Shown here: piece after piece, positions 1-64,000 of the stretch
Numbering within the stretch: the stretch's first letter is position 1
How the letters are laid out: each line of letters starts with the position of its first letter
From: a virus
Strand: one strand, 5' to 3'
Virus record (IMG/VR): IMGVR_UViG_3300036781_000418
Span: 62,001 to 126,000 of that record
DNA: 64,000 nt
The notes under the pieces: model-generated
Databases searched by the model: none
The model's input: the letters and a program-made list of their open reading frames with translations, nothing else
Told to the model about the DNA's origin: nothing
Translations under genes and position numbers: made by a program

Positions 1-3000
1 CTGGGTTGTTCATCTCCGCGGTCAGCGCGTCGACTTGGGTGGACGTCGTGGTCGCCAGCGTCGTGATCTGGGTGGCGTCGGCTTGCAGGTCAGTGGACCA
101 CACGTCGGCCGGTGTCAGGTCAACGTACGGCGTCAGCAGCGTCGTGAGGTTCGTCAGCTCAGCCTGGTCTGGGCCAGACAAGGTCGCACGTGCCTTCAGC
201 TCGACGGCACGCATGAACATGTCGTAGACTGAGCGGTTGACGAGGTCGTCCGCCTCGATGGCGGCTTGGAACTCAATGAAGGTCGTGTCGTCCAAGTTAG
301 CGTCGACGAGGTAGGCCTGCACCAAGCTCGTGTAAAGTTCAAGGTTGGCCGTCTCGGTGTCCGACAGACCAACGTCCAGTTGCTTCGCACGCAGCACCTT
401 GGCCAACGAGAAGAACGTCGAGAACGGGTAGCCGATGTCGTAGTAGCCGTCGACTTGATCTTCGAAGTCGTAGCCACCGGTGTCGTACCCTTGCAGGAAG
501 CCGGTGAACGTGTCGTCAAGGTTGACGGCTGCGGTCTCTTCATGGACCTGGGAGATGGCCCACTGTGGATCTTCAACGACCTGAATGTTGATCGTGTCGT
601 TGAAGAGGAAGCCCTCGTCGACGCCACCACCACTGATCAGGATGTTCAGCGTCTCGCTGAAGTTGACGTTGAAGTGTTCGTTCAGCCCTGAACCGACGGT
701 CAAGAAGACGGACTCGGCGTTCAGCGGCATGTAGGAGCTGAAGAAGCCGGTGTCCCACGTCACGCCCCAACCAGCGGCGTCGTTCTGCAGCGTGCCGACG
801 GCCTCGCCAGTGGACGCGGCCGTGATGTCCACCGCGACCTGTGGGTCAGTGAAGATCGCCTCGGAGGTTGCACCGTCACGGCGGTTGAACAGGATTGGAA
901 TCCAGTCGGAGAGGACGTCGATCTCAGGCGAGGTCGTGTCGACCTGCGTCAAGCCAGCCGAGTAGTTGACGAAGCGTGGGTCGATTGAGACGGGCTCCAG
1001 CACCTCAAGCGTCGTCGCGTGGGCCATGTTGACTGGACGGATCGCGAAGCGGATGTTGTTCGCCTTGGTGCGTTCGAACAGGAGGTAGTCGTCGGCGGAC
1101 GGCAGGCGAGCTGGGGTGGCCTTCAAGATGGCGAGGTCGCGACCGATGGACAGCGAGCGATCGTCACCCAGCAGCGACATCGTGAAGAGCTTACCGACGG
1201 TCGCCGAACCAGCGGTTGGCAGGCTGATCGTGACGTACAGGTCCTTGACTTGGTCGGTGCCGGCTCCAACGAGTTCACCGTTGCGGTACAGCATCCACTG
1301 TTCGCCCTTGGAGCCCTTGATCGTGTAGTTGAACGATGGGCAGTCTGGACGGACGTAGTCAAGGGTCAGGTCACCGGCGCTGGTCGTCCACACGTTCTCG
1401 GCCGATTCAGGGAGGAGGCCGTTGTAGAAGCCCTCCGAGACGGCGTCGTCGAAGAACTCACGCACCTCGTAGACTTGGGCTTCAGGTGGTTCGATGTAGA
1501 AGCCGACCATGCCGTTGAAGTACCACTGACCCACCTGGGCGGACGGCATCCAACCGTTGGCGGACGAGTGGACGAGGTACGACGGGCTGAACCCGTACGT
1601 TTCAAAGGTGAAGACGTCACCAGCGTCCAGGCCACCAAGTCCTGGTACCACGGTGAAGTGAATGCCAAGGTCGTCGTCCTTGTAGGACAGGCCGTCCGTA
1701 AAGCTGATTACCTTGAGCGGATCGTAGAGCTGCGCGCCAGCGTTGGCGGTCGCCGTCGAGATTCCTGAGATCGTGTAGGTGTTCGTGTCCAGCCACGTCA
1801 GCGCCCACTGGGCTTGCGTGTCCTTCTGGAACGTGTCACCGTGCATGATCAGGCGCGGGGTGTGCGAGGAGACCAGCCCGTCGGTGTCAGCCACTGGCGG
1901 CTTGTTGATGATCGTCCAGTTGAACACGTCACCACCGTCCGTGTTCTCTTGGGAGAACGTCGAGGCGGTCGTCGAGGCGTACCAGCTTGAGCTCAGGCGC
2001 GAGGCGATGAACGGCTTGTTGCCGGCCGCAAGGTTGAACGAGAAGCCGAAGCTGGACGACGAGTAGGAGGATCCAACTGGCACGGTCGCGACCTGCGTCC
2101 AGCCAGAAGAATCCAATCGCTCAAGGGCGAACGAGGTCGCGTACCACAGGCGCAGGTCAGGCGTCGTGTCTGGATCGCTTGACGACCAGATACCTTCCGA
2201 CGTGACGTTGTTTGGCATGTCGTACTGTGGGTCCGTCGCGGTTGGTTCAAGCTCCGTCTCGTCGAAGAGGTTGGAGGTAGTGGTGTCGCGTTGGATGCGG
2301 TTCAGCGGCTTGGTCGTGTCGGGCAGGGCGCGGAGGCGCCACTGTTGGCCGTCGATCGAGTCCTCAGCGAGCTGCAGGTTGAACGCCGTCAGGTCGTAGT
2401 CCACGAAGCGCGAGTCGTAGCCAAACTCCAACTGACGCAGGTAGTCCGCGTCGGACGGCGAGACGTTCGTGTAGATCGACTCGTAGGCGTCGTAGCCGCC
2501 CATGTCGTAGCCGTAGTAGAGGTCGAAGTCGTCCGAGTGAGCTGGCTCGTTCGTCACCTCAATGTAGAAGCGATCACCTGGAATGAACGTGTAGGTGGTG
2601 CCCTGCACGACCTTGAACGCCAGCTTACCGTCGTTGAACGGCACGTCCACCGTCACGGTCGCTGAGTAGCTTGGATAGTCGGGCGACGTCATCGTGAACG
2701 TCGTGCCACTGGTCGCCTCAAGGATAAACTCTGAGGTCTCTAGGGTTTGATCGATGACGTCAATGACGTCCAGCGCGCCCGTTGACGACTCAATGTGGCC
2801 GTAGCGTGTGGAGCCAAGCTGCGGACGTGAGTAGGCAAGTGGGTTTACCTTGATGAGGCTCCACGCGTCCAACGTGCACGATGGGTGGATGGTGATGCCA
2901 CCGACTGGGTGGAGTCGAACCTCCGTACCCTCGACGGCGGGAATGACACCTGGAGCCAACGCAAAGTTGACCAGTGGGTGGGTGAACTCCATGCCGATCG

Positions 3001-4099
3001 TGGCGTTGCCGATGTACCCGCTAAAGGAGCCGAACACCTGCACTTGACTCGTGTCCGCGTCAACAACCAACCGCCACTCTTGGTACTGAGGCGCGCTCGT
3101 CGGCGCGGTCATGCCCGTGACGACGAGCTGGTCGGTCTTCAAGTTGTCGTAGCGTAGCAGGCCAGTCTCACGCAGTCCAAGGTCCGACCACTTGCCGAAG
3201 TAAAGGGACGGCGAGGCGGCGGCGAGGCGACCTTCAAGGGCGTCTGGGTCGTCGTAGTCAGGAACCAAGGCGGCCAGGTCAGGGGCGGCCAGCGCCTTCA
3301 TCAAGTTGACGAGGAGCTCGTAGCTGGACGGTAGGTCGTTCGCGACGGTTGGATCGGAGACGGACGGTGCTAGGATCGCCAGGAGGTTGACAACCTCCGT
3401 TGAAACGTCGGCGTAGGTTGCTGGGTTACCAGTCGCGGTGATCGCGGCCTGGAGACCGTGCAGCTCGTTCGTCAGGACGTTGGCACAGGAACCAGGGTTC
3501 GTTAGGTCGAGCGCGACCAGTCGAGTGGCGGCCGTTGCCTTGGAGATTGTGCCTTGGTTGCGTCGTTCAGCGTACAGTGGGTTGAACATCGAACTAGCGT
3601 CGTTGACCTGGGAGACGTCAAAGACGTACGCCCCATGACTAAGGAAGACGTCGTGGCCCTCCAACAGCGGTTCACAGTGGTCCTTGCTGCCGTTCCGCTG
3701 CACGAAGGCGTCCGACAGGCCGACGCCTTGAATGGACGTTGGGTCGTAGGCGTACGGCACCAGCGGTAGGTCGGTGTCCTCATCACGGAACGCCTTGAAG
3801 GCACCTGGAGATTCATCTGGTCGATCGTTGACGGTGTACTTGCGAAATACAGGGTCAAGCGATCGTTGCAGTTGGGTTCTAGGAGTCGGCACGGTTGTGC
3901 CGCTCGAGAGGAGCGAGTACATCCACGTATCGTTCATGTGGGTCGTACTGAAGAGCTTCTCAGTAAACGACACGTTCATGTAGTCGGTGAATCGATACTC
4001 CTCACCAACGTCCGTCAGCTTGCGGCTGTACGGTTTTGTATCCAGAACAAACGCGACAAGTGACTGAATCTGTCGGCTTTGCGTGTTAGTCGTTGCCAT
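1..4099 (-). CDS. Giant virion structural protein, 3' end outside the window
   Basis: An open frame runs from ATG at 4099 to the left edge without a stop: 1366 codons, C-terminus missing. The protein starts MATTNTQSRQIQ and is rich in Thr, Ser, Asp and short beta-type segments, like large baseplate or fibre proteins. A YD(M/T)GGYD motif occurs twice, near residues 530 and 1200. It is the last gene of the leftward run after gp6 and the 2917-residue protein, so by T4 order (6, 7, 8) a baseplate-wedge or fibre role is likely, but I recognise no specific family. The start lies inside the last codons of the upstream homing endonuclease (14-nt overlap), with AAGAGA about nine bases before it. Confidence 0.8.
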   Translation of the reverse strand, partial: MATTNTQSRQIQSLVAFVLDTKPYSRKLTDVGEEYRFTDYMNVSFTEKLFSTTHMNDTWMYSLLSSGTTVPTPRTQLQRSLDPVFRKYTVNDRPDESPGAFKAFRDEDTDLPLVPYAYDPTSIQGVGLSDAFVQRNGSKDHCEPLLEGHDVFLSHGAYVFDVSQVNDASSMFNPLYAERRNQGTISKATAATRLVALDLTNPGSCANVLTNELHGLQAAITATGNPATYADVSTEVVNLLAILAPSVSDPTVANDLPSSYELLVNLMKALAAPDLAALVPDYDDPDALEGRLAAASPSLYFGKWSDLGLRETGLLRYDNLKTDQLVVTGMTAPTSAPQYQEWRLVVDADTSQVQVFGSFSGYIGNATIGMEFTHPLVNFALAPGVIPAVEGTEVRLHPVGGITIHPSCTLDAWSLIKVNPLAYSRPQLGSTRYGHIESSTGALDVIDVIDQTLETSEFILEATSGTTFTMTSPDYPSYSATVTVDVPFNDGKLAFKVVQGTTYTFIPGDRFYIEVTNEPAHSDDFDLYYGYDMGGYDAYESIYTNVSPSDADYLRQLEFGYDSRFVDYDLTAFNLQLAEDSIDGQQWRLRALPDTTKPLNRIQRDTTTSNLFDETELEPTATDPQYDMPNNVTSEGIWSSSDPDTTPDLRLWYATSFALERLDSSGWTQVATVPVGSSYSSSSFGFSFNLAAGNKPFIASRLSSSWYASTTASTFSQENTDGGDVFNWTIINKPPVADTDGLVSSHTPRLIMHGDTFQKDTQAQWALTWLDTNTYTISGISTATANAGAQLYDPLKVISFTDGLSYKDDDLGIHFTVVPGLGGLDAGDVFTFETYGFSPSYLVHSSANGWMPSAQVGQWYFNGMVGFYIEPPEAQVYEVREFFDDAVSEGFYNGLLPESAENVWTTSAGDLTLDYVRPDCPSFNYTIKGSKGEQWMLYRNGELVGAGTDQVKDLYVTISLPTAGSATVGKLFTMSLLGDDRSLSIGRDLAILKATPARLPSADDYLLFERTKANNIRFAIRPVNMAHATTLEVLEPVSIDPRFVNYSAGLTQVDTTSPEIDVLSDWIPILFNRRDGATSEAIFTDPQVAVDITAASTGEAVGTLQNDAAGWGVTWDTGFFSSYMPLNAESVFLTVGSGLNEHFNVNFSETLNILISGGGVDEGFLFNDTINIQVVEDPQWAISQVHEETAAVNLDDTFTGFLQGYDTGGYDFEDQVDGYYDIGYPFSTFFSLAKVLRAKQLDVGLSDTETANLELYTSLVQAYLVDANLDDTTFIEFQAAIEADDLVNRSVYDMFMRAVELKARATLSGPDQAELTNLTTLLTPYVDLTPADVWSTDLQADATQITTLATTTSTQVDALTAEMNNP

Positions 4100-4667
4100 T
4101 GTTGTATCTCTTAGAGTTTCGGAGGCCTTCGGCAATCTTTGCTTTGTGTTCAGGGCTCAATTTTCTACCACGCTTTCCAGCTCCGATATTTGCACAAGAC
4201 TCGGCACTACGCTTAGCTCCAGTATTTGCCTTCACCATTGCATCAATTACATGCTGAGGGCGAGGTTTTCCACGCATTTGCGCTACACGCTTTTCGATTG
4301 TTTCTGCACTTTGCTTTACGCCTCTTCGAGCCGCCGACATTTTAGCTCGCGTTTCTGGTGATGGATTATGGCAACCATCACCACCATCTGTTAGATTCAA
4401 AAGCGGGCCTTTCTTAAGATCCTTCCTTCCGAATTTTGAGATAAGTTCTTGTTCTACTAGCTCAGCAAGTTCCTGATCAAGATCATCACACACCTTTGTG
4501 ATGATCGGTTCCACTCCATTCGACTTCATCAATGCTAGACGATGAGTGAAAGGATGGCGATCTGTTCGTGTTCTGTGTTTTGACAGCCGCGGGCCTTGCC
4601 CAATTCCCACGTAGATGGGCTCATTTCGGCTTGGATCAAAATAGAGGTAAACATACTTTGCAGTCAT
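4086..4667 (-). CDS. GIY-YIG homing endonuclease (Seg-like)
   Basis: 193 residues. The N-terminus shows the GIY-YIG signature in variant form: VYLYFDP at residues 5-11 and IYVGIG at 18-23, followed by the basic HRTRTDRHPF stretch. The C-terminal half has NUMOD3-like DNA-binding repeats (NPSPETRAKMSAARRG, SAETIEKR, SPEHKAKIAEG). Such enzymes nick or cut an unoccupied allele and spread by recombination. The gene is AT-richer than its surroundings and sits between two giant structural genes, with its 3' end overlapping the next start by 14 nt, so it looks like a mobile insertion that left both neighbours intact. Confidence 0.88.
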   Translation of the reverse strand: MTAKYVYLYFDPSRNEPIYVGIGQGPRLSKHRTRTDRHPFTHRLALMKSNGVEPIITKVCDDLDQELAELVEQELISKFGRKDLKKGPLLNLTDGGDGCHNPSPETRAKMSAARRGVKQSAETIEKRVAQMRGKPRPQHVIDAMVKANTGAKRSAESCANIGAGKRGRKLSPEHKAKIAEGLRNSKRYNNGND

Positions 4668-4670
4668 GTG

Positions 4671-7600
4671 TTATTCGTAGCTTGGCGCAACTGGCACTGG
4701 ATCAACAACCTTGATCGAGTACACGCTGAGCCGGGATGTTTTGAACAGGTCCGTCATCGTGTAGTTGGCCGCGCAGATCTCCTCCACCGCCGCGAAGAAC
4801 AGCTCGTTGATTTGAGCCGCTGACGCGCCGTTCCAGATTGTCGTCATAGTCGCTCGTGCGTGTTCAGGGGTGTCAAACCATGAGTCGCTCTCGTTGAAGT
4901 CGAGCACCGTGATGTAGTCCGGAACCGGAGTAGGTCCACTGTCGTCCACTAGTCTGGTATTTAGAATGGTGAACTGAAGCGTCGCGTTGACCAAGTCCTG
5001 TGGAGCCAGGGCCTGGTCGGTGGCGAAGCCGAACTGGGTCGCCGTGCCGTTTCGGGTATCGTAGGCGATCCGACGGGCGCTTGGAACGGCGTTGCCGACC
5101 GCGTCCTGTCCAGCCGAGGTGCTGGTGAGCAGCGTCCAGAGCACGGCTGGAATTACGGCACGTTGTCCAGGGCGAAGCAGCGTCCACTCAGTGTGCACGT
5201 CTTTTAGGTCCATGCCATGTGGATCGTCGCGCAGGGTGAAGTCGCGCGTGAAGCGGAGCTTGAACGTGTCGTCCTGAGCCACGACGTAGTTCAGTCCGGC
5301 CACGGCGATCGCGTTGTAGGAGTAGGACGTGCCGTTGTCAGGCTGGTGCAGGGCGTCGTGGAACGTTACGTAGGTGGACGGACCGGTCGTCAACATGTCG
5401 GCCATCGACTTCACGGACGTCTTCTTACCTTGGGCGACGCTCGAACGGTCCTTAACCCAGAAGTAGTAGATCGTCGACAGGATCGAGCCGTTTTCGTCGC
5501 GCACTGGAACCTCTACGTGCTGGTAGTCAACCTTGTACTGCTGTTGGATGAGCACGTTGTCGGTGACGTCCGGGTCAAACGCGAGCTCCACGGTGGTAGG
5601 TACGTAACCGCGTACGATCAAGTGCACCTCGGCCCCAACCGGTGGCACGAAGGACAGCGTCACCGTCGTACCACTTAGGGAGTAGGAGCCGGCCAGTTGA
5701 GCGGAGCCGTTGATGTAGACCGAGATGGAGCTTAGGGCCGTGCCGTCCGGAACTTCAAAGGTCACGGTGGACGTGTCCGCTACCACCTGGTGAAAGATCT
5801 CGTCCGCCAGCACGCGCCAAGCCGACCATGTCGACATGGTCGAGCGAACCTCGGTACCATCGTTCAAGGTGAACGTAAAGTTGGCGTTCTGGATAACGGT
5901 GATGGAGGTGTTGAACGCCACCTGGTCGACGGGCCATGGACCAACGAACGGCACCCAGCACGAATTTGGCTGACGGGAGTCGGCGTCCAGCTGCTGTTGA
6001 GTCGGCACCGTCCAAGCACGCCAACCGATGCCGTTGTACGTACCGCTGGTTGGGTCCTGGTCGTTGATCAGTGACGTCGGCAGGTTTGAGCCAGCGACGA
6101 CAGTTTGGTAGCTCACCTGGTCATGTAGGATGATCATGTCGTTCAGGCCCTGCACGATGGCCTCCATCATGGTGACCGTGTTCCAGGTGCCGGCGGTCAT
6201 GAACTTGACGTTGACACGCAGCCCAAAGTTAGGCACCGTGTAGGAGAAGACCTGGTTGGCGTAGGTTGTGAAGGTTGCACCGAAGTAGTCACCTGGCGTA
6301 ACGTCGTTCGCGTCACCCCGGTCAACACGAAGGCTGATGACTTGGAAGTCGCCAGTCTCAGTTTCAACCACGCGGAAGAAGGTCGACACGTCAACGAGGT
6401 CGGTGATCGTGCCGGCGTTGTCGGTCAGCTGGAGGGTATCAACCGGTTCGGCCAGAAACTCCAGGCCACCGATCGTTGGGGTGTAGCTCGTTACGTCCAG
6501 CGTGAGGATAGCAACGGCACCGTCCGTGGAGGTCGTCACCGACTTCATGACGAAGAGCTCTTCGTCGCCGGCGTTGTCCACCATCAGGCGCTTCGTGAAG
6601 TCTGACAGGACCGTCAGCTCGGAGAGCGGTTCAGGGGTCAGTGGATCAAGGTTCCAAGCACCAACTCGCATGCCAGCGACGATGCCACGTTCAAGGAAGG
6701 TGTTGGACTCCAGCCACAACAGGCCGTCGCCAAGGCTGGACGTACCCGCTTCAACGTACAGGGTTGAGTTGTAGTCGGTTGAACCGAAGGCGCCGCCCAT
6801 GTGAGCGGCGCCGTTTGGCACGCCGGAGTATGACCAGGCGATCGGACGCGTCAGCCAGATGCGGTCACGAACGTAGTACTTCGCGTCCGCCACCACGCCG
6901 TCCGCCTTGTCGGCGGAGTCAAGGTCGGCGTCACCAGCGTCGATGAGGGCTTGGGCCGCGTAGTCGGCTGGCGACACGGAGGACTCCACCCACTCGTAAA
7001 CGTCCACGGCGGCGTAGTCAGCCAGGGTACCCCAACGGGCCAAACGGTCCTCAACACGTGGGAAGATGACCTTGTCGTAGTACGGCAGGTAGTCGAGGCG
7101 AGTCATGTCCCACCAGACACGACCAACTTCCTTCGCGCCCCACGGCCGCAGTGGGTCGTAGTTGGAGTTGCCTTCAACCAAGGTCGACACGTTGTAGCGG
7201 GCTGGGTCCAGCTTTGAGATGATGTTGATCGACTCGAGCGCGTTCGGGGTGTGTTGACCGGTAGCTGGGTGCCAGAAGACGATGTCGTCGATCTTCTCGT
7301 TCGCCACGTAGTTGAACAGCTTCATTGGGTTGAACTTGCCAACCGACACGCCCCAACCAGTGATCGTCAGCTCGGTAAAGTCGGAGACAAGGTAGGTCGT
7401 CTCGTTTAGCTTTGTGACGTTGGCGCCGTCGACGACGCGCCAGTCGGCGATGAACGGCAACGTGAGCTGGAACGGGAAGGTTAGCCCATTGGTCGCCATG
7501 TAGTCCGCGTCAATGTTCTGGGACAGGGTCGGCAGCTCGTCGGCGGTGAAGGTGGTCGGACCGTTCAGGTCGTCGATCGAGAACCAACGGGTCTCATCGT

Positions 7601-10600
7601 CCATGTCAACTTCGGTGAACGCGGCGAAGTCACTGCCAGTTGCTGGTGCGGTGGGTGGTGTGTAGTCGAAGACCAACTTGGTAAACTGCTGGACGCAGTC
7701 GTCCACGTCGATCTTCAGTTCTGGGTAGATCTTCTGGCGGGCGTCACCGTACTCTGCGACCTTGTACGCCCAGTACTCATCGATCTTCGCATCTTGGAAG
7801 CGGTCGTTGTTTAGGAAGGCTTGGATCGACGCGTTCGTGCCCTTCAGCTGGATGAGACCACGCCAGAAGTCGAACTGAGTTCGGTTCGTCAGGTCAAGGT
7901 CGGCCATGTAGTCCTTTGGCGTGAAGCCAAGCAGGGCTAGGGCATGGGTCGTGGACAGCTCGTCCTCATAAACCTTGTTCGGGTCGTAGAAACCCTGCAC
8001 CATGTCAGTCGAGGCTTGAAGGTTGCGCTTGACCTCGTCGCCTACAAGGTAGTGACCACCGTATTCTGGACGGAGGGTGGCGGTGGCTTGCTTGCGACCG
8101 TTGAAGCGGAGCGTGATGATGCGGGCGCCGGTGAACGGATCGTAGATGAGGCCTTCACCGGTGGATGGGTTGACCTCGTTAGCCAACACGAAGATGTGTT
8201 CGTACTCGTCGAACTGGGCGTGGACGCCGAACATCGGCGCGTCAGCCCAGATCTCGGCGCGGCCGTTTGAGCGCATGACGATCAAGTCCTCGGTCTTCAG
8301 CTTGACGCCAAGCGTGTCGTACACGGCTGGGTCGGCGTCAACGTCGAAGAGGGCGGTGTCGGCGAACGGCGAGAGCAGACCCTGGTTGAGCTCAATCCAC
8401 ACGTGATCCATAAACGGATTCATCACCACACCGTCGCCGAGGTTGATGCCCGCGTAGACGCGGTCCACTAGCTTCTCAATCTCCAGCTGCCAGGTACGGT
8501 TGCGACCGGTTTCTTGGTCAATGTTGTTCTGTGAGGATAGGTTGAAGATCCAACCTTCGCTGATCAACTTGTCCGTGTAGCCGTAGATTACGTCCACGAC
8601 GTTCTGCAGGCCGGTGATGATGAGCGGCAGCTGCGCGTCCACGGTGCCGGTAATCTCGGTTGGCTGGTACCATGTGCGGTCCGTGTGGGCGCTCGCCAGG
8701 GCCTTGAACGTTACCTCGTTGTTCGATGAGTACGTGTAGTACGAAATGTCCAGGTGGCGTGAGTTGTAACCGTCAATGCGGAACACCCAGTCGGAGGCGT
8801 CGTTGGTCGCGATCGGTGCGCCCGTTGAAGACAGCACGTAGGAGCCCAGCTGCACGACCGAGACACGGAGGGCCTGGGCCCAGGTGTCGGCCGCATACGG
8901 CGAACGCTTGACCCGTAGCTCATAGGCGCTCTCAGGAAGAACCTCGGAGTCGGTGAAGACGAGTAGGTCGTTGGTTTCAACCAAACCACCGGCACGGTAG
9001 CCAAGGTTGACCTCCCAGCCGCGGTAGGCCGAGATCGCGTAGCCAGCCGAGGTGTCCACGCTGAAACCACGCAGGGCCTGTGTAAAGACCTGACCAAATC
9101 CACGGAACTGGTAGTACGTTGCTGGAGTCGCGACCATGGAGATAGTCGCGCCGTCCGCCGTGCCGGTGAGGGTGTACGTGTCACCTTGACGGAATGGACG
9201 ACCTTCGTCCTCCATCAGCAGGTTGGTGATCACGTAGCCGTCAACGGCTAGCGAGGTAGCGGTGCCTTCTTCAGCGGTGCCAAGGTAGACCCCGTTCACG
9301 TCGTAGATCGAGAAGACTTGCTTGTGGTTCGCGTCGTACGCGTCGTGGACGATCGACAATGTAAAGTCGGTTGGGGCCGTGATAAGGTCGACTGACAGTG
9401 GTTGGGTACGCACGATCGCGGCGACTGGGTCACCGTGTAGGCGGAAGCGTGGGTGGCCTGGCATCGAAACGTCGAAGCCATCGTAGCGGATGCCGTCGAC
9501 TGTGACCCACTCAAAGCCCCACAGTTCACGGAGCCAGGTGAGTGGGTCGGTGACGAAGAGCGCCGAAGCCAGCGAGTAGCGGTAGTCAATCGTCCGAGTC
9601 CAGACCGTTTCAACCGGCGAACTTTCACCGAACGTGTAGGACGCGGCTGGGGTTGGCGGCAGGGTGTTCGTCACGGCGTTCACCGAGGACGAGACGACGG
9701 TGGAGACGTACGGCGGAATGAGCATGTCGCGCGTCACGTCCACGCTCAGCTTAAGGGTAGGACGCGCGGCGGCGATCGCCGACCACATGGCCTGCGACCA
9801 GTAGCGGGCCTGTTGAACAACGACTGGGTCGGTGCCGATCGAGGCTGGAGCAGTTGACACGTACCACACCGTGCCCGAGTACTCGTAGCCTTTGGTGACC
9901 GTGAAGGTCTGCTTCAGGGCCAGTGAGGCGCTCATGTTGCGTGTCCAGCCGGCGCTCGACGCCGTCCACACACCGTTGCTGGCCTGAATGGTTTCACCGG
10001 TGATGAGGATCAAGTCGCCGGCCACCAACGTATACCCATCGATCGTGACGAGACCGTTGAACGCGGCGGGCGACGTCGTGACGACCGCGACCGCCCCACC
10101 GTTGGTGAAGCCGTTGATTGGGTTCGCCACCTGATCTGGAGATACCGGGGCCGCCCACATGGAATCCCAGTTGACTGGCTTAGTCGCCTGACCAACGAGC
10201 AACCATGGTTCAATGTTTGGGCGTGACGTTGGAATGACGCCGGTGACGGTGCCTTGGTGTGCCTCAAGCAGGTTGTACCAACGAGCTGGCACGGTGGACG
10301 TGGTCAACGGGGCAGTTTGACCGACTGTCAAGCCCGAGTAGTTCCAGGTGAACGGGTCAGTCGACACGTAGTCAGGGGCCGTTGGATCGTAGCCGTTTGT
10401 GGACGCCCACTGGGCAAGCTCACGCTCAAGGGCTGGAGCCAGGTCGCTGGACAGCGCGGTCTCAACGTCCGCCTGTGAGAAGTAGGTGTGGTGCGTTGGT
10501 GGGCAACCGTCGTACAGGCGCTGTTCAAGGTTGATCAGCACGTCGTTGAGGGTGCTACCGAAGCTGAAGCTCGTCCATGGCAGGAGTTGGTTCGACTCCA

Positions 10601-13424
10601 CGGCCCAAAGGGTACCGTTCCAGACGTACAGAACGTTCGTTGGTCGCGAGTACCAGAGGTCGCCGGTGGCTGGGTTGGACGGTGCGGACAGGTCACTGAC
10701 GACGTTGTACACACGGTAGTCCACCTTACCGTAGCCCAGTGGGTAGAACCATAGTAGGCCCTTGTACGGGAGCGACGGTGGAGTTGTCGTGTAGGAACCG
10801 ACGGCCGCGGTCACTGCGTTGTCGGAGCGCTTCACCATCGTGTTTGGGCTCAGCAGCTGGTCACGCAGGTCCAATGAGTCCGTGTACGGTGGAGACATGT
10901 GGCCGTCGTGGTGACGGAGCAGGGTGAGGCCAAGTTCGTCGTCGAAGACCAGACCAGGGGTCAGGCGCGGCGAGATGCCAAGCTGCGGGGCCGTAAGTGG
11001 GAAGCCTGGCACAGCCGCGGTCGTGTCGTACAGGACGGTCTTAACGTCTTGATCCTGCACACGCTGGGTCAACAGGTAGTCCAACAGTCGATCAGTGGAG
11101 GCCGCGTCCGTCACCACCTCAACTTCGCCAAGGTAGTTGACGAAGTGGGTGAAGAACAGGTCGGAAATCGTGTTGAGACCGACTTCGTACTGGACCTTGG
11201 CACCGTCGATCATGGACAGCGGTGTCATGTCCCGCTGCATCAGCAGTGAGGCCAGCAGGTTCTGCAGCTCAGACCACAGCTTGATGGAGCCACCGAACGC
11301 GCGGTTCTCAGTTCCACCTGGAATTTGGTTGGCGATGATACCACGGAAGTGTGAGTACATCGTACCCTCTGGAACCTCGTTGGAGTTGTCCGCCGCAACG
11401 TTGTTGTAGAACATCCGTGGAACGAGCCAAGCACCCTTGTTCTCAGTGTCCGCGTTAGGCCCACCAAAGATGTCTACCAGCGTACCGTCGTCGGCCGTGA
11501 AGACGTAGCGCACGGTCTCCTCACCACCGATGGAGAACGTAAACACATCACCTGCGGTAAATGGGGTTGCCCCAACCGTGATAGTCGCGTCAAACAGACC
11601 GTTAGAGTATGGAGTACCGGCGTTGATCACCGTCAGGTCGGTCGGCGTCGTTGGAAGCTCGCTGGTCTTCGAACCAACCACCTTAAAAGTCGTCGGTGAG
11701 GTGGCGGTCAACGTCCAGATCTGCTGCACCTGGGTTGGATCGGTGGCGGTCACCGTGAGGGCGCCGTCTCCGTTGCCCACGAAGGTCGTCTCAACCACGG
11801 AGGCGGCCTGATAACCAGGGTGCCAGATCGTCTTCAGGTCAGTGCCGTCCTTAAAGAACAGGAGCTCACCGGACTCATCCACCATACCATGGTCGAAGAT
11901 GAAGTCGGCGCTGTCGGTCGTCGTCAGCTTGACACGACGTTGAAGCTGGCCGTCCACAGCGGCCGTAGCATCCTCAACGTAGAAGAAGATGGACGTTGCA
12001 AGCTTGGCCGGCGTGCCGTCGTAACGGTAGAGGTTGAACAGCGGAAGCTGGTCAAAGTCGTACTTACGTTGACCGTAGAAGATCCCAGTTGGAGGTGCTG
12101 GGTTACCGGTGGAATCAACGTGGTTGTTCAGTTCGATGTCCGCCTGAACTTCAATAATTGGGCGAGTCGCTTGGAAGACCTTCGACAGGTCGTATGGGCC
12201 GGACGCGACATCTTCACTGGACAGCCAGAAGTTACCTTCCTGCCAATCGTTCGTGTTGGAGAAAGTTAGACCGTTGGCCGTCCAGCTCCAAGCACCAGCT
12301 GAACCTGACGAGACGTACTGCTGGCCACCGCCCAGCGTGCCGTTGACCACGAAGACGACGTCGTTCACCATCCAAGTTGACACGTCAAAGTCGACCGCCC
12401 GAGTCCAGCCCTGTGCTTGGACGACGTAGATGCCGTTCTCGGCGCCCGTGTTGTCCTTAACAAGGATGCGGTCTCCGGCCTGGAGCAGTACGCCGTCGAT
12501 CGTCTGGTAGACGTTGAGGGTGCGGACGTTGTTGACCTTGCCCTTGACGCCGGTGCTGCCGGTAAAGGTGATGCCGACGGCGGTCGACAGAAACGGTGCA
12601 TCGATCAGGAACTCATCGCCAGCCGCGAAGGACTCAGATCCAGCTGGGTCGCCGTTCTCGTCGAAGATTGCGTCGCGGACAACGTTGAACGTCAGTAGGG
12701 TGACGGTGTTCGTGCCGTCGGACACGGTGAAGTCGATGACCTGGTTGTTCGAGGTCAACGTAAAGTTCTGAGTGACGGGCAGGTAGGCACCAAGGGCACC
12801 GTTCGCCGTGACCGTGCCGGTGGTTGGGGTGTCGAAGTGAACCGTCCACGTCTGTTGGTAGAAGCCGGTACCCGTCAACACGGTGTTTGTGGTCGTCGCG
12901 ACGCGCGCGTTTACCTTGTTCAAGTCACCTGGGGCTGGACGGGCAATGACGAAGTACTCAGGTGCGAGGGTCTCGTTCCAAGTCAGGTCGACGTTCTCCT
13001 GACCAGCCTGAGCCACCCAGTAGTAGTTGAAGAAGTTCGTGAACTTGTTGAGGTCGATCGGTGGCGCGTAGTTGTTACCCTGCGAGTAGAGCCAGCTGGA
13101 CTGGTCCTTAGAGATTCCAAGGACCTCGGCCTTGCGCACGAGGTCCTGCACCGTAAAGGTGTAGGTCTCGGAACCGACCATGAAGGTGATCACTGGAATA
13201 AGGGAGTTGACCTCACGTTCCGAGTTCAACTGCGGCACGGCTGGCGCGCCCGAGTCGGTGACGGGCTGCTTGCCCACGTAGCCGTACAGTGGAACGCTCT
13301 CGTCGCGCGTCATAAACCTGTTGAACAGGTTGTTGAACAGCGACTCGCTCATTGGATTCTTCAACTCCTGTGGGTACAGGGAGTTGAACGTCTGATACGG
13401 CAGGTTGTAGTCTTTGGTGGCCAT
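4671..13424 (-). CDS. Giant baseplate/tail structural protein (gp7 position)
   Basis: 2917 residues from ATG at 13424; an in-frame GTG one codon earlier is an alternative. The protein is a mosaic of beta-rich modules. Two copies of a common phage-fibre module (iDG..l.aGDrIL ... NGvy ... GWTR) lie near 12.4-12.5 kb and 9.9-10.1 kb, and a module SAPSNPATGDLWYS...VWNGTLW near 10.6 kb is shared with the gp13-like and fibre-like proteins in this window. The segment around 7.0-7.2 kb has RVWWD and VDVYEWVESS motifs. It follows gp6 in the same direction, as gp7 does in T4, but is much longer than T4 gp7, so the wedge role rests on synteny. A TAAATA late promoter lies 27 bases upstream. Confidence 0.85.
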   Translation of the reverse strand: MATKDYNLPYQTFNSLYPQELKNPMSESLFNNLFNRFMTRDESVPLYGYVGKQPVTDSGAPAVPQLNSEREVNSLIPVITFMVGSETYTFTVQDLVRKAEVLGISKDQSSWLYSQGNNYAPPIDLNKFTNFFNYYWVAQAGQENVDLTWNETLAPEYFVIARPAPGDLNKVNARVATTTNTVLTGTGFYQQTWTVHFDTPTTGTVTANGALGAYLPVTQNFTLTSNNQVIDFTVSDGTNTVTLLTFNVVRDAIFDENGDPAGSESFAAGDEFLIDAPFLSTAVGITFTGSTGVKGKVNNVRTLNVYQTIDGVLLQAGDRILVKDNTGAENGIYVVQAQGWTRAVDFDVSTWMVNDVVFVVNGTLGGGQQYVSSGSAGAWSWTANGLTFSNTNDWQEGNFWLSSEDVASGPYDLSKVFQATRPIIEVQADIELNNHVDSTGNPAPPTGIFYGQRKYDFDQLPLFNLYRYDGTPAKLATSIFFYVEDATAAVDGQLQRRVKLTTTDSADFIFDHGMVDESGELLFFKDGTDLKTIWHPGYQAASVVETTFVGNGDGALTVTATDPTQVQQIWTLTATSPTTFKVVGSKTSELPTTPTDLTVINAGTPYSNGLFDATITVGATPFTAGDVFTFSIGGEETVRYVFTADDGTLVDIFGGPNADTENKGAWLVPRMFYNNVAADNSNEVPEGTMYSHFRGIIANQIPGGTENRAFGGSIKLWSELQNLLASLLMQRDMTPLSMIDGAKVQYEVGLNTISDLFFTHFVNYLGEVEVVTDAASTDRLLDYLLTQRVQDQDVKTVLYDTTAAVPGFPLTAPQLGISPRLTPGLVFDDELGLTLLRHHDGHMSPPYTDSLDLRDQLLSPNTMVKRSDNAVTAAVGSYTTTPPSLPYKGLLWFYPLGYGKVDYRVYNVVSDLSAPSNPATGDLWYSRPTNVLYVWNGTLWAVESNQLLPWTSFSFGSTLNDVLINLEQRLYDGCPPTHHTYFSQADVETALSSDLAPALERELAQWASTNGYDPTAPDYVSTDPFTWNYSGLTVGQTAPLTTSTVPARWYNLLEAHQGTVTGVIPTSRPNIEPWLLVGQATKPVNWDSMWAAPVSPDQVANPINGFTNGGAVAVVTTSPAAFNGLVTIDGYTLVAGDLILITGETIQASNGVWTASSAGWTRNMSASLALKQTFTVTKGYEYSGTVWYVSTAPASIGTDPVVVQQARYWSQAMWSAIAAARPTLKLSVDVTRDMLIPPYVSTVVSSSVNAVTNTLPPTPAASYTFGESSPVETVWTRTIDYRYSLASALFVTDPLTWLRELWGFEWVTVDGIRYDGFDVSMPGHPRFRLHGDPVAAIVRTQPLSVDLITAPTDFTLSIVHDAYDANHKQVFSIYDVNGVYLGTAEEGTATSLAVDGYVITNLLMEDEGRPFRQGDTYTLTGTADGATISMVATPATYYQFRGFGQVFTQALRGFSVDTSAGYAISAYRGWEVNLGYRAGGLVETNDLLVFTDSEVLPESAYELRVKRSPYAADTWAQALRVSVVQLGSYVLSSTGAPIATNDASDWVFRIDGYNSRHLDISYYTYSSNNEVTFKALASAHTDRTWYQPTEITGTVDAQLPLIITGLQNVVDVIYGYTDKLISEGWIFNLSSQNNIDQETGRNRTWQLEIEKLVDRVYAGINLGDGVVMNPFMDHVWIELNQGLLSPFADTALFDVDADPAVYDTLGVKLKTEDLIVMRSNGRAEIWADAPMFGVHAQFDEYEHIFVLANEVNPSTGEGLIYDPFTGARIITLRFNGRKQATATLRPEYGGHYLVGDEVKRNLQASTDMVQGFYDPNKVYEDELSTTHALALLGFTPKDYMADLDLTNRTQFDFWRGLIQLKGTNASIQAFLNNDRFQDAKIDEYWAYKVAEYGDARQKIYPELKIDVDDCVQQFTKLVFDYTPPTAPATGSDFAAFTEVDMDDETRWFSIDDLNGPTTFTADELPTLSQNIDADYMATNGLTFPFQLTLPFIADWRVVDGANVTKLNETTYLVSDFTELTITGWGVSVGKFNPMKLFNYVANEKIDDIVFWHPATGQHTPNALESINIISKLDPARYNVSTLVEGNSNYDPLRPWGAKEVGRVWWDMTRLDYLPYYDKVIFPRVEDRLARWGTLADYAAVDVYEWVESSVSPADYAAQALIDAGDADLDSADKADGVVADAKYYVRDRIWLTRPIAWSYSGVPNGAAHMGGAFGSTDYNSTLYVEAGTSSLGDGLLWLESNTFLERGIVAGMRVGAWNLDPLTPEPLSELTVLSDFTKRLMVDNAGDEELFVMKSVTTSTDGAVAILTLDVTSYTPTIGGLEFLAEPVDTLQLTDNAGTITDLVDVSTFFRVVETETGDFQVISLRVDRGDANDVTPGDYFGATFTTYANQVFSYTVPNFGLRVNVKFMTAGTWNTVTMMEAIVQGLNDMIILHDQVSYQTVVAGSNLPTSLINDQDPTSGTYNGIGWRAWTVPTQQQLDADSRQPNSCWVPFVGPWPVDQVAFNTSITVIQNANFTFTLNDGTEVRSTMSTWSAWRVLADEIFHQVVADTSTVTFEVPDGTALSSISVYINGSAQLAGSYSLSGTTVTLSFVPPVGAEVHLIVRGYVPTTVELAFDPDVTDNVLIQQQYKVDYQHVEVPVRDENGSILSTIYYFWVKDRSSVAQGKKTSVKSMADMLTTGPSTYVTFHDALHQPDNGTSYSYNAIAVAGLNYVVAQDDTFKLRFTRDFTLRDDPHGMDLKDVHTEWTLLRPGQRAVIPAVLWTLLTSTSAGQDAVGNAVPSARRIAYDTRNGTATQFGFATDQALAPQDLVNATLQFTILNTRLVDDSGPTPVPDYITVLDFNESDSWFDTPEHARATMTTIWNGASAAQINELFFAAVEEICAANYTMTDLFKTSRLSVYSIKVVDPVPVAPSYE

Positions 13425-13456
13425 CACACTCAGGGAAATTCGCGATGGTCTATTTA
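13421..13456 (-). promoter_or_regulatory. Late promoter with weak start-codon stem
   Basis: CTAAATAG (hexamer 13451-13456 on the minus strand) precedes the giant gene at 13424. CCATC downstream of the box can pair with GATGG spanning the start codon (5 bp, 18-nt loop). The promoter call is good by consensus and position; the stem is short and may be chance. Confidence 0.6.
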
Positions 13457-13500
13457 GAGCTTGACCAAACCTGAGAAAATCACCTCACGAGTTCGCCCGT

Positions 13501-13550
13501 AGAGGCATTAGCTGACAGATAGTGCAGGTTCATGGTGCGGCGACACGAGA
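13501..13550 (-). repeat. Intergenic repeat element, copy 1
   Basis: On the minus strand a 33-base core (13501-13533) matches cores at 39916-39948 and 61691-61723 at 31 of 33 positions each. It is preceded by TCGTGTCGCCGC, also conserved in the 61.7 kb copy. It lies between the terminator of the cargo cluster and the late promoter of the giant gene. It reads as a 17-codon ORF beginning MNLHYLSANAS, but the changes between copies do not look like protein conservation. Function unknown. Confidence 0.7.
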
Positions 13551-13572
13551 GGTCACCGGTGCGTCCCGAGAC

Positions 13573-13600
13573 GGTGCGGTGTTGAACTCAACACCGCACC
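13573..13600 (-). terminator. Strong stem-loop at the end of the cargo cluster
   Basis: Perfect 12-bp stem (GGTGCGGTGTTG paired with CAACACCGCACC) with a 4-base loop, 10 bases past the stop of the gene at 13611. There is no clear T-run after it on the minus strand, so it may be a processing or stability hairpin rather than an intrinsic terminator. Confidence 0.6.
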
Positions 13601-13610
13601 CACTTCAGTG

Positions 13611-13982
13611 TCACTCGGCCTCGTTCTTGATCCACTCGAGTGCAAGTTTCAGCTCCTCAATGAAGAGCTCTCCAGCCTCTTCAGCGTTGCTAAAAACCTT
13701 GCCATCCAGCTTGTTAAAGTTGCCGTCCATCTTGTACCAGCTGACCCGTGCACCCACTCGTGTGTCACGTGTCAAATCGTAACACAACGAAATAAACGGC
13801 AGTGGTTCATAAGAATCATTCGATATTACCTCGACAACACCTTGATTGTCCTTTAGCTCGTAGGTAATGGTCTTGTGCTTGAGCATCTTTGCGCAGAGTG
13901 CGGTCGCCTGCTTGGCCACCAACCCCGCGTGAAACTTGGCTTCTTCAAAGCCGTCAGATTCAAATAGTTGAGCTACGTTCAT
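13611..13982 (-). CDS. Putative capsid-targeted small protein, family A
   Basis: 123 residues, starting MNVAQLFE, so an L-x-E prohead-protease-type site ends at residue 8. The rest (DGFEEAKFHAGLVAKQATAL ... EEAGELFIEELKLALEWI) is clearly related to the next gene upstream in the operon, which ends EEAGQLFMRKLKLAVSEY. I know no named family. It overlaps its neighbour by 4 nt in an operon of similar small genes. The suggested role is a head-packaged internal protein, based only on the N-terminal peptide and context. Confidence 0.75.
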   Translation of the reverse strand: MNVAQLFESDGFEEAKFHAGLVAKQATALCAKMLKHKTITYELKDNQGVVEVISNDSYEPLPFISLCYDLTRDTRVGARVSWYKMDGNFNKLDGKVFSNAEEAGELFIEELKLALEWIKNEAE

Positions 13983-14329
13983 GGCTTAGACTGCTCGTTG
14001 TACTCGCTCACCGCCAACTTTAGCTTACGCATGAAAAGCTGACCGGCCTCCTCAACGGTGTCGACAGTTTCAAGGTCGATCTCACCGTCCTGATACCATC
14101 CTACTTCAAACTCAGTGCCTGCGGAATGGTCGTCGCGTTTGATGAACGGCACCTCGTGCTCAACACCTTGCACCAATGTGACTGCGAGGCCTTCTTGGTC
14201 GTCAAGTTCGTAGTTGATCTCTTCATGCTTAATCATCTTTTCCAGATAGACGTTGGCCTGCTTTACGATGAGCTGCATGTGCAGGTGATCGTCTTCGTAG
14301 TCGCTTTCAAGTAGGTGTCGTAGTTTCAT
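13979..14329 (-). CDS. Putative capsid-targeted small protein, family A
   Basis: 116 residues. The N-terminus MKLRHLLE followed by SD gives an L-L-E cleavage-type site at residue 8. The body has the family pattern: a helix with HMQLIVKQANVYLEKM, a beta-rich middle (YELDDQEGLAVTLV) and a C-terminal helix EEAGQLFMRKLKLAVSEY. Overlaps of 4 nt on both sides indicate translational coupling. No enzymatic motif is visible. Confidence 0.77.
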   Translation of the reverse strand: MKLRHLLESDYEDDHLHMQLIVKQANVYLEKMIKHEEINYELDDQEGLAVTLVQGVEHEVPFIKRDDHSAGTEFEVGWYQDGEIDLETVDTVEEAGQLFMRKLKLAVSEYNEQSKP

Positions 14330-14685
14330 TGTTTATCCCCGTCATTGTCGCGCACCTTGTTAACGCGCTCGATCTCGTCCTTAAACACCTTCCAAGCGTC
14401 CGATGATTTTACGAACAGCTGTTCGTCCCAGCCAGTCTTACGCACAATTACCATGTAGTGGCGACCCATGTGGTCGCGCTCGTTCCACGCCATGATTGGG
14501 TAGTCAGAACCGATACGCGGCTGGATGTTAATGACGTGTGCCGTACCTGAGCCCATGTACATAATCCGGTACTCTGGAGCCGGTGCCAGCTTCTTCGCCT
14601 TGATGAGGAACAGCTGCATGTCCTCATCAGCATGTTCTGGAACGGTGCTGTCGACTTCGTCTTCCAAGAGTGAGTTAAGCTTCAT
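14326..14685 (-). CDS. Putative capsid-targeted small protein, family A
   Basis: 119 residues, starting MKLNSLLE then DE. After an acidic linker the conserved helix DMQLFLIKAKKLAPAPEYRI appears, then a beta-rich middle with YPIMAWNERDHMGRHYMVIV, and a final helix in which DAWKVFKDEIERVNKV replaces the usual C-terminal motif. It is coupled by 4-nt overlaps to both neighbours. Distant paralogue of the other family A members; function unknown. Confidence 0.77.
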   Translation of the reverse strand: MKLNSLLEDEVDSTVPEHADEDMQLFLIKAKKLAPAPEYRIMYMGSGTAHVINIQPRIGSDYPIMAWNERDHMGRHYMVIVRKTGWDEQLFVKSSDAWKVFKDEIERVNKVRDNDGDKQ

Positions 14686-15821
14686 GTTGATCCCTCTCCT
14701 CGGCTGTGCTTGTCGTTCGCCTCTTTGATCAGCTTTAGCAAGTGCACGTAGGCCTCGGTAATGTCGACATAGTGCGCCTCGATTATATCCGACAAACTAA
14801 CAAAGAAGTGCGCAAAGTGGTTGCCGATCCGACGTTTGCTACTAGCCCAGGTTGTAAAACCAATTGACGGAAATGGAACGTGCGAATTGTTGACCGGACG
14901 CAGCGCAAAGATGCCCTCTTTTGTTTTATAAAATTTGTATCGCACCGCGGCTTTTTGATTGATGGCCTTAAGCAACAGCCCCATGTCTTCGTTGTAACCT
15001 TTAACGGTTTCTGAATTGAGTTTATCGCCAAATTCGCTCTCATAAAGTTTGGCATCATTGCACTTGTCAATTTCAACCAACATAAACTTAAGAGCCTCGG
15101 CTACCGTCTTAAACTCAAAGTTAACGTGGCCTGGATGGTGGCTTGGACGCTTAACGGTCACAAAGATGTTCTTGCCATTTTTGCTCCAAAACCTGGTCTT
15201 GCTGTATTGCATTACCGGATATTTTGACGATTTATGTTCAGGAACGATGTCGAAGCTCTTCATGTCATCGTCGTTGCTGCTAATCTTGTACGACACCTTA
15301 GCCCGCTTGTTGATGGCGATGGCTGCGAGGTGCATGTCTTCAATGGTGCCACGGTACTCCTCTTCTGAGTGAGTTGAGGTGGACCTTTGACCTTCATGCA
15401 AGGCGTACACATGGTACGTGATGTTCTTGACGGCGTCAGGCTCCGCGGCCTTGTACTGTGGAAAGTTCTTCTTAAACAGCCGACTGTAGATTCGAGCTCG
15501 CTGTTCACCCTGTGGATCATCTTCGACGCTCCACAGGAACCGCTTTGGATGGTGAAGGTCGATGAACTCCTGAACGGCGGCCGTGAAGAAGCCGAACACC
15601 TCGAGGGCGGCGTGGTCGTTGGTTGGCTTCGCGGACGCGTAGGACGCGGACGAAGACGTGTCGTAGAAGGCGATCTCCCAGGCCTCTTCATCCTCGTTGA
15701 AGTCGCAGACGACGGTGATTGGCCGACCAGCAATCTTCTTACGAACCTTGAACATCGTCGGGGTGTTCTTAACCAGCTCGTAGTTGGCCCGGCCAGGGCT
15801 GAGAATTTCATCGAGCTTCAT
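14682..15821 (-). CDS. Three-module fusion protein of the family A type
   Basis: 379 residues, starting MKLDEILSPG; the usual L-x-E at residues 6-8 is ILS here, although LDE occurs at 3-5. Residues about 1-150 form a first module. Residues about 155-260 (GTIEDMHLAAIAINKRAKVSYK ... VAEALKFMLVEIDK) and 270-370 (YNEDMGLLLKAINQKAAVRYKF ... EAYVHLLKLIKEAND) are two copies of the same domain seen as single genes next door. It appears to have arisen by in-frame fusion or duplication of neighbouring paralogues. No catalytic motif seen. Confidence 0.78.
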   Translation of the reverse strand: MKLDEILSPGRANYELVKNTPTMFKVRKKIAGRPITVVCDFNEDEEAWEIAFYDTSSSASYASAKPTNDHAALEVFGFFTAAVQEFIDLHHPKRFLWSVEDDPQGEQRARIYSRLFKKNFPQYKAAEPDAVKNITYHVYALHEGQRSTSTHSEEEYRGTIEDMHLAAIAINKRAKVSYKISSNDDDMKSFDIVPEHKSSKYPVMQYSKTRFWSKNGKNIFVTVKRPSHHPGHVNFEFKTVAEALKFMLVEIDKCNDAKLYESEFGDKLNSETVKGYNEDMGLLLKAINQKAAVRYKFYKTKEGIFALRPVNNSHVPFPSIGFTTWASSKRRIGNHFAHFFVSLSDIIEAHYVDITEAYVHLLKLIKEANDKHSRGEGST

Positions 15822-16188
15822 AGCTCAACCTTTCCTTAAGCAGGTCAAAGAACAGCTTTGACGCGTCTGTAAACCGCAGGAGCCGCGTGTATACACGTCT
15901 ATTGTCAGATCCAGGATGGTTGCACGTGACCACGAAGTGTTTCGGTACAACGCCACGCTGCGCTCGCTCCTCAATGAACACGTTAAGGTTTGGATAACCG
16001 TCGGTCCATTGCGCACTGTTCAAGCTAAGTACTGGACTTCGTGTGGTTCCATTCTGTTGAACTGCATACAGGTTGTTTGTCAACTTACGAGTAAGCTCCA
16101 GCGCCAAGTCCATGTCATCCGCAGCGTCAGCCCATTCGGCTTCGCTCATTCGGTGAACATCGGCTTGTTCGAAGATATCAAGCTTCAT
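15808..16188 (-). CDS. Putative capsid-targeted small protein, family A
   Basis: 126 residues from the internal ATG at 16188, chosen because it restores the shared N-terminus MKLDIFEQAD (I-F-E site); the frame is open further upstream but that part lies inside the neighbouring gene. The conserved helix reads DDMDLALELTRKLTNNLYAV and the C-terminal helix DASKLFFDLLKERL. Overlaps: 11 nt with the upstream gene, 14 nt with the downstream gene. Confidence 0.76.
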   Translation of the reverse strand: MKLDIFEQADVHRMSEAEWADAADDMDLALELTRKLTNNLYAVQQNGTTRSPVLSLNSAQWTDGYPNLNVFIEERAQRGVVPKHFVVTCNHPGSDNRRVYTRLLRFTDASKLFFDLLKERLSYEAR

Positions 16189-16537
16189 GCTGTAGCTCCA
16201 AGCGTTCACGGAACGCCTTGAACGCCTCACTTGAGGTCTCGTAGTATTTGAAAAACCTAGAGTTGCCGTCGGTCCAGCCTTCTCTGACTGCGTAGTGCAG
16301 GATAGATCCATCTTTACGCTTACCGTTTTTCTTAAGTATCATGATAGGCTGACCGATAACATGACCAACTGGAACTAGACACATGCTGTCAATTGCCTTA
16401 ACGATGTGAAACTTTCCACCAGCAGCGTTCAAGATGTCACAGCACAGCTGTAGTTGATCAAGTTCGGCTGCCCAGTCCTCTGGGTTCATGGCGTTGAAGA
16501 ATGTTTTGCCGGCCTCGTGCAGTTGATCAAGCTTCAT
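16178..16537 (-). CDS. Putative capsid-targeted small protein, family A
   Basis: 119 residues. MKLDQLHE followed by AG closely resembles the T4 internal-protein leader (MKTYQEFIAE followed by A). The family helix is ELDQLQLCCDILNAAGGKFHI; the C-terminus is SEAFKAFRERLELQ. It is coupled to both neighbours. No known domain recognised. Confidence 0.78.
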   Translation of the reverse strand: MKLDQLHEAGKTFFNAMNPEDWAAELDQLQLCCDILNAAGGKFHIVKAIDSMCLVPVGHVIGQPIMILKKNGKRKDGSILHYAVREGWTDGNSRFFKYYETSSEAFKAFRERLELQHEA

Positions 16538-16935
16538 TTCAGCGCCTCAGCTTCCTTGACGTACGTCATAAAGGTTTCCACTACCTCGTTAAGGTTTCCA
16601 GAAATGGATGCTGTAGCCCATCCTCGATGTGAACCTCTATGAGCGGTAAAGTGGGTTGGCGTTGCACCTACATTAACCGTGGTCTTTCTCCAAACCCAAA
16701 TTGTCGGGTAGGTTATCATGGATTTTTTAGGCTCTAGTATGGCGAAGCTGTTCGTTGGTGAATCCTTGTTTACCAACCTGATAATGTACTGGATGCCACT
16801 TAGGCGCTTGTTGAGTACGTCTGCCAACAAATCAAGGTTCTCAAGACCTTTGTGCCAGCTTTCTTTGTCTAGTACCATCACCTGGTTCCGCTGGCGAGCG
16901 CTGGGCTTTCTAACTGGAAGGCGGCCATCAAACAT
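16534..16935 (-). CDS. Family A paralogue lacking the leader peptide
   Basis: 133 residues, beginning MFDGRLPVRKPS, with no L-x-E leader. From about residue 24 it has the family A fold signature (SWHKGLENLDLLADVLNKR ... VVETFMTYVKEAEAL). It starts 12 nt after the gp6 stop codon, so it is first in the cargo-like cluster but second to gp6 in the transcript. Either its leader was lost or it acts outside the head. A start at the internal Met near residue 20 is also possible. Confidence 0.7.
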   Translation of the reverse strand: MFDGRLPVRKPSARQRNQVMVLDKESWHKGLENLDLLADVLNKRLSGIQYIIRLVNKDSPTNSFAILEPKKSMITYPTIWVWRKTTVNVGATPTHFTAHRGSHRGWATASISGNLNEVVETFMTYVKEAEALK

Positions 16936-16947
16936 GGTTAGCTTTCA

Positions 16948-19900
16948 TCACTTCACCTGCCGAATGATCGTTGGGGTCAGGGCCTCGACCACGTCGATGT
17001 CCGCCACGGTAGCGGCCGACTGGAGGATCTCGTCGCCACCACACTGGACCGTGAACATGTCACCGAACGAGTTGGTGGAGTACAGCGGCACCAGCACAAC
17101 CGAGGCGATCTCCGTTGGAAGACGCTGGTGCATCAAGGAGATGAGCTCGGTAGCGTAGAACGTCTCGCCAAAGTCCCAGTTACTGATCTCAAAGTACGTG
17201 TTGATGACGTTCAGCAGCTCCTCCTTGACGCGCTCGTTCGTCAAGGACGCTCCAGAGGAGCGTACCACCTTGAACTTAGCGCGGAGCTGAGGCTCAGCTA
17301 GCTGACCAAACATCAGGCGCAGGGAACCAGGGTGGAACACCACCGTGTCGGCCAGCATCTTGTTGGTAAGCAGGTAACCGTATGAGTTGCGCAGCTCCAG
17401 TGGAGTCGGCGGCGTTGGCTTCGTCGTGCTCAACCCACGGACGAACGCGATCATGGAGTCGTAGTAACCTTGGGTCACCACGTAGGCGTCGTGGATGTTC
17501 GTCGACGACGGGTCGATAATGTTGTTGAACGGGGTAAAGTGCTGCCACATGAACGTCAAGCCATCGTCCGTGTTTGGCCCAGGCATCTTCAAGCGACGTC
17601 CCCAAAGGTTGGAGATGTCGGAGAAGGAGCCGTCGTTGGCGAACGACGTGACCGGCTGTCCACCTGAATCCTGAGGAATCGATGGGTACGTGACGGTTGG
17701 ATCACTCAACGCGAAGTATTCGTAGTTGCCCTCGCCAAACGTCTCGAACTGTAGGAGCCGGTCAGGGATCAAGTCACCGGACGAGTCCTCCTGCAGCATG
17801 TCGGACGGTACCACCGAGAGCTGGTTAAAGTCTGGAATGCCCGATGAGTCCTTCACCGCACCAACCACGTCGTAGATCTGCGACTTAGTTAGGTAGGAGT
17901 AGTTTGGGGCGACACCGTACTGGTTGCCAGGCAGGACCTTGATGTTGTCGAAGACGCGCTTCTTCGTTTCGTTGTCGAGGATCTGCTCAGCGTCGTTGTA
18001 CCAGAACTTCGTGGTCGGTGATTCGACGATCAGCGCCAAGTCACGGTAGTTGATCTCGTAGCCAATGACGTTGTTGGACGGTGCTTGGCGCAGCTTGCGA
18101 ATCAAAATGATCCATGAGTGCTGCTTCTGGGACACGTCCGTGTTGTTCAAGTTGAACAGCTGGTCGGCAAACGGTGGCAGGGTAGTGGTTGTATAGTCTG
18201 GGAGCTGGGAGGCGCCCGACAGAATCTCCCACCAGCCGTTCAAGTTGACCGTTGGGCGGCCACTAAACGTGCGTTGGGTCAGGGTACCGTCGATCGCTGG
18301 GTCCATGTCAGAGGCCGTGTCCAGCACAAACGCGTCGCCTGGCTCAAAGGCGGCACCGCCCGTCGTCTGGTTGACCGTGGCGAACATGATCGAGGACGTG
18401 AAGCCGGCCGGTTGAATGTAGATCGCCGAGCCGATGGTGTCCTTGCCCGTCGAGATGGTTCCACGCAGGTTGGAGCGAACCGAAAGGGTCTCGCCGTCGG
18501 CGCCTACTTGAATCGTCCAAACTTCACCCACGTAGTAGGTTGGGCGGACCGCTGGGTCGGCTTCCTGCTTGACGGGCACCTTGTTGTGGACGGTAATCGT
18601 GCCTTCACCAACGCCGGCCGTGTACGGGTTGTAGCGCAGACCGAAGTAGTCTTGGTCAGCGATTGGCTGCAGACCGGAACCGACGTCGCCTGGTGGGTAC
18701 TTGTTGATGCCGTCGATCGTGCGTGGGACGGCGGCCGCGTAGATGCGTGAGTCGTCCTTTGGGTTCAGCGTTGGGTCTGGAATGACGGCCCAAATCTTGT
18801 TGTCTGAGCCTTCGATGAACTCGAGTGGCTCGCCGTACCAGTGACGGTCGATCAGGCCTTGGATAGCCGTCTTCTCCTTCAACGAACCGTCTGGGACGGA
18901 GCCGTCAAGGATGTTGACGAACGCGTTGTTTAGAGTGCGCCACAGTCCAGCACGGTTGTCCTCGATGAAGACACGACGTGGTGGAGCGACGACCCCTTGG
19001 AGCAGTGGATCCGCCGCACCGATGTGAACCAGCATGTTGATCACGCCGGTGTCGTTGAGCAGCGGCTCGATGACGTTGTCGATCAACGCCTGCCCAGTGG
19101 TCGACACGGTGGTCGAGTTCAGGGTGAGGTTGTAGCGCATGGACAGGTCGTCACCGAACAGCTTGACGTTCTCGTACTGTCCCGACGCATCGTTCCAGTC
19201 AATGTACTTTGGCTGACCCGCAAACGTGCGGTTGACCGTCTTCAGACGGAGAATTGACGGGTCGCGTAGTGGGAAGGTGTTGTAGTCCTGCCCATTGACC
19301 ATGCGGTTCTGGGCGTAGTACGTGGCTGGAGCGGACTGACGGATGTGCTCGATCGTCTCCGAACCGGCGCCGTTCTGCAGGGTCGTCGTCAGGGAAAACG
19401 TGAGGGCGCACGTCTCGGTGTTACCGTTGGTCGCGGTGTAGGTGAACGACAATGGTTGGTTGACCACCTTGTTCTTCTGCACGACGACGGCCTTGTTGAT
19501 GGACTGCCGCATCCAGAACCGGAAGGAACCCTGTGGGGCCTCCGAGAAGTCACCGTCACCGAACAGGATGGCGATCTGGTCGTTCTCCAGCGTGTCCACT
19601 TCGTACTTAAAGCGGGTGGAGCGGTCGTCGTTGAAGATGAGGTTCTGCTCGGCCACCGTATCAACTTCGGTCCAACGTTCGGCGATCTCACCTTGGTCGT
19701 TCAGGCGCTGCACCCAGACGTCGGTTGAGTTGACGTTGTTTGGCAGGAACTCAAGGCGGCGATTCGGCAGCTTGTCCGTGATGTCGTACTCGATGCGGGT
19801 GATGGTGCCCTGCTTCGTGAAAGCCAGGAAGCCGGTGTAGTCGGAGCCGTCGCCCACTCCGTCGTTCGCGTAGATGATGGTAAACGGTGAGTTCAAGTCT

Positions 19901-20574
19901 GGCTCACGTTCAAACGGGCCGTTCTCGTCCAAGTCGGCCGGCACGACCTCCATCGGCACGGAGTCCAACCCCGTGTTGGCCGTGTAGGCGTACACCCCGT
20001 TGATGAAGGAGTTGTCGTCCGCGTTCAGGGAGTAGAGGTCCATGACCACGTCGTTCACCTGGAACGACTTCTGTGGCTGACCGTAGCGGGTTGTCAAAAC
20101 ACGGTTCACGACGAGCGTGAACTGCTCCTTCCAGTTAGGGTTGTTTGGGTCGTTCCAGTTGATGACCTGCCCGGAGATATCGACGCCACGGGAGTCGATC
20201 ACACGCTCCGTCGTGGAGATTGAGGAGAACTTTACCAGGCCACGGGACGCGATGTTCCGAGTCGCCTTGTACGAGATCAGCTTCGCCAGGCGCAGGATGG
20301 ACTGCTTCCGCTGGGCGGTTGTGATGAAGTTTTCATGGGCCACCATGTCCACACGGTAGGCCAGCTGTTCCGCGACGTAGGCAAACGACTCGATGTACGC
20401 GATCAGCTCGGAGCTGGCGATCAAGTCGTTGAAGACCTCGGGGTAGTAGATCCGGAGGTAGTCGATCAACGACGCCCGAATGGTGTCGAAGTCAAAGGAG
20501 GTGAAGTTGACCTGGCTGAAGGCCTGGTATACGGCCTCCCAGCTTTCAGCCGAGTTGGTGTTCCGGAACGTCAT
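16948..20574 (-). CDS. 6: Baseplate wedge protein gp6
   Basis: 1208 residues from ATG at 20574; the longer frame upstream would cross the late promoter and is rejected. The N-terminal region carries the gp6 family hallmark: IDYLRIYYPEVFNDLIASSE, then AYRVDMVAHENF and TTAQRKQSILRLAKLISY (residues about 37-110). In T4, gp6 forms the dimeric ring joining the baseplate wedges. This protein is nearly twice the T4 length, with extra beta-rich insertions. A TAAATA late promoter fused to a 10-bp hairpin lies directly before the start and no Shine-Dalgarno sequence is visible. Confidence 0.93.
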   Translation of the reverse strand: MTFRNTNSAESWEAVYQAFSQVNFTSFDFDTIRASLIDYLRIYYPEVFNDLIASSELIAYIESFAYVAEQLAYRVDMVAHENFITTAQRKQSILRLAKLISYKATRNIASRGLVKFSSISTTERVIDSRGVDISGQVINWNDPNNPNWKEQFTLVVNRVLTTRYGQPQKSFQVNDVVMDLYSLNADDNSFINGVYAYTANTGLDSVPMEVVPADLDENGPFEREPDLNSPFTIIYANDGVGDGSDYTGFLAFTKQGTITRIEYDITDKLPNRRLEFLPNNVNSTDVWVQRLNDQGEIAERWTEVDTVAEQNLIFNDDRSTRFKYEVDTLENDQIAILFGDGDFSEAPQGSFRFWMRQSINKAVVVQKNKVVNQPLSFTYTATNGNTETCALTFSLTTTLQNGAGSETIEHIRQSAPATYYAQNRMVNGQDYNTFPLRDPSILRLKTVNRTFAGQPKYIDWNDASGQYENVKLFGDDLSMRYNLTLNSTTVSTTGQALIDNVIEPLLNDTGVINMLVHIGAADPLLQGVVAPPRRVFIEDNRAGLWRTLNNAFVNILDGSVPDGSLKEKTAIQGLIDRHWYGEPLEFIEGSDNKIWAVIPDPTLNPKDDSRIYAAAVPRTIDGINKYPPGDVGSGLQPIADQDYFGLRYNPYTAGVGEGTITVHNKVPVKQEADPAVRPTYYVGEVWTIQVGADGETLSVRSNLRGTISTGKDTIGSAIYIQPAGFTSSIMFATVNQTTGGAAFEPGDAFVLDTASDMDPAIDGTLTQRTFSGRPTVNLNGWWEILSGASQLPDYTTTTLPPFADQLFNLNNTDVSQKQHSWIILIRKLRQAPSNNVIGYEINYRDLALIVESPTTKFWYNDAEQILDNETKKRVFDNIKVLPGNQYGVAPNYSYLTKSQIYDVVGAVKDSSGIPDFNQLSVVPSDMLQEDSSGDLIPDRLLQFETFGEGNYEYFALSDPTVTYPSIPQDSGGQPVTSFANDGSFSDISNLWGRRLKMPGPNTDDGLTFMWQHFTPFNNIIDPSSTNIHDAYVVTQGYYDSMIAFVRGLSTTKPTPPTPLELRNSYGYLLTNKMLADTVVFHPGSLRLMFGQLAEPQLRAKFKVVRSSGASLTNERVKEELLNVINTYFEISNWDFGETFYATELISLMHQRLPTEIASVVLVPLYSTNSFGDMFTVQCGGDEILQSAATVADIDVVEALTPTIIRQVK

Positions 20575-20575
20575 G

Positions 20576-20606
20576 TAGTGGATCGAGGTTAGCGATCCAC
20601 TATTTA
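20576..20606 (-). promoter_or_regulatory. Late promoter with start-blocking hairpin, gp6
   Basis: CTAAATAG (hexamer 20601-20606) runs straight into a perfect 10-bp stem, TAGTGGATCG paired with CGATCCACTA, with a 7-base loop. The 3' arm ends one base before the ATG. By analogy with T4, late RNA would start inside the 5' arm and could not form the stem, whereas read-through RNA could. Confidence 0.75.
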
Positions 20607-20615
20607 GCCAGAACC

Positions 20616-21041
20616 CTACAGCTCGGCGGCTTGCTCCCTGGCGATCATGGCCGCGAACATCAACCAGGCGTACCGCCATTCCTGCTTCTCTGGACCAGTT
20701 GGGCGCTGTTCGTCGAACTTTCCTGGCTTACGCAGCTTGACCTTAGTCAGCGGCGGGTGCGGCCAGACTTTCGTCTGCTTCGTGACGACGGTGCCGATTT
20801 GATCGAACTCCACCAGCGAGTACCGGCGCATGCCCATGTCGGCCATACCCTTCAGGATCAAGTGGATGTCGTCGTTTGCCGCGCCTTGGTCGTCCTTGTG
20901 ATACTTCCGACTGGCGAAGCTGACGGCCGCGCAGGAGTACATGTAGCCCACACCAGTCACGTAATCAGGGTGGTAGAGGAACTCGTTGGCTGCCAACTCA
21001 AGAATGTCGGCCATTCGGTGAAGGTCAGTTGCAGTCGTCAT
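20616..21041 (-). CDS. Paralogue triplet member 3 (family C)
   Basis: 141 residues from ATG at 21041; an upstream in-frame start at 21065 overlaps the neighbour more deeply. The N-terminus MTTATDLHRMADILELAANE parallels ADILEEAAD and AEILEDAAN in the next two genes. A YSCAAVSF motif follows near residue 35, and the C-terminus has RYAWLMFAAMIAREQA, almost identical in all three genes. No known family recognised. The ILE near residue 13-15 could be a protease-type site, but this family lacks the MKL start. Confidence 0.72.
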   Translation of the reverse strand: MTTATDLHRMADILELAANEFLYHPDYVTGVGYMYSCAAVSFASRKYHKDDQGAANDDIHLILKGMADMGMRRYSLVEFDQIGTVVTKQTKVWPHPPLTKVKLRKPGKFDEQRPTGPEKQEWRYAWLMFAAMIAREQAAEL

Positions 21042-21405
21042 GGCACTTCGCTTGTTCTCGCGCAATCATCGCGGCGAACGTCAGCCAGGCGTAGCGAGCC
21101 TGCTGCTGAATATCGGTGTTAAAGCTGAGGCTTGTGAACTCCATAACGGAGTGCGGATTGACGCCCATCGCCTTTAGACCAGCTATGATCTGCTTGAAGT
21201 CACGCTTTGCGCGCTTAATCCGATTGACGTACTCACGCGTTTGGCCACTGATTCCTACAAGTTCATAGTGGATGTAGAACGGCTCAATGTTGTGGCGGAC
21301 GCCGACGGCGTCTCGGATCGCGTGGCAGCTGTAGTAAAGGGAGCTAGGCCTCAGGTACTTGTCGGCCGCCTCTTCAAGAATATCCGCAATTTCGTGTAGG
21401 TTCAT
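21025..21405 (-). CDS. Paralogue triplet member 2 (family C)
   Basis: 126 residues, starting MNLHEIADILEEAADKY. It shares YSCHAIRDAV, an IIAGLKAMGVNPHSVMEF segment and the C-terminal QQARYAWLTFAAMIAREQA with its neighbours. It overlaps the upstream gene by 4 nt. The tandem arrangement and conserved ends with variable middles point to duplication followed by diversification. Function unknown. Confidence 0.74.
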   Translation of the reverse strand: MNLHEIADILEEAADKYLRPSSLYYSCHAIRDAVGVRHNIEPFYIHYELVGISGQTREYVNRIKRAKRDFKQIIAGLKAMGVNPHSVMEFTSLSFNTDIQQQARYAWLTFAAMIAREQAKCHDDCN

Positions 21406-21818
21406 TTGGCCTCCGCTTGTTCTCGTGCGATCATCGCTGCGAACATCAGCCAGGCGTAGCGAGCCTGCTGACGACTGGATATGTTTGGAAATTCACTGAA
21501 CTCTGAGAACGAGTTTACCTTCAAGCCCATGGCCGTCAGACCTTTTTGAATAGCCTTCAGCGTGCGACGCGCGTTCATCACCGTGGTAACCTGTTCGCAA
21601 AACAATGGAAAACCCTTGTACAGCAGGTACTTGACTTCAATCTTGTATCGAGCGGCGATGGCATGTTGAATTGCCAAGCAGCTGTACACCGCCTTCTTGG
21701 AGGCGCCGTTGGTGGGCGCCAAGTGGTTGTTCGCGGCGTCTTCAAGAATCTCAGCGTACGCCGACAGCCTGATGTAGCCCATTAGCCGTTTATGCTGCGC
21801 TTCGGTCAACTTTCCCAT
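21402..21818 (-). CDS. Paralogue triplet member 1 (family C)
   Basis: 138 residues, starting MGKLTEAQHKRLMGYIRL, then AEILEDAAN, YSCLAIQHAI, KGLTAMGLKVNSFSEF and a C-terminal QQARYAWLMFAAMIAREQA. It is first of the three tandem copies and follows a 156-base intergenic region holding a GC-rich repeat unit. No enzymatic motif seen. Confidence 0.72.
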   Translation of the reverse strand: MGKLTEAQHKRLMGYIRLSAYAEILEDAANNHLAPTNGASKKAVYSCLAIQHAIAARYKIEVKYLLYKGFPLFCEQVTTVMNARRTLKAIQKGLTAMGLKVNSFSEFSEFPNISSRQQARYAWLMFAAMIAREQAEAK

Positions 21819-21885
21819 GGTGGTCCGGTTCCTTCAAGGTTGGTGTCGTGTATGGTTCATCAACTAAGTCGGACCGGTTGAACCG

Positions 21886-21912
21886 GTGTCGCCTCGTGTC
21901 GCCGAGACGACC
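21886..21912 (-). repeat. GC-rich intergenic repeat unit
   Basis: On the minus strand this reads GGTCGTCTCGGCGACACGAG and onward; the part CGGCGACACGAGGCGAC is identical to the unit at 39814 and differs by one base from the unit at 61589. A CCGGTTGAACCGG palindrome sits beside it. It lies in the 156-base gap between the LRR genes and the family C triplet. Confidence 0.6.
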
Positions 21913-21974
21913 AATGGACCACTTAGGCCCATTGTATGCTGGTCGAAACCTGATTGGCTCCTTGAACTAGAGGT

Positions 21975-22796
21975 TCAAAGCTCGGCGAAGTACTCCAACC
22001 CGGCTTCCATCAGCTCGTCCTGGCAGTCGATGATAGCTGACTTGCTTTTGACCGGGATGTACTTGGTCACGATCTTGAAGGCCTTGAACCAGTCGGTGTC
22101 TTCGTGTATGTGTTGAGTGGTCAGCATGCGCAGCCCCTCAACCTTCAGGAGTGACAGCATCGGGCCGTCGAGCTTGCCACCAATCGCCAGGGTCTCAGCA
22201 AACTTAACACGGTTGGTAAGCTCCTTGAACGTGCAGTCCAGTTCAAACGGCAGCTGGTAGTATTGGGTCACAATGGTTGGCAGGTGCTGGAGCGCATTGT
22301 CCGCCTTAACCTCAGTCAACCAGGCGCTGCCTTCGATAAACATAGGGCAGCCCTCCAGCGACTTGAGGTGTCGACAGCTTTTAATGGTGAGGTCGCCTTC
22401 CAGTCGGCGTGGAGCGCCGACTAGCTCAACGATGCCGCAGTCTTCAACCTTGAGACCGGTGCCGGCTCCGGCACCCGTAATCTCCGGGCATCCTTCAAGG
22501 TTGGACAGCTCGCGGTTGCGGATCAGCTGCAGCGCGCCGACCTTCTTCGGACCACCTTCCAGCGTCTTGATGCGTGTGCCACCCAAGGTAAAGACCGCGC
22601 CCACCGTCTGTGGTGAACCACGTAGTGAGGTTAGGTTCACCGCCCAGATGCCCGCGCCGCCTGGTACGTGCTTCGGACATTGGGCCTCGAGCTTATAAAC
22701 ATCAAGAAGGCTCAGGCTGCCATGCTCGTCCAACACGCTGTCGTCCGCGTACCGCAGCTCGCGTTCACGTACCTCGCCAAGTTGGTTGATCTTCAT
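21975..22796 (-). CDS. LRR protein with capsid-targeting-type leader
   Basis: 273 residues. The leader MKINQLGE ends in an L-x-E site. Residues about 50-190 are leucine-rich repeats of the phage 'SLEGxP' type, about 21-23 residues each (TSLRGSPQTVGAVFTLGG, KTLEGGPKKVGALQL, SNLEGCPEITG, KSLEGCPMFIEG). The C-terminal domain (PMLSLLKVEGLRMLTT ... DCQDELMEAGLEYFAEL) is shared with four other proteins in this window. LRRs normally bind proteins, so a host-binding injected protein is an attractive inference. It overlaps the next gene by 4 nt. Confidence 0.85.
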   Translation of the reverse strand: MKINQLGEVRERELRYADDSVLDEHGSLSLLDVYKLEAQCPKHVPGGAGIWAVNLTSLRGSPQTVGAVFTLGGTRIKTLEGGPKKVGALQLIRNRELSNLEGCPEITGAGAGTGLKVEDCGIVELVGAPRRLEGDLTIKSCRHLKSLEGCPMFIEGSAWLTEVKADNALQHLPTIVTQYYQLPFELDCTFKELTNRVKFAETLAIGGKLDGPMLSLLKVEGLRMLTTQHIHEDTDWFKAFKIVTKYIPVKSKSAIIDCQDELMEAGLEYFAEL

Positions 22797-23389
22797 AGGG
22801 TAGCCGCCTCCGTAAAACCAGCGTCAATTAGCTCGTCTTGGCAGGCTAGCATGTTAGCGGCTGTTCGTGGCAGCCTTAGGTACTTTTCCATTACGCCTTC
22901 AAACTCTTCTTGCTGAGTCTGCTTCAAGTGTGCACCTTGAAGGTGCACACTTCGTAGACTGTTGATCTTGAGTAGACCAAGGACTGGCACCAGCTTACTG
23001 ATACCAATGGCGATGCAGTGTTGGACGTACTTGTGTAGGTCCTTTAGCTCCAGCTCAAGTTCCGTATTGGCCAAGTTCAGACTTTCAAGTTCACGACCCT
23101 TCAACACGTGTAGGTCGTCCATCTTCAACTTGGATTGACCCTTAAGATGCAGCACGTTGATGTCATGTTGAACGCGCAGCTTGCTTAGACCGTCAAGGTT
23201 GGTCAGCCCGGTTCCCTCAAGGATGATGTACAGTGCCACGTCCTTGTTGCTGTCCCCAATTACTGTGACTGGAAAGTCATCAATGTTGGTGGCGTCCAAC
23301 TGAACCAACGCCACACGCAGCAGCGAGGAGGTCTTGGTGATCCGAAAATTACCTTCACCTTTGTAGGAAATCTCTTGAAGTAGGTTCAC
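22793..23389 (-). CDS. Degenerate-LRR protein with leader peptide
   Basis: 198 residues, starting MNLLQE followed by IS, a short version of the leader. The middle contains leucine-rich segments (TNLDGLSKLRV, LHLKGQSKLKMDDLHVL, ESLNLANTELELELKDL) without the regular SLEGxP spacing. The C-terminal domain matches the family: PVLGLLKINSLRSVHL and ACQDELIDAGFTEAATL. It is coupled by 4-nt overlaps to the gene at 23847 and to the LRR gene downstream. Confidence 0.8.
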   Translation of the reverse strand: MNLLQEISYKGEGNFRITKTSSLLRVALVQLDATNIDDFPVTVIGDSNKDVALYIILEGTGLTNLDGLSKLRVQHDINVLHLKGQSKLKMDDLHVLKGRELESLNLANTELELELKDLHKYVQHCIAIGISKLVPVLGLLKINSLRSVHLQGAHLKQTQQEEFEGVMEKYLRLPRTAANMLACQDELIDAGFTEAATL

Positions 23390-23847
23390 TTGACTTCCTT
23401 GTGATCGGCGTCCACGGAGATCATGCGCATGATCTCCTCGTGGGTCGCCACAACCGTGCCGCTCTTCTGGTTGTTGAACGGCACGAAGGCTCCCGAACGG
23501 CGACGGTCAGTCTTCACTCGAGCGCGTGAGTTGGCCGCCTGCAGGGCGATGTTCAAGTACTGAGCGGCGACTTCAGCGTTGCGAGCCGCGTACCGAGGTT
23601 CAATCACCTCAAGGTAGGACGTCTGTAGTTCGTACGCGCCCATGGCCTGCTCGAACACGGTGTCGATCTTCTTGTCAATCTCCACGTCCTCGGCGTCCTT
23701 CTCCTCAGGTGCGGCCTGAGTGGCAAGGGCGGTGGACGGTTCGTTCACGATCTGTTCCGGCATGGCCGAGTCGTAGGTGTCGTCAAACTCGTTGGCGTCA
23801 ACGTCGAAGATCTGGTCAAGTGGTGAGTCGAATTTACGTGGGGTCAT
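23386..23847 (-). CDS. Helical protein, possible small terminase subunit
   Basis: 153 residues. An acidic N-terminus (DQIFDVDANEFDDTYDSA) is followed by a long helical segment at about 55-115 (EIDKKIDTVFEQAMGAYELQ ... RNAEVAAQYLNIALQAANSR), with a basic patch KTDRRRSG. The arrangement and the EVAAQYLNIAL helix recall T4-type small terminases (gp16), but I cannot confirm this and no helix-turn-helix is obvious. It follows gp4 directly with a 4-nt overlap, so a head or packaging role fits. Confidence 0.72.
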   Translation of the reverse strand: MTPRKFDSPLDQIFDVDANEFDDTYDSAMPEQIVNEPSTALATQAAPEEKDAEDVEIDKKIDTVFEQAMGAYELQTSYLEVIEPRYAARNAEVAAQYLNIALQAANSRARVKTDRRRSGAFVPFNNQKSGTVVATHEEIMRMISVDADHKEVK

Positions 23848-24359
23848 TTTGCGGTTGCGTCCTTGGTGTAGACCATGCTGGTCGGCGTCTGGCCTTGCTT
23901 ACGGAAGATCGACTTCTCGGTGATGACGCGGAACGTCGCACCTTGCGAGGCGGCGAACATGGCGGCGGCCTCCCACTTGGCCTGGTTAACGGCCACGATC
24001 ATTCGGTTCTGCGGGGTTGGGTTACGGCCCAGCACGGTTTCATGGTACGGCTTGATCTCAACGATCTCCTTCCGCACCGCACCTGAGGTGTCACGGTAGA
24101 TGACGATGAAGTCTGGGTAGTAACGGTGCACCAGGTTGTCAACTGGACTCTTATATGGAATTGCTAGTTCTTCAGACGCCCACTGAATCACCGACGGGTG
24201 CATGTCCAACCACTTCAGAAACGTCACCTCCCACGAGCTCCGGAAGAAGATCGCGTTGGGGTTGCCTACGTACTTGGCCGGATTCTTTGGAATGAACCGA
24301 CCCTTCATCGTCGAGCGTGTCTTGGTGTTGGCGCTGCGCGCCTGTCGTCCGTTCGCCAT
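23844..24359 (-). CDS. 4: Head completion protein gp4 (nuclease fold)
   Basis: 171 residues. It matches T4 gp4 in order: FFRSSWEVTFLKWLDMHPSV (39-58), QWASEELAIPY (59-69), HRYYPDFIVIYRD (78-90) and KEIVEIKPYHETV (97-109). These carry a PD-(D/E)XK-type set: D83 and E101-x-K103, with the SSWE glutamate upstream. In T4, gp4 acts on DNA-filled heads before tail joining. The basic N-terminus (RQARSANTKTRSTMKGR) could bind DNA. Confidence 0.9.
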   Translation of the reverse strand: MANGRQARSANTKTRSTMKGRFIPKNPAKYVGNPNAIFFRSSWEVTFLKWLDMHPSVIQWASEELAIPYKSPVDNLVHRYYPDFIVIYRDTSGAVRKEIVEIKPYHETVLGRNPTPQNRMIVAVNQAKWEAAAMFAASQGATFRVITEKSIFRKQGQTPTSMVYTKDATAK

Positions 24360-24832
24360 TACTTTACGCTCCGCAGCTTCGCTTTAATGAGGGTGTTGTA
24401 GTTGTTGATGATCTTATTTATGAACGCCACCACCTTGTTTGGATCGGTAAAACCACGCTTAGTTGGAAACTTCGAGTCCCAGAACTTGTTCACGTCAACG
24501 ACGGAGTCGAAGCCGTTACCGAAGCCGCATCGGACATCGTAGGTGAGGCCTGTAGATCGACCAGGGCTGGAGTGACCGTTGTACGCTTCCAGCTGCACAA
24601 TAACCGAAATGTGGTCGGATTCATCTTCATCAGGGTCACCCAGCTTAAAGCCGTTCCAGTAGAACTCAGGGCTTTTATAGCCGCGTTCGACGGTCTGATG
24701 TCCGCTGATTTGAGGGTACGGTGTAAATCCGGCCTTTTCCAAGAGCTTACCAAACAAGAGCATGTCCACCTTGGCGTCTTCTGGATCCCAAGGTGGACTG
24801 GATTTGTTGACCTCAAATAGATGCAGCTTCAT
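24359..24832 (-). CDS. Putative capsid-targeted protein, family B
   Basis: 157 residues. MKLHLFE gives an L-F-E site at residue 7. Family B, four tandem genes, shares: leader; an acidic D-rich linker; a helix such as DMLLFGKLLEKAGFTPY; a YxSPxF element (YKSPEFYWNGF); a beta-rich middle; and a basic C-terminal helix (KIINNYNTLIKAKLRSVK). No catalytic signature is apparent. It overlaps the upstream gene by 4 nt and touches gp4. Confidence 0.78.
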   Translation of the reverse strand: MKLHLFEVNKSSPPWDPEDAKVDMLLFGKLLEKAGFTPYPQISGHQTVERGYKSPEFYWNGFKLGDPDEDESDHISVIVQLEAYNGHSSPGRSTGLTYDVRCGFGNGFDSVVDVNKFWDSKFPTKRGFTDPNKVVAFINKIINNYNTLIKAKLRSVK

Positions 24833-25287
24833 TTGACCTTCTCGTATTTGGCCACGACTTCTTTGTCGTAGAGTTCAGCTCCGCGCTGCAGGCTTCTGAT
24901 CACAATTGACGGATCAGCTTGTGGCCCAGTTCCGTAGAACAGCTTGATCTGCGGAATGTTTGGCCTACTACCGGTCTTATCCACGAAGTAGTAGGAGAAG
25001 GAGTAGAACATACCGTCGGTTGGAGTGGACTTTGTTTTAGTAGGTCCCAGTCGTTCCACAGCTTCCATGAAGACCTGGAAGCTGAAGTCCTTTCGATCGC
25101 CCTTGAACATTGGGCTGTACATGGTCAGCTCAAGCCTTGGCGATGGCGCCGACACGCTCTCAATCGGTTCATGGCCGAAGCCGCGCTTCATCCAGATCTT
25201 CGAGAACAGGGTCAGATTTAGGCGCGCCTCTTCATCGTCCCATGGCTGGGCATCCTCAGGACGGGCTTCAAACAGGTCAAGTTTCAT
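24829..25287 (-). CDS. Putative capsid-targeted protein, family B
   Basis: 152 residues. MKLDLFE followed by AR is the leader, then EEARLNLTLFSKIWMKRGFG, YSPMFKGDRKDFSFQVFMEA and a C-terminal GAELYDKEVVAKYEKVK. A TAAATA hexamer (25306-25311, minus) lies 18 bases before the start, inside the 3' end of the preceding gene, and might act as an internal late promoter. Confidence 0.78.
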   Translation of the reverse strand: MKLDLFEARPEDAQPWDDEEARLNLTLFSKIWMKRGFGHEPIESVSAPSPRLELTMYSPMFKGDRKDFSFQVFMEAVERLGPTKTKSTPTDGMFYSFSYYFVDKTGSRPNIPQIKLFYGTGPQADPSIVIRSLQRGAELYDKEVVAKYEKVK

Positions 25288-25751
25288 TGTTTCCCCTTCA
25301 GCTCGTATTTATCTTGGACGTACGGCTTGTAGACCGACTCGACCCAATAATCCAACCACTCCAGCACCTTCTTCTCTTGAAAGAGCTTCGTGCTAAGGAA
25401 CTGATCTCCCAACTCCTCAATGTCGGCTTCGGTATGCAGGGCACCGTTTACATTGGCGCCTACGTCAATCTCATAGACGAACGGAAAGCCGGCTGCCTTG
25501 GCGGTTTGGGCTGGTTTGGTGTCGCCACGGTTGTTACCAGCAAAAATGGAGACGTCCATCACGAAGTCATCATCGCCGTTCTTGTACACTGGACTCCGAA
25601 GGTAGAGGTCTTGACCTTCGTACGTAGGGTTGTTTCCCTTTGGAACCTTAATCGACGTGAAACCATGCTTCTTCATGAAGGCAGCGAACAGTTGGAGGTT
25701 CGTGTTCGCCTCGTCGTGGTCGAACTCCTCAAGTAGGCTGGTGAGCTTCAT
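25284..25751 (-). CDS. Putative capsid-targeted protein, family B
   Basis: 155 residues. MKLTSLLE followed by EF is the leader; then NTNLQLFAAFMKKHGFTSIK, YLRSPVYKNGDDDFVMDVSI and a C-terminal helix ending YVQDKYELKGKQ. Tandem member three of family B, coupled by 4-nt overlaps on both sides. Function unknown. Confidence 0.78.
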   Translation of the reverse strand: MKLTSLLEEFDHDEANTNLQLFAAFMKKHGFTSIKVPKGNNPTYEGQDLYLRSPVYKNGDDDFVMDVSIFAGNNRGDTKPAQTAKAAGFPFVYEIDVGANVNGALHTEADIEELGDQFLSTKLFQEKKVLEWLDYWVESVYKPYVQDKYELKGKQ

Positions 25752-26248
25752 GGGGTCACCACCTTGAACTTGTTCTTGACGTGCGTCTCGTAGATGGCGA
25801 GCACCTTGCGCAGGTAGACCAGGAACTTTGATGGATCGTCGAACGCCTTCGACCAGGTGTTTTCAAACGTCTTCGTGACCGCGGAGTTAAGCCCCTGGGT
25901 TGCATGGGTCTTGTGATCCACTTCGTTCAGCAGGTCATACTCGATCTGGTACATCGTTGTCCATGGACCACGCCCTACGGATGCACGTCCACCATACGCG
26001 CTTAGGTTCATGTTGATGTACACGTTGTCGTAGTCTTCGTAGTCGTCCGTTTTAAACGGAACACGGAAGAGCGGGGAGGTGTACAGCTGCTTGTCGCCGC
26101 CGGAGTCGAGTCCATTGGGTTCTTCATGGATAACCTTGCCAGCCGTAAACCCAGCACGCTCCAACACCTTCCCAAACAGGTGAAAGTTTGTAAGCGCGTC
26201 GTCTTGGTCGTAGCCCTTGTTATGGGTCTCAAAAAGGGCGAGCTTCAT
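25748..26248 (-). CDS. Putative capsid-targeted protein, family B
   Basis: 166 residues. MKLALFE followed by TH is the leader; then LTNFHLFGKVLERAGFTAGK, YTSPLFRVPFKTDD and a C-terminus IYETHVKNKFKVVTP. It is first of the four family B genes; its start overlaps the stop of the gp54-like gene by one base, so it is probably made from the same late transcript as that tail protein. Confidence 0.78.
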   Translation of the reverse strand: MKLALFETHNKGYDQDDALTNFHLFGKVLERAGFTAGKVIHEEPNGLDSGGDKQLYTSPLFRVPFKTDDYEDYDNVYINMNLSAYGGRASVGRGPWTTMYQIEYDLLNEVDHKTHATQGLNSAVTKTFENTWSKAFDDPSKFLVYLRKVLAIYETHVKNKFKVVTP

Positions 26249-27540
26249 CAGGTACCTCCACCAAGTAGATCACCGCTGCCCGCGAAGAGTGGTGTTGGCT
26301 GCGTGGTGCCGAAGCCTTGACCCGTTGAGTTTGTGAACGTTGCGTCACCGCCGAACGTTTGGCTGTCGGAGACGACTGGTCGTGATGGTCGAGCAAAACT
26401 TTGGGCCGCACTTGTGGTCAGCCCTGAAACCTTCGTCGTCGCGGTCGATCCAACGAGACTACCAACCAAATCGGCGGTACCACCCAAGCCAGGCACCACC
26501 CGAAGTTGACGACCCAGTGTGTCGCTGGTAATCTTCTGGGCAGCGCGGCCGAGGACGGCGCCAAGGGTGCTGCCGAGTAGACCCGATAGACCAGCGGCGT
26601 TACCACCAGTCGCCTTGCCTGGAACGCTGATGTCTCCAGGCGCGCCCTTCCAGGCGCGGTTCGAGTAGTCTGGGCCTGGGTTGGCGGTCAACGTGCCAAG
26701 TTCATTCATCACCATGAAGTCGTAGTCGAACCGCATGGACAGGCCGTTGAAGTCAGTTGACTCGTGCGCCATGTCTTCAAGGTCGAAGGACTCAATGCGC
26801 GGGTTAATGAAGTCCCAAGCCACGGCCTTAGGTGCGTCGTTCAACCCAACTGTGTGGTCAATGTACATCTGGATGATGCGGATACCTTGGATGACGTTGC
26901 CGATGTCCGAGTCAACGACCCCACGCTGGGCGAAGTCACGCCCAACGCCGAACGCCATACCAGAGCCGGAGTTGTAGGCCGCTACAACCTCGGGTAGGGT
27001 CTTGTAGTTGTTGATCGACTGCCGCGTGATTGGCGACTGGGCCATCATCAACAGCTTAAAGAAGTGGAACACGGAGTTGCCGACGTCTTCAACGAACGCC
27101 AACGTCAAGGCTTGGTGCTTGATGGTCTTCAGCACCTTCGTCTTGAAGTTGTACATGTTGACCTCCTCGTAGTCGTAGTCGACCTTTGGGCGGTCGATCG
27201 ACTTGATCATGTACGTGAAGTTCTGGTCCTTCGACAACTGGTCTACAAGCTGCTTGACTTCAGGGTTCGCAATGTTCGGCTTGAACAGGAACTGCACCTT
27301 GAACATGAACTTGAACTTTGGCCGAGAGTTCGAGTTCGCGGCACCAGCCGCGTAGTCCGAGGCGTGCCAGGTGCCGTCGTTTCGGTTGATGGGCGCGTTC
27401 TGGTTAACCCCAAAGGCGGAGCTAATTGCTGGGTTGATCTTGTTGCGTGCAAAGTCCTCAACCGCGGTGCCGAACAGCTCAGTGCCAGTCCGTTCAAGGT
27501 TGATGCCCGATGACTTAACGAGCTGGGAAATATCTGGCAT
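26248..27540 (-). CDS. Baseplate/tail-tube initiator, gp54-like
   Basis: 430 residues. The core (about 75-290) has tube-like features: FKFMFKVQFLF, then SIDRPKVDYDYEEVNMYNFK, DVGNSVFHFFKLLM, NPRIESFDLEDMAHES and MRFDYDFMVM. This is the pattern of proteins at the junction of baseplate and tube (T4 gp54/gp48). The C-terminal third is Gly/Ser/Thr-rich and low-complexity. A late promoter fused to a hairpin stands directly before the start. The assignment to gp54 rather than gp48 is tentative, because a gp48-like gene lies at 49046. Confidence 0.75.
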   Translation of the reverse strand: MPDISQLVKSSGINLERTGTELFGTAVEDFARNKINPAISSAFGVNQNAPINRNDGTWHASDYAAGAANSNSRPKFKFMFKVQFLFKPNIANPEVKQLVDQLSKDQNFTYMIKSIDRPKVDYDYEEVNMYNFKTKVLKTIKHQALTLAFVEDVGNSVFHFFKLLMMAQSPITRQSINNYKTLPEVVAAYNSGSGMAFGVGRDFAQRGVVDSDIGNVIQGIRIIQMYIDHTVGLNDAPKAVAWDFINPRIESFDLEDMAHESTDFNGLSMRFDYDFMVMNELGTLTANPGPDYSNRAWKGAPGDISVPGKATGGNAAGLSGLLGSTLGAVLGRAAQKITSDTLGRQLRVVPGLGGTADLVGSLVGSTATTKVSGLTTSAAQSFARPSRPVVSDSQTFGGDATFTNSTGQGFGTTQPTPLFAGSGDLLGGGT

Positions 27541-27545
27541 GAAAA

Positions 27546-27572
27546 AGCCCTATGGAACCATAGGGCTATTTA
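27546..27572 (-). promoter_or_regulatory. Late promoter with start-blocking hairpin, gp54-like
   Basis: GTAAATAG (hexamer 27567-27572) continues into AGCCCTATGG paired with CCATAGGGCT (10 complementary bases on each side), followed by TTTTTC and the ATG. For read-through RNA this is both a stem over the initiation region and a textbook terminator shape; RNA begun at the late promoter would lack most of the 5' arm. Confidence 0.78.
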
Positions 27573-27589
27573 CAAGGGATTAGAGTTGT

Positions 27590-27910
27590 CTACTTTTCAA
27601 GTGGTCCAACTTTAACCGTGAAGTCGGATCGACCGCCTTCAAGGGCTGATACAAAGTTGGTGTCGTCAAAGACCAAGTCGTATGAGGCAAGGATCTTGCG
27701 AAACTTCTCCGACTTGATCATGTCGTACGTGTCTGAGGTGTTGGTTGGATCCTCAGGAAAGTTGATGTAGATGTGTTCATTCTTGAGGCCGCCCACGGAC
27801 GTGCCGACCTTCTTCAACAGCAAGTTGATCGCCCAGTCCAGGTCCTCGTACTCTTCGTCGTTCTTCAGGTCGATGCCGTACTTGCCTTCAAGCAGTTGTG
27901 TTAGCTTCAT
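27590..27910 (-). CDS. Putative capsid-targeted small protein
   Basis: 106 residues, starting MKLTQLLE followed by GK. The rest (EDLDWAINLLLKKVGTSVGG, HIYINFPEDPTNTSDTYD, FRKILASYDLVFDDTNF) matches no family known to me. Its start lies within the 3' end of the upstream homing endonuclease (23-nt overlap). Confidence 0.75.
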   Translation of the reverse strand: MKLTQLLEGKYGIDLKNDEEYEDLDWAINLLLKKVGTSVGGLKNEHIYINFPEDPTNTSDTYDMIKSEKFRKILASYDLVFDDTNFVSALEGGRSDFTVKVGPLEK

Positions 27911-28664
27911 CTTTGGTCGTCGTTTCTCTATTTACAGCGTACTCACCTCGAGCTCGACCGCTTACCTTGGTTGGATCTTTCTCTGGTTGATCGGCCCAGC
28001 GATAACTAAGCCAGTTTGGAGAGGCAAGACGGTAGGTGAGGGTTCCACCCGCTAAGCTTAGCGCGGTGCAGGCTTCACGCATGTTCACATAGGCGACTTC
28101 GTCAATGATCAGCGCACGGTATCGTTGTTTGAACTTTTCTGAGGCCAATTGACCAGCCCGTTGGTTAGCCTTTGCTTCCTCAGATGGTTTGTAGCCGCGC
28201 TCCTTCAGGGTGTCGAGTCGGTTTTGAATTGCCTCGGCTGATATGGTTTTGCCTTTGTGTGCCTTGCTGATGTTGGCGCACCATTCAGGGGTGCGTTCAA
28301 CGGTCTTAAAGTGTTGGGATAGCTTCTGACGAGTTTCTTCGGATGTTGCTGGTCGATCAACTGCACCCAATCCACCAGCGCCACAGTTTAAACATTGTGG
28401 ATCAGCACGAAGTTCTGGTGTGATGATCTCTTTTTCACGATCTGAAGCAGCCTCCCTAGACTCACAAAGTTCTACAATTTCACGTGTGTGATTTTCTCTG
28501 CCATGCTTTTTCACTGAGCGTGTGAGGCGCACGCCGCTGCCTAGATATTGATCTTCAAGATCATCTGTGGAATGCATGCCAATGTAGTAGCGACCTGTGA
28601 TGATGCAGGTAGTCTTGTAGATGATGTGATATTTGCGACGAGAAGCTCTAATATGTTGAGACAT
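27888..28664 (-). CDS. GIY-YIG homing endonuclease
   Basis: 258 residues. Residues 13-33 hold YHIIYKTTCIITGRYYIGMH, the GIY-YIG core, followed by DQYLGSGVRLTRSVKKHG and ENHTREIVELCESREAA, typical of T4 Seg enzymes. NUMOD3-like repeats follow (SEETRQKLSQHFK, WCANISKAHKGKTIS). It is AT-richer than its neighbours. It has its own late promoter fused to a 12-bp hairpin, an arrangement reported for the T4 homing endonuclease I-TevI. Inserted between the AAA+ gene and a cargo-like gene. Confidence 0.9.
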   Translation of the reverse strand: MSQHIRASRRKYHIIYKTTCIITGRYYIGMHSTDDLEDQYLGSGVRLTRSVKKHGRENHTREIVELCESREAASDREKEIITPELRADPQCLNCGAGGLGAVDRPATSEETRQKLSQHFKTVERTPEWCANISKAHKGKTISAEAIQNRLDTLKERGYKPSEEAKANQRAGQLASEKFKQRYRALIIDEVAYVNMREACTALSLAGGTLTYRLASPNWLSYRWADQPEKDPTKVSGRARGEYAVNRETTTKDEANTTA

Positions 28665-28668
28665 AACA

Positions 28669-28701
28669 AAATAGCTCTGTAGTTGAACACAGAGCTATTT
28701 A
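28669..28701 (-). promoter_or_regulatory. Late promoter with start-blocking hairpin, endonuclease
   Basis: CTAAATAG (hexamer 28696-28701) overlaps a perfect 12-bp stem: AAATAGCTCTGT paired with ACAGAGCTATTT, 8-base loop, then TTG and the start codon four bases after the stem. It is the longest of the promoter hairpins here. Confidence 0.8.
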
Positions 28702-28724
28702 GCGTGGCCGGCAGTTATGTGACG

Positions 28725-30440
28725 TCAACTATATTGCAAAAGGTCCTTCCAGTTCGGTGCGCCCGAACGGAGGATGTCCATGCCCTTGGTAAACTCACGC
28801 ATGGTGACTTGGTCGAACACGCCTTCCGCGTGCTGCTTGATCAGCGCGTCAAGCAGCTCTTCCTTCCGCTCAATCGACACGTCGGTGCCACCAAGGGTTG
28901 GGAGGATCGAGCGCATGCGAATGAGAATCTGTTCAGGCGTCATCGTCATGTCGATCTTCGCTGAACGTGACAGGATGGCGGTGTCAAACTCCGACTTCTT
29001 CAAGTTGGAGATGAAGATCACACGGCCCGTGAACTCGAACGACGATGGGAACTTGATCTTGTCTGGGGACATCGACGTGGCCTTGGCGGCCGCCTTCTCC
29101 TTGGCCCGCAGTTGACGTGGCGTAAGGTCCTCGTCGTCCTCTTCATCTTCAGGTGGTGGCGCCTTAGCCGTCTCACCGTTCAAGTCACGATCGATCTGGG
29201 TGTAGAGCTCTTCACGTCGATCATGCGACATCTTAGAGACGTTGATCGTCTGGTTGGAGACCCAGGAAATTTCACGCACCGGCGATGTGTCAAGGGCGGC
29301 CTTCAGAATGTTCGTTGCATCCTCGTTGCCCCACATAGAGTCCAAGTCGTCGAAGATGACGAGGCCGCTCTTGCGGTACATAAACAGCGTCTCGTAGATC
29401 TTGATTGGGGACGCCTTGCCTGACAGCTTCTGGTAGTCCTCACCCTTCACCAAACCGTTGTGCTCGACCGTCTGCATGATGGTGTACGTTTTGCCGGTAC
29501 CTGGACCACCGTAGACGATCAGCGAACGAAGGGAACCACGGCAGGCCATCTCCACGAGCTGGGCCATGTGGCCGTATAGGGTCGCTGGGTCCTTCAGTTC
29601 ATCGGGAGTGGCTCCCTTCTGCATGGAGTTCTGAATCTGCTTGTACAGGGCCTGGGCTTCCGGCACGTCGGCCGCCGGAAGGAAGCGCTTCGTGGTTGGA
29701 TCCTGCGCGGTCACCTTGATGTAGAGGATCTTACCGCCGGCCACGGCGACCTTTGAGCCCTTATCATCGACGTCGATCACGTCCTTGACTTCGTCGTCCT
29801 TAGACGACTTCGGCTCAACCTTCGTGTCCTTGGACGTCACGTCCTCAGCGGCGCCAGGTTCTGAGTTCCACTTACCGCGACCGATCTTCTGGCTGCGAAT
29901 GTAGGCTGGAATCAACACGTCGTTCTTGTCGGCACACGCCTTGATCTGCTCCCACGTAACGCTCGACGCTCCAGACTTGCCGTACATCGCGACCATCATG
30001 TCGTAGAACTTGTCGGAGCCGACACGTGACGCCATCTCGTCAAGCTGAATCGTCTCGTTCATCGCGTTAACGGCGACTCGGCCCACCTTAGGGGCCTTGA
30101 TGAGCTTCGCGATCTCGTTGAAGGAGCCTAGCACCGTGGCCGATTCGAGGTCGCTGACGTTGATCGTGTGAGCCGGACCGTGGTTAGTGGCGAAGTGGTC
30201 CCAGACGTCGATGTTCGTCAGGTGACCGCCCTTAGCACGTAGTCGAAAGGCACGGGTTCCGAAGATGAACAGGTAGCCGAGCTCACCACCAAGGTGCTCC
30301 ACACCCTTCTTACCACCGTAGCGGTAGACGGAGGTACCAAGTACCTTCGGTATGCGTCGGGCGAAGACTGAAACCAGTCGTTCAATGTTGTCGTCGTTGA
30401 CGGTAGCCTCAACGAGGTAGGAGGCGAAGTTGATTTTCAT
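28725..30440 (-). CDS. AAA+ ATPase with leader-like N-terminus
   Basis: 571 residues. Walker A GGPGTGKT at 311-318, Walker B LVIFDDLD at 360-367, and a sensor-1 candidate RVIFISNLKK further on make the C-terminal half an AAA+ module, with an acidic insert EDEEDDEDLT and an Ala/Lys-rich helix before it. The N-terminus MKINFASYLVE followed by AT ends in an L-x-E site, like the cargo leaders but longer. Residues 195-235 are a charged linker. It lies between tube and endonuclease genes with its own late promoter. It could be a morphogenesis chaperone or remodelling ATPase, or packaged. Confidence 0.85.
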   Translation of the reverse strand: MKINFASYLVEATVNDDNIERLVSVFARRIPKVLGTSVYRYGGKKGVEHLGGELGYLFIFGTRAFRLRAKGGHLTNIDVWDHFATNHGPAHTINVSDLESATVLGSFNEIAKLIKAPKVGRVAVNAMNETIQLDEMASRVGSDKFYDMMVAMYGKSGASSVTWEQIKACADKNDVLIPAYIRSQKIGRGKWNSEPGAAEDVTSKDTKVEPKSSKDDEVKDVIDVDDKGSKVAVAGGKILYIKVTAQDPTTKRFLPAADVPEAQALYKQIQNSMQKGATPDELKDPATLYGHMAQLVEMACRGSLRSLIVYGGPGTGKTYTIMQTVEHNGLVKGEDYQKLSGKASPIKIYETLFMYRKSGLVIFDDLDSMWGNEDATNILKAALDTSPVREISWVSNQTINVSKMSHDRREELYTQIDRDLNGETAKAPPPEDEEDDEDLTPRQLRAKEKAAAKATSMSPDKIKFPSSFEFTGRVIFISNLKKSEFDTAILSRSAKIDMTMTPEQILIRMRSILPTLGGTDVSIERKEELLDALIKQHAEGVFDQVTMREFTKGMDILRSGAPNWKDLLQYS

Positions 30441-30465
30441 TTGTTCTGCTTGGCGGACGATGTGG

Positions 30466-30471
30466 TATTTA
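30466..30471 (-). promoter_or_regulatory. Late promoter, AAA+ gene
   Basis: GTAAATAC on the minus strand, 25 bases before the ATG at 30440; no hairpin. It lies between the tube terminator and the AAA+ gene. Confidence 0.65.
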
Positions 30472-30495
30472 CATGGCGCTCGAGGTGCGGATGCG

Positions 30496-30518
30496 AAAAA
30501 GGCTCCCCGAAGGGAGCC
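30496..30518 (-). terminator. Intrinsic terminator after the tail tube gene
   Basis: On the minus strand GGCTCCC-TTCG-GGGAGCC is followed by TTTTT: a 7-bp GC stem, stable TTCG tetraloop and T-run, about 20 bases past the tube stop codon. Confidence 0.9.
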
Positions 30519-30538
30519 GATCGCTTGGGAGCAGAAGC

Positions 30539-31135
30539 TTAACCGGCGACGTTACCGCCGAGTGCCGTACCGTAACCGTCACCGGTAACGATGTTGCGCA
30601 CGTGGTCGAAGCGAAGCGTCAGGGAGATCGTGACGGCGCCGGAGTCGGCGTAGTCAAGATCACCGAACTCAGCGGCCGAGATGAACACGCCTTCAAAGAT
30701 CCAGGTAGAGGTCACGCCTTCGTCACCGTCCAACTGTTCGATCTTCATACCAAACTTGTAGTCCGAGCCCGTTGCCGCGGTGTTCAACCAGCGACCGTCA
30801 AGGTCGACACCAACCAGGCGTTGCTGGGTTTCCAGCTGTCCGGTGATGACCTTCTTGGCGAGGCCGGTGATGTCGTCTTCAACGACCATCGAGGTGGTGG
30901 ACCAGGTGTACTTGCCTGCGACGTAGGACGTCGAGTTGTAGCGGTTGATCTGAACGTTTTCGAATTCAAGCTGTGGCAGGTTGACGGTGGTGGCCTGCAT
31001 TGTCAGGTTACGAGAGTTCGTACCCGACACCAGACGGCCCATGTCCAGGAACGTCACACGCCACTTGTTCTTCATCTGTGGGTGGAGGTGTCCTGAGAAG
31101 CCGCCGGCGATACCGAAGTTGGCTAGAGTTGCCAT
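30539..31135 (-). CDS. 19: Tail tube protein gp19
   Basis: 198 residues, a normal length for a myovirus tube protein. Features include HPQMKNKWRVTFLDMGRL near the N-terminus, a beta-rich middle (QATTVNLPQLEFENVQINRY) and a C-terminal FDHVRNIVTGDG. It lies directly downstream of the sheath gene, as in T4, with its own late promoter, a good ribosome site (AGGAG) and a strong terminator behind it, all fitting high expression. Confidence 0.92.
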   Translation of the reverse strand: MATLANFGIAGGFSGHLHPQMKNKWRVTFLDMGRLVSGTNSRNLTMQATTVNLPQLEFENVQINRYNSTSYVAGKYTWSTTSMVVEDDITGLAKKVITGQLETQQRLVGVDLDGRWLNTAATGSDYKFGMKIEQLDGDEGVTSTWIFEGVFISAAEFGDLDYADSGAVTISLTLRFDHVRNIVTGDGYGTALGGNVAG

Positions 31136-31163
31136 TGTTTCTCCTAATTAGAGTGCTTACGCC

Positions 31164-31169
31164 TATTTA
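31164..31169 (-). promoter_or_regulatory. Late promoter, tail tube
   Basis: CTAAATAG on the minus strand, 28 bases before the tube ATG, with AGGAG as ribosome site in between. No overlapping hairpin. Confidence 0.75.
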
Positions 31170-31186
31170 GAGCGCGTACCCGAAAG

Positions 31187-31211
31187 ACGTGGGAGGGGTT
31201 TCCTCCCACGT
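31187..31211 (-). terminator. Terminator after the sheath gene
   Basis: A 10-bp stem (ACGTGGGAGG paired with CCTCCCACGT, 5-base loop) starts 4 bases past the sheath stop and is followed on the minus strand by CTTTC. Confidence 0.82.
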
Positions 31212-31214
31212 TCA

Positions 31215-33062
31215 TCAGATGTCGGCGCCAGTCGTCAGCACGTTGATGGTCACGTAGATGAATTCAGCCGCCTTGGTAGGCTTGATGTAGACGTCTAGGT
31301 ACAGCTCGTTGCGGTCGATGCGATCCGGCGTGTTGTTCGTCGTGTCGCAGATCGAGGCGAAGTCGTACAGACCGCGCTTGGTCAAGATGTCGTTCAGCTG
31401 ACCGTCGGCCGCGGCCTTCAGGTTGTCACGAGTCTGTTGGTCGTTCGGTTCGAAGACGAACGGCAGGGAACCCTTACGCAGTGCACGACGGAGGTACATG
31501 ATCAGACGAGCGACGTTGATGCGGTCCAACGCTGAAGCCACAGGGGCGGACGTCTTCTGACCGAACACCAGGATACCACGGCCAATGATGTACGTGATTG
31601 GGTTGATGTTCTTGTCGTATTCGTACAGGTTGTCACGTTGACCGTCGTTCAGCGTCGCTTCCACGAAGGTGGTGGCGGTGCCAAGGGTACCGGTGATGTA
31701 GCCCATGTTCGAAACACCAGACACGACGCCACGTTGGGTGCCAGCTGGCGCGATCCAAACGTAGGCCTGCGAGTCCGAGAACGCGATCGTGCGAAGTGCA
31801 ATGCCCGAAGGAGCGCACAGGACGTTCGTGCCGTCGATGTTTGAAGCCAGACCCCATGAGTAGTAGTACGCGACGTTTTCGTTCACCACGCGGTCTGAGG
31901 TCAGGGCCCACTGGGCGACCTGTTCAGGCGTCATGTTGGACGGTGCGTCGGCAACGACCATGGCTTCTGACTTTACGTCAACGCTGAGCGCGGCGAGTTC
32001 GTCGGTAGTTTCCCAGTAACCAGGGCAGGCGGTCAGGTTGAACTCGTACAGGTCCGAACGAACTTCCGTGTTGGAGTTGATCGACGCTTGCAGGGCCGTG
32101 ACGATGGCGAGGCGGCGTGCCGCGTCGTTTGCACCGAGTGGGTTGCTGATCGTGACCGTCGAAACCGTGATCGTGAAGTCGTCGCCAGCCACAAACGGCA
32201 CGGAGCCGGAGGACAGCAGGAAGTTCACACGGTTGTTGTCGAACGCGGAACCGACCACACCAGTACCAGCGGAGCCGGAGACCGTGCCGGAGACCGAGAA
32301 GGCCGTTGGGGAGGTCATGGTGACCGTCAACGTTTCAGGCACAGCGAGCGTGTCTGGGACGAGACCGGAGATCAAGCCGTTGCCGGTGTTAGCCGAGTCA
32401 GGCAGCGCGGCGTAGGCCACGTTGAAGATGAACTTGTCACCCGAGGCGAACGCGGTGGAACCAGCTGAGATGGTGAAGGCGATCGAGGTGGACGCGAAGG
32501 CGATACCCACAACACCTGTACCGACGTAGCCAGTAGTCGAACCTTGAACTGAATAGTTCGTGGACGACGTGAAGGTCACCGTGAACTGCTGCGGCTTGAC
32601 GGCGTTTGAGTAGGCCGTGACGGCGCTCAAGGTGCCGTTGCCGATGCCGTTGTAGACGAGTGAAGCCGCTTGGTACGCTGGGGTGCCAAGGCTGATGAAC
32701 GTCTCTGGGGTGTCGTCAAGGTCGATGTTGGCGCGAACCACGTAGGCACGAGTGCCAGTTCCAAGGAACTGGTTCAGCGCAAACAGGCCGTATTCGTTGC
32801 GAGCGTCACCATGGAACTGGTTGCCCGACGAGTCGGCGACGAAGTATGGAACTCCGTACAGTTCAAGGGCTTGGGACACGCTGGTGACCGTCCGAACGAC
32901 GCCGTATTCTTGGGTACCGGCCGCAGGGGTAATGCCGTCAGCCTGCGTCTTGTTCGCACGGGTAGCGATGAAGAACAGTGGCAGTGTCGAAGCGGTGCCT
33001 GGAATAAAGAAGCTCTGGTTGTTTACCGATGTGGAAACTCCAGGGGATACCAATGTAGGCAT
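31215..33062 (-). CDS. 18: Tail sheath protein gp18
   Basis: 615 residues. The N-terminus PTLVSPGVSTSVNNQSFFIP and the following TLPLFFIAT, YGVVRTVTSVSQALELYGVP are typical of contractile sheath proteins. The C-terminal domain has NPITYIIGRGILVFGQKT, RINVARLIMYLRRALRKG and FVFEPNDQQTRDNL, the most conserved sheath region. The middle holds two Thr/Ser-rich immunoglobulin-like repeats (FTVTFTSSTNYSVQGSTTGY and LTVTMTSPTAFSVSGTVSGS). The ribosome site is AGGAGAG. Gene order sheath then tube is as in T4. Confidence 0.95.
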   Translation of the reverse strand: MPTLVSPGVSTSVNNQSFFIPGTASTLPLFFIATRANKTQADGITPAAGTQEYGVVRTVTSVSQALELYGVPYFVADSSGNQFHGDARNEYGLFALNQFLGTGTRAYVVRANIDLDDTPETFISLGTPAYQAASLVYNGIGNGTLSAVTAYSNAVKPQQFTVTFTSSTNYSVQGSTTGYVGTGVVGIAFASTSIAFTISAGSTAFASGDKFIFNVAYAALPDSANTGNGLISGLVPDTLAVPETLTVTMTSPTAFSVSGTVSGSAGTGVVGSAFDNNRVNFLLSSGSVPFVAGDDFTITVSTVTISNPLGANDAARRLAIVTALQASINSNTEVRSDLYEFNLTACPGYWETTDELAALSVDVKSEAMVVADAPSNMTPEQVAQWALTSDRVVNENVAYYYSWGLASNIDGTNVLCAPSGIALRTIAFSDSQAYVWIAPAGTQRGVVSGVSNMGYITGTLGTATTFVEATLNDGQRDNLYEYDKNINPITYIIGRGILVFGQKTSAPVASALDRINVARLIMYLRRALRKGSLPFVFEPNDQQTRDNLKAAADGQLNDILTKRGLYDFASICDTTNNTPDRIDRNELYLDVYIKPTKAAEFIYVTINVLTTGADI

Positions 33063-33113
33063 TATTTTCTCTCCTGTGATGGATCCTTTACGGATCCGGT
33101 GCTAATCTCTGGG

Positions 33114-33119
33114 TATTTA
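33114..33119 (-). promoter_or_regulatory. Late promoter, tail sheath
   Basis: ATAAATAC on the minus strand, 51 bases before the sheath ATG. The leader contains a GGATCC-GTAAA-GGATCC stem-loop (33081-33097) that leaves AGGAG and the start codon free, unlike the start-blocking hairpins elsewhere. Confidence 0.72.
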
Positions 33120-33163
33120 TGACCCGCTTGGAAAGACGGCACGTTTCGTGGCCTCTTTCAGGT

Positions 33164-34348
33164 TCATGTCTTCTTAGCCGCCGCCTGCGCTTTTAGGGCC
33201 AGGGCGTCCTCCAATGGGATTCCAGCTTTCGCGATCAACTTGGTCACCTTCTTCAGGTATTCGTTGCGGTACAGTTCAGGCGTCGTGGCGATCTTCAACG
33301 CCTCCAACCAGCGGCCAAGTTGCTCCAGCAGGAGCTCCTCTTCATGGTGGTAGTCAGCACCACCCGCGACTCTGAACTCCAGGTACCCGTCGGCCAGCTT
33401 ACTGAGGTTTACGGAGCTGTATTTACCAGACTGCTTCAGGATTTCCCGTGCCTCGTCCATCACCACCTTGACGTCACGCGCCCCAGCTCCAGTACCGATC
33501 GCCTTTATCAGCCGCTTGGCGTGCGGTACGGCTACGTTGGAGAACAGTCGGTTGAACTGCTTCAGCGCGTGCTCCTCGCCCATGAACAGGACCAGCTTCA
33601 GTGGATCCAGTTGGTTGAGGTTTGGGATGGAGATGTTGACGTGTACTCCAGTGCTTGAGTTCGTCTGGAACTTGGCCTTGGAGAAGAAGGCAAAGCATGT
33701 CCTCATGGTCGCGATAGCCTCCTTGGCGGGCAGTGGGGCGGTGACAATTTCAAGTCCAACACCTCGTTTATCTTCTGGCTTAATGGACGAATCTTCAACG
33801 ATCTTCCAGTCTTTAATTCCATGGTCATCGAGCTTGAAGTAAACGCCTAGCTTATCACCCAACGCGAAACCAACGCTCTTGGCGGTCTCCCAGAAGGCAT
33901 GGTGCTGATCGAGGTTGGCCTCAACCTTGTAGACCTCGTGGTGACTGGCGTCGGTGAAGCCAAACTTTGGGTCAAGGCGATGCTTCTTTACAAGCTCAAA
34001 CACCGAGCCGTAGGCGTCGTTGATCCATGCATTTTCATCTGGCTGTTCAAATTCATCTGGGTCACCTTTGTGCTCAGCTCGTCGATCTTCAACCCAGTAG
34101 TCGAACTCGCGCTCTAGCTTTTGGTGTTCAGCTCGCGACAGGGTGAAGTACTCGGCGATGATGTAGTAGTCGTCCGAGTCTAGGTCGATCGACGCGGGCG
34201 GTTCATCGTCACCATGGGCTTGAAAGAACGGTGAGTTTTCCGGTACGACCACCTCAAACTCGAAGCCAACGTGGGCGTTGGATTGGTCGATGCCGGAGGT
34301 GAGGGTCTTGGCGCTCATGGAGCGCTCGAAGAGGACGTCTAGTTTCAT
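33164..34348 (-). CDS. Amidoligase-like protein with capsid-targeting-type leader
   Basis: 394 residues. After the leader MKLDVLFE (followed by RS) the protein carries the motifs of the carboxylate-amine ligase (glutamate-cysteine ligase/amidoligase) superfamily: VGFEFEVVVP (27-36), EDSSI (185-189), GLEIVTAPLP (198-207), TGVHVNIS (233-240) and YLEFRVAGG (322-330). Such enzymes form an amide bond using ATP. It sits between sheath stabiliser and sheath genes, coupled to gp15 by a 4-nt overlap. The substrate is unknown; the leader suggests packaging in the head. Confidence 0.82.
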   Translation of the reverse strand: MKLDVLFERSMSAKTLTSGIDQSNAHVGFEFEVVVPENSPFFQAHGDDEPPASIDLDSDDYYIIAEYFTLSRAEHQKLEREFDYWVEDRRAEHKGDPDEFEQPDENAWINDAYGSVFELVKKHRLDPKFGFTDASHHEVYKVEANLDQHHAFWETAKSVGFALGDKLGVYFKLDDHGIKDWKIVEDSSIKPEDKRGVGLEIVTAPLPAKEAIATMRTCFAFFSKAKFQTNSSTGVHVNISIPNLNQLDPLKLVLFMGEEHALKQFNRLFSNVAVPHAKRLIKAIGTGAGARDVKVVMDEAREILKQSGKYSSVNLSKLADGYLEFRVAGGADYHHEEELLLEQLGRWLEALKIATTPELYRNEYLKKVTKLIAKAGIPLEDALALKAQAAAKKT

Positions 34349-35127
34349 ACTGGAAGTGGGAAGTCGCTGACTGGGCCTTCAGGCGGTCGGTCGGTAATCT
34401 CAAACTGGGCGACCGTCGTGGAGAACGGAATAACGGAGCCGTCGTCCGCAATTTCCTGGATGCCGCCGTTGTCGATACCGATGGACACGATGATCTTGCG
34501 GACCAAGTCGTCCTTAACGCCCATTGGAATGCTCAACCAGATCGGCACGTCGAACGTGAACGTCCAGACAAGGTTCCGACGATCGGTCGAGGACGGGTAG
34601 TTTTCTTCGTTGGCGATGTCGACGAGCTCGACCTTGGTGATCGTTGTCCAGTCCCACTCCGCGTCGTTCTTCTGAATCTGCAGGTCGGGGTTGAACAGGA
34701 CGAGCAGCTGTTCCAGGATCTGGTGCAGCTGCTGGGTGTTGGACGCGAAGACCGCCAGCTCCATGCGCATGTTGTACGGAATCGGCATGGCGCGCTTAAT
34801 GGTCGTCAGGTCGTCAGGGAAGACGCCACCCACCTTCATCGTCACCTTCTGGTCAACGTAGGACGGTGCCTTCCGGCGTTCAGGGGCCAGCTCAATGGAC
34901 GACATGTAGGCGGACATGATCGGCACGCTGAACACGCGGTTCTGGGTGTTACCCGCCATGATCGCCGCGACGACGCGGTCCTTGTTCCCGACAACGCAGG
35001 GCACCGAGATGAACTGGGCCTCGTCACACTCACCCTTGCCCGTCATGACCTGCAGTCCGTTGAAGATGTTGCAGAACTGCAGGATGTAGGCGCGTAGCTG
35101 TTCGTTGTAGAAATAGTGGGTGATCAT
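34345..35127 (-). CDS. 15: Tail sheath stabiliser and completion protein gp15
   Basis: 260 residues. The N-terminus MITHYFYNEQLRAYILQFCNIF mirrors T4 gp15 (YFYN ... RRY), followed by QFISVPCVVGNKDRV, YNMRMELAVFASNTQQLHQI and DRRNLVWTFTFDVPIWL. In T4, gp15 caps the sheath and connects it to the neck. Its place after gp13 and gp14 matches T4 order. A TAAATA hexamer 22 bases upstream lies in the end of the preceding gene. Confidence 0.88.
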   Translation of the reverse strand: MITHYFYNEQLRAYILQFCNIFNGLQVMTGKGECDEAQFISVPCVVGNKDRVVAAIMAGNTQNRVFSVPIMSAYMSSIELAPERRKAPSYVDQKVTMKVGGVFPDDLTTIKRAMPIPYNMRMELAVFASNTQQLHQILEQLLVLFNPDLQIQKNDAEWDWTTITKVELVDIANEENYPSSTDRRNLVWTFTFDVPIWLSIPMGVKDDLVRKIIVSIGIDNGGIQEIADDGSVIPFSTTVAQFEITDRPPEGPVSDFPLPV

Positions 35128-35130
35128 GGA

Positions 35131-35472
35131 TTAGTCCTTGTCAAGTTTGTATTTAGACAGCACATCCTGCATTACGACCTTGCCAGGCAGCTGCTTGACC
35201 TTCTCCGCGTGTGCCTTCTGTAGGCGATGAAACCCGTCGATCACGGCCCACTTGTGCTTCCACAGCGCGCAAAGGATTGGGGCAGTTAGGTCGGCGTCGA
35301 CCGTTCGCTCTTCATCACTTGCTTCATCTAGCATCCACTCAAGGTCAGCCACGTTGAAGTAAACGACCGGGTCCTTGTCCACCGCCTTGAAGACCTTGTT
35401 GATGTCGTACTTGACACCATCATGTGTAAAGGAGTCGCCTGGGGTTTCTTGGTAAAGTTCAGTTAGGCGCAT
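35131..35472 (-). CDS. ParB/sulfiredoxin-like fold protein
   Basis: 113 residues. VVYFNVADLEWMLDEA, DADLTAPILCALWKHKWAVI and DGFHRLQKAHAEKVKQLPGKV follow the ParB N-terminal-like pattern (fixed residues then 'DG-hxR'), which in other proteins binds or hydrolyses nucleotides. The N-terminus MRLTELYQE followed by TP resembles the cargo leader loosely. It lies between the gp14 and gp15 genes. Confidence 0.72.
   Translation of the reverse strand: MRLTELYQETPGDSFTHDGVKYDINKVFKAVDKDPVVYFNVADLEWMLDEASDEERTVDADLTAPILCALWKHKWAVIDGFHRLQKAHAEKVKQLPGKVVMQDVLSKYKLDKD
35150..35155 (-). promoter_or_regulatory. Probable late promoter, gp15
   Basis: CTAAATAC on the minus strand, 22 bases before the gp15 ATG and embedded in the last codons of the ParB-like gene. 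The spacing matches the other late promoters. Confidence 0.5.
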
Positions 35473-35473
35473 G

Positions 35474-36007
35474 TTACCACCACTTCAGTTTCTCAAGCTT
35501 TGGCTTGGTGAGCACATCAGTCCAGCCCATGAGCGGCCCAACGTGAACCCTGCTGAGCACGTCGTAGTCTTTATGGTTTGGATAGGTGAAGCGCTCAACG
35601 TAAAGTTTGTCACCAGGTCTATATTTCCAGTTAGGATCTGGTGCCAGCTCTGGTAGGTACTCCTTTAGGAACTTGTGCACTACCTTTCGATAGAGTTCAA
35701 TTTCAAGCTCTAGGTCATCTTCACTTAGGCTTTTTAGGTTCTTGGGTTTCATGCTCACCACTGACTCACGCTCACCGCCAATTGAAATGCGGCTTGGAGA
35801 CGGCTGCGACTTAATCTGTCGAACGTCAGGCTTGATAGCGGCGAACACCTTATCACTGAACTCGGCCGTTCTAGTAGCAAGGTCGATGATCTGATCATAG
35901 TGCTCCTTGAAAAATTTAGGCTCGCAGAGGCAGTGATTGTCGCGCAACCGTGACTTCAAGGCGATAAGCTCATGGTTAACAGCTTCAAGTAGTTGATCAA
36001 GCTTCAT
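35474..36007 (-). CDS. Putative capsid-targeted protein
   Basis: 177 residues from ATG at 36007, which restores MKLDQLLE followed by AV; the longer frame runs back into gp14. The rest is helical and charged, with DNHCLCEPKFFKEHYDQIID, DDLELEIELYRKVVHKFLKE and a C-terminal LTKPKLEKLKWW. No family recognised. The ATG overlaps the gp14 stop by 4 nt, so the two are co-translated. Confidence 0.76.
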   Translation of the reverse strand: MKLDQLLEAVNHELIALKSRLRDNHCLCEPKFFKEHYDQIIDLATRTAEFSDKVFAAIKPDVRQIKSQPSPSRISIGGERESVVSMKPKNLKSLSEDDLELEIELYRKVVHKFLKEYLPELAPDPNWKYRPGDKLYVERFTYPNHKDYDVLSRVHVGPLMGWTDVLTKPKLEKLKWW

Positions 36008-37854
36008 GTGATGGTCTTCGAGTTGAGTGGAGTGGTCGTTGTCCGCTCGAAGATCGTCTTCTGCGACGGCTTGTGTGAGCTTGGCGGACGACGCTTTGCG
36101 GTCTCGACGTGGGCCCACATGCCCTTGACGCCGTTGAAGCGGTACAGGCGAGCTGGAATCTTCAAGGCATCTTCGTAGATCAGACGGAAGAACTTGCCGT
36201 CTACTTGGTTGGCTGGATCAGGGAGCTTGAAGCCCTCGGTGTACGGTTGACCATCAGGTGGCAGTGCGTCGGCCACGTAGATCTGATCGCCATCGTAGGA
36301 GCCTGGTGCCTGGAAGCGATTGGCGGCGGAGGCCAGCTCGCGGATGTTGCCACCAGTCTGCGGCCAGGCGGTCTCAGCTTCGGCGGCGACGGCTTCGGCC
36401 GAGGTGAGGGTGTCGGTCTGAATCTGCTTGACACCGTCGAAGAAGGTGCCGTCGTCCACCACGTACTTCTGGGTGTTGACCGTACCGAGCAGGTCGCGGT
36501 GTTCTTGGCCAGGGATGAGCTGTGAGGCTTGGAAGCGGTAGATGATCGGGCGCCAGGTCGTGGTGTAGCCGTCCGCCGCCCATGACGTGTCGATCACCTC
36601 AAGAAACTTACGAACTGGAATGAGGTTGTGGTCATACTGCATGGCGCTTGGCAGCTCCAGCACGTCACCGATGACGATTGGGCGGCCCAACGTCGACACC
36701 ATGGTCGCGTAGGTCGTCGTGAAGATCCACGTGTCGGCGATCTGGAAGCCAAACTTTGATAGGTCGGAGATTGCGTCGAACGGTGTGAAGGCGACCTTGA
36801 TCTGCAGTGACTGCTTGGCGTAGTCGCGGTCGCGGTTCTCCATGAACAGTGGATCTTGGATGTCGTCCAAGCGCGTCACTTGGAAGTCGAACAGCTCGAG
36901 CTTGTCCACTTCCCATGGCTGGTTGCCAATGATGCCGGAGAAGGACGTTGGGACAAGGCGCCAGTAGCGGGTGCCACCCGACTGCTTGATGCGCACGAGC
37001 TGGGGCGCGGGCGAGTCGGCAAGGTTAACCACGTCGACACGGTACCACGACTGCTCGACGAGCAAGGTGAACATGTCGCCGACCGTAAAGGGGGTTGAGC
37101 CAGCGACGAGGTCGAAGCTGCCCAGTTCAGAGACGAAGCGCTGTCCAACGTTCGCGAGACCGACCAAGAAGGTCGACGCACCGGTGAAGAACACCTGAAA
37201 CTGGGTGGTGGACATGGCCATCACCATCATCGAGCCTGAGGCCGAGCGTTGGTCCGCCTTCCAGTTGGTGATGTAGCCGTTGCCGACGCCCGTGTAGGCG
37301 ATCTTGGTTGGGTCGACGTAGAACGACCCGTTGGAGCGCTCTACTCGAACCTGCAGGGCACGGCGCCCTGCAGTTGGTTGGGTGATGCGGAACGACGTGA
37401 TGTGCTGGAGGACTGGGGCCGGTGGACCGTAGGTCTCCTGGCCGTAGGACGTCTTTACCGTGCCAAAGTCGTAGCCCACCCAGGCAGGCGTCGTGACGAC
37501 CGCGATGCCGGTTTGAGGCGACGTCCAGGTGTCCGCCAACGAATCGAACGCGTTTCCGGAGCCGTTGATTGGGTTGCCGTTGCCGACCAAGTCGATCAAC
37601 TTGCCCTGCTCATGGATGCCAAGCAGCTTGAAGACGTTCAGTGGCGCGCCCGAGATGTTCAGGTTTTCCGCCGCCAAGCTTTCCTGGCTGGTGTCGTCGC
37701 CGTTCGTCGTCAGGTCGTCGTCCGCCAAGCAGACGTCCGGTGGAACGTACGGCGTGGTTGGGGTAATCGGAGGCGTGATGCCGCCACCCGGGTTAGTAGG
37801 GTCAAAGAGCGACCCAGCGCCAGCCGGGCAGTCGGTGATTGGTGGATATGGCAT
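36004..37854 (-). CDS. 14: Neck protein, gp14-like
   Basis: 616 residues, with a Pro/Gly-rich N-terminus (GGGITPPITPTTPYVPPDVC) and a long beta-rich insertion before the recognisable part. The gp14-type core lies at about 345-470: QIKVAFTPFDAISDLSKFGF, LGRPIVIGDVLELPSAMQY, VRKFLEVIDTSW and RPIIYRFQASQLI. It follows the gp13 gene as in T4, where gp13 and gp14 form the neck that receives the tail. It is much longer than T4 gp14. Late promoter with hairpin upstream. Confidence 0.78.
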   Translation of the reverse strand: MPYPPITDCPAGAGSLFDPTNPGGGITPPITPTTPYVPPDVCLADDDLTTNGDDTSQESLAAENLNISGAPLNVFKLLGIHEQGKLIDLVGNGNPINGSGNAFDSLADTWTSPQTGIAVVTTPAWVGYDFGTVKTSYGQETYGPPAPVLQHITSFRITQPTAGRRALQVRVERSNGSFYVDPTKIAYTGVGNGYITNWKADQRSASGSMMVMAMSTTQFQVFFTGASTFLVGLANVGQRFVSELGSFDLVAGSTPFTVGDMFTLLVEQSWYRVDVVNLADSPAPQLVRIKQSGGTRYWRLVPTSFSGIIGNQPWEVDKLELFDFQVTRLDDIQDPLFMENRDRDYAKQSLQIKVAFTPFDAISDLSKFGFQIADTWIFTTTYATMVSTLGRPIVIGDVLELPSAMQYDHNLIPVRKFLEVIDTSWAADGYTTTWRPIIYRFQASQLIPGQEHRDLLGTVNTQKYVVDDGTFFDGVKQIQTDTLTSAEAVAAEAETAWPQTGGNIRELASAANRFQAPGSYDGDQIYVADALPPDGQPYTEGFKLPDPANQVDGKFFRLIYEDALKIPARLYRFNGVKGMWAHVETAKRRPPSSHKPSQKTIFERTTTTPLNSKTIT

Positions 37855-37859
37855 TGAGC

Positions 37860-37884
37860 TAGGCCTGAGTGTCAGGCCTATTTA
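37860..37884 (-). promoter_or_regulatory. Late promoter with start-blocking hairpin, gp14
   Basis: GTAAATAG (hexamer 37879-37884) is followed by TAGGCCTGA-CAC-TCAGGCCTA, a 9-bp stem with 3-base loop whose 3' arm ends five bases before the ATG. The box lies 4 bases past the gp13 stop codon. Confidence 0.78.
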
Positions 37885-37888
37885 CTCA

Positions 37889-39763
37889 TCAGCCCCAGCT
37901 AAAGGAGATGTTACCCACACTCATCAGTTCACCCGACTCAAAGTCGAAGATCTGCTGGCGGAGCTCGGTGAAGTCCTGACGGGCCTCAGACAGCAGCGTG
38001 TCACCGTTAAGGGTGATCGTACCGGCGGCGCCAGGAGTACCGGAGGAGTACTTGGACCGGATCAGGCCCAGCGTCTCCTTGCACTCGGCGATCGCCCAAC
38101 CCTGAATCCACTGCTTGCACCAACGGTCAAGCATAATTTCCTGCTCCGGGCGCTCAACCATGGCCTCAATGACGACCTTCTCGTTCTCCGGAATACGGCG
38201 CGTCACGTACAGTTCACGACGTGCTTCGTTCCACAGGAACGTGAACTCACCCGCAAAGACCTTCTGGAACTCCTGGGACAGCGAGTGAACCAAGTGAATG
38301 GACAGCAGGTCGGTGTGCTGGGACGAGTAGTACTGGTTTAGGAACGTCTGGAAGTAGATGTTGTTCTCACCAGACAAGGTCGTCGCGCCGAGGATGTTCA
38401 GACGGTGGATCTTCTGAACGATGACGATGCGGTCCGTGAAGTCGGCCGGCGAGTTCATGTAGTACGTCTGCTGGTCACGCAGGAAGGTGTACATGAAGAA
38501 GCGCCGTTCGTAGGCACCACCCGACAGCTGACGGTATGTGTCCAGTGCGTTGTCGATCGCGATGTTGAACTGCTCTTCCTGCAGCTCCACGCAACGAGCC
38601 GGCCAACCAAGCTGGGACTTTAGAATTTGGATGAGGCGCAGCCGTTCATCGTACGAGCCGTCCGACCCGATGCCCACCTTGTCGGTAGTTGGCGTGCCTT
38701 GCTGGTCCGTGTTCGCTTGAATCCACTTCGTGCCGGTGAAGGCCATCAGCTGGCGACGGCGGGTGTTGTAGAAGAGCAGGCCCTTGTATGGGGTTGGCAG
38801 TTCAAGGTTCTGCTGGACGAACGTGACCGTGAAGCCAGGCGTCATGCCACCCGCGTAGCTGAAGACGGTCGTTGAGTCGGTCGGAATCTGCCAGGTCGCA
38901 CCGTCCCAGTAAAAGATTCGACGTTCGGTGAGCGAGTAGAACATGTCGCCGACCGCCTTGTCAGTTGGAAAGTCAACCTGCATCACGATGGTGCCGTACG
39001 GTGCCCAGCCACCGCCAACTCGAACTTGGAAGTTTGCCGAGGTAACTGGCGTCCAAGCGGCGCCGTCGAAGATCAAGAGCTGGGAGGTGTAGAGGTAGAC
39101 CTGCCCAAGGATGCCAGGATCGGTTTCACCGGTGATGATGGAGTCCGCGCGCGTTGGAATCCAGATGCACATGTCACCGTCGTAGTACTGGACGATGTTC
39201 AGCTGTTTGTCGTAGTAGACTTGGCCGGGTACTGGGTTGAGCGGTGCCGACGGCAGAGACGGGATTGAGCCCGAGTACGTGAACGAATCCTTCTCAATCC
39301 GCGAGCTCTCAAGTGGGTACGACTGGACACCAATTGGGTAGTACTGCAGGATGTTCGTGCCAGCATGGACGGACGCGTAGTAGATCGTGTTCGCGTCGGT
39401 GCCGTTGACCGTGACGGTCCAGGTGGTCGTGCCGTCTGTAGATACGGTGCCGGTTGGAAACGGCTGGTTGAGGATCTTCGAGTAGAAGCCGACGACTTGG
39501 GCGTCCTCAATGGTCGAGGCGGTCGTGTCACCGTACATCGTGGACGCTACATAGGCCGTGCCGTCGACTGGGTAACGATCGGAGTCGACGGGCGAGGTGG
39601 CCAACGTGATGACCGCACCGTCCACGACGACCGAGCTGGTTGGTCGTGTGATGGTCAGAAGCAGTGAGGTCGGTGACGCCCGCTCCAGCACCAGGTTAAA
39701 CTTACGTGCGTCGATCCATAGGTCGTGGGTTGTGTTGTCGCTGATGCCGTCGGTCGTGGCCAT
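37889..39763 (-). CDS. 13: Neck protein gp13 with N-terminal fibre-like modules
   Basis: 624 residues. The C-terminal 250 residues are gp13-like: VELQEEQFNIAIDNALDTYR, FLRDQQTYYMNSP, DRIVIVQKIHRL, then LYVTRRIPEN, RWCKQWIQGWAIAECKETLG and TITLNGDTLLSEARQDFTEL. The N-terminal 370 residues are extra and contain four copies of a short beta module, G(Q/D/L)..Y......LL.F.G..W, at about 178-205, 219-240, 272-294 and 328-350. The module also occurs in the fibre-like protein at 42022. The neck may therefore carry surface decoration. Confidence 0.88.
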   Translation of the reverse strand: MATTDGISDNTTHDLWIDARKFNLVLERASPTSLLLTITRPTSSVVVDGAVITLATSPVDSDRYPVDGTAYVASTMYGDTTASTIEDAQVVGFYSKILNQPFPTGTVSTDGTTTWTVTVNGTDANTIYYASVHAGTNILQYYPIGVQSYPLESSRIEKDSFTYSGSIPSLPSAPLNPVPGQVYYDKQLNIVQYYDGDMCIWIPTRADSIITGETDPGILGQVYLYTSQLLIFDGAAWTPVTSANFQVRVGGGWAPYGTIVMQVDFPTDKAVGDMFYSLTERRIFYWDGATWQIPTDSTTVFSYAGGMTPGFTVTFVQQNLELPTPYKGLLFYNTRRRQLMAFTGTKWIQANTDQQGTPTTDKVGIGSDGSYDERLRLIQILKSQLGWPARCVELQEEQFNIAIDNALDTYRQLSGGAYERRFFMYTFLRDQQTYYMNSPADFTDRIVIVQKIHRLNILGATTLSGENNIYFQTFLNQYYSSQHTDLLSIHLVHSLSQEFQKVFAGEFTFLWNEARRELYVTRRIPENEKVVIEAMVERPEQEIMLDRWCKQWIQGWAIAECKETLGLIRSKYSSGTPGAAGTITLNGDTLLSEARQDFTELRQQIFDFESGELMSVGNISFSWG

Positions 39764-39792
39764 AGGGGCTCCATGTGATGCTTCCCTATTTA
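39762..39792 (-). promoter_or_regulatory. Late promoter, gp13, with short stem over the start
   Basis: CTAAATAG (hexamer 39787-39792). ATAGGG after the box can pair with CCCTAT, which runs into the ATG; the loop holds GGAG, the likely ribosome site. The stem is only 6 bp. Confidence 0.65.
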
Positions 39793-39813
39793 GGTGCCGA
39801 GCCGGCGTACGAT

Positions 39814-39851
39814 CGGCGACACGAGGCGACGACGGCGTCGCTCGGTCGGTC
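39814..39851 (+). repeat. GC-rich intergenic repeat unit
   Basis: A 38-base stretch identical at 33 positions to 61589-61626. Both begin CGGCGACACGA and end near CGTCGCTCGGTCG. It stands about 65 bases before the 33-base core repeat in the gap between gp13 and the CoA-type gene, the same order and orientation as at 61.6 kb. Confidence 0.7.
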
Positions 39852-39901
39852 TACATACTGTACCTTACACGTCGTCGACCTTAGGTGCACCGGTGACACC
39901 G

Positions 39902-39948
39902 GTCGTCGCCGTAACGTGAACCCGCACTATCTGTCAGCTAATGCCTCT
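39902..39948 (+). repeat. Intergenic repeat element, copy 2
   Basis: The core 39916-39948 matches the copies at 13501-13533 (minus) and 61691-61723 (plus) at 31 of 33 positions. It ends 14 bases before the ATG of the small LysM-like gene. An ACCGGTGACACCGGT palindrome precedes it. Together these fill most of the 199-base gap. Confidence 0.72.
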
Positions 39949-39962
39949 AAAACGAAATCGCG

Positions 39963-40163
39963 ATGAGAACCGTACAGCACATGTTTATGCCCACGCAGAC
40001 GATCAACGGGGTGATCAAGAAGGCCAACCTTCATGACGTCACCCCGTTGGAGTTGATTGAGCTCAACACCTCGTTCAACGAACTGAACGAGGGTCGCGTG
40101 CCGAGACCCGGTCAGGTCTTCACCGTGCCGATCCTAGACCGTCACTCGTCTACTGGACCGTAG
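39963..40163 (+). CDS. Small LysM-like protein
   Basis: 66 residues, the only rightward gene in the first 51 kb. Residues 27-57 (TPLELIELNTSFNELNEGRV and PGQVFTVPIL) fit the second half of a LysM module, as found in peptidoglycan-binding and baseplate proteins. No clear ribosome site is visible. It overlaps the convergent CoA-type gene by 22 nt. The reading frame and motif make it believable, but it is short. Confidence 0.6.
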   Translation: MRTVQHMFMPTQTINGVIKKANLHDVTPLELIELNTSFNELNEGRVPRPGQVFTVPILDRHSSTGP

Positions 40164-41269
40164 CACCACTTCATGCGGAGCTGGTCAAGCGTGTTGGTGG
40201 ACACGAGCGGCTTGACAATGACACGCCACTCCTCCACGGACATGGCGCCCTTGACAAAGGACGAGCTGAGGGTCAGGAATTCTGGCTTAGGCAGCAGGTA
40301 GCAGATCGTCACGTGCGGTGAGATCCGACGGTTTGCGTCCAACAGGGCGCGCTCGTACTCTAGGTCCGCCGCACCTCGAATTCCACGGAACAGAATTGTC
40401 GCTGACAAGTCCGACGCCGCGCCAGCTACTGACTTACGATCCTTTAGTCCAAGCACGATGATGTTCTGCTGCGGCAGGCTCTGAACGTCGTGCAGCACCA
40501 TCTCGTTGATCTCGAACTCGCTGAACAGCGTCTTCTTGGCCGGGTTGGACGCACAAACAACGTACAGACGGTCAACGCACTTGGCGGCCTCGTTGATCAT
40601 GTCAAGGTGTCCAAGCGTAATTGGGTCAAAGGTGCCAGCGAACGCGCCAATTCTGGCGGTAGCCGGAACTTTCGATTGGGCACGAACGTCGTTGATCAAG
40701 ATGGCGACTTGTCGGTCCACATCATAACAGGAGGTGTCGAGTGTACGAACCTTCTCTCCAACGCCAATCACGCTGCGGATGTCGTTTGCACGTTGGAGAC
40801 GCAGCACCGTGCTGATCTTTTCATTCGACCAACCACGCTCTTTCAACCGCTCCAGTTGAACATGCTCACGCACACTGGCGTGAACGATGAGGTCGGCTTC
40901 ACACACGGCTTGCTTATCGTCCATCATACCAAGGTGCGGGTACTCGACGATGACGTCCATGTTCTTCATGACGTTTGCGACGAACTGCAGCACATGGGGC
41001 TTCGTTTCAGCCTCCATGAACTCGCGAACTTCAGACTGCGCGAAGGCCACCTCACGAAGTTCACCAAGCCCGACCTCACGACCAATTAAGACCCACAGCG
41101 CGGTGCGCGAAGCCCGCATCTCGGGGGTTGTCTGGTTCGGCAGTCCGAACCAGTACTGGCGGATAAAAGCGTCTACACTGAAGACACTGTAGTCCCCAAG
41201 GCCGGCGCCGAGCTTCTCGACGATGGTTGATTTGCCCGAGGCTGCTTGGCCGACGACGATGATCTTCAT
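40142..41269 (-). CDS. Kinase-PPAT fusion (CoA-synthase-like)
   Basis: 375 residues in two domains. Residues 1-200 are a P-loop kinase resembling dephospho-CoA kinase: GQAASGKST (7-15), VDAFIRQYW (32-40), EYPHLG (109-114), and a lid region QLERLKERGWSNEKISTVLR (138-157). Residues 207-365 are clearly phosphopantetheine adenylyltransferase: AGTFDPITLGHLDM (211-224) with the TxGH motif, NPAKKTLFS (242-250), RGIRGAADLEYE (295-306) and SSSFVKG (335-341). One polypeptide could thus do the last two steps of CoA synthesis. Domain order is the reverse of the animal bifunctional enzyme. Confidence 0.88.
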   Translation of the reverse strand: MKIIVVGQAASGKSTIVEKLGAGLGDYSVFSVDAFIRQYWFGLPNQTTPEMRASRTALWVLIGREVGLGELREVAFAQSEVREFMEAETKPHVLQFVANVMKNMDVIVEYPHLGMMDDKQAVCEADLIVHASVREHVQLERLKERGWSNEKISTVLRLQRANDIRSVIGVGEKVRTLDTSCYDVDRQVAILINDVRAQSKVPATARIGAFAGTFDPITLGHLDMINEAAKCVDRLYVVCASNPAKKTLFSEFEINEMVLHDVQSLPQQNIIVLGLKDRKSVAGAASDLSATILFRGIRGAADLEYERALLDANRRISPHVTICYLLPKPEFLTLSSSFVKGAMSVEEWRVIVKPLVSTNTLDQLRMKWCYGPVDE

Positions 41270-41270
41270 G

Positions 41271-41519
41271 TTAGTCCTTTGGAGTTACGCCGTAGGAAAC
41301 CTCGGCTTCGGTGATGAGCAGAATGCGCTCGACGTTCAACTGCTGCAGGGCCGTCTTGTGTAGCGCAGCGTCCATGACCTGTTGGTTGCGGATCAAGTTG
41401 CCAAGTCGAATCCGCATCTTGTTGAGGAGCGCAAGCCGCGTGTTGATCTCGTCCAGTCGCGACGTTGAAGGTGGCGCCGAGTTTGGAGGGTTAAAGAGGC
41501 GACGGATGAAGCTCAGCAT
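41271..41519 (-). CDS. Small helical protein, unknown
   Basis: 82 residues from ATG at 41519; the longer frame upstream lies antisense-free but inside the neighbouring gene and has no coding character. LDEINTRLALLNKMRIRLGN and LQQLNVERILLITEAEV suggest a coiled-coil. It overlaps the upstream gene by 7 nt and precedes the CoA-type gene by one base. Confidence 0.6.
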   Translation of the reverse strand: MLSFIRRLFNPPNSAPPSTSRLDEINTRLALLNKMRIRLGNLIRNQQVMDAALHKTALQQLNVERILLITEAEVSYGVTPKD

Positions 41520-41965
41520 TGGTGCTGTCCCTTCAACTCCATCAGCTTGTCCAGCAGCTTTTGCTCGGTTCTGAGGGTGTTGTTGGCCAGCTTGATCTCC
41601 ATGTCCATTTGATTGACGCGCTGTTGGGCCTCCATGAGCATCCGAGTGAACAACGACTCGGATAGCTCCTGCACCATCGTGTCGCCGTTCTCGATGCGCC
41701 ACGGAACGTTCTCGTTGGTGGACGGGCGGTTGATGCGAATTCCATGACGCCGTCCGTATAGGTCCACCATGTAGGCGGAGTACTCCTCACGCCGGAATTG
41801 GTTGTAGTTAGCGTCAACTTCAGGGGTAATCTGCACGTAGCCACGCAACCAACCAGGTGAATCCGTGCAGACGAACTTCGCCGGGATGTTGTACCGATGG
41901 CGTCCACGCACGGTCAGGTGATACCACTGATCAGGAAAAACTTGAAGCAAATTTATCAGACGCAT
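41513..41965 (-). CDS. Hypothetical protein with C-terminal coiled coil
   Basis: 150 residues, starting MRLINLLQVFPDQWYHLTVR. The first 100 residues look like a small beta domain (YNIPAKFVCTDSPGWLRGYV, VDLYGRRHGIRINRP); the last 50 are a heptad-like helix (RVNQMDMEIKLANNTLRTEQ). No family recognised. Its GGAGG ribosome site sits in the loop of a GC hairpin. Confidence 0.7.
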   Translation of the reverse strand: MRLINLLQVFPDQWYHLTVRGRHRYNIPAKFVCTDSPGWLRGYVQITPEVDANYNQFRREEYSAYMVDLYGRRHGIRINRPSTNENVPWRIENGDTMVQELSESLFTRMLMEAQQRVNQMDMEIKLANNTLRTEQKLLDKLMELKGQHQC

Positions 41966-41967
41966 GA

Positions 41968-41983
41968 GCGCACCTCCGTGCGC
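41968..41983 (-). promoter_or_regulatory. Hairpin displaying the ribosome site
   Basis: On the minus strand GCGCAC-GGAG-GTGCGC: a 6-bp stem whose 4-base loop is GGAG, the Shine-Dalgarno sequence of the gene starting two bases later at 41965. It may control access of the ribosome. Confidence 0.5.
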
Positions 41984-42021
41984 ATCATATAACGACGCCG
42001 TTGCAGCGTTGCCGACGGCGA

Positions 42022-42882
42022 TCAGGACCTCAGCAGCGCGTAACCCGATTCAGCCGAGTTGAACGTCACCGTGAACTGATTCGAGTTGTCATAGGTCACG
42101 TCGGCCGGCTGAACCGGCTTCACCCCACCGACGGTGTTCACGAAGAAGGAGTGCATGCAGATGAACGGTGCTGCCAGGTTCATGTTGTGCACGATGATCC
42201 AGGTAGTCGAGGTCACGGACTGTGTGTACCTGAACGACGTGCCCGCACTGGCTGAGTTAGCCACGGACCAGATGTTCGACGGTGAACCTGACCAGATCAT
42301 CAATGAACCTGACGTGGTGTTGTACCAGGTCTGTCCCTGGAACGGATTCAGCGGTGCGGACGGGCCGGCAAAGTTCTGAATGGACATGATCAGGTTGTCC
42401 TGCATGCCCTCACCCCACATGATTGCGTCACGTCCGAAGAGGTTGATCGGTCGATCCGTATAGAGCTGACGCTCAAGGACCAACTTGCTGGCTTCGCCGG
42501 TAATCGGCAGCAGGTAGGTGCTGACGTTGTTGACGCTGCCAGTCGTCAGCTCCGCGCCGGTACCAGCCGGAAGTGTATCACGTAGAAAGATGCGGGTGTT
42601 ACCGCCGACCAGGGCGACCGACACGTTCGGATCTGAGTTGGAAGTCGGCGTGTAGACCGTGTAGGTGCCGGTAAACCGATCATTGTCCACCAGCTGCAGG
42701 GTGGTGGCTGGCAAGACGGTCGTGTCGGCCGGTTGCGCTTGGTAGTACGGGGTCCGAACTCCGGCCGAACTGATCCACTCCTTACCATGGAACATGGCGG
42801 TGTAGTCAAGGGCGACCTCAAGGTACGACAGCACGCCGGGACCTGAGCTTGGAACGATGTTGACGATGGCTAGAATGTTCAT
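42022..42882 (-). CDS. Fibre-like virion protein
   Basis: 286 residues. The segment SAPLNPFQGQTWYNTTSGSL ... IWSG (about 173-200) is the same short module found in the gp13-like and the 2917-residue proteins. The C-terminal part (TTWIIVHNMNLAAPFICMHS ... YDNSNQFTVTFNSAESGYAL) ends like small phage fibre or decoration proteins that finish with a beta domain. It is preceded by a late promoter with a perfect hairpin. Probably a structural protein; exact location unknown. Confidence 0.75.
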   Translation of the reverse strand: MNILAIVNIVPSSGPGVLSYLEVALDYTAMFHGKEWISSAGVRTPYYQAQPADTTVLPATTLQLVDNDRFTGTYTVYTPTSNSDPNVSVALVGGNTRIFLRDTLPAGTGAELTTGSVNNVSTYLLPITGEASKLVLERQLYTDRPINLFGRDAIMWGEGMQDNLIMSIQNFAGPSAPLNPFQGQTWYNTTSGSLMIWSGSPSNIWSVANSASAGTSFRYTQSVTSTTWIIVHNMNLAAPFICMHSFFVNTVGGVKPVQPADVTYDNSNQFTVTFNSAESGYALLRS

Positions 42883-42886
42883 GCGA

Positions 42887-42912
42887 AAATAGGACCGTGT
42901 AGGTCCTATTTA
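42887..42912 (-). promoter_or_regulatory. Late promoter with start-blocking hairpin, fibre-like gene
   Basis: CTAAATAG (hexamer 42907-42912) overlaps a perfect 10-bp stem, AAATAGGACC paired with GGTCCTATTT, with a 5-base loop. The 3' arm ends four bases before the ATG; no Shine-Dalgarno sequence is seen. Confidence 0.8.
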
Positions 42913-42918
42913 GTGAGC

Positions 42919-43116
42919 TCACCACATGCCGTCGGTGAACCATTCCTGCTCAGAGCTTCGCTTCTCTCGATTGTCCTGCTCGATCATCTCTTGCATGGTG
43001 GTGTAGACGTTCTCACCACAGTCTAGACAGCACTCAGTGAAGGTCTGCATGTTCCGGTGCTTGCAGCTTTGGAAGCGCTCGATGCGCTTCGCCAGCTTCT
43101 GAGAGTCCCAGGTCAC
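42919..43116 (-). CDS. Small Cys-rich protein, likely zinc-binding
   Basis: 65 residues from GTG at 43116, which overlaps the TGA of the MazG-like gene (GTGA). The segment CKHRNMQTFTECCLDCG supplies Cys and His pairs typical of a small zinc ribbon. The rest is charged and helical. The longer ATG frame upstream is antisense-like and rejected. Confidence 0.62.
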   Translation of the reverse strand: MTWDSQKLAKRIERFQSCKHRNMQTFTECCLDCGENVYTTMQEMIEQDNREKRSSEQEWFTDGMW

Positions 43117-43697
43117 GTGTACAGCTTCTCGAGCAAACCGACGTTGTCGCCGTGGACTGGGGCCACCCAGCCAGTCGGCTTGATCATGTCCGGCAAGCCG
43201 AGCGGATTTGGGCGCTCTGGCTTGATGCCAGGTTCCTTCTGCATGTTGGCGGCCATGACGCGAGTCCAAGCTTCGTCCGCGTCGACGTCGAGGGCGTTCA
43301 GTGTGCCGATCGCCACGACACAGAGGTCGATCATCGCGTCCACGACGTCGTCGGCCGCGGAGTTGCCGTTCGCCTTGGCCGCTTCACCGTTGACGGTGGA
43401 CGAGCTCAGCAGCACAGCGTAGGCGGTCTTGGCCTCGTCCAACTCTTCCTGTAGGAAGTTCAGACGGAACTGGAGGTAGGCCAGCAGCTTTGACTTGTCG
43501 AACTGACTGACGGCGTCGTTGACGCCGAACTTGTGATGCATCTCGGAGATGTCGTACACCCACTCTGATGGTTCAGCGTGTCCCTCACCAATGGAGGCCA
43601 AGGCGTTGATCAGGCTCTGAGCGCCCGTTCGAGCTTCCTCGCCCAGGGCGGACAGCTCCTTGTTGATTTCATTGATTGCGTTTCGTAGATCGGACAT
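43113..43697 (-). CDS. MazG/HisE-like nucleotide pyrophosphohydrolase
   Basis: 194 residues. The all-alpha NTP-PPase signature is present: EELDE at 84-88 and DDVVDAMID at 116-124, with IGTLNALDVDADEAWTRV, NMQKEPG and KPTGWVAP after it, as in HisE-like phage proteins. These enzymes hydrolyse nucleotides to monophosphate and PPi; phage versions are thought to act on nucleotide pools or alarmones. Ribosome site GGAGAG lies before ATG, downstream of a GC hairpin. Confidence 0.83.
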   Translation of the reverse strand: MSDLRNAINEINKELSALGEEARTGAQSLINALASIGEGHAEPSEWVYDISEMHHKFGVNDAVSQFDKSKLLAYLQFRLNFLQEELDEAKTAYAVLLSSSTVNGEAAKANGNSAADDVVDAMIDLCVVAIGTLNALDVDADEAWTRVMAANMQKEPGIKPERPNPLGLPDMIKPTGWVAPVHGDNVGLLEKLYT

Positions 43698-43712
43698 TTT
43701 CTCTCCATTAAA

Positions 43713-43728
43713 GCAGCCAACCGGCTGC
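43713..43728 (-). terminator. Probable intrinsic terminator
   Basis: On the minus strand GCAGCC-GGTT-GGCTGC followed by TTT, between the gene at 43760 and the MazG-like gene. Short T-run, so moderate strength. Confidence 0.6.
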
Positions 43729-43759
43729 GGGAGAGTAAGGTGTATTCTACGACGACGGC

Positions 43760-44353
43760 TTAGATGCCGATCCCCAGCTTGTGTTCAATGAGCTGCATCA
43801 GTGGGTCGTTGGCGTCGTTGAACTTCAAGGCTGACTCGACCCAAAGCTTACGGCGATCTTCATCGTATGGATTGGACGCTGGAGCCAGCTTGGTGATGGC
43901 CTTGCTCCAATCGATGATGCCCAAAATTACGAACTCATCGTGCTTCCAGTTGGTGTAGGCTGCGATGATTACGTGCACTGGCTTTTTTTCACGAAGGGCC
44001 ATGCGCGTCCACTCAGCGTCCTGCGAAACGGACGCTGAGATGTTCTGGCTCAGCACCTGAACGCCACCCTCGACTTCATGCCACCCCATGGCCTTCACGT
44101 CGTACCATACCCCGTAGGCCTTAAAGTCAAACTTATACTCCTTCTCAAACGAGGTGTACTCAACGTTGTTGATCGTGAACAGCCACTTAAGGGTGAGCTC
44201 CACCGCCAAGCCGATGCGCATGTTGTGGTGCTTAAGATCGAGTGCCAGGTCAGTATAACTGCGCGGGTACTGCAAAAGCAGGTGCTGCTGGATAAAGTTC
44301 GGCGTGTGAAACCGTGTGCCAGTGTCTATTCTGAACCCAGTTCTGGTTGCCAT
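43760..44353 (-). CDS. Hypothetical protein, possible nuclease fold
   Basis: 197 residues. The stretch EYKFDFKAYGVWYDVKAMGW (about 70-89) followed by VQVLSQNISASV and KPVHVIIAAYTNWKHDEFVI has a D-x-K strand arrangement seen in restriction-endonuclease-like folds, but the full motif set is not convincing. The C-terminus is charged. It is last gene of the leftward baseplate operon. Function unknown. Confidence 0.72.
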   Translation of the reverse strand: MATRTGFRIDTGTRFHTPNFIQQHLLLQYPRSYTDLALDLKHHNMRIGLAVELTLKWLFTINNVEYTSFEKEYKFDFKAYGVWYDVKAMGWHEVEGGVQVLSQNISASVSQDAEWTRMALREKKPVHVIIAAYTNWKHDEFVILGIIDWSKAITKLAPASNPYDEDRRKLWVESALKFNDANDPLMQLIEHKLGIGI

Positions 44354-44541
44354 AAATTATCCACCTTTGAAGGGTCAACTGGATCTACGGTGGCTAGCTC
44401 AGTTAAGAGCAGCCTACCGTCGATGTAGGTGAGCAGCCGCGTCGCCCACTCATCTGGGCCTGCAACGCCGGTACACGGCGTGCAGACGGTGATGGTCTTT
44501 GTGGAGGCTTTGATCGCCTCCACCAGCTGCTCAATCGTCAT
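44326..44541 (-). CDS. Small hypothetical protein
   Basis: 71 residues, starting MTIEQLVEAIKAS. It contains CTPCTGVAGPDEW and ATRLLTYIDGRLLLTEL. It overlaps the next gene by 28 nt. The frame and position in the operon support it; no family recognised. Confidence 0.58.
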   Translation of the reverse strand: MTIEQLVEAIKASTKTITVCTPCTGVAGPDEWATRLLTYIDGRLLLTELATVDPVDPSKVDNLWQPELGSE

Positions 44542-44544
44542 GGT

Positions 44545-44946
44545 TTAGCGAATGTTCTTGATTGAGGAACCAGCCATGGCGTACGTGCCCATCAGGTCAC
44601 GATGGTTGCCGGACCAGTGCCACTTGTTCTCGATGAACGCGCGGAACGAGCCACCGTCAAGGTTGATGTTCTCGTCGACTGAGAATTCAAACATCGTGAT
44701 GACGTCTTCATAGTCGGACGAGTGGTCTTCTGGGAAGTTGATCTCGAACTCAAAGTCCTTTAGCGCCATCACGTCCTTGACCTTCTTCACCTTCTTGACG
44801 GCCAGTTGCAGGTCGGCAAGCAAGCGCTCTTGGTAGGCCGCAACGGCCTCGGCGTACTCGGCCTTGTGGGTTTCAAGGTTCTTCTGGAGGGTGGAGATCA
44901 GTAGGAGTCGGTTGACGTTGACCGAACGTTGATGGGCATGCAGCAT
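44545..44946 (-). CDS. Hypothetical helical protein
   Basis: 133 residues from ATG at 44946. A GTG at 45006 would add 20 residues but would run through a long imperfect hairpin (44948-45007), so the shorter form is preferred. Residues 12-65 form a strong helix (LISTLQKNLETHKAEYAEAV ... LAVKKVKKVKDVM); the rest is beta-rich (FEFEINFPEDHSSDYEDVIT) and ends HRDLMGTYAMAGSSIKNIR. No family recognised. Confidence 0.66.
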   Translation of the reverse strand: MLHAHQRSVNVNRLLLISTLQKNLETHKAEYAEAVAAYQERLLADLQLAVKKVKKVKDVMALKDFEFEINFPEDHSSDYEDVITMFEFSVDENINLDGGSFRAFIENKWHWSGNHRDLMGTYAMAGSSIKNIR

Positions 44947-44947
44947 G

Positions 44948-45007
44948 GGTGACACCGGGTGGGTTGATGAAGTGTCATTGTATGATCCCACCAACCCAAC
45001 GGTCACC
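44948..45007 (-). promoter_or_regulatory. Long imperfect hairpin between gp25 and the next gene
   Basis: GGTGAC pairs with GTCACC at the ends (6 bp), and TGGGTTG with CAACCCA inside. The middle on the minus strand reads ATCATACAATG, with TACAAT like a sigma-70 -10 box and GTGACC 18 bases upstream as a possible -35. It could be a promoter, a leader structure, or both. Confidence 0.4.
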
Positions 45008-45018
45008 TGAACGAAGGA

Positions 45019-45396
45019 TCAACTGCCAATTGAGAACTCAAGCTTCAACGTCTCCTTGACGTCAAGCTGGATGTAGTAAAGGTCGACGAACGCGATAATC
45101 GCGTTGTTGTCCGGCGTCGCTAGCACGGCCATGTCGATCAGCTGGACGCGTGGGTCGAAGTCGATCACTTGGTTCAAGTCGTCACGCACGATCTGCAGGG
45201 TTTGCTCGTCTAGTGGCTCAAAGGCGAGCAGTGGAATTCGCGTGCCAAAGTCGGCGCGGTGCGGGCGTTCACCACGTAGCGTGTAGATGTGGTTCATCAG
45301 GTCCGCCTTTACCGTCTCTTGGTTTGAGATGGCGAACGTCGTACGTGACTGCAGGAACTTTGCGGTTGAGAAGCCGCGGTACAGAGGAATCGGCAT
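45019..45396 (-). CDS. 25: Baseplate wedge protein gp25
   Basis: 125 residues from ATG at 45396, giving MPIPLYRGFSTAKF. It follows the gp25 family: ADLMNHIYTLRGERPHRADF, GTRIPLLAFEPLDEQTLQIV, DDLNQVIDFDPRVQLIDM. In T4, gp25 is part of the wedge core next to gp6 and gp53. It directly follows the gp5-like spike gene with a 2-base gap. Confidence 0.92.
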   Translation of the reverse strand: MPIPLYRGFSTAKFLQSRTTFAISNQETVKADLMNHIYTLRGERPHRADFGTRIPLLAFEPLDEQTLQIVRDDLNQVIDFDPRVQLIDMAVLATPDNNAIIAFVDLYYIQLDVKETLKLEFSIGS

Positions 45397-45398
45397 GA

Positions 45399-46508
45399 TC
45401 AGGCTTTCCAATTTTCATTTCGTGAACCCTTCGTGCCAGCACGAGTCCAAGGCTCGTGGGCCGGTACGATGGTTGGTGTATCTGGACAAGTGGCCGAGGC
45501 GGCTTGTGGTCCGTTCAAGTGAATGTTTGATCCGGTCTGCAGGATGTTGCTAGCCGCGAGAATGTTGAAGTCGGCGTTCGATTCAAGGTTAACGCCGTTT
45601 CCGGCAGCATGGAGCGCACCACACGCCGCAAGCTTCACATCAGCACTGGCCTGCAGGTTGATGTTGCCACCGGCCTGCAGTGAGAAGTCCTTCGCCACCG
45701 TGATGTTCAATGAACCGTCCGTGGTGATCGCCATGTCGTCGCCGGCGTAGATGTGCACGCGACCGTCTTGGTCAAGCTCAACCCACGCTGCACCTCGGGC
45801 CGTGGAGATGTAGACCCGTTCGTTTGCGTCGTCCAACAGGATCTGGTGGCCAGCTGCCGTGACGATTCGAGTGCGACCCGTCGTTGGGTTGTCCTGCATG
45901 ATAAGGGCATGACGACCAGGTGTCGTGAGCGAGTACGTCTGTGGGTCGTAGTTCGCCTTGCCACTGTCCAACGTTGGATCGACTACGTTCGTCTGGTAGC
46001 CCTCGTTGCCGTCCTTCTCAGTCTGGGCCTGCGCGACCTGGCGCTCGTAGACGCCACGAGTCATGGCCTCCGAGGCGGTGAGGTTGCCGTTGAACTGGGC
46101 TTGGAGGTTGGACGCCGCCGGCTCCAACGCCGACAGCACGTCCGTGACTGGTCCTGATTGATTACGGCCGTGTGGTAGCGAACGGTTGCCGTGGTCGCGC
46201 CAGATGGAGCCCATCAGCACGCGTCGGTTTGGATCTCCGTACAGAAACCCAACGATGACGACTGCGCCGGTCTTCGGTGGCAGCACGAGGCCGTAGCCCG
46301 TCAACCCTGAAGCGACGGCCGCAGTTGGACCAGCTGGATAGTCCCGAGTCTGACCACCAAGCTGGCTCATGTACTTTGCCCATGGCAGCTCCGCAACCTT
46401 GTATGAGTCGCCGTCAATGGCTGGCACCCACACCTTGACGCGGTTCATCTGCTGAGGATCGTTGGTGTCAACTACAACACCCTCTTCAAGGAACGGACGC
46501 GAGCTCAT
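45399..46508 (-). CDS. Baseplate central spike, gp5-like without lysozyme
   Basis: 369 residues. The N-terminal OB-fold (GVVVDTNDPQQMNRVKVWVP ... LPWAKYM, GLVLPPKTGAVVIVGFLYGD, RRVLMGSI) is the gp5/VgrG type. The C-terminal half has repeats ending in beta-helix strands (HQILLDDANERVYISTARGA, HIYAGDDMAITTDGSLNITV, DFSLQAGGNINLQASADVKL). No lysozyme domain is seen between them, unlike T4 gp5, so cell-wall digestion must come from another protein. Confidence 0.87.
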   Translation of the reverse strand: MSSRPFLEEGVVVDTNDPQQMNRVKVWVPAIDGDSYKVAELPWAKYMSQLGGQTRDYPAGPTAAVASGLTGYGLVLPPKTGAVVIVGFLYGDPNRRVLMGSIWRDHGNRSLPHGRNQSGPVTDVLSALEPAASNLQAQFNGNLTASEAMTRGVYERQVAQAQTEKDGNEGYQTNVVDPTLDSGKANYDPQTYSLTTPGRHALIMQDNPTTGRTRIVTAAGHQILLDDANERVYISTARGAAWVELDQDGRVHIYAGDDMAITTDGSLNITVAKDFSLQAGGNINLQASADVKLAACGALHAAGNGVNLESNADFNILAASNILQTGSNIHLNGPQAASATCPDTPTIVPAHEPWTRAGTKGSRNENWKA

Positions 46509-48649
46509 CGTGTACCTCCAGTTGGCTTAACGACCTGTGGACCGCTGGCCGTGACGGCGCTGACGCCGAACATGGTGTACGGCTTCAGCTCAAGTTCGTG
46601 GGTAAACTTCGAGCCTGAGATCTTGCTGGTGATGGTGGACAGCCAGTAGTAGTTGTCGAAGAGCAGGCGACGTTGAAAGGCGGCGCCTTGTACCAGGTCG
46701 TTGGAGACGAAGTCGACGTTCGGTCCGAACACATTCACCTTCACGAAGACAGGAGTCGTGACGAACTTCGGGCCGGTGAACTGCACCTTCAGTGCGCTCG
46801 ATCCTGTGCGGACAATGTTGCCGTTGCTGCGACCAATAATGTCCGCCTCAATGGCGGTGCGGTAGGTCGACTTCACACTCGCGTTAGAGGTGGTGCCGCC
46901 GTTCGTACCCGCTTCGGTGGAGGACACATGCGGTTGGATGGTCGTCAACGTCACGAACACGATAAGGTCTGGGTTGCCACGCAGCTCCAGCTTAGCGTCG
47001 TACGGTCCCAAATTGTAGAAGGCGGATAGGTTGCGTAGGTACCGTTGCGACAGCGTCTGTGGCGAATCGTCTGCCTCAGACGGTCCAGTAGCCGAGTTAA
47101 ACGCCGAGTAGTTCGTACGTTCGGCCGCCGTCTTCATCGGCATGATCACTGGGTCCTTGGCGCGCATGTTCGTGATGACGTCGTCCTTCTCCACGCCGTC
47201 ACCGTCCGTCTGCTGGGCTTGGCCACTGTCGGCCGCAACGTACGTGGCCGCCTGTCCAAGCTTAGACTTATCCGCCAGCAGACTGACCATGTTCTCGATC
47301 TTTAGGTCCATGTCCAACACGTCGATGTTTTTGCCCGAGAAGATGTAGTCCAGTTCAATGTAGTTCTTCGGTTCCTTCTTGCCAGTCTCTGGATTGACGG
47401 CGAAGAGCGCTTGGTCGCCAGCGGTCAGCGGCGCCTTGGAGTTCTTGTTAAGGTAGACGTTCGGCACCTCAAACTCAAATACGTCGATGTGCACGACGAT
47501 CGAGTTGTCGTCGCTAGTCATGCTTAGCAGGTTCTTGTAGAACTTCACACTGGAGCCAGCGGCCGTCTTTGAGAAGTTGCCGAGACGCATCACGTCGGCA
47601 GTCTGCTTGAAGATAAAGTCGAGTACCTCGGTGATGGACATGGTCGAGTCCACGGAGACGTAGGAGTCCTGTGGTGTCGGCTGCGAAACTTGCTGGGCGT
47701 TCGTGCTGCTCTTCTGCTTCGAGGCCTTGGCCTTCGCCGTCTTTGAAGCTTGCTCGGCCTTTAGCAGTGCGACGAAGTCAACTTCGGCCGCGCCATGTGA
47801 CGACGGACCGTTGAACTTGAACTTGCGCCAGCTCTCTGGGATGGTGATCATGTACTGTACAGGCCGACCAAACTTTGAGTTAGCCGGCTGGGACTTGTTC
47901 TCGGCTCCAGGTTGCTGGGACTTGACGTTGATCTGGTTGTAGTACGTAAGCGACTCATCGTTGAGTCGCTTCTCGAAGGAGTCGACCACGTCACCCAAGG
48001 TGTTGGTCGAGACGCCTGTGAAGAAGGATGAGGCGTTGCCGATGTGCGTCCACTTTGGATTGAACTTAGAGTTGCTCGGCGTGCCGATCAGCGGGAAGAG
48101 TTCGCACGAGTAGATGCCCTTCGTGTCGGTCAGCTGCACTTGAATCTTGTTCAAGATGGCCGGCACCGTCACGGTCTGAATCGTCTCGGACGTACCGTCC
48201 GCACGGTTGCCGACGAACAGGAGCTTCACCAGCAACGTCAGGCCGTCGAAGTTCACCTGAAGCTCTTGGTCCATCATCCACTGTAGGAAGTTGGCGAACG
48301 AGATGCCAACTGAGTCAAGCACGTCAAAGCTCATGCCCATAGACGTCGAGCTGGGGGTCGTGCTGCCTGGCACGTTGAAGCCGGCGATGTGTGCGTCCAT
48401 GCTGAAGTTGTCGATCGTGAACTGGGAGAACCGACGGGTGTCGATCATCAAGTAGGCGAGGCTTGAGCTTCCAGGCAACTTCAACTGTTCGCCAAGCTTC
48501 TTAGCACCGTCGATGGCGAGCAGGGACTGCTTCATGGACGTTGGATCGGTCGCCGTAAACTTGCGCACCGCTTCCGTAGATCTGGCGGCCAACACGATGT
48601 AGTGGACGGAGTGCGACTGAAACTGATCTAGACTGTTCTGATATTTCAT
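46505..48649 (-). CDS. Large baseplate structural protein
   Basis: 714 residues, unassigned. Beta-rich, with a Lys/Gln/Ala-rich linker at about 300-325 (KTAKAKASKQKSSTNAQQVS) and a C-terminal region LLFDNYYWLSTITSKISG that suggests a hub-type fold (gp27-like position, next to the spike). The 4-nt overlap with the gp5-like gene supports a direct partnership, as gp27 and gp5 have in T4. No clear sequence hallmark, so this is context-based. Confidence 0.75.
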   Translation of the reverse strand: MKYQNSLDQFQSHSVHYIVLAARSTEAVRKFTATDPTSMKQSLLAIDGAKKLGEQLKLPGSSSLAYLMIDTRRFSQFTIDNFSMDAHIAGFNVPGSTTPSSTSMGMSFDVLDSVGISFANFLQWMMDQELQVNFDGLTLLVKLLFVGNRADGTSETIQTVTVPAILNKIQVQLTDTKGIYSCELFPLIGTPSNSKFNPKWTHIGNASSFFTGVSTNTLGDVVDSFEKRLNDESLTYYNQINVKSQQPGAENKSQPANSKFGRPVQYMITIPESWRKFKFNGPSSHGAAEVDFVALLKAEQASKTAKAKASKQKSSTNAQQVSQPTPQDSYVSVDSTMSITEVLDFIFKQTADVMRLGNFSKTAAGSSVKFYKNLLSMTSDDNSIVVHIDVFEFEVPNVYLNKNSKAPLTAGDQALFAVNPETGKKEPKNYIELDYIFSGKNIDVLDMDLKIENMVSLLADKSKLGQAATYVAADSGQAQQTDGDGVEKDDVITNMRAKDPVIMPMKTAAERTNYSAFNSATGPSEADDSPQTLSQRYLRNLSAFYNLGPYDAKLELRGNPDLIVFVTLTTIQPHVSSTEAGTNGGTTSNASVKSTYRTAIEADIIGRSNGNIVRTGSSALKVQFTGPKFVTTPVFVKVNVFGPNVDFVSNDLVQGAAFQRRLLFDNYYWLSTITSKISGSKFTHELELKPYTMFGVSAVTASGPQVVKPTGGTR

Positions 48650-48655
48650 ATGTGG

Positions 48656-49042
48656 TTAAACAACCGGAACGATGAAGTTCGTAGGCACCTCGCGAGTGCT
48701 TGGGTAACCGCCGAGCTGGCCAGTAAGCAGGGTCTTAGCTCGCGAGACGGTTGGAATGTAGAGAACGCGACCAATGGAGGTCTCCGCCCATGGGTCAAGC
48801 AGACCGTTGTACTGAGCGATGAACCACCAAAGTCGCGAGTCACCAAGGTAGGTGTACGCGATGTTGTCGATTCGACCAGCTGTGTGCATGTCCACGACGA
48901 TCGTGTTGTCGGATGGATCGGCTTGAAAGACCGACCGTTCCCACCACTCCAGTCGAACGGTGTTCACCTCAGTTTCGCCGCCAGCCACGTACCGAGAGTT
49001 GGTCACGTTGGTGGAGTTGGTTTCTTCAATGTTGACTGCCAT
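48656..49042 (-). CDS. Baseplate protein, gp53/LysM-like
   Basis: 128 residues. AGRIDNIAYTYLGDSRLWWF, IAQYNGLLDPWAETSIGRVL and YIPT match the pattern shared by gp53 and LysM-containing baseplate proteins ('Y.yg...lWW.i...N...DP....G..l.iP'). It probably joins wedge or hub parts around the spike. The gene lies between the tube-junction and hub-like genes. Confidence 0.78.
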   Translation of the reverse strand: MAVNIEETNSTNVTNSRYVAGGETEVNTVRLEWWERSVFQADPSDNTIVVDMHTAGRIDNIAYTYLGDSRLWWFIAQYNGLLDPWAETSIGRVLYIPTVSRAKTLLTGQLGGYPSTREVPTNFIVPVV

Positions 49043-49045
49043 GGG

Positions 49046-50566
49046 TTACTTTCCTAGCTTCGCGTTCAACGCGTCAATTTGACCGTTCAGCGTTGTTACC
49101 TGGGCCTGGTGAATGGACAAGTTTTCATCAATGCCAGACAGGTCACGCTTAAGGTCACTCACGGTAAACTGCAGGCTCTGGGCTGTAGCCGTATCTGGCG
49201 GTGTCTGTGCAAGGGCCTCTTGGATGAGCGCCTCTTGGTTGGCGATGTCCGCTAGCTTGTTGGTGCGTGCCTGCGTAATGGAGTTAACGATCGACTGTTC
49301 ACTGTCTCGCGTGCTAGTCTTGCTGCTGATGGAGGCCAACGTTTCCTTGTCGTCGGAGGCTGGGGCGACTGCCGGCTGCGAGGTCTCAGGCGTGTCCGTG
49401 TTCGATGGGGCGGCCGTCGCGGCGTCAGCCGACACCGGTGTAGTAGCCGAGGCGGTGGTCGTGGCGGTAGCCGCACGTTGGGAGTCACCGGTGTCGCTCG
49501 TGCCTGACGGCTGCACGACCCCATTGGTGACCTGCTGCTGGCCACCAGTTGGCTCGCCGCTGCGGGTGGATACGGTGGACGGTGGTGTGGTGTTCCAAGC
49601 GGCCTCAATGAAGCCACGACGGAAGGCGACGAGGTTGAAGCTGTTGAACTGTTCAGCCGACAGGGACTCAACTAGGTCGATGGAGACGCTCAACACCGAC
49701 GGAAATGGTACCTCCTTGTTGGAGGTCTTGTCAAAGATGCCCGTTGGCAGCCAGTCAACGTCGTCCGGCCACGTCCACTGTAGTCGCGTCAACACGACTG
49801 AAATTGGACCTAGCAAGTTGCGCCAACCGAAGAGCTCCAGCACCGGAGGCGGCGCGCCAAGCTTACCCTGAAACTGAATTGCCTGGTTTTCACCGAAGTA
49901 CGGCTTCGTCCAACCACGCAGGGTGTTGAGGTAGATGTAGTTACGACGCGCCTCTTCACGAGTACGACACGTGAACTTCGCGTTCGAGATGTTGTACTGG
50001 CCTGAAGACGAGCCCTTGTACTTTTGAAACTCACCTGGCATCTGCGACGGTGACAGCGCCTCGTAGTTGGCCGTGTAGGACTCACTGACCTGCGGCATGA
50101 TCTCGAACAGCACCTCGTCTTCACTGAGCGGTTCAATCGCCAGCAGTGGACCGAGGTCGGTGATCGAACTTGACGCACCGTCGGCAACCTTCGCCCGCAG
50201 CTTGACGATATGGCTGTTGTCGTCCGTCTGTTCTGGACCGATGGCCTCACGCACCTGCGTGGCCGTAAACGAGCTTGGTGTGGCCGCTAGCTTTGCGCCT
50301 TCAGATGAGGCCATCGAGCTGTATGGGTTGTCGGGCAACGTCAGACCAGAGGAACCAACGGCCCCCAACGATGAGAAGGTCGGTGCATCGCTCGTCATCT
50401 TGCTGAACGACGTCGAGGCCGCGCTACCAAACGTGCTGTTCATGCTCGTGTACGACTCGTTGATGACCTTCGTCGAGTCAGCCACCGAGTAGTTCAACAC
50501 CGAGTCGGACGTTGAACCGACACCAAGGGTTGGTAGGGTTGGAAATAGAGATGATAGTGCGGCCAT
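49046..50566 (-). CDS. Baseplate tube-junction protein, gp48-like
   Basis: 506 residues. The core at about 150-310 fits proteins that cap the baseplate and start the tube: VLFEIMPQVSESYTANYEAL, GQYNISNAKFTCRTREEARR, LRGWTKPYFG, LGAPPPVLELFGWRNLLGPI, SVVLTRLQWTWPDDVDWLPT, SVLSVSIDLVESLSAEQFNS. The last 150 residues are Thr/Ala/Ser-rich and end in a coiled coil (QAQVTTLNGQIDALNAKL). Start and upstream stop share a base. Confidence 0.78.
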   Translation of the reverse strand: MAALSSLFPTLPTLGVGSTSDSVLNYSVADSTKVINESYTSMNSTFGSAASTSFSKMTSDAPTFSSLGAVGSSGLTLPDNPYSSMASSEGAKLAATPSSFTATQVREAIGPEQTDDNSHIVKLRAKVADGASSSITDLGPLLAIEPLSEDEVLFEIMPQVSESYTANYEALSPSQMPGEFQKYKGSSSGQYNISNAKFTCRTREEARRNYIYLNTLRGWTKPYFGENQAIQFQGKLGAPPPVLELFGWRNLLGPISVVLTRLQWTWPDDVDWLPTGIFDKTSNKEVPFPSVLSVSIDLVESLSAEQFNSFNLVAFRRGFIEAAWNTTPPSTVSTRSGEPTGGQQQVTNGVVQPSGTSDTGDSQRAATATTTASATTPVSADAATAAPSNTDTPETSQPAVAPASDDKETLASISSKTSTRDSEQSIVNSITQARTNKLADIANQEALIQEALAQTPPDTATAQSLQFTVSDLKRDLSGIDENLSIHQAQVTTLNGQIDALNAKLGK

Positions 50567-51201
50567 TACTTAGCGTCCTTGATCTTCTTAGCCATGATCT
50601 TAGCCACGTTGTCGGGCAAGCCAGTAATCACCTTGAACTTGTCGTGCATGTCCTTCCGAGCGGCGGTGCGTGCCAACGTGCCGGAGACCAGCTCCAGTGG
50701 AATTTCGTCGGTCATGTTGTTCAAGATTTCGTCGGAGCCACCACTGTCGTCAGAATCTTCATCACGGCCGACGTTGATCATGTAGTGCTTGATTGGCTGC
50801 TCGTCGTCCGTCTTCAGGTACTTGTTCATCAGGTCCACGTACGTGCGCCCACGGTCCGAGCCGGTCATGACGACCAACGGCTCCTTGCCCTGCTCACGTA
50901 GCTTGTTCAGGGCCGCCATGACGTCGTTGGCGTGTACGAAGTTGATGCCGTCCGCCTTACCGGACGCCTGCATAAACTTGATGCGGTCCTCAGGCGAGAG
51001 TGGGTTACGGTTCTTATCCTGTCCAGACTTCTCACCATGGATCACCGCAACGACCGGGGTCACGTCGAGGTTGAGCTCCTTGCCCTTCGGTCCACGCGTC
51101 GCCTTCTTGGCCCGTTCAAAGAGGGCGTAGTGGGCGATGGTCGGCGGTTGAAACCGCCCAAACATGACCAGCACCGGTGTACGAGATGTGGGATTTGCCA
51201 T
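50566..51201 (-). CDS. Nucleotidyltransferase (NMNAT-like)
   Basis: 211 residues from ATG at 51201; the longer frame would include the late promoter. VLVMFGRFQPPTIAHYALFE holds the HxGH-superfamily motif (TIAH here), then RNPLSPEDRIKFM, LVVMTGSDRGRTYVD and SGTLARTAA, the usual ISSTxxR position. Such enzymes transfer AMP or CMP; an NMN adenylyltransferase-like role in NAD metabolism is possible. It heads the baseplate operon, which is odd for an enzyme. Confidence 0.8.
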   Translation of the reverse strand: MANPTSRTPVLVMFGRFQPPTIAHYALFERAKKATRGPKGKELNLDVTPVVAVIHGEKSGQDKNRNPLSPEDRIKFMQASGKADGINFVHANDVMAALNKLREQGKEPLVVMTGSDRGRTYVDLMNKYLKTDDEQPIKHYMINVGRDEDSDDSGGSDEILNNMTDEIPLELVSGTLARTAARKDMHDKFKVITGLPDNVAKIMAKKIKDAK

Positions 51202-51229
51202 TGATCGTGCAGCGTAAGTGGGTATGTCA

Positions 51230-51235
51230 TATTTA
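51230..51235 (-). promoter_or_regulatory. Late promoter, baseplate operon
   Basis: CTAAATAT on the minus strand, 28 bases before the nucleotidyltransferase ATG. It would drive the leftward genes to about 43.8 kb. Confidence 0.65.
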
Positions 51236-51286
51236 GATCGAGAGTAGGTCCTTGATCCTGACACCAATGGACCGTGTTCAGGTCGT

Positions 51287-51292
51287 TAAATA
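51287..51292 (+). promoter_or_regulatory. Possible late promoter before gp55
   Basis: TTAAATAG on the plus strand, 51 bases before the gp55 ATG and divergent from the late promoter at 51230. If used, gp55 would activate its own gene. Confidence 0.45.
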
Positions 51293-51343
51293 GAATCCAC
51301 CTTATGCTGTTCTACACTATCGCCGTGCCCTCGGCTTTGCCTC

Positions 51344-51826
51344 ATGACAGCAGTTGTTCCTAAGAAAACCGTCAAACCCGCCAAACGAGAAAAGTCCACG
51401 TCGACTAAAGGTCACTACGTCAAGAACGCCGACCTGCTGCCTGCCTTCCATGAGGCCAAGGCGCTGAACAAGCTGACGCCGAAGCTAGCTGAGATGCTCA
51501 TGAAGATCGCGGAGCGCTACTCGTACCATCCATGGTTTGTTGGCTTCTCCTACCGCGAGGACATGGTCGCGTTCGCCATCGTCAACCTCTGCGCTAACTG
51601 GCATAAGTTCAACCCTGAGAAGTCAAGCAACCCCTTCTCCTACTACACGACGGCCTGCTACCGCAGCTTCCAGGCCTACCTTGGTGACGAGCGCAAGGAG
51701 CGCGACGGCCGTGACAAGCTGCTGATTGAAGCCGGGGCCAACCCATCGTTTAACTACCAGATGCGCGGTGGCAAAAGCTCGGACGACCATGCCTTTTCAG
51801 GCGGAGGAGGTGGAGACCATGAGTAA
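51344..51826 (+). CDS. 55: Late transcription sigma factor gp55
   Basis: 160 residues. The gp55 signature is clear: YVKNADLLPAFHEAKALNKL, LAEMLMKIAERYSYHPWFVG, SYREDMVAFAIVNLCANWHK, FNPEKSSNPFSYYTTACYRS and FQAYLGDERKERDGRDKLL. gp55 is a minimal sigma-70 relative that recognises only the -10 type late promoter, matching the TAAATA boxes found across this window. The basic N-terminus and Gly-rich C-terminus look disordered. The C-terminus overlaps the next gene by 8 nt. Confidence 0.95.
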   Translation: MTAVVPKKTVKPAKREKSTSTKGHYVKNADLLPAFHEAKALNKLTPKLAEMLMKIAERYSYHPWFVGFSYREDMVAFAIVNLCANWHKFNPEKSSNPFSYYTTACYRSFQAYLGDERKERDGRDKLLIEAGANPSFNYQMRGGKSSDDHAFSGGGGGDHE

Positions 51827-52121
51827 CTATCCATTGCACGTTGAGTTCATGCCCAACGACCTACTGTTGTCTACCGAGGATGAAGTGCTGCAGCACTTCG
51901 TAGACGAGTTCCAGAAGCAAGATCCAAGTTTATCGCCAGCCCACATTCGTGGTTCAATGGTTGAGCAGCTTCGGTCAATCTTAGCTAACGGCAAGTACCA
52001 TCGTCAAGAACGTGTATTCATTACATGCTCTACAGCCCAGCTCCTACAAGACTGGAAGGACGTACCGTATGAATTTATCCTAGCCGCCTTCGAGCACTTG
52101 AAGTTTAAGCACAATGATTGA
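51819..52121 (+). CDS. Small hypothetical protein
   Basis: 100 residues from ATG at 51819 (MSNYPLHVEFMPNDLLLSTE), with GGAGGTGGAG as ribosome site; the longer frame is inside gp55. Helical, with VLQHFVDEFQKQDPSLSPAH and YEFILAAFEHLKFKHND. It sits between gp55 and gp47 genes and overlaps the next gene by 8 nt. No family recognised. Confidence 0.72.
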   Translation: MSNYPLHVEFMPNDLLLSTEDEVLQHFVDEFQKQDPSLSPAHIRGSMVEQLRSILANGKYHRQERVFITCSTAQLLQDWKDVPYEFILAAFEHLKFKHND

Positions 52122-52338
52122 ACTATCAACTCACGACATGCCTGAACGCTCGGACATGGCTGGCTGCTTCAGCAACTTGACACAGTCCAAAAAGGACCTG
52201 CTGAAGTCGGTGACCGCCAACTGGCACTACCGAGACGGCGTCTTACACGAAGACGGTTCCATGGGCACCGTAAAGATCAGTCACCTTCAGCTCCTTGACA
52301 CCTTAGCCTGGGTGCTGCTGAACGCCAAGCAGGGCTGA
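52114..52338 (+). CDS. Small hypothetical protein
   Basis: 74 residues (MIELSTHDMPERSDMAGCFS, LTQSKKDLLKSVTANWHYRD, LQLLDTLAWVLLNAKQG). Its start overlaps the upstream gene. A 74-base gap follows before gp47, holding a GCTTGC...GCAAGC stem. Function unknown. Confidence 0.65.
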   Translation: MIELSTHDMPERSDMAGCFSNLTQSKKDLLKSVTANWHYRDGVLHEDGSMGTVKISHLQLLDTLAWVLLNAKQG

Positions 52339-52412
52339 TCACGATACCAAGGTTCGTTGGCCGACCGCTTGCTTACAATGCAAGCATACCATCCGTAGCT
52401 GTCCTCAGTCTC

Positions 52413-53489
52413 ATGATGGTATCCAAATTTAACGACTTTGCCAACGCCCGAGTTCTCATGTTCACCGACATTCACGTCGGTGCTCGTGGCAACTCGGAGC
52501 AGCACCTCAATGACTGCATCCAGTACATCGAGTGGTTCATCGAGCTGGCCAAGCGCGAGCGTGCCACCCACATCGCCTTCCTCGGCGACTACTTCGAAAA
52601 CCGCAGCTCGATCAACGTCCAGTCCCTGAACGTTGGCACGCAGATCATGCGTCGCCTAAACTCGCTCGGCATCCCAATCATCTTCATGGTTGGAAACCAC
52701 GATCTGTACCACCGCAACACGCGTAAGGTCTTTTCAACGGACTCCTACAAGGACCTTGAGAACGTGCTGGTTGTCTCCGAACCGATGGAGCTGACGAAGG
52801 ACGTGTTAGTCGCCCCGTACCTCTTCAAGCAAGAGTACCTCGACATGGCCGACCAGATCAACTCCCACAAGTACGTCTTCGGTCACTTTGAGTTTCGTGG
52901 GTTCGTGGTGACCGGTGACACCAAGGTCCTCGAGCACGGCCCCGATGCAAGCGCCTTCACCGGTCCGAAGTTCATCTTCTCGGGCCACTTCCATAAGCGA
53001 CAGGTGGCCGGTAACGTCATCTACATCGGCAACACGTTCCCCACGAACTTTGGCGACGCTTGGGACACTGAACGCGGTGCTTCTCTGCTCGACATGTCAT
53101 CCGACGACGTCCTGTTCTTCGACTACCCCGACGCCCCACTGTTCTACAAACTTCGCATGACCGAGCTGTTGGCTAACCAGTCGCTCTCCTTCAAGGAGGG
53201 CGGTCGAGTTCGGTGTACCTTGGACCTTGATGTTGGCTACACTGACGTGCAGACGATCCGCGAGGAGATGATTGAGGCCTACAAGCTCCGTGAATTCCTC
53301 ATTGAAGAGGACTTCATCTCCAAGAAGGAGCTGATCGCCGAGGGCCTCGACGTTGACTCACTCGCCGTCGACCTATCCATGCTGCACAATACGATCGGCA
53401 CCCTGATCCGTGAAGGCGTGCAGCAGTCCCCAACGATCGACCCTGACCTGTTGATCAGCATCTTCGACGAACTTAAACTGGAAAAGTAA
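52413..53489 (+). CDS. 47: Recombination nuclease subunit gp47 (Mre11/SbcD)
   Basis: 358 residues. The metallophosphoesterase motifs are in order: FTDIHVGARG near 17, AFLGDYFENRSS near 54, MVGNHDLYH near 91, VFGHFEF near 154 and FSGHFHKRQ near 187. gp47 pairs with gp46 to resect DNA ends for recombination-dependent replication. Two small genes lie between it and gp46, one of them peptidase-like. Confidence 0.95.
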   Translation: MMVSKFNDFANARVLMFTDIHVGARGNSEQHLNDCIQYIEWFIELAKRERATHIAFLGDYFENRSSINVQSLNVGTQIMRRLNSLGIPIIFMVGNHDLYHRNTRKVFSTDSYKDLENVLVVSEPMELTKDVLVAPYLFKQEYLDMADQINSHKYVFGHFEFRGFVVTGDTKVLEHGPDASAFTGPKFIFSGHFHKRQVAGNVIYIGNTFPTNFGDAWDTERGASLLDMSSDDVLFFDYPDAPLFYKLRMTELLANQSLSFKEGGRVRCTLDLDVGYTDVQTIREEMIEAYKLREFLIEEDFISKKELIAEGLDVDSLAVDLSMLHNTIGTLIREGVQQSPTIDPDLLISIFDELKLEK

Positions 53490-53490
53490 C

Positions 53491-53808
53491 ATGGCCTTTT
53501 GGAAAACTGCCCCCGTCTCGGAAGAGCCTGAAATTACCCTGTACGACTGGAAGGTCTTCGAGCTTAACGACGGCTCGCGTCACTTCGTCGGCACCAACGG
53601 CGCGCGCGGCTCCGGCCGAGTCAGTTCGTCGATCCAAACATTTGACCCAACCACGATGAGTGGCGTGACGCGCTCTGGGCGCGTCTACAAGCTGGTTGGT
53701 GAAAGTGGGGATTCAATTAACGGTCTCTACACCTGGACAGGTTGGTGCCATGTTAACCGTGTCGATGACTGCATCGACGTATCAAACTTTATCGGAGAAA
53801 CTAAATGA
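53491..53808 (+). CDS. Small hypothetical protein
   Basis: 105 residues (FWKTAPVSEEPEITLYDWKV, FELNDGSRHFVGTNGARGSG, RVYKLVGESGDS, GWCHVNRVDDCIDVSNFI). Beta-rich, no recognised family. It begins one base after gp47 and overlaps the peptidase gene by 4 nt. Confidence 0.75.
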   Translation: MAFWKTAPVSEEPEITLYDWKVFELNDGSRHFVGTNGARGSGRVSSSIQTFDPTTMSGVTRSGRVYKLVGESGDSINGLYTWTGWCHVNRVDDCIDVSNFIGETK

Positions 53809-54347
53809 CCTGTATCGTCGGACTTGAATACCACGGCAAGGTGCACATTGGTGGAGATCTACAAGGCACTGGCTGGAACAACAAGATCAAGCACGACCAG
53901 CCTAAGGTGTTCGTACGCAACGGCATCGCCTTCGGCTACACGACCTCCTACCGGTTCGGTCAGCTGCTTGAACATGTCCTGCCCGATCCAATCGTGCCGG
54001 CTAATCCAGATGAAATCTACCCATGGTTGATCAAGGTTCTGGTGCCGAGCATCAAGGACACGCTGAAGGACGCTGGCTATGAAGGTGGTGGCAACTGCCT
54101 AATCGGTGTAAAGAGCACCTTGTGGGAGCTGCAGAACGACTACTCAATCCTTCGTTCCGTGAACGGTTACGCGTCGGTTGGTTCTGGATATGAGTACGCC
54201 AACGGCGCGATGTACGCCATGTTGACCAAGCTGAAAGGACAGGCGTTGACGGACGAAGGCGCTCAAGACCTCGTTGAGCTGGCCATCGAGGCGGCCGGCA
54301 CGTTCTCACCGTCGGTGGGTGTTGACTCCGTGATCGTGACGGTGTGA
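53805..54347 (+). CDS. HslV/proteasome-like Ntn hydrolase
   Basis: 180 residues. MTCIVGLEYHGKVHIGGDLQ resembles the start of HslV ([20 protein letters not shown]), so removal of Met1 would expose a nucleophilic Thr2. KVFVRNGIAFGYTTSYRFGQ and RSVNGYASVGSGYEYANGAM match the S1-pocket and GSG regions of this family. It lies between gp47 and gp46 genes. No HslU-type unfoldase is adjacent, although an AAA+ protein is encoded at 28.7 kb. Substrate unknown. Confidence 0.83.
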   Translation: MTCIVGLEYHGKVHIGGDLQGTGWNNKIKHDQPKVFVRNGIAFGYTTSYRFGQLLEHVLPDPIVPANPDEIYPWLIKVLVPSIKDTLKDAGYEGGGNCLIGVKSTLWELQNDYSILRSVNGYASVGSGYEYANGAMYAMLTKLKGQALTDEGAQDLVELAIEAAGTFSPSVGVDSVIVTV

Positions 54348-56101
54348 TGACGACGAACCTTATTGGACTTAACACCATGAGGTTCCTGGAGCTTACCCTC
54401 CAGAACTTCATGAGCTTCGGTAACCGTCGTACGGTGTTTGACCTGTCAACTCCTGGAACCTACCTGATCAAGGGTGAGAACAAGGACGTGGGTGGCTCCA
54501 ACGGTTCAGGCAAGACGTCGGTGATCAACGGCATCTGCTACGCCCTGTTCAACCAACCATTTGACGACATCACGCTGAACCGCCTGATCAACACGACGAA
54601 CGCCTCGAAGAACACGTTGATGGAGGTCTCGCTGTCCTTCACCAAGGGCGTGGATGAGTACCTCATCACACGTACACGTGGCGCCGAGTTTATCACGACC
54701 ATCTTGAAGAACGGCGTTGACGTCACCCCTGGTAAGGGCGTCACGGAGTGTGACGCGTTGATCTCTGAGATCGTGGGTATGACACATGAGCTGTTCACCC
54801 GCACCGTCGTCTTCTCGGGCAACAACCAGGCTTTCCTCTCACTGCCAATTTCCCAACAGCGCTCGATCATTGAGGAGCTCTTCAACATCAAGATGCTCTC
54901 GGACCTGGCCATGAAGCTGCGTCCGCTGATCAAACAAACTGAGACCGACATCTCCGTTCAGCAGGCCGTCGTTCAACAGCAGCAGGTCGCCGTCGACCTG
55001 CACCGTAAACACCTCGTTGACGCGGCCACGCGGGTCAAGCGCTGGGACATGGACCGCAACTTGAGCATGTCCACGATCGAGAAGACGCTGGCCTCCCTTG
55101 AGGGCGTGGACTTTGAGTTTGAACGTGTGCTGCATGATGAAGTTAAGAACTACACGCAGAACCGAGTCCACGTTCAACAACAGGTCAACGACGCCACCCG
55201 CATCAAGCGCGAGCTGACGAAGAAGGTCGAGAATCTGTTGGGTGAAGAGCGTCACCTGCTCGACGCCAAGTGCCCGTACTGCAAGCAGAAGTACCACGAC
55301 ACGTCCGCGAAGCTGGCCGAGATCAACGCTGAGCTGGACAAGCTGAACGACTCATTGGTGACCGTCGAGGACATGGAGCTTCGGGCAACCGAGGACTTGA
55401 AGAAGGTCGACGAGCTGTTGGCCGACCGCCGCAGTCGCATCAAGCACCCCGACTTCGACAAGCTGCTCAAGGCCAAGTCCGACGCGGCCCTACTGCAGGA
55501 GAAGCTGGATGACCTGAAGATCCAGACCAACCCACACCACGAGGCCTTCGATAAGCTAAACAGTGAAGGCGAGCCGATCATCGAAACGTCCAAGGTCGAC
55601 GTGTTGAAGAAGCGGCTGGAACATCAGCAGCTCCTACTTAAGCTGCTCGTCAACAAGGACTCGTTCGTCCGTCATCGAATCTTGAACAAGTCGCTGCCGA
55701 TTCTCAATGAACGGATGAACTACTACACCAAGCTGTTGGGTCTCCCACACGCCGTAAAGTTCCAGGCTGACATGTCCTGCACGGTGACTGAGTTCGGGCG
55801 TGAGCTTGACTTTGGTAACCTGTCGACCGGAGAGAAGAAGCGGGTGAACACGGCCATGAACTTCGCGTTCTCCGAGGTCCGGGCCCTGCTCCATGCCCGA
55901 GTCAACCTCATGCTGATCGACGAGATCGACGGTGGACTTGATCCTGAAGGGCTGGAGGCGGTCGTCAAGCAGGTGAAGTTGAAGTCTAGGGCCGATCACA
56001 TGACGATCTTCATGATCTCCCACCACCCATTGATCGACGGTCGACTAGATCGAACGATTTTGATCCGTAAGGAGCAGGGGTTCTCCTCGTTGGTAGAGTG
56101 A
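54347..56101 (+). CDS. 46: Recombination nuclease subunit gp46 (Rad50/SbcC)
   Basis: 584 residues from ATG at 54347 (TGATG overlap); a later ATG at 54377 starts MRFLELTLQNF and is possible. Walker A GGSNGSGKT at 49-57, a long coiled coil with a zinc-hook CPYC near the middle, the ABC signature LSTGEKKRV and Walker B LMLIDEIDGGLD make it an SMC-type ATPase. Partner of gp47. Its stop codon runs directly into a late promoter. Confidence 0.95.
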   Translation: MTTNLIGLNTMRFLELTLQNFMSFGNRRTVFDLSTPGTYLIKGENKDVGGSNGSGKTSVINGICYALFNQPFDDITLNRLINTTNASKNTLMEVSLSFTKGVDEYLITRTRGAEFITTILKNGVDVTPGKGVTECDALISEIVGMTHELFTRTVVFSGNNQAFLSLPISQQRSIIEELFNIKMLSDLAMKLRPLIKQTETDISVQQAVVQQQQVAVDLHRKHLVDAATRVKRWDMDRNLSMSTIEKTLASLEGVDFEFERVLHDEVKNYTQNRVHVQQQVNDATRIKRELTKKVENLLGEERHLLDAKCPYCKQKYHDTSAKLAEINAELDKLNDSLVTVEDMELRATEDLKKVDELLADRRSRIKHPDFDKLLKAKSDAALLQEKLDDLKIQTNPHHEAFDKLNSEGEPIIETSKVDVLKKRLEHQQLLLKLLVNKDSFVRHRILNKSLPILNERMNYYTKLLGLPHAVKFQADMSCTVTEFGRELDFGNLSTGEKKRVNTAMNFAFSEVRALLHARVNLMLIDEIDGGLDPEGLEAVVKQVKLKSRADHMTIFMISHHPLIDGRLDRTILIRKEQGFSSLVE

Positions 56102-56127
56102 TAAATAGGGGAGCAATGCTCCCCTAT
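56102..56127 (+). promoter_or_regulatory. Late promoter with start-blocking hairpin, LRR gene
   Basis: ATAAATAG (hexamer 56102-56107), overlapping the gp46 stop codon by its first base, flows into a perfect 10-bp stem, ATAGGGGAGC paired with GCTCCCCTAT, 3-base loop. The 3' arm ends five bases before the ATG at 56133. Confidence 0.8.
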
Positions 56128-56132
56128 TCCAC

Positions 56133-56792
56133 ATGAAGCTCAACATCTTCGAGGCGCCGCCCTCCATCACCCGTAAGGTTCACCCGGACGCCATCAAGGG
56201 ACCCGCATGGATGAACAACATGGGGCTAACTGACCTCGCCGATCGATGGAAAAGCCGTACCAAGGAGGTGGACGGCGACGTGTTGATGGTCAATAACCAG
56301 CTGAAGAACCTTAAGGGCGGCCCGACGATCATCCATGGGACGTACAACGCCTCTAAGAACAAGTTGACGACGTTTGAAGGGTCCCCCACCTACGTGTCAA
56401 AGGACTTCATCGTCTACGGCAACCGGCTAACTGACTTTCTTGGACTGCACATTGAAGTCGGTGGTGACGTGGACCTTAGCAACAACCTGTTCAGGTCCCT
56501 GAAGGACATCCACAAGCACATCCTACACACCAAGACGCTGTCCATTGAGGACAACCCAATCGAGTCGCACGTGCTTGGGATCTTCAAGATCAAGGGCCTG
56601 GAAGCCCTCGAGTTCTTTCCGCAGAACGACGTAAACCCCAAAGGCATAACGGCTGACTACACAGAAACGGACAACAAGGTAGCCAAGATCGTCAACGACT
56701 GCTTCAAGGCTCACGGTGCGACGAACGTCGGCCTGTTGGAGTGCCAGGAACAGTTGATCGACGCCGGCTTCCATGAATACGCCCAGCTGTAA
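56133..56792 (+). CDS. LRR protein with capsid-targeting-type leader
   Basis: 219 residues. MKLNIFE followed by AP is the leader (I-F-E site). Leucine-rich repeats span about 45-130: NQLKNLKGGPTIIHGTYNAS, NKLTTFEGSPTYVSKDFIVY, NRLTDFLGLHIEVGGDVDLS, NNLFRSLKDI. The C-terminal domain is the shared one: SHVLGIFKIKGLEALEF and ECQEQLIDAGFHEYAQL. It has its own late promoter, which fits a virion role. Confidence 0.87.
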   Translation: MKLNIFEAPPSITRKVHPDAIKGPAWMNNMGLTDLADRWKSRTKEVDGDVLMVNNQLKNLKGGPTIIHGTYNASKNKLTTFEGSPTYVSKDFIVYGNRLTDFLGLHIEVGGDVDLSNNLFRSLKDIHKHILHTKTLSIEDNPIESHVLGIFKIKGLEALEFFPQNDVNPKGITADYTETDNKVAKIVNDCFKAHGATNVGLLECQEQLIDAGFHEYAQL

Positions 56793-56795
56793 ATA
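56790..56795 (+). promoter_or_regulatory. Late promoter overlapping a stop codon
   Basis: GTAAATAC, where the TAA is the stop codon of the LRR gene. It lies 24 bases before the ATG at 56820, with AGGA as possible ribosome site. Confidence 0.55.
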
Positions 56796-56819
56796 CAACC
56801 TGAACCTACCAGGACCAAC

Positions 56820-57293
56820 ATGAAAACCTTGCTCGAACTTCTCTCCATGCTTCATGAGGCCGACGACGATACCACTGAGGATCAAGCGAAGACCGCCAAG
56901 GACCTCTGGGACGCCGGGTCACCTGAGGCCTACGTTTCGAAGATCCAATATGGCATCAAGAAGAACGACAACGGCACCTACCAGGTGACAACCGAGAACA
57001 ACGACCGCCGTCAGGTGATCAGCCAGTCGGTCTCGGCTTCCTACGTCTCGTCGAACTACGTCAAGATGTCCAAGGACGCGACCCCAGACGTCGAAGGCTA
57101 CGTGCTCTACCGTTCGGTCGGCCAGCAGGAAGCCATCCAGTACAAGGGTGATACAGCTCGAATCGACGTGGACGGTAAGACCGTCACCATGAACGCGGGC
57201 GACTACCTCATTAAGACGACGGACGACAACGGTAAGACCTTCTTCTCAGTTGAAACTGAGGACGCCTTCGAATCGGATTGGGAACAGAAGTGA
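56820..57293 (+). CDS. Putative capsid-targeted protein
   Basis: 157 residues. The leader is longer than usual, MKTLLELLSMLHE followed by AD, but again ends L-x-E. The mature part is beta-rich (YGIKKNDNGTYQVTTENNDR, GYVLYRSVGQQEAIQYKGDT, VTMNAGDYLIKTTDDNGKTF). No family recognised. Its stop overlaps the GTG start of the next LRR gene. Confidence 0.78.
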   Translation: MKTLLELLSMLHEADDDTTEDQAKTAKDLWDAGSPEAYVSKIQYGIKKNDNGTYQVTTENNDRRQVISQSVSASYVSSNYVKMSKDATPDVEGYVLYRSVGQQEAIQYKGDTARIDVDGKTVTMNAGDYLIKTTDDNGKTFFSVETEDAFESDWEQK

Positions 57294-58108
57294 AGATTCA
57301 TCAGCTGCATGAGATTTCGTCGGCCGACGAGTACCGCCAGACCACCGCGTATGGTGAGCCCGTGTTCATCATCGAACACTCCTCGACAGGGGACTTTAGC
57401 CCATTCAACAAGTTGATCGCGGTGGCGGCAAAGAAGGCTATGACGGGCGGCCACATGATGTTGAAGGTTGAGGTTAGGAACGCGCTTAAAAGCACCAAGG
57501 GCCTGTCGAAAGCCGACATCGGCGAGATCGACGTATCGAGAAACGACTTGATCTCAATGGAAGGTCTTGAGTGGTTTGACAGCTTCTTGAACATCTCCTC
57601 CAACAACTTGACGGAGCTACGCTGTGCGAAGACCATGCACGCGCTTGAGGTGGACAACAACGACCTGCACACCCTTACAGGTGGTCCAAAGCACTTGAGC
57701 GGACACTACTCAGCTTCTCACAACAAGCTGACTGACTTTTCCGGAGCACCGGTCGAGGTCTCGCAATCGCTGCACCTGTCGCACAACCAGATCTCGTCGT
57801 GGAGCGGCGTGAGCGGTATGCATATTCAGGACGACCTTGACCTAACCGGTAACAAGCTGAGCTCCATGCGCGGTGTTGATAAGGTCCTCAGCGGCTGTGA
57901 GGACCTTATCCTTACCGACAACCCACCGCCAAAGCACGTGTTGAACCTGTTCAACGTCGACGAGATCCGTCAGGGGGTTACCTTTGACGACGCCAAGCTG
58001 TCTAAGATCATCAACAAGCACCTGCACACCGGTGGTAAAGAAGGCATGCTCGACTGCCAAGAAGAGTTGATCGACGCTGGGTACTCACAGGAAGTCGCCT
58101 CCCTATGA
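57290..58108 (+). CDS. LRR protein with capsid-targeting-type leader
   Basis: 272 residues from GTG at 57290, giving MKIHQLHE followed by IS; a TTG 12 bases earlier is rejected. LRR segments lie at about 80-200: RNDLISMEGLEWFDSFLNIS, NNLTELRCAKTMHALEVD, NDLHTLTGGPKHLSGHYSAS, NKLTDFSGAPVEVSQSLHLS, NQISSWSGVSG. The C-terminal domain has KHVLNLFNVDEIRQG and DCQEELIDAGYSQEVASL. It is coupled to both neighbours by 4-nt overlaps. Confidence 0.87.
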   Translation: MKIHQLHEISSADEYRQTTAYGEPVFIIEHSSTGDFSPFNKLIAVAAKKAMTGGHMMLKVEVRNALKSTKGLSKADIGEIDVSRNDLISMEGLEWFDSFLNISSNNLTELRCAKTMHALEVDNNDLHTLTGGPKHLSGHYSASHNKLTDFSGAPVEVSQSLHLSHNQISSWSGVSGMHIQDDLDLTGNKLSSMRGVDKVLSGCEDLILTDNPPPKHVLNLFNVDEIRQGVTFDDAKLSKIINKHLHTGGKEGMLDCQEELIDAGYSQEVASL

Positions 58109-58911
58109 AGCTACTTCAGGCGCTGTGTGAAGATACTCGAAAGATGAAGATGAAGGATGGGTCGTCCTACCGCATCGTTGAAAGCCCAAACACGCGTACC
58201 ATCTACATCGAAGAAACCGAGACAGGTGACCTAACGCCGTTCCATGGTCAATGGGAGCATATGCGCGAGGGCTTTGAGCACATGATTAAAATCAGTATTA
58301 CCTACGGTAGAATTGGCGGCTTCAACAGCTTCCACGGACTGCCAGCCGAGATCTGTGAGCACGCTGAGTTTAAGTTGGCGGGCAATGACTACATGGACAA
58401 GCTTCAAGGCTGGCCTAGTGGTGGTGAACCATACAGCTTCACGATTGAAAACGCCGCCCTCTCTACCTTTGAAGGTTTTCCAGACAAGTTTGGACACGAT
58501 CTTTCAGTTGAAAACGTTCCCATTAAGTCGTTCAAGGGCTTCCCATCTAACGTTGGCTATTCCTGCAACCTACATGATCTTGACGTAGTTGACTTCACCG
58601 GTGCTACTGGATCTACTGGGCGCAACGTTGACCTTCGCCGTTGTCATGAACTAAAGTCGTTCCGTGGCATTGACAAGCTGTTCAGCGGTGGTTTGGCAAG
58701 CACCTTGTCGATTGATAAGGTGCGTTCAATGAAGCATATCCTGCACGTCATGAACGTTCCAAATCTCCGATTTGTCAGCTTCTCTGACAACACACCCTTG
58801 TCACTACTCATCAACGAACACCTCGATGCCGGTCACGGCAAGGCGGGCGTTGTTCACCTTCAAAACGCCCTGCTCGATGCGGGGTATGACGAAGAGTTCG
58901 CTAGCCTTTAA
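58105..58911 (+). CDS. LRR protein with capsid-targeting-type leader
   Basis: 268 residues. MKLLQALCE followed by DT is the leader. Residues 30-45 (TIYIEETETGDLTPFHGQ) match the previous protein (VFIIEHSSTGDFSPFNK), so the two share an N-terminal domain. LRR-like segments follow (STFEGFPDKFGHDLSVEN, KSFKGFPSNVGYSCNLHD, KSFRGIDKLF). The C-terminal domain is present but diverged: KHILHVMNVPNLRFVSF and LQNALLDAGYDEEFASL, with Leu in place of the usual Cys. Confidence 0.85.
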   Translation: MKLLQALCEDTRKMKMKDGSSYRIVESPNTRTIYIEETETGDLTPFHGQWEHMREGFEHMIKISITYGRIGGFNSFHGLPAEICEHAEFKLAGNDYMDKLQGWPSGGEPYSFTIENAALSTFEGFPDKFGHDLSVENVPIKSFKGFPSNVGYSCNLHDLDVVDFTGATGSTGRNVDLRRCHELKSFRGIDKLFSGGLASTLSIDKVRSMKHILHVMNVPNLRFVSFSDNTPLSLLINEHLDAGHGKAGVVHLQNALLDAGYDEEFASL

Positions 58912-58920
58912 GGAGCCACC

Positions 58921-59091
58921 ATGCTGTTTACCGCTATTTGCCTCTTCATGCTTGGCCTGTTGTGGGGTGGTGCCAGGTGGCTAACTAACTGCGAGCATGA
59001 GTTTGAGCTGGTCATCCATGAGGAGGACGAGCTAGGTTACGCCTACACCGTCAAACGCTGTAAAGTCTGCGGCGAAGAGCGCGATACCTAA
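58921..59091 (+). CDS. Small membrane protein with zinc-ribbon-like Cys pairs
   Basis: 56 residues. AAGGAG ribosome site six bases before ATG. The first 17 residues (MLFTAICLFMLGLLWGG) form a hydrophobic segment suited to membrane insertion; CEHEF near residue 28 and CKVCG near 49 could hold a zinc ion. It ends in CGEERDT. Last gene of the LRR transcript. Confidence 0.65.
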   Translation: MLFTAICLFMLGLLWGGARWLTNCEHEFELVIHEEDELGYAYTVKRCKVCGEERDT

Positions 59092-59106
59092 GTCAGCCGC
59101 CGACCC

Positions 59107-59134
59107 TAAATAGGTCAGATCGTTCTGATCTGAC
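59107..59134 (+). promoter_or_regulatory. Late promoter with hairpin, nuclease gene
   Basis: CTAAATAG (hexamer 59107-59112) is followed by GTCAGATC paired with GATCTGAC, 8 bp with a 5-base loop. The stem ends 13 bases before the ATG at 59148, further than in the other cases. Confidence 0.7.
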
Positions 59135-59147
59135 TCATTCCATATAC

Positions 59148-59717
59148 ATGACTGAAAAACTAGAGAAGCCCAAGCGCAAGATGCGCCCTGGAGGGGGTAA
59201 GGCGAAGGGTAACGGCTTTGAAGGCCAGGTAGCCAAGAAGCTTTCAGCCGCCCTACCCATCAACTTCATCCGCTCACCTGGGTCAGGAGCCCGTGTCGGT
59301 GGCAAGAACTTCGACAAGCTCGGCGCGCTGTTCGGGGCCGAGGCCATGAAGCTCTTCAGCGCGGACGTGGTTCCAATCAACGAGAAGGAGGCGGGCTGCA
59401 CGTTCCGCTTCTCGGTGGAGTGCAAGTCGTACGCGACGTCTGACAACTTCGTTGCGCTAGCCAGTGGAACGGCCAACATCTTCGCATGGTTCCAAGAGTC
59501 CGTGGTTGACGCGGCGAAGACTGACCGCCATCCAATGTTGATCGCCCACTGGAACCGCTCTCCCAACTACGTCTTCGTTCGTCCTTGGCATATGCCACAG
59601 GCCGTCAAGCCAGTTCTCACGTTGATTCACCGCAACGAAGAAGGCTTTGGTGAAACCCTTGACGTCTACATTCTTGAAGACCTGTTGAAGCACCCTGAAC
59701 TTTGGATTGCCAAATGA
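59148..59717 (+). CDS. PD-(D/E)XK nuclease, resolvase-like
   Basis: 189 residues. A basic Gly/Lys-rich N-terminus (RKMRPGGGKAKGNG) is followed by FEGQVAKKLS with E25, SPGSGARVGG, FSADVVPI with D73 and RFSVECKSYATSD with E91-x-K93. This is the restriction-endonuclease fold as used by Holliday-junction resolvase-like nucleases. A late promoter suggests a role in resolving or trimming DNA before or during packaging. Confidence 0.83.
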   Translation: MTEKLEKPKRKMRPGGGKAKGNGFEGQVAKKLSAALPINFIRSPGSGARVGGKNFDKLGALFGAEAMKLFSADVVPINEKEAGCTFRFSVECKSYATSDNFVALASGTANIFAWFQESVVDAAKTDRHPMLIAHWNRSPNYVFVRPWHMPQAVKPVLTLIHRNEEGFGETLDVYILEDLLKHPELWIAK

Positions 59718-60295
59718 TTACCAACCCTCGCTGGACCATCCGCGCGGACGCCGTTCGCCCAGACGGCAACTACTCTGACTTGCTGTCACAAGTCCGTCGT
59801 CACTACGACATGTACTGCTCCGCTGAGCAGTTCCTTGGCCCCTACAACGCCAAGGCCCGTGGCAAGACCATCTACGTGCCGCCATCGCGTGACATGATGC
59901 GTGAGCTGATTAAGCAATGTGGTGTCAACGACGTCACGTACTACGCCTTCCTGTCCTCGCTCGTTCGCTTCTGTGAGACGACCAAGGGCAACATGGCCCT
60001 GCCGTTGGCCCATCCGTCGACCGTGCACTCAATTCAGCTGCCTGAAGGCACGTTCGAACTGCGTCAGCAGGAGCACTCAAAGCCGGTGCTGCAGCTTGGC
60101 GTAGGTGATCCAGTCGAGCTGCGCGGTGACGTGAAGGGCAAGGTCGGCTTCGCAATCTTGCGTCCACGCATGACCCAACGAGGCATGACCTCGGCGACGC
60201 AGTGGGAGGCCCTCCTGTTCGAACACCGTCATGGTTACCTACCTATCTGGACCGACTCAGGTGTCAATCCTCGGTGGGCTGGCTCCCTGACCTAA
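59714..60295 (+). CDS. Hypothetical protein
   Basis: 193 residues from ATG at 59714, overlapping the nuclease stop by 4 nt (ATGA). It includes LLSQVRRHYDMYCSAEQFLG, GKTIYVPPSRDMMRELIKQC, FLSSLVRFCETTKGNMALPL and a beta-rich C-terminal half (VELRGDVKGKVGFAILRPRM). No family recognised; coupling suggests it works with the nuclease. Confidence 0.78.
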   Translation: MITNPRWTIRADAVRPDGNYSDLLSQVRRHYDMYCSAEQFLGPYNAKARGKTIYVPPSRDMMRELIKQCGVNDVTYYAFLSSLVRFCETTKGNMALPLAHPSTVHSIQLPEGTFELRQQEHSKPVLQLGVGDPVELRGDVKGKVGFAILRPRMTQRGMTSATQWEALLFEHRHGYLPIWTDSGVNPRWAGSLT

Positions 60296-60303
60296 ACGGC
60301 TGG

Positions 60304-60331
60304 TTGTATGGTGCCGAGTAGCTTCTATAAT
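60304..60331 (+). promoter_or_regulatory. Possible sigma-70-type promoter
   Basis: TTGTAT, 16 bases, TATAAT. TTGTATGGTG (60304-60313) is also the first arm of a 10-bp inverted repeat whose second arm CACCATACAA (60345-60354) lies in the next coding region. It is the best host-type promoter seen in the window. Confidence 0.4.
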
Positions 60332-61585
60332 GGTCACTACATGTCACCATACAAGCTTCACCATCACCACGTTCCAGTGGACCACGTCCTCCACTGGTCG
60401 TTCTTCTGGCCTGACAAGCAGCGCATCCACAAGTCAAAGGTGCAGGTTCGACAGGACCTTGTGCTGTGGTTGGCCGCGGCCTGGGTTGGCTCAAGGTCGG
60501 GCCCACCGGCCCCAAACGGTTTTCGAGGTATCAAGGTTCGACTAACCTCGCTCCGAGAGCTGGTGCGTGACTTCCAGCCAGCCGTTGAGTTCTTCTTCAC
60601 CATCACCCAGCTAGGGTTCAACCTTGAGGACAACTTTGAGGTGAGCACCCTCGTACCGAAGACCCTGTCACCTGAGGCCACTCGTGTCATTGAGGCTGAA
60701 GTCCAGCTGATGAGCTACGTTCCGGCTGAACCGCCGACCGACGCGAACGTCTCGACGGTCTATATCCAATCCAACCTTGATGTTGAGGACCTGGTGCAGC
60801 GCACGTCCAGTGCCGGACGTGGTGAGCTTGTTCCACAGCTCCGTTGGTTGATTGCCCATGGACCTAGGCATGAGTTTCACTTCATGCCGTCTGGGCGTCT
60901 CCAACTGCGAGATACCAGCGTCTACCCCGTCATGGCGATTGAAACCTGGCCAGGTTGGTTGCGCGAGGAGTTGTTTGGGGCGGGCATTGACTTGGACGCA
61001 GCCTACATCCAGTTCCTGATGCACTGGCTCAAGGAGTCGTTCAATCGTTCCGAAGCGAAGCTCAAGCTGTACTTCCCAAGCCTCATGCGGCTGATGTACG
61101 ACAAGGAAGTTTACCGTCGAGAGCTCTGCGAAGAGGGCCTGAAGTTGGAGTACAACGACACGAACAAGTTGATGATCAAGCGGCTGATCATGTGCCTCGC
61201 CAACGGTTCACGCATTTCAGGAAAGATCCTTGTTCGTCGTACTGAATTTTCAGCCGCCACGGCCGTGCTGTTGGCGGCACTTCCTGACGCGACGGACGCC
61301 CAGCTCATTGAGGTTGGCGAGGTGCTTCGTCGAATCAACGACGAGTTTAACTCGGCGCGGCGGTACGTCTACATGGAGCTGAACGCCAAGCACCCTACGC
61401 GTAAGGCGATCAAGGAGGTCTTCATCGAGTACTTCATGTGGGAACGTGAAGCTCGATACGCCCTTTGGGAGGCGATCGACCGCCATGGCATCATGGTTCA
61501 CGACGGCATCGACGGTGTTCCAGCCGAGTACCGAGCTCGACTCGGCGAACTGATGGAGCAGCTTGACCTTCGCTTCTCAGTATAG
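60308..61585 (+). CDS. Divergent polymerase-like protein
   Basis: 425 residues from ATG at 60308; an ATG at 60341, just past a TATAAT box, would give 414. Three spaced motifs resemble palm-domain polymerases: GIDLDAAYIQFL (226-237, motif A-like), NKLMIKRLIMCLANGS (286-301, motif B-like with Lys and Asn-Gly) and HGIMVHDGIDGV (393-404, motif C-like His-Asp). EYFMWEREARYALWEAIDRH lies before motif C, as in several phage and plasmid polymerases. No exonuclease or primase domain is evident in the N-terminal half. The assignment is motif-based only. Confidence 0.78.
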   Translation: MVPSSFYNGHYMSPYKLHHHHVPVDHVLHWSFFWPDKQRIHKSKVQVRQDLVLWLAAAWVGSRSGPPAPNGFRGIKVRLTSLRELVRDFQPAVEFFFTITQLGFNLEDNFEVSTLVPKTLSPEATRVIEAEVQLMSYVPAEPPTDANVSTVYIQSNLDVEDLVQRTSSAGRGELVPQLRWLIAHGPRHEFHFMPSGRLQLRDTSVYPVMAIETWPGWLREELFGAGIDLDAAYIQFLMHWLKESFNRSEAKLKLYFPSLMRLMYDKEVYRRELCEEGLKLEYNDTNKLMIKRLIMCLANGSRISGKILVRRTEFSAATAVLLAALPDATDAQLIEVGEVLRRINDEFNSARRYVYMELNAKHPTRKAIKEVFIEYFMWEREARYALWEAIDRHGIMVHDGIDGVPAEYRARLGELMEQLDLRFSV

Positions 61586-61588
61586 ACA

Positions 61589-61626
61589 CGGCGACACGAA
61601 GCGACGCCGTCGTCGCTCGGTCGTTG
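61589..61626 (+). repeat. GC-rich intergenic repeat unit
   Basis: Matches 39814-39851 at 33 of 38 bases. Its first 12 bases, CGGCGACACGAA, are exactly repeated in inverted orientation at 61675-61686, so the two ends of this intergenic region could pair around the central palindrome. Confidence 0.7.
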
Positions 61627-61646
61627 AAGGTGATGAGCCAAACAGA

Positions 61647-61668
61647 CGAGGGACCCTAGGGTCCCTCG
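61647..61668. terminator. Bidirectional hairpin between convergent operons
   Basis: A perfect 22-base palindrome, CGAGGGACCCT and its complement, midway between the rightward polymerase-like gene and the leftward gp26-like operon. No long T-run on either side. Confidence 0.7.
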
Positions 61669-61674
61669 GTTCAT

Positions 61675-61726
61675 TTCGTGTCGCCGCTACATGAACCCGC
61701 ACTATCTGCCAGCTAATGCCTCTACG
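61675..61726 (+). repeat. Intergenic repeat element, copy 3
   Basis: The core 61691-61723 matches the other two copies at 31 of 33 bases; the flanking TCGTGTCGCCGC and trailing CTACG are shared with copy 1. Here it sits between convergent operons, so it does not face a gene start in its own direction. Confidence 0.72.
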
Positions 61727-61739
61727 AGCGAGCGCTGTG

Positions 61740-62030
61740 TTAGTACACGGGGTGCGACGACTTGGCCGCGGCTTCAAGGCGCTTGTTGATGAACTCCACC
61801 ATCATGTCCCGTTCAAGGGCGGAGCGATCCATCACTGACTCGTAGGACCAGGAGCCTCGGGAATAGTACGAGATTTCGATGGACGCCTTGATGAGCGTCT
61901 TCACCTCAAGCTGCATTCGATCAATCGACTGTCGGATCTTGGCGTGATCGCCGCTCAAGATCAGGCGGTGAAAAAACTCACTGGGTTCAGTGGGAGCTCC
62001 ACCTTCATGTCCTGGCCACAGTCCTTGCAC
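61740..62030 (-). CDS. ORF downstream of gp26-like gene, probably read by -1 frameshift
   Basis: The open frame reaches back to a GTG at 62030, 70 bases inside the gp26-like gene, but no start has a ribosome site; a TTG at 61958 and an ATG at 61916 are alternatives. It lies in the -1 frame relative to the upstream gene, and that gene has a UUUUUUC heptamer (61970-61976) in the correct phase just before its stop. A shift there would fuse 76 residues, from HRLILSGDHAKIRQSIDRMQ to ISYYSRGSWSYESVMDRSAL and the charged C-terminus, to the first product. The C-terminal motif resembles tail-assembly proteins. Confidence 0.7.
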   Translation of the reverse strand: MQGLWPGHEGGAPTEPSEFFHRLILSGDHAKIRQSIDRMQLEVKTLIKASIEISYYSRGSWSYESVMDRSALERDMMVEFINKRLEAAAKSSHPVY

Positions 62031-62740
62031 TTGATAGTCACCACTTGATCAGGACCCCAGTCGTTCAGGTTCTCGGCCGCCTTCGTGATGGACTCGATCT
62101 GTGGCGACGTCAGCGTCTTGATCCACTCTTCAATGTGTTCACGCTCCGTGGTGGTGTCTACTGACTCGATCATGCAGAGTAGGTTGTGGACCGACAGCTT
62201 CTTCACGTCGTCGATCGTCATCTCCTTCGACATACCAGTCATCTGGAACATCTCAATGACGTCACGGAAGCGGAGTGGGCGGGTCACCACGACTTCACCG
62301 GAGCTAAGGGTAACCTGACGAACCGTCTCAATCAAGGTCGGGTCCAACTGCTTCATGGCGAGCAGCATGTTGTCAAGGTTGACGATGTAGGAGTGGTCCT
62401 TGGCCTCGGCACAGGTGTGCTTCACCTCGATACCGAACTCATTACCGTACGTTACCAACCGTAGGAAGAACAGCAGGGCGTCGATGTCGCGACCGAAGAG
62501 CTCCAGTGGCTTCTTGATGCTCGGTGCGCACTCGGCGACGATGTCCTCGATGGCGCGACCATTGAACAGCAAGTCCTGGTTCTTCAGGCTAATTTCGTTC
62601 AAGGCCGACAGCGGCTTGATTTGAATTTCACCGGTTGAGTAGCTGGCCTCCAACTCACCGTTGTGGTACAGGGCACCACGTGACGGCAGCTGGAAGACGC
62701 GGCCTGGGAGACGGTGCTTGAGGAGTGGATTGGTTGACAT
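61961..62740 (-). CDS. gp26-like baseplate hub / tail assembly protein
   Basis: 259 residues. GRVFQLPSRGALYHNGELEA, IQIKPLSALNEISLKNQDLL, FGRDIDALLFFLRLVTYGNE, HTCAEAKDHSYIVNLDNMLL and a C-terminal CKDCGQDMKVELPLNPVSFF fit the T4 gp26-type family ('C..C......e.l....FF'). In T4, gp26 is needed for the baseplate hub. The gene diverges from the tape-measure-like gene and ends with a predicted -1 slippery site, so two products (259 and about 333 residues) are expected. Confidence 0.82.
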   Translation of the reverse strand: MSTNPLLKHRLPGRVFQLPSRGALYHNGELEASYSTGEIQIKPLSALNEISLKNQDLLFNGRAIEDIVAECAPSIKKPLELFGRDIDALLFFLRLVTYGNEFGIEVKHTCAEAKDHSYIVNLDNMLLAMKQLDPTLIETVRQVTLSSGEVVVTRPLRFRDVIEMFQMTGMSKEMTIDDVKKLSVHNLLCMIESVDTTTEREHIEEWIKTLTSPQIESITKAAENLNDWGPDQVVTIKCKDCGQDMKVELPLNPVSFFTA

Positions 62741-62762
62741 TCCGTGAGTTCCTTCTGGGATC

Positions 62763-62768
62763 TAAATA
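62763..62768 (+). promoter_or_regulatory. Late promoter, tape-measure-like gene
   Basis: CTAAATAT on the plus strand, 50 bases before the ATG at 62819. It faces the leftward promoter 15 bases away, so each transcript crosses the other promoter. Confidence 0.68.
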
Positions 62769-62783
62769 TGGGGTAGAGGATGG

Positions 62784-62789
62784 TATTTA
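62784..62789 (-). promoter_or_regulatory. Late promoter, gp26-like gene
   Basis: GTAAATAC on the minus strand, 43 bases before the gp26-like ATG, with AAGGA as the ribosome site. Face-to-face with the plus-strand box at 62763. Confidence 0.65.
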
Positions 62790-62818
62790 CGACCAACCAC
62801 CCAACTCGAAAATGACAC

Positions 62819-64000
62819 ATGGCGGATACCAACGAAATTGAAGCCCTAAAAACGCTTCAGCGGATCGAGAAGCTGCTGCGTTCGAACTCGGCTACGTCCA
62901 GCGCTCCAGCCGCCGAACGGCTGTCCGCAAAACGACTCCCTGGCGGCGCGAACAACGACACCATGAAGGACGCGGCGGACGCGAACAAGACCCTGCGTGC
63001 CGTGGCTGGAGCGTCCAAGAAGCTGAACGCCACGACGATCGCGCTAACGGACTCATTTAAGTCCCTCAACACCGACATTCGTCGTGCCTCGGTTGGCATT
63101 GGTACGTTCACAAGCCAGCTGTCTAAGGCGTTGTCCGCCCTGAAGGGCGAGGTTGCTGGAAAGCCGGCCGAGCAGGCTGAGGTCGTTGGAACTGAGAAGC
63201 CGCTGACTGAACTTGGTGACATGCTCGTCGCCACGACCAAGAACTTTAGCAACCTAAACTCGGAGCTGGAGAAGCTGGTTGGTAACTACGCTAGGCAGGC
63301 GGGCGTTGGCTCTGGTCCAGCCCCACTGCTTGGTGCAATTCCACGTGCTCCTGGCCCAGCACCCGCCCCAGCACCGGCTCCAGGGAAGGTCCCCGGTGCC
63401 CTCCAACAGACCCCGGTGTTGAGCACCATTGGAACGTTCCTTAAGGGGCTCTCGACCTCAACGGTTGGTCTCTACAGTATGACGGAGGTGCTTGGTAAGC
63501 TGTGGAAGGTCACGCAGCAGGTCACCGGTGACTTCTTCGCTCTATCCAAGGTTGGCCTCGGTTCAGCTGGAAACTTGCAGACGTTGTACGTGAACGCCGC
63601 CAAGGCGGGCATGTCGCTGGCTGACTACTCCAAGCTCCTCCAGAACAACGTGTCCTTGGCCGCACGGGCTGGATCACTGAACAACTTTGACAAGCTAACG
63701 TCCGCCGCCGACAAGCAGCTTGCCCAGCTTGGCGTCTTCGGTGAGGACGCCAAGAACCTGCAGGCCACGCTGCTGAACACGGCCACGCTGGCCGGGGTTC
63801 CACAGGCCCAGTTTGCCGACGTCCTGAACGATCAAATTTCAACGTTCGACAAGCTCCGTAAGGTCACCAACCTGACCGCCTCAGAGTTCGCCGACCTTGT
63901 TACGACGGTCTCACAGTCTGATCAAGCCCAAAAGGAGTTGGTTGGTCTCGCCCCAGATGAACGGGCTGCACGTCAAAGCCAGCTCGTTGAGCTGGCCGCC
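62819..64000 (+). CDS. Tape-measure-like protein, 3' end outside the window
   Basis: An open frame from ATG at 62819 to the right edge, 394 codons so far. The N-terminus is a charged helix (NEIEALKTLQRIEKLLRSNS), followed by Ala/Lys-rich helices (LNTDIRRASVGIGTFTSQLS), a Pro/Ala linker at about 174-200 (GPAPAPAPAPGK) and hydrophobic helical stretches (TIGTFLKGLSTSTVGLYSMT). These are typical of tail tape-measure proteins, which set tail length and pass into the host. Position opposite the gp26-like tail-assembly gene supports this. Confidence 0.78.
   Translation, partial: MADTNEIEALKTLQRIEKLLRSNSATSSAPAAERLSAKRLPGGANNDTMKDAADANKTLRAVAGASKKLNATTIALTDSFKSLNTDIRRASVGIGTFTSQLSKALSALKGEVAGKPAEQAEVVGTEKPLTELGDMLVATTKNFSNLNSELEKLVGNYARQAGVGSGPAPLLGAIPRAPGPAPAPAPAPGKVPGALQQTPVLSTIGTFLKGLSTSTVGLYSMTEVLGKLWKVTQQVTGDFFALSKVGLGSAGNLQTLYVNAAKAGMSLADYSKLLQNNVSLAARAGSLNNFDKLTSAADKQLAQLGVFGEDAKNLQATLLNTATLAGVPQAQFADVLNDQISTFDKLRKVTNLTASEFADLVTTVSQSDQAQKELVGLAPDERAARQSQLVELAA

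What the first reader, a model, noticed from the sequence alone, without database searches (positions are those of the whole stretch)
40142..41269. Phage-encoded kinase-PPAT fusion covering the last two steps of CoA synthesis
One chain has a dephospho-CoA-kinase-like P-loop domain followed by a phosphopantetheine adenylyltransferase with all main motifs (GTFDP, TxGH, RGIRG, SSS-VK). The known bifunctional animal enzyme has the opposite domain order. A phage carrying this suggests takeover of CoA, and with the NMNAT-like gene at 50566, of adenylated cofactors in general.
Basis: partly seen in the sequence, partly recalled or inferred. Interest (0 to 1): 0.75.

Follow-up and report, generated by a model that had tools for sequence, protein, structure and literature searches.

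The report
Jumbo-phage kinase-first CoA synthase fusion
A giant bacterial virus encodes one protein that fuses relatives of the last two enzymes of coenzyme A synthesis, in the reverse of the order used by the animal enzyme; both genes occur together in other large phages, so this looks like a real but previously little-noticed viral cofactor-making device whose kinase half still has to be proved active.

Summary
Window 40142-41269, minus strand, is one 375-aa ORF in a 342,591-bp jumbo-phage record. Residues 206-365 are a canonical PPAT/CoaD (TIGR01510 107.5 bits, cut-off 103.3). Residues 1-199 are a very divergent CoaE-type kinase: the best P-loop kinase model is TIGR00152 (E 1.3e-7), but 31.7 bits is below its 65.55 cut-off. 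The catalytic residues aligned to known CoaE (Lys, Asp, lid Arg) are kept. A predicted model matches solved dephospho-CoA kinases best, though that alignment contained CoaE rows.

The strongest new evidence is context. Other large viral contigs carry coaE->coaD gene pairs in the same order with 4-nt overlaps (5 contigs), coaD->coaE pairs, PPAT-first fusions (2), and another kinase-first fusion (364 aa, identical in two assemblies). None of 80 bacterial coaE loci has coaD within 3 kb. So this is most likely a phage bifunctional CoA synthase, making CoA from host 4'-phosphopantetheine. DPCK activity is inferred, not shown.

The '50566 NMNAT' is only a generic nucleotidyltransferase; NMNAT-Nudix and NAMPT-family genes lie elsewhere in this genome. 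coaD and coaE in viromes were already reported; the kinase-first fusion is the new variant.

The parts
40142..41269 (-). Fused gene, 375 aa: CoaE-like kinase followed by PPAT/CoaD
   Evidence: ORF; families; stops in other frames
40670..41269 (-). Kinase domain, residues 1-200 (CoaE-like, divergent)
   Evidence: TIGR00152 E 1.3e-7 over 4-162; hhalign to CoaE profile E 7.4e-7, prob 91.8; AF2 pLDDT 84.8 with CoaE rows, top PDB matches dephospho-CoA kinases, TM to 0.74
41225..41251 (-). P-loop GQAASGKST, residues 7-15 (Lys13)
   Evidence: invariant G12 K13 S14 in A5/A6; Lys14 of M. tuberculosis CoaE binds ATP (PMC3019153)
41171..41173 (-). Asp33, aligned with the CoaE catalytic Asp (Asp32 in M. 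tuberculosis)
   Evidence: invariant column; role from PMC3019153
40847..40849 (-). Arg141, aligned with CoaE lid Arg140
   Evidence: invariant, nearly invariant; essential in PMC3019153
40655..40675 (-). Short junction, residues 199-205 (SKVPATA)
   Evidence: no in-frame ATG and no stop here; the nearest in-frame start-like codon is TTG at 191, without an evident ribosome-binding site
40175..40654 (-). PPAT/CoaD domain, residues 206-365
   Evidence: TIGR01510 107.5 bits over cut-off 103.3; most of the domain at AF2 pLDDT 84-98; PDB best matches PPAT, target TM up to 0.93
40607..40636 (-). GTFDPITLGH, residues 212-221
   Evidence: invariant or near-invariant in 26 rows
40376..40387 (-). RGIR, residues 295-298
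40259..40267 (-). SSS, residues 335-337, of the SSSFVK motif (335-340)
   Evidence: S335 and S336 nearly invariant; S335-S337 and K340 shared with L192
41275..41280 (-). Likely ribosome-binding site AAAGGA, 5 nt before the ATG
   Evidence: sequence

Best explanation
The gene encodes a phage bifunctional CoA synthase with the kinase domain first. The PPAT domain adenylates host-supplied 4'-phosphopantetheine to dephospho-CoA (homology and active-site residues shown; activity inferred). The N-terminal CoaE-type domain phosphorylates the 3'-OH of dephospho-CoA to CoA (homology shown, activity inferred). It most likely arose by joining an adjacent coaE-coaD gene pair of the kind seen, unfused and in the same order, in other jumbo-phage contigs. 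It would keep CoA supply up during infection alongside a separate NAD module (NMNAT-Nudix plus NAMPT-family) in the same genome.
For: PPAT over curated cut-off, invariant motifs, PPAT fold. Kinase: the best P-loop kinase model is CoaE, E 1.3e-7, next kinase-type model 0.0024; CoaE profile beats 5000/5000 shuffles even with residues 1-20 held; hhalign E 7.4e-7; top 13 PDB fold matches are dephospho-CoA kinases; Lys13, Asp33, Arg141 kept (roles PMC3019153). Context: coaE->coaD ATGA-overlap pairs in L056, L062, L119, L120, L121, whose CoaE pass the curated cut-off in the three tested; kinase-first fusion in L183/L192 with PPAT over cut-off and CoaE E 4e-13; PPAT-first fusions L015, L178 passing both cut-offs; 12 of 30 PPAT-bearing viral contigs have a full-length CoaE; 0 of 80 bacterial coaE loci have coaD within 3 kb. 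NAMPT and NMNAT-Nudix in the same genome.
Against: The kinase scores far below the CoaE cut-off (31.7 vs 65.55 bits) and below Pfam CoaE (15.1 vs 27). The PLLxE element that contacts dephospho-CoA is altered (YPHLGMMDD) and poorly modelled (pLDDT about 60). The good kinase model used CoaE rows; without them the domain is low confidence, and in the viral fold library dephospho-CoA kinase ranks only 17th by E-value. CoaE homologues can lack the activity: two in Thermococcus kodakarensis did (PMC6650551). No close relative of the window protein itself was found.
Confidence: 0.63

Rival explanations
1. The PPAT half is active, but the N-terminal domain is a drifted CoaE relative that no longer makes CoA: it phosphorylates another acceptor, or only scaffolds or regulates.
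For: Sub-threshold CoaE score, altered PLLxE region, very long PPAT branch (2.1-2.3 changes per column) showing fast divergence; precedent of inactive CoaE homologues in T. kodakarensis.
Against: Asp33, Lys13 and the lid Arg, the residues most needed for CoaE catalysis, are kept; kinase and PPAT are coupled again and again in phages, which argues that the CoA pathway is the selected function.
Confidence: 0.28
2. The apparent fusion is an assembly or base-calling error joining two overlapping genes (coaE and coaD).
For: Related contigs have coaE->coaD overlapping by 4 nt in different frames, so a single indel could create a false fusion; this sequence is one metagenomic assembly with no close relative.
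Against: No ATG start for PPAT at the junction in any frame and no overlap motif; a linker joins the domains; a second kinase-first fusion is identical in two assemblies.
Confidence: 0.04
3. The enzyme mainly serves another adenylylated cofactor (for example NMN or another phosphate ester), not CoA.
For: The nucleotidyltransferase superfamily is promiscuous in annotation; NMNAT models also match the first part of the domain; PPAT genes sit near NAMPT in some phages.
Against: It passes the PPAT equivalog cut-off while NMNAT models are far below theirs; a separate NMNAT-Nudix gene is present; pairing with CoaE is specific to CoA.
Confidence: 0.05

Closest known systems
Animal CoA synthase COASY (bifunctional PPAT-DPCK)
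   Same: Last two steps of CoA synthesis joined in one chain
   Different: Order is PPAT then DPCK; here kinase then bacterial-type PPAT (TIGR01510), in a phage. Phage contigs L015 and L178 do have the animal-like order
Bacterial CoaD (TIGR01510) and CoaE (TIGR00152), separate enzymes
   Same: Each half belongs by homology to one of these
   Different: Separate, unlinked genes in bacteria (0 of 80 coaE loci had coaD within 3 kb); kinase half here far below the family cut-off
Archaeal arCOG04076-PPAT fusions (PMC6650551)
   Same: Prokaryotic fusion of PPAT with a dephospho-CoA kinase
   Different: That kinase is non-homologous (thiamine-pyrophosphokinase-like); here it is P-loop CoaE-like
coaD and coaE auxiliary metabolic genes in snow viromes (PMC11097641)
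   Same: Viral coaD and coaE already reported, together with NAMPT and nadM
   Different: The passages read report abundant genes and describe no fusion, gene order or overlap
Phage NAD salvage/reconstitution enzymes (NAMPT, NMNAT; NARP pathways, PMC12774641)
   Same: Phage-encoded cofactor rebuilding; this genome has NAMPT-family and NMNAT-Nudix genes
   Different: Concerns NAD, not CoA; any defence role of the CoA genes is untested

Membership tests
PPAT / CoaD (TIGR01510) | Score over curated equivalog cut-off | tested here: met
   107.5 vs 103.3 bits
PPAT / CoaD (TIGR01510) | Active-site motifs GxFDPxTxGH, K, RGxR, SSS | tested here: met
PPAT / CoaD (TIGR01510) | Adenylylation of 4'-phosphopantetheine | not testable with these tools
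   needs enzyme assay
Dephospho-CoA kinase CoaE (TIGR00152 / PF01121) | Score over curated cut-off | tested here: not met
   31.7 vs 65.55; 15.1 vs 27. Homology is still significant
Dephospho-CoA kinase CoaE (TIGR00152 / PF01121) | P-loop Lys, catalytic Asp, lid Arg | tested here: met
   K13, D33, R141 aligned with conserved CoaE columns
Dephospho-CoA kinase CoaE (TIGR00152 / PF01121) | PLLxE element of the dephospho-CoA pocket | tested here: inconclusive
   YPHLGMMDDKQ; alignments differ in whether MMxD replaces LLxE; low local confidence
Dephospho-CoA kinase CoaE (TIGR00152 / PF01121) | CoaE fold | tested here: inconclusive
   Model matches CoaE best, but CoaE rows were in the input alignment; without them low confidence
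Bifunctional CoA synthase (COASY-like) | PPAT and DPCK in one chain | tested here: met
   One ORF with both homologous domains; met as domain content, not as activity
Bifunctional CoA synthase (COASY-like) | PPAT domain before kinase domain | tested here: not met
   Kinase 1-199, PPAT 206-365
NMNAT (window gene at 50566) | Score over an NMNAT family cut-off | tested here: not met
   Best NMNAT-type hit 14.6 vs 397 bits; PHROG 'cytidyltransferase'

The most novel reading that the evidence does not exclude
Jumbo phages carry a mobile CoA-rebuilding module (coaE/coaD as pairs or fusions in both orders, often with an HD hydrolase and near NAMPT/NMNAT) that restores CoA as well as NAD, possibly against a host defence that depletes CoA.
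Probability: 0.1. Interest if true: 0.85.

Novelty: new variant of a known kind. Interest (0 to 1): 0.55.

Why it matters
If it works as inferred, a phage makes the last two steps of CoA with one enzyme whose architecture is the mirror image of the animal CoA synthase. The repeated pairing and fusion of coaD and coaE in large phages, in both orders, points to selection for CoA supply during infection and makes 'why does a phage need CoA?' directly testable. The two fusion orders also offer a natural test of whether order matters for channelling.

Tried and rejected
Close relatives by 8-mer peptide scans of viral contigs and of genomes: none; none for a neighbouring 714-aa protein, so the exact phage lineage has no near relative here. 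CoaB (DFP) in this genome: none. CoaE by Pfam in the whole genome: no hit at 1e-3, in line with the divergence. Full-length AF2 with PPAT rows only left the kinase poorly modelled; an alignment with CoaE rows misplaced them on the PPAT half and was not used. A single origin of the two kinase-first fusions is neither supported nor rejected (AU p 0.451). I rejected 'another kinase family' as the leading reading because no other kinase model comes near CoaE in score. One search was a mistaken call and has no bearing.

Full report
What is there. Window 40142-41269 on the minus strand is a single 375-aa ORF. The window lies at 62001-126000 of a 342,591-bp virus record. The gene starts 1 nt after the stop of an upstream ORF with an AAAGGA site before its ATG. 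Neighbours on the same strand include tail, neck and baseplate-type genes and a MazG-like gene (the baseplate reading is partly by eye). The record is a jumbo tailed phage; its neck protein is distantly like those of Xanthomonas XacN1, Stenotrophomonas CM1/RAS14 and other jumbo phages, with no DNA-level relative among 50,697 phage records.

The PPAT half. Residues 209-365 match TIGR01510 at 107.5 bits, above the curated 103.3 cut-off. G212, F214, D215, P216, T218, H221, K245, G296, R298, D302 and E306 are invariant and G220, R295, S335 and S336 nearly so across 26 rows. The domain is predicted with mostly high confidence and matches solved PPATs, with target TM up to 0.93. I count membership in CoaD as met at sequence level.

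The kinase half. Residues 4-162 match TIGR00152 at E 1.3e-7 but only 31.7 bits, cut-off 65.55; no other kinase model comes near (next 0.0024). Pfam CoaE is sub-threshold. An 18-row CoaE profile built without the window scores 28.1 bits, above every one of 5000 shuffles (max 11.8) and of 5000 shuffles with residues 1-20 kept (max 19.8), and it ranks this ORF first in the phage genome. hhalign against that profile gives E 7.4e-7. Lys13, Asp33 and Arg141 align with the residues that bind ATP and catalyse in M. tuberculosis CoaE (PMC3019153). The PLLxE element of the dephospho-CoA pocket is altered. AF2 with CoaE rows gives pLDDT 84.8, and the 13 best PDB matches are dephospho-CoA kinases. Without CoaE rows the domain is not confidently folded, so the fold evidence is not independent of the alignment. 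In BFVD the E-value ranking is mixed; the annotated viral dephospho-CoA kinase has the highest TM of those listed (0.63) but rank 17.

Is it one protein? Both other frames carry 16 stops. There is no ATG at the start of the PPAT domain in any frame (the nearest, at codons 182-183 of another frame, run into a stop at 191); the nearest in-frame start-like codon is a TTG at residue 191 without an evident ribosome-binding site. A second kinase-first fusion exists: L192 (291,658-bp contig) and L183 (37 kb) encode the same 364-aa protein with CoaE at 1-185 and PPAT at 192-352. Its PPAT passes the cut-off (134.1 bits) and its CoaE match is E 4e-13, 49.6 bits, also under cut-off. The two fusion proteins align end to end at 23%. 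A tree can neither join nor separate them, so one origin or two is open.

The family context. Five viral contigs (L056, L062, L119, L120, L121) carry coaE then coaD in the fused order, overlapping by 4 nt (in L121 the PPAT start is read from the sequence, since the longest ORF starts earlier); the three CoaEs tested pass the curated cut-off. L194 has coaE then coaD almost touching. The opposite order occurs as overlapping genes (the 735-kb phage LR756501 in L008, and L013, L182) and as fusions (L015, L178), the latter passing both cut-offs. L014 and L022 have the two genes on opposite strands, next to each other. In 30 PPAT-bearing viral contigs, 12 hold a full-length CoaE match. None of 80 bacterial CoaE loci has PPAT in the fetched 3-kb flanks; that control was chosen by similarity to phage CoaE, and some flanks are shorter. 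Pairing is thus a repeated phage trait, and the window gene is its fused, most divergent form. PPAT-HD fusions also occur (L004, L066/L176, L201), and HD genes sit just before the PPAT-CoaE fusions.

Wider cofactor genes. This genome encodes an NMNAT-Nudix homologue (genome 189992-191134; NCBIfam E 3.8e-74, below its cut-off) and a NAMPT/nicotinate-phosphoribosyltransferase-family enzyme (194845-196377; 421 bits over 405). A NAMPT homologue occurs in 13 of 27 examined records. No CoaB/DFP match is in this genome, though some other phages have one. So, if active, the fused enzyme would draw on host 4'-phosphopantetheine.

Most likely working. PPAT makes dephospho-CoA, the attached CoaE-type domain makes CoA. 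Shown: domain homologies, retained residues, fusion, recurring linkage. Inferred: both activities, benefit in infection. Main rival: an inactive or re-purposed kinase, a real risk because two CoaE homologues of Thermococcus kodakarensis had no such activity (PMC6650551).

Known and new. coaD and coaE have been listed as abundant virome genes, with NAMPT and nadM (PMC11097641). PPAT-DPCK fusion is general in eukaryotes, and many uncultured archaea fuse PPAT with an unrelated kinase (PMC6650551). I found no report of a CoaE-first fusion in the literature held here, but only open-access papers were searchable and bacterial proteomes were not exhaustively searched. That the animal enzyme has PPAT first is taken from the usual name and order PPAT-DPCK and from general knowledge. 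I file it as a new variant of a known kind: a kinase-first CoA synthase of phages, with membership in CoaE not claimed because its curated cut-off is not met.

Noticed in passing
L107:7492-8634 and L107:12345-13877 (genome 189992-191134 and 194845-196377): NMNAT-Nudix homologue and NAMPT/nicotinate-phosphoribosyltransferase-family gene 4 kb apart: a likely NAD salvage module of this phage.
   Followed up: partly
window 50566-51267, minus strand: Cytidylyltransferase-like gene next to baseplate-type genes, ending where the 49046-50566 ORF begins; distant relatives in cyanophages. Role unknown.
   Followed up: partly
L066:2944-4104, L004:3986-5146, L201:3986-5098: PPAT fused to a C-terminal HD-type hydrolase domain; in L066/L176 a NAMPT gene is just upstream.
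   Followed up: partly
L015:2539-3669 and L178:3986-5128: Phage PPAT-CoaE fusions in the animal order, passing both curated cut-offs, each with an HD gene just upstream.
   Followed up: partly
G027 (536-kb contig) 416395-416745 and 415217-415807; LR756501 218576-219133: CoaB/DFP-like genes in large phages that also have coaD and coaE, in G027 about 0.6 kb from coaE: a longer CoA pathway in some phages.
   Followed up: no
L192:1278-2168: A protein resembling tRNA-His guanylyltransferase (recognised by eye) near the second kinase-first fusion.
   Followed up: no
L014:2347-3594: CoaE at the C-terminus of a 415-aa ORF with an unidentified N-terminal 225 aa.
   Followed up: no
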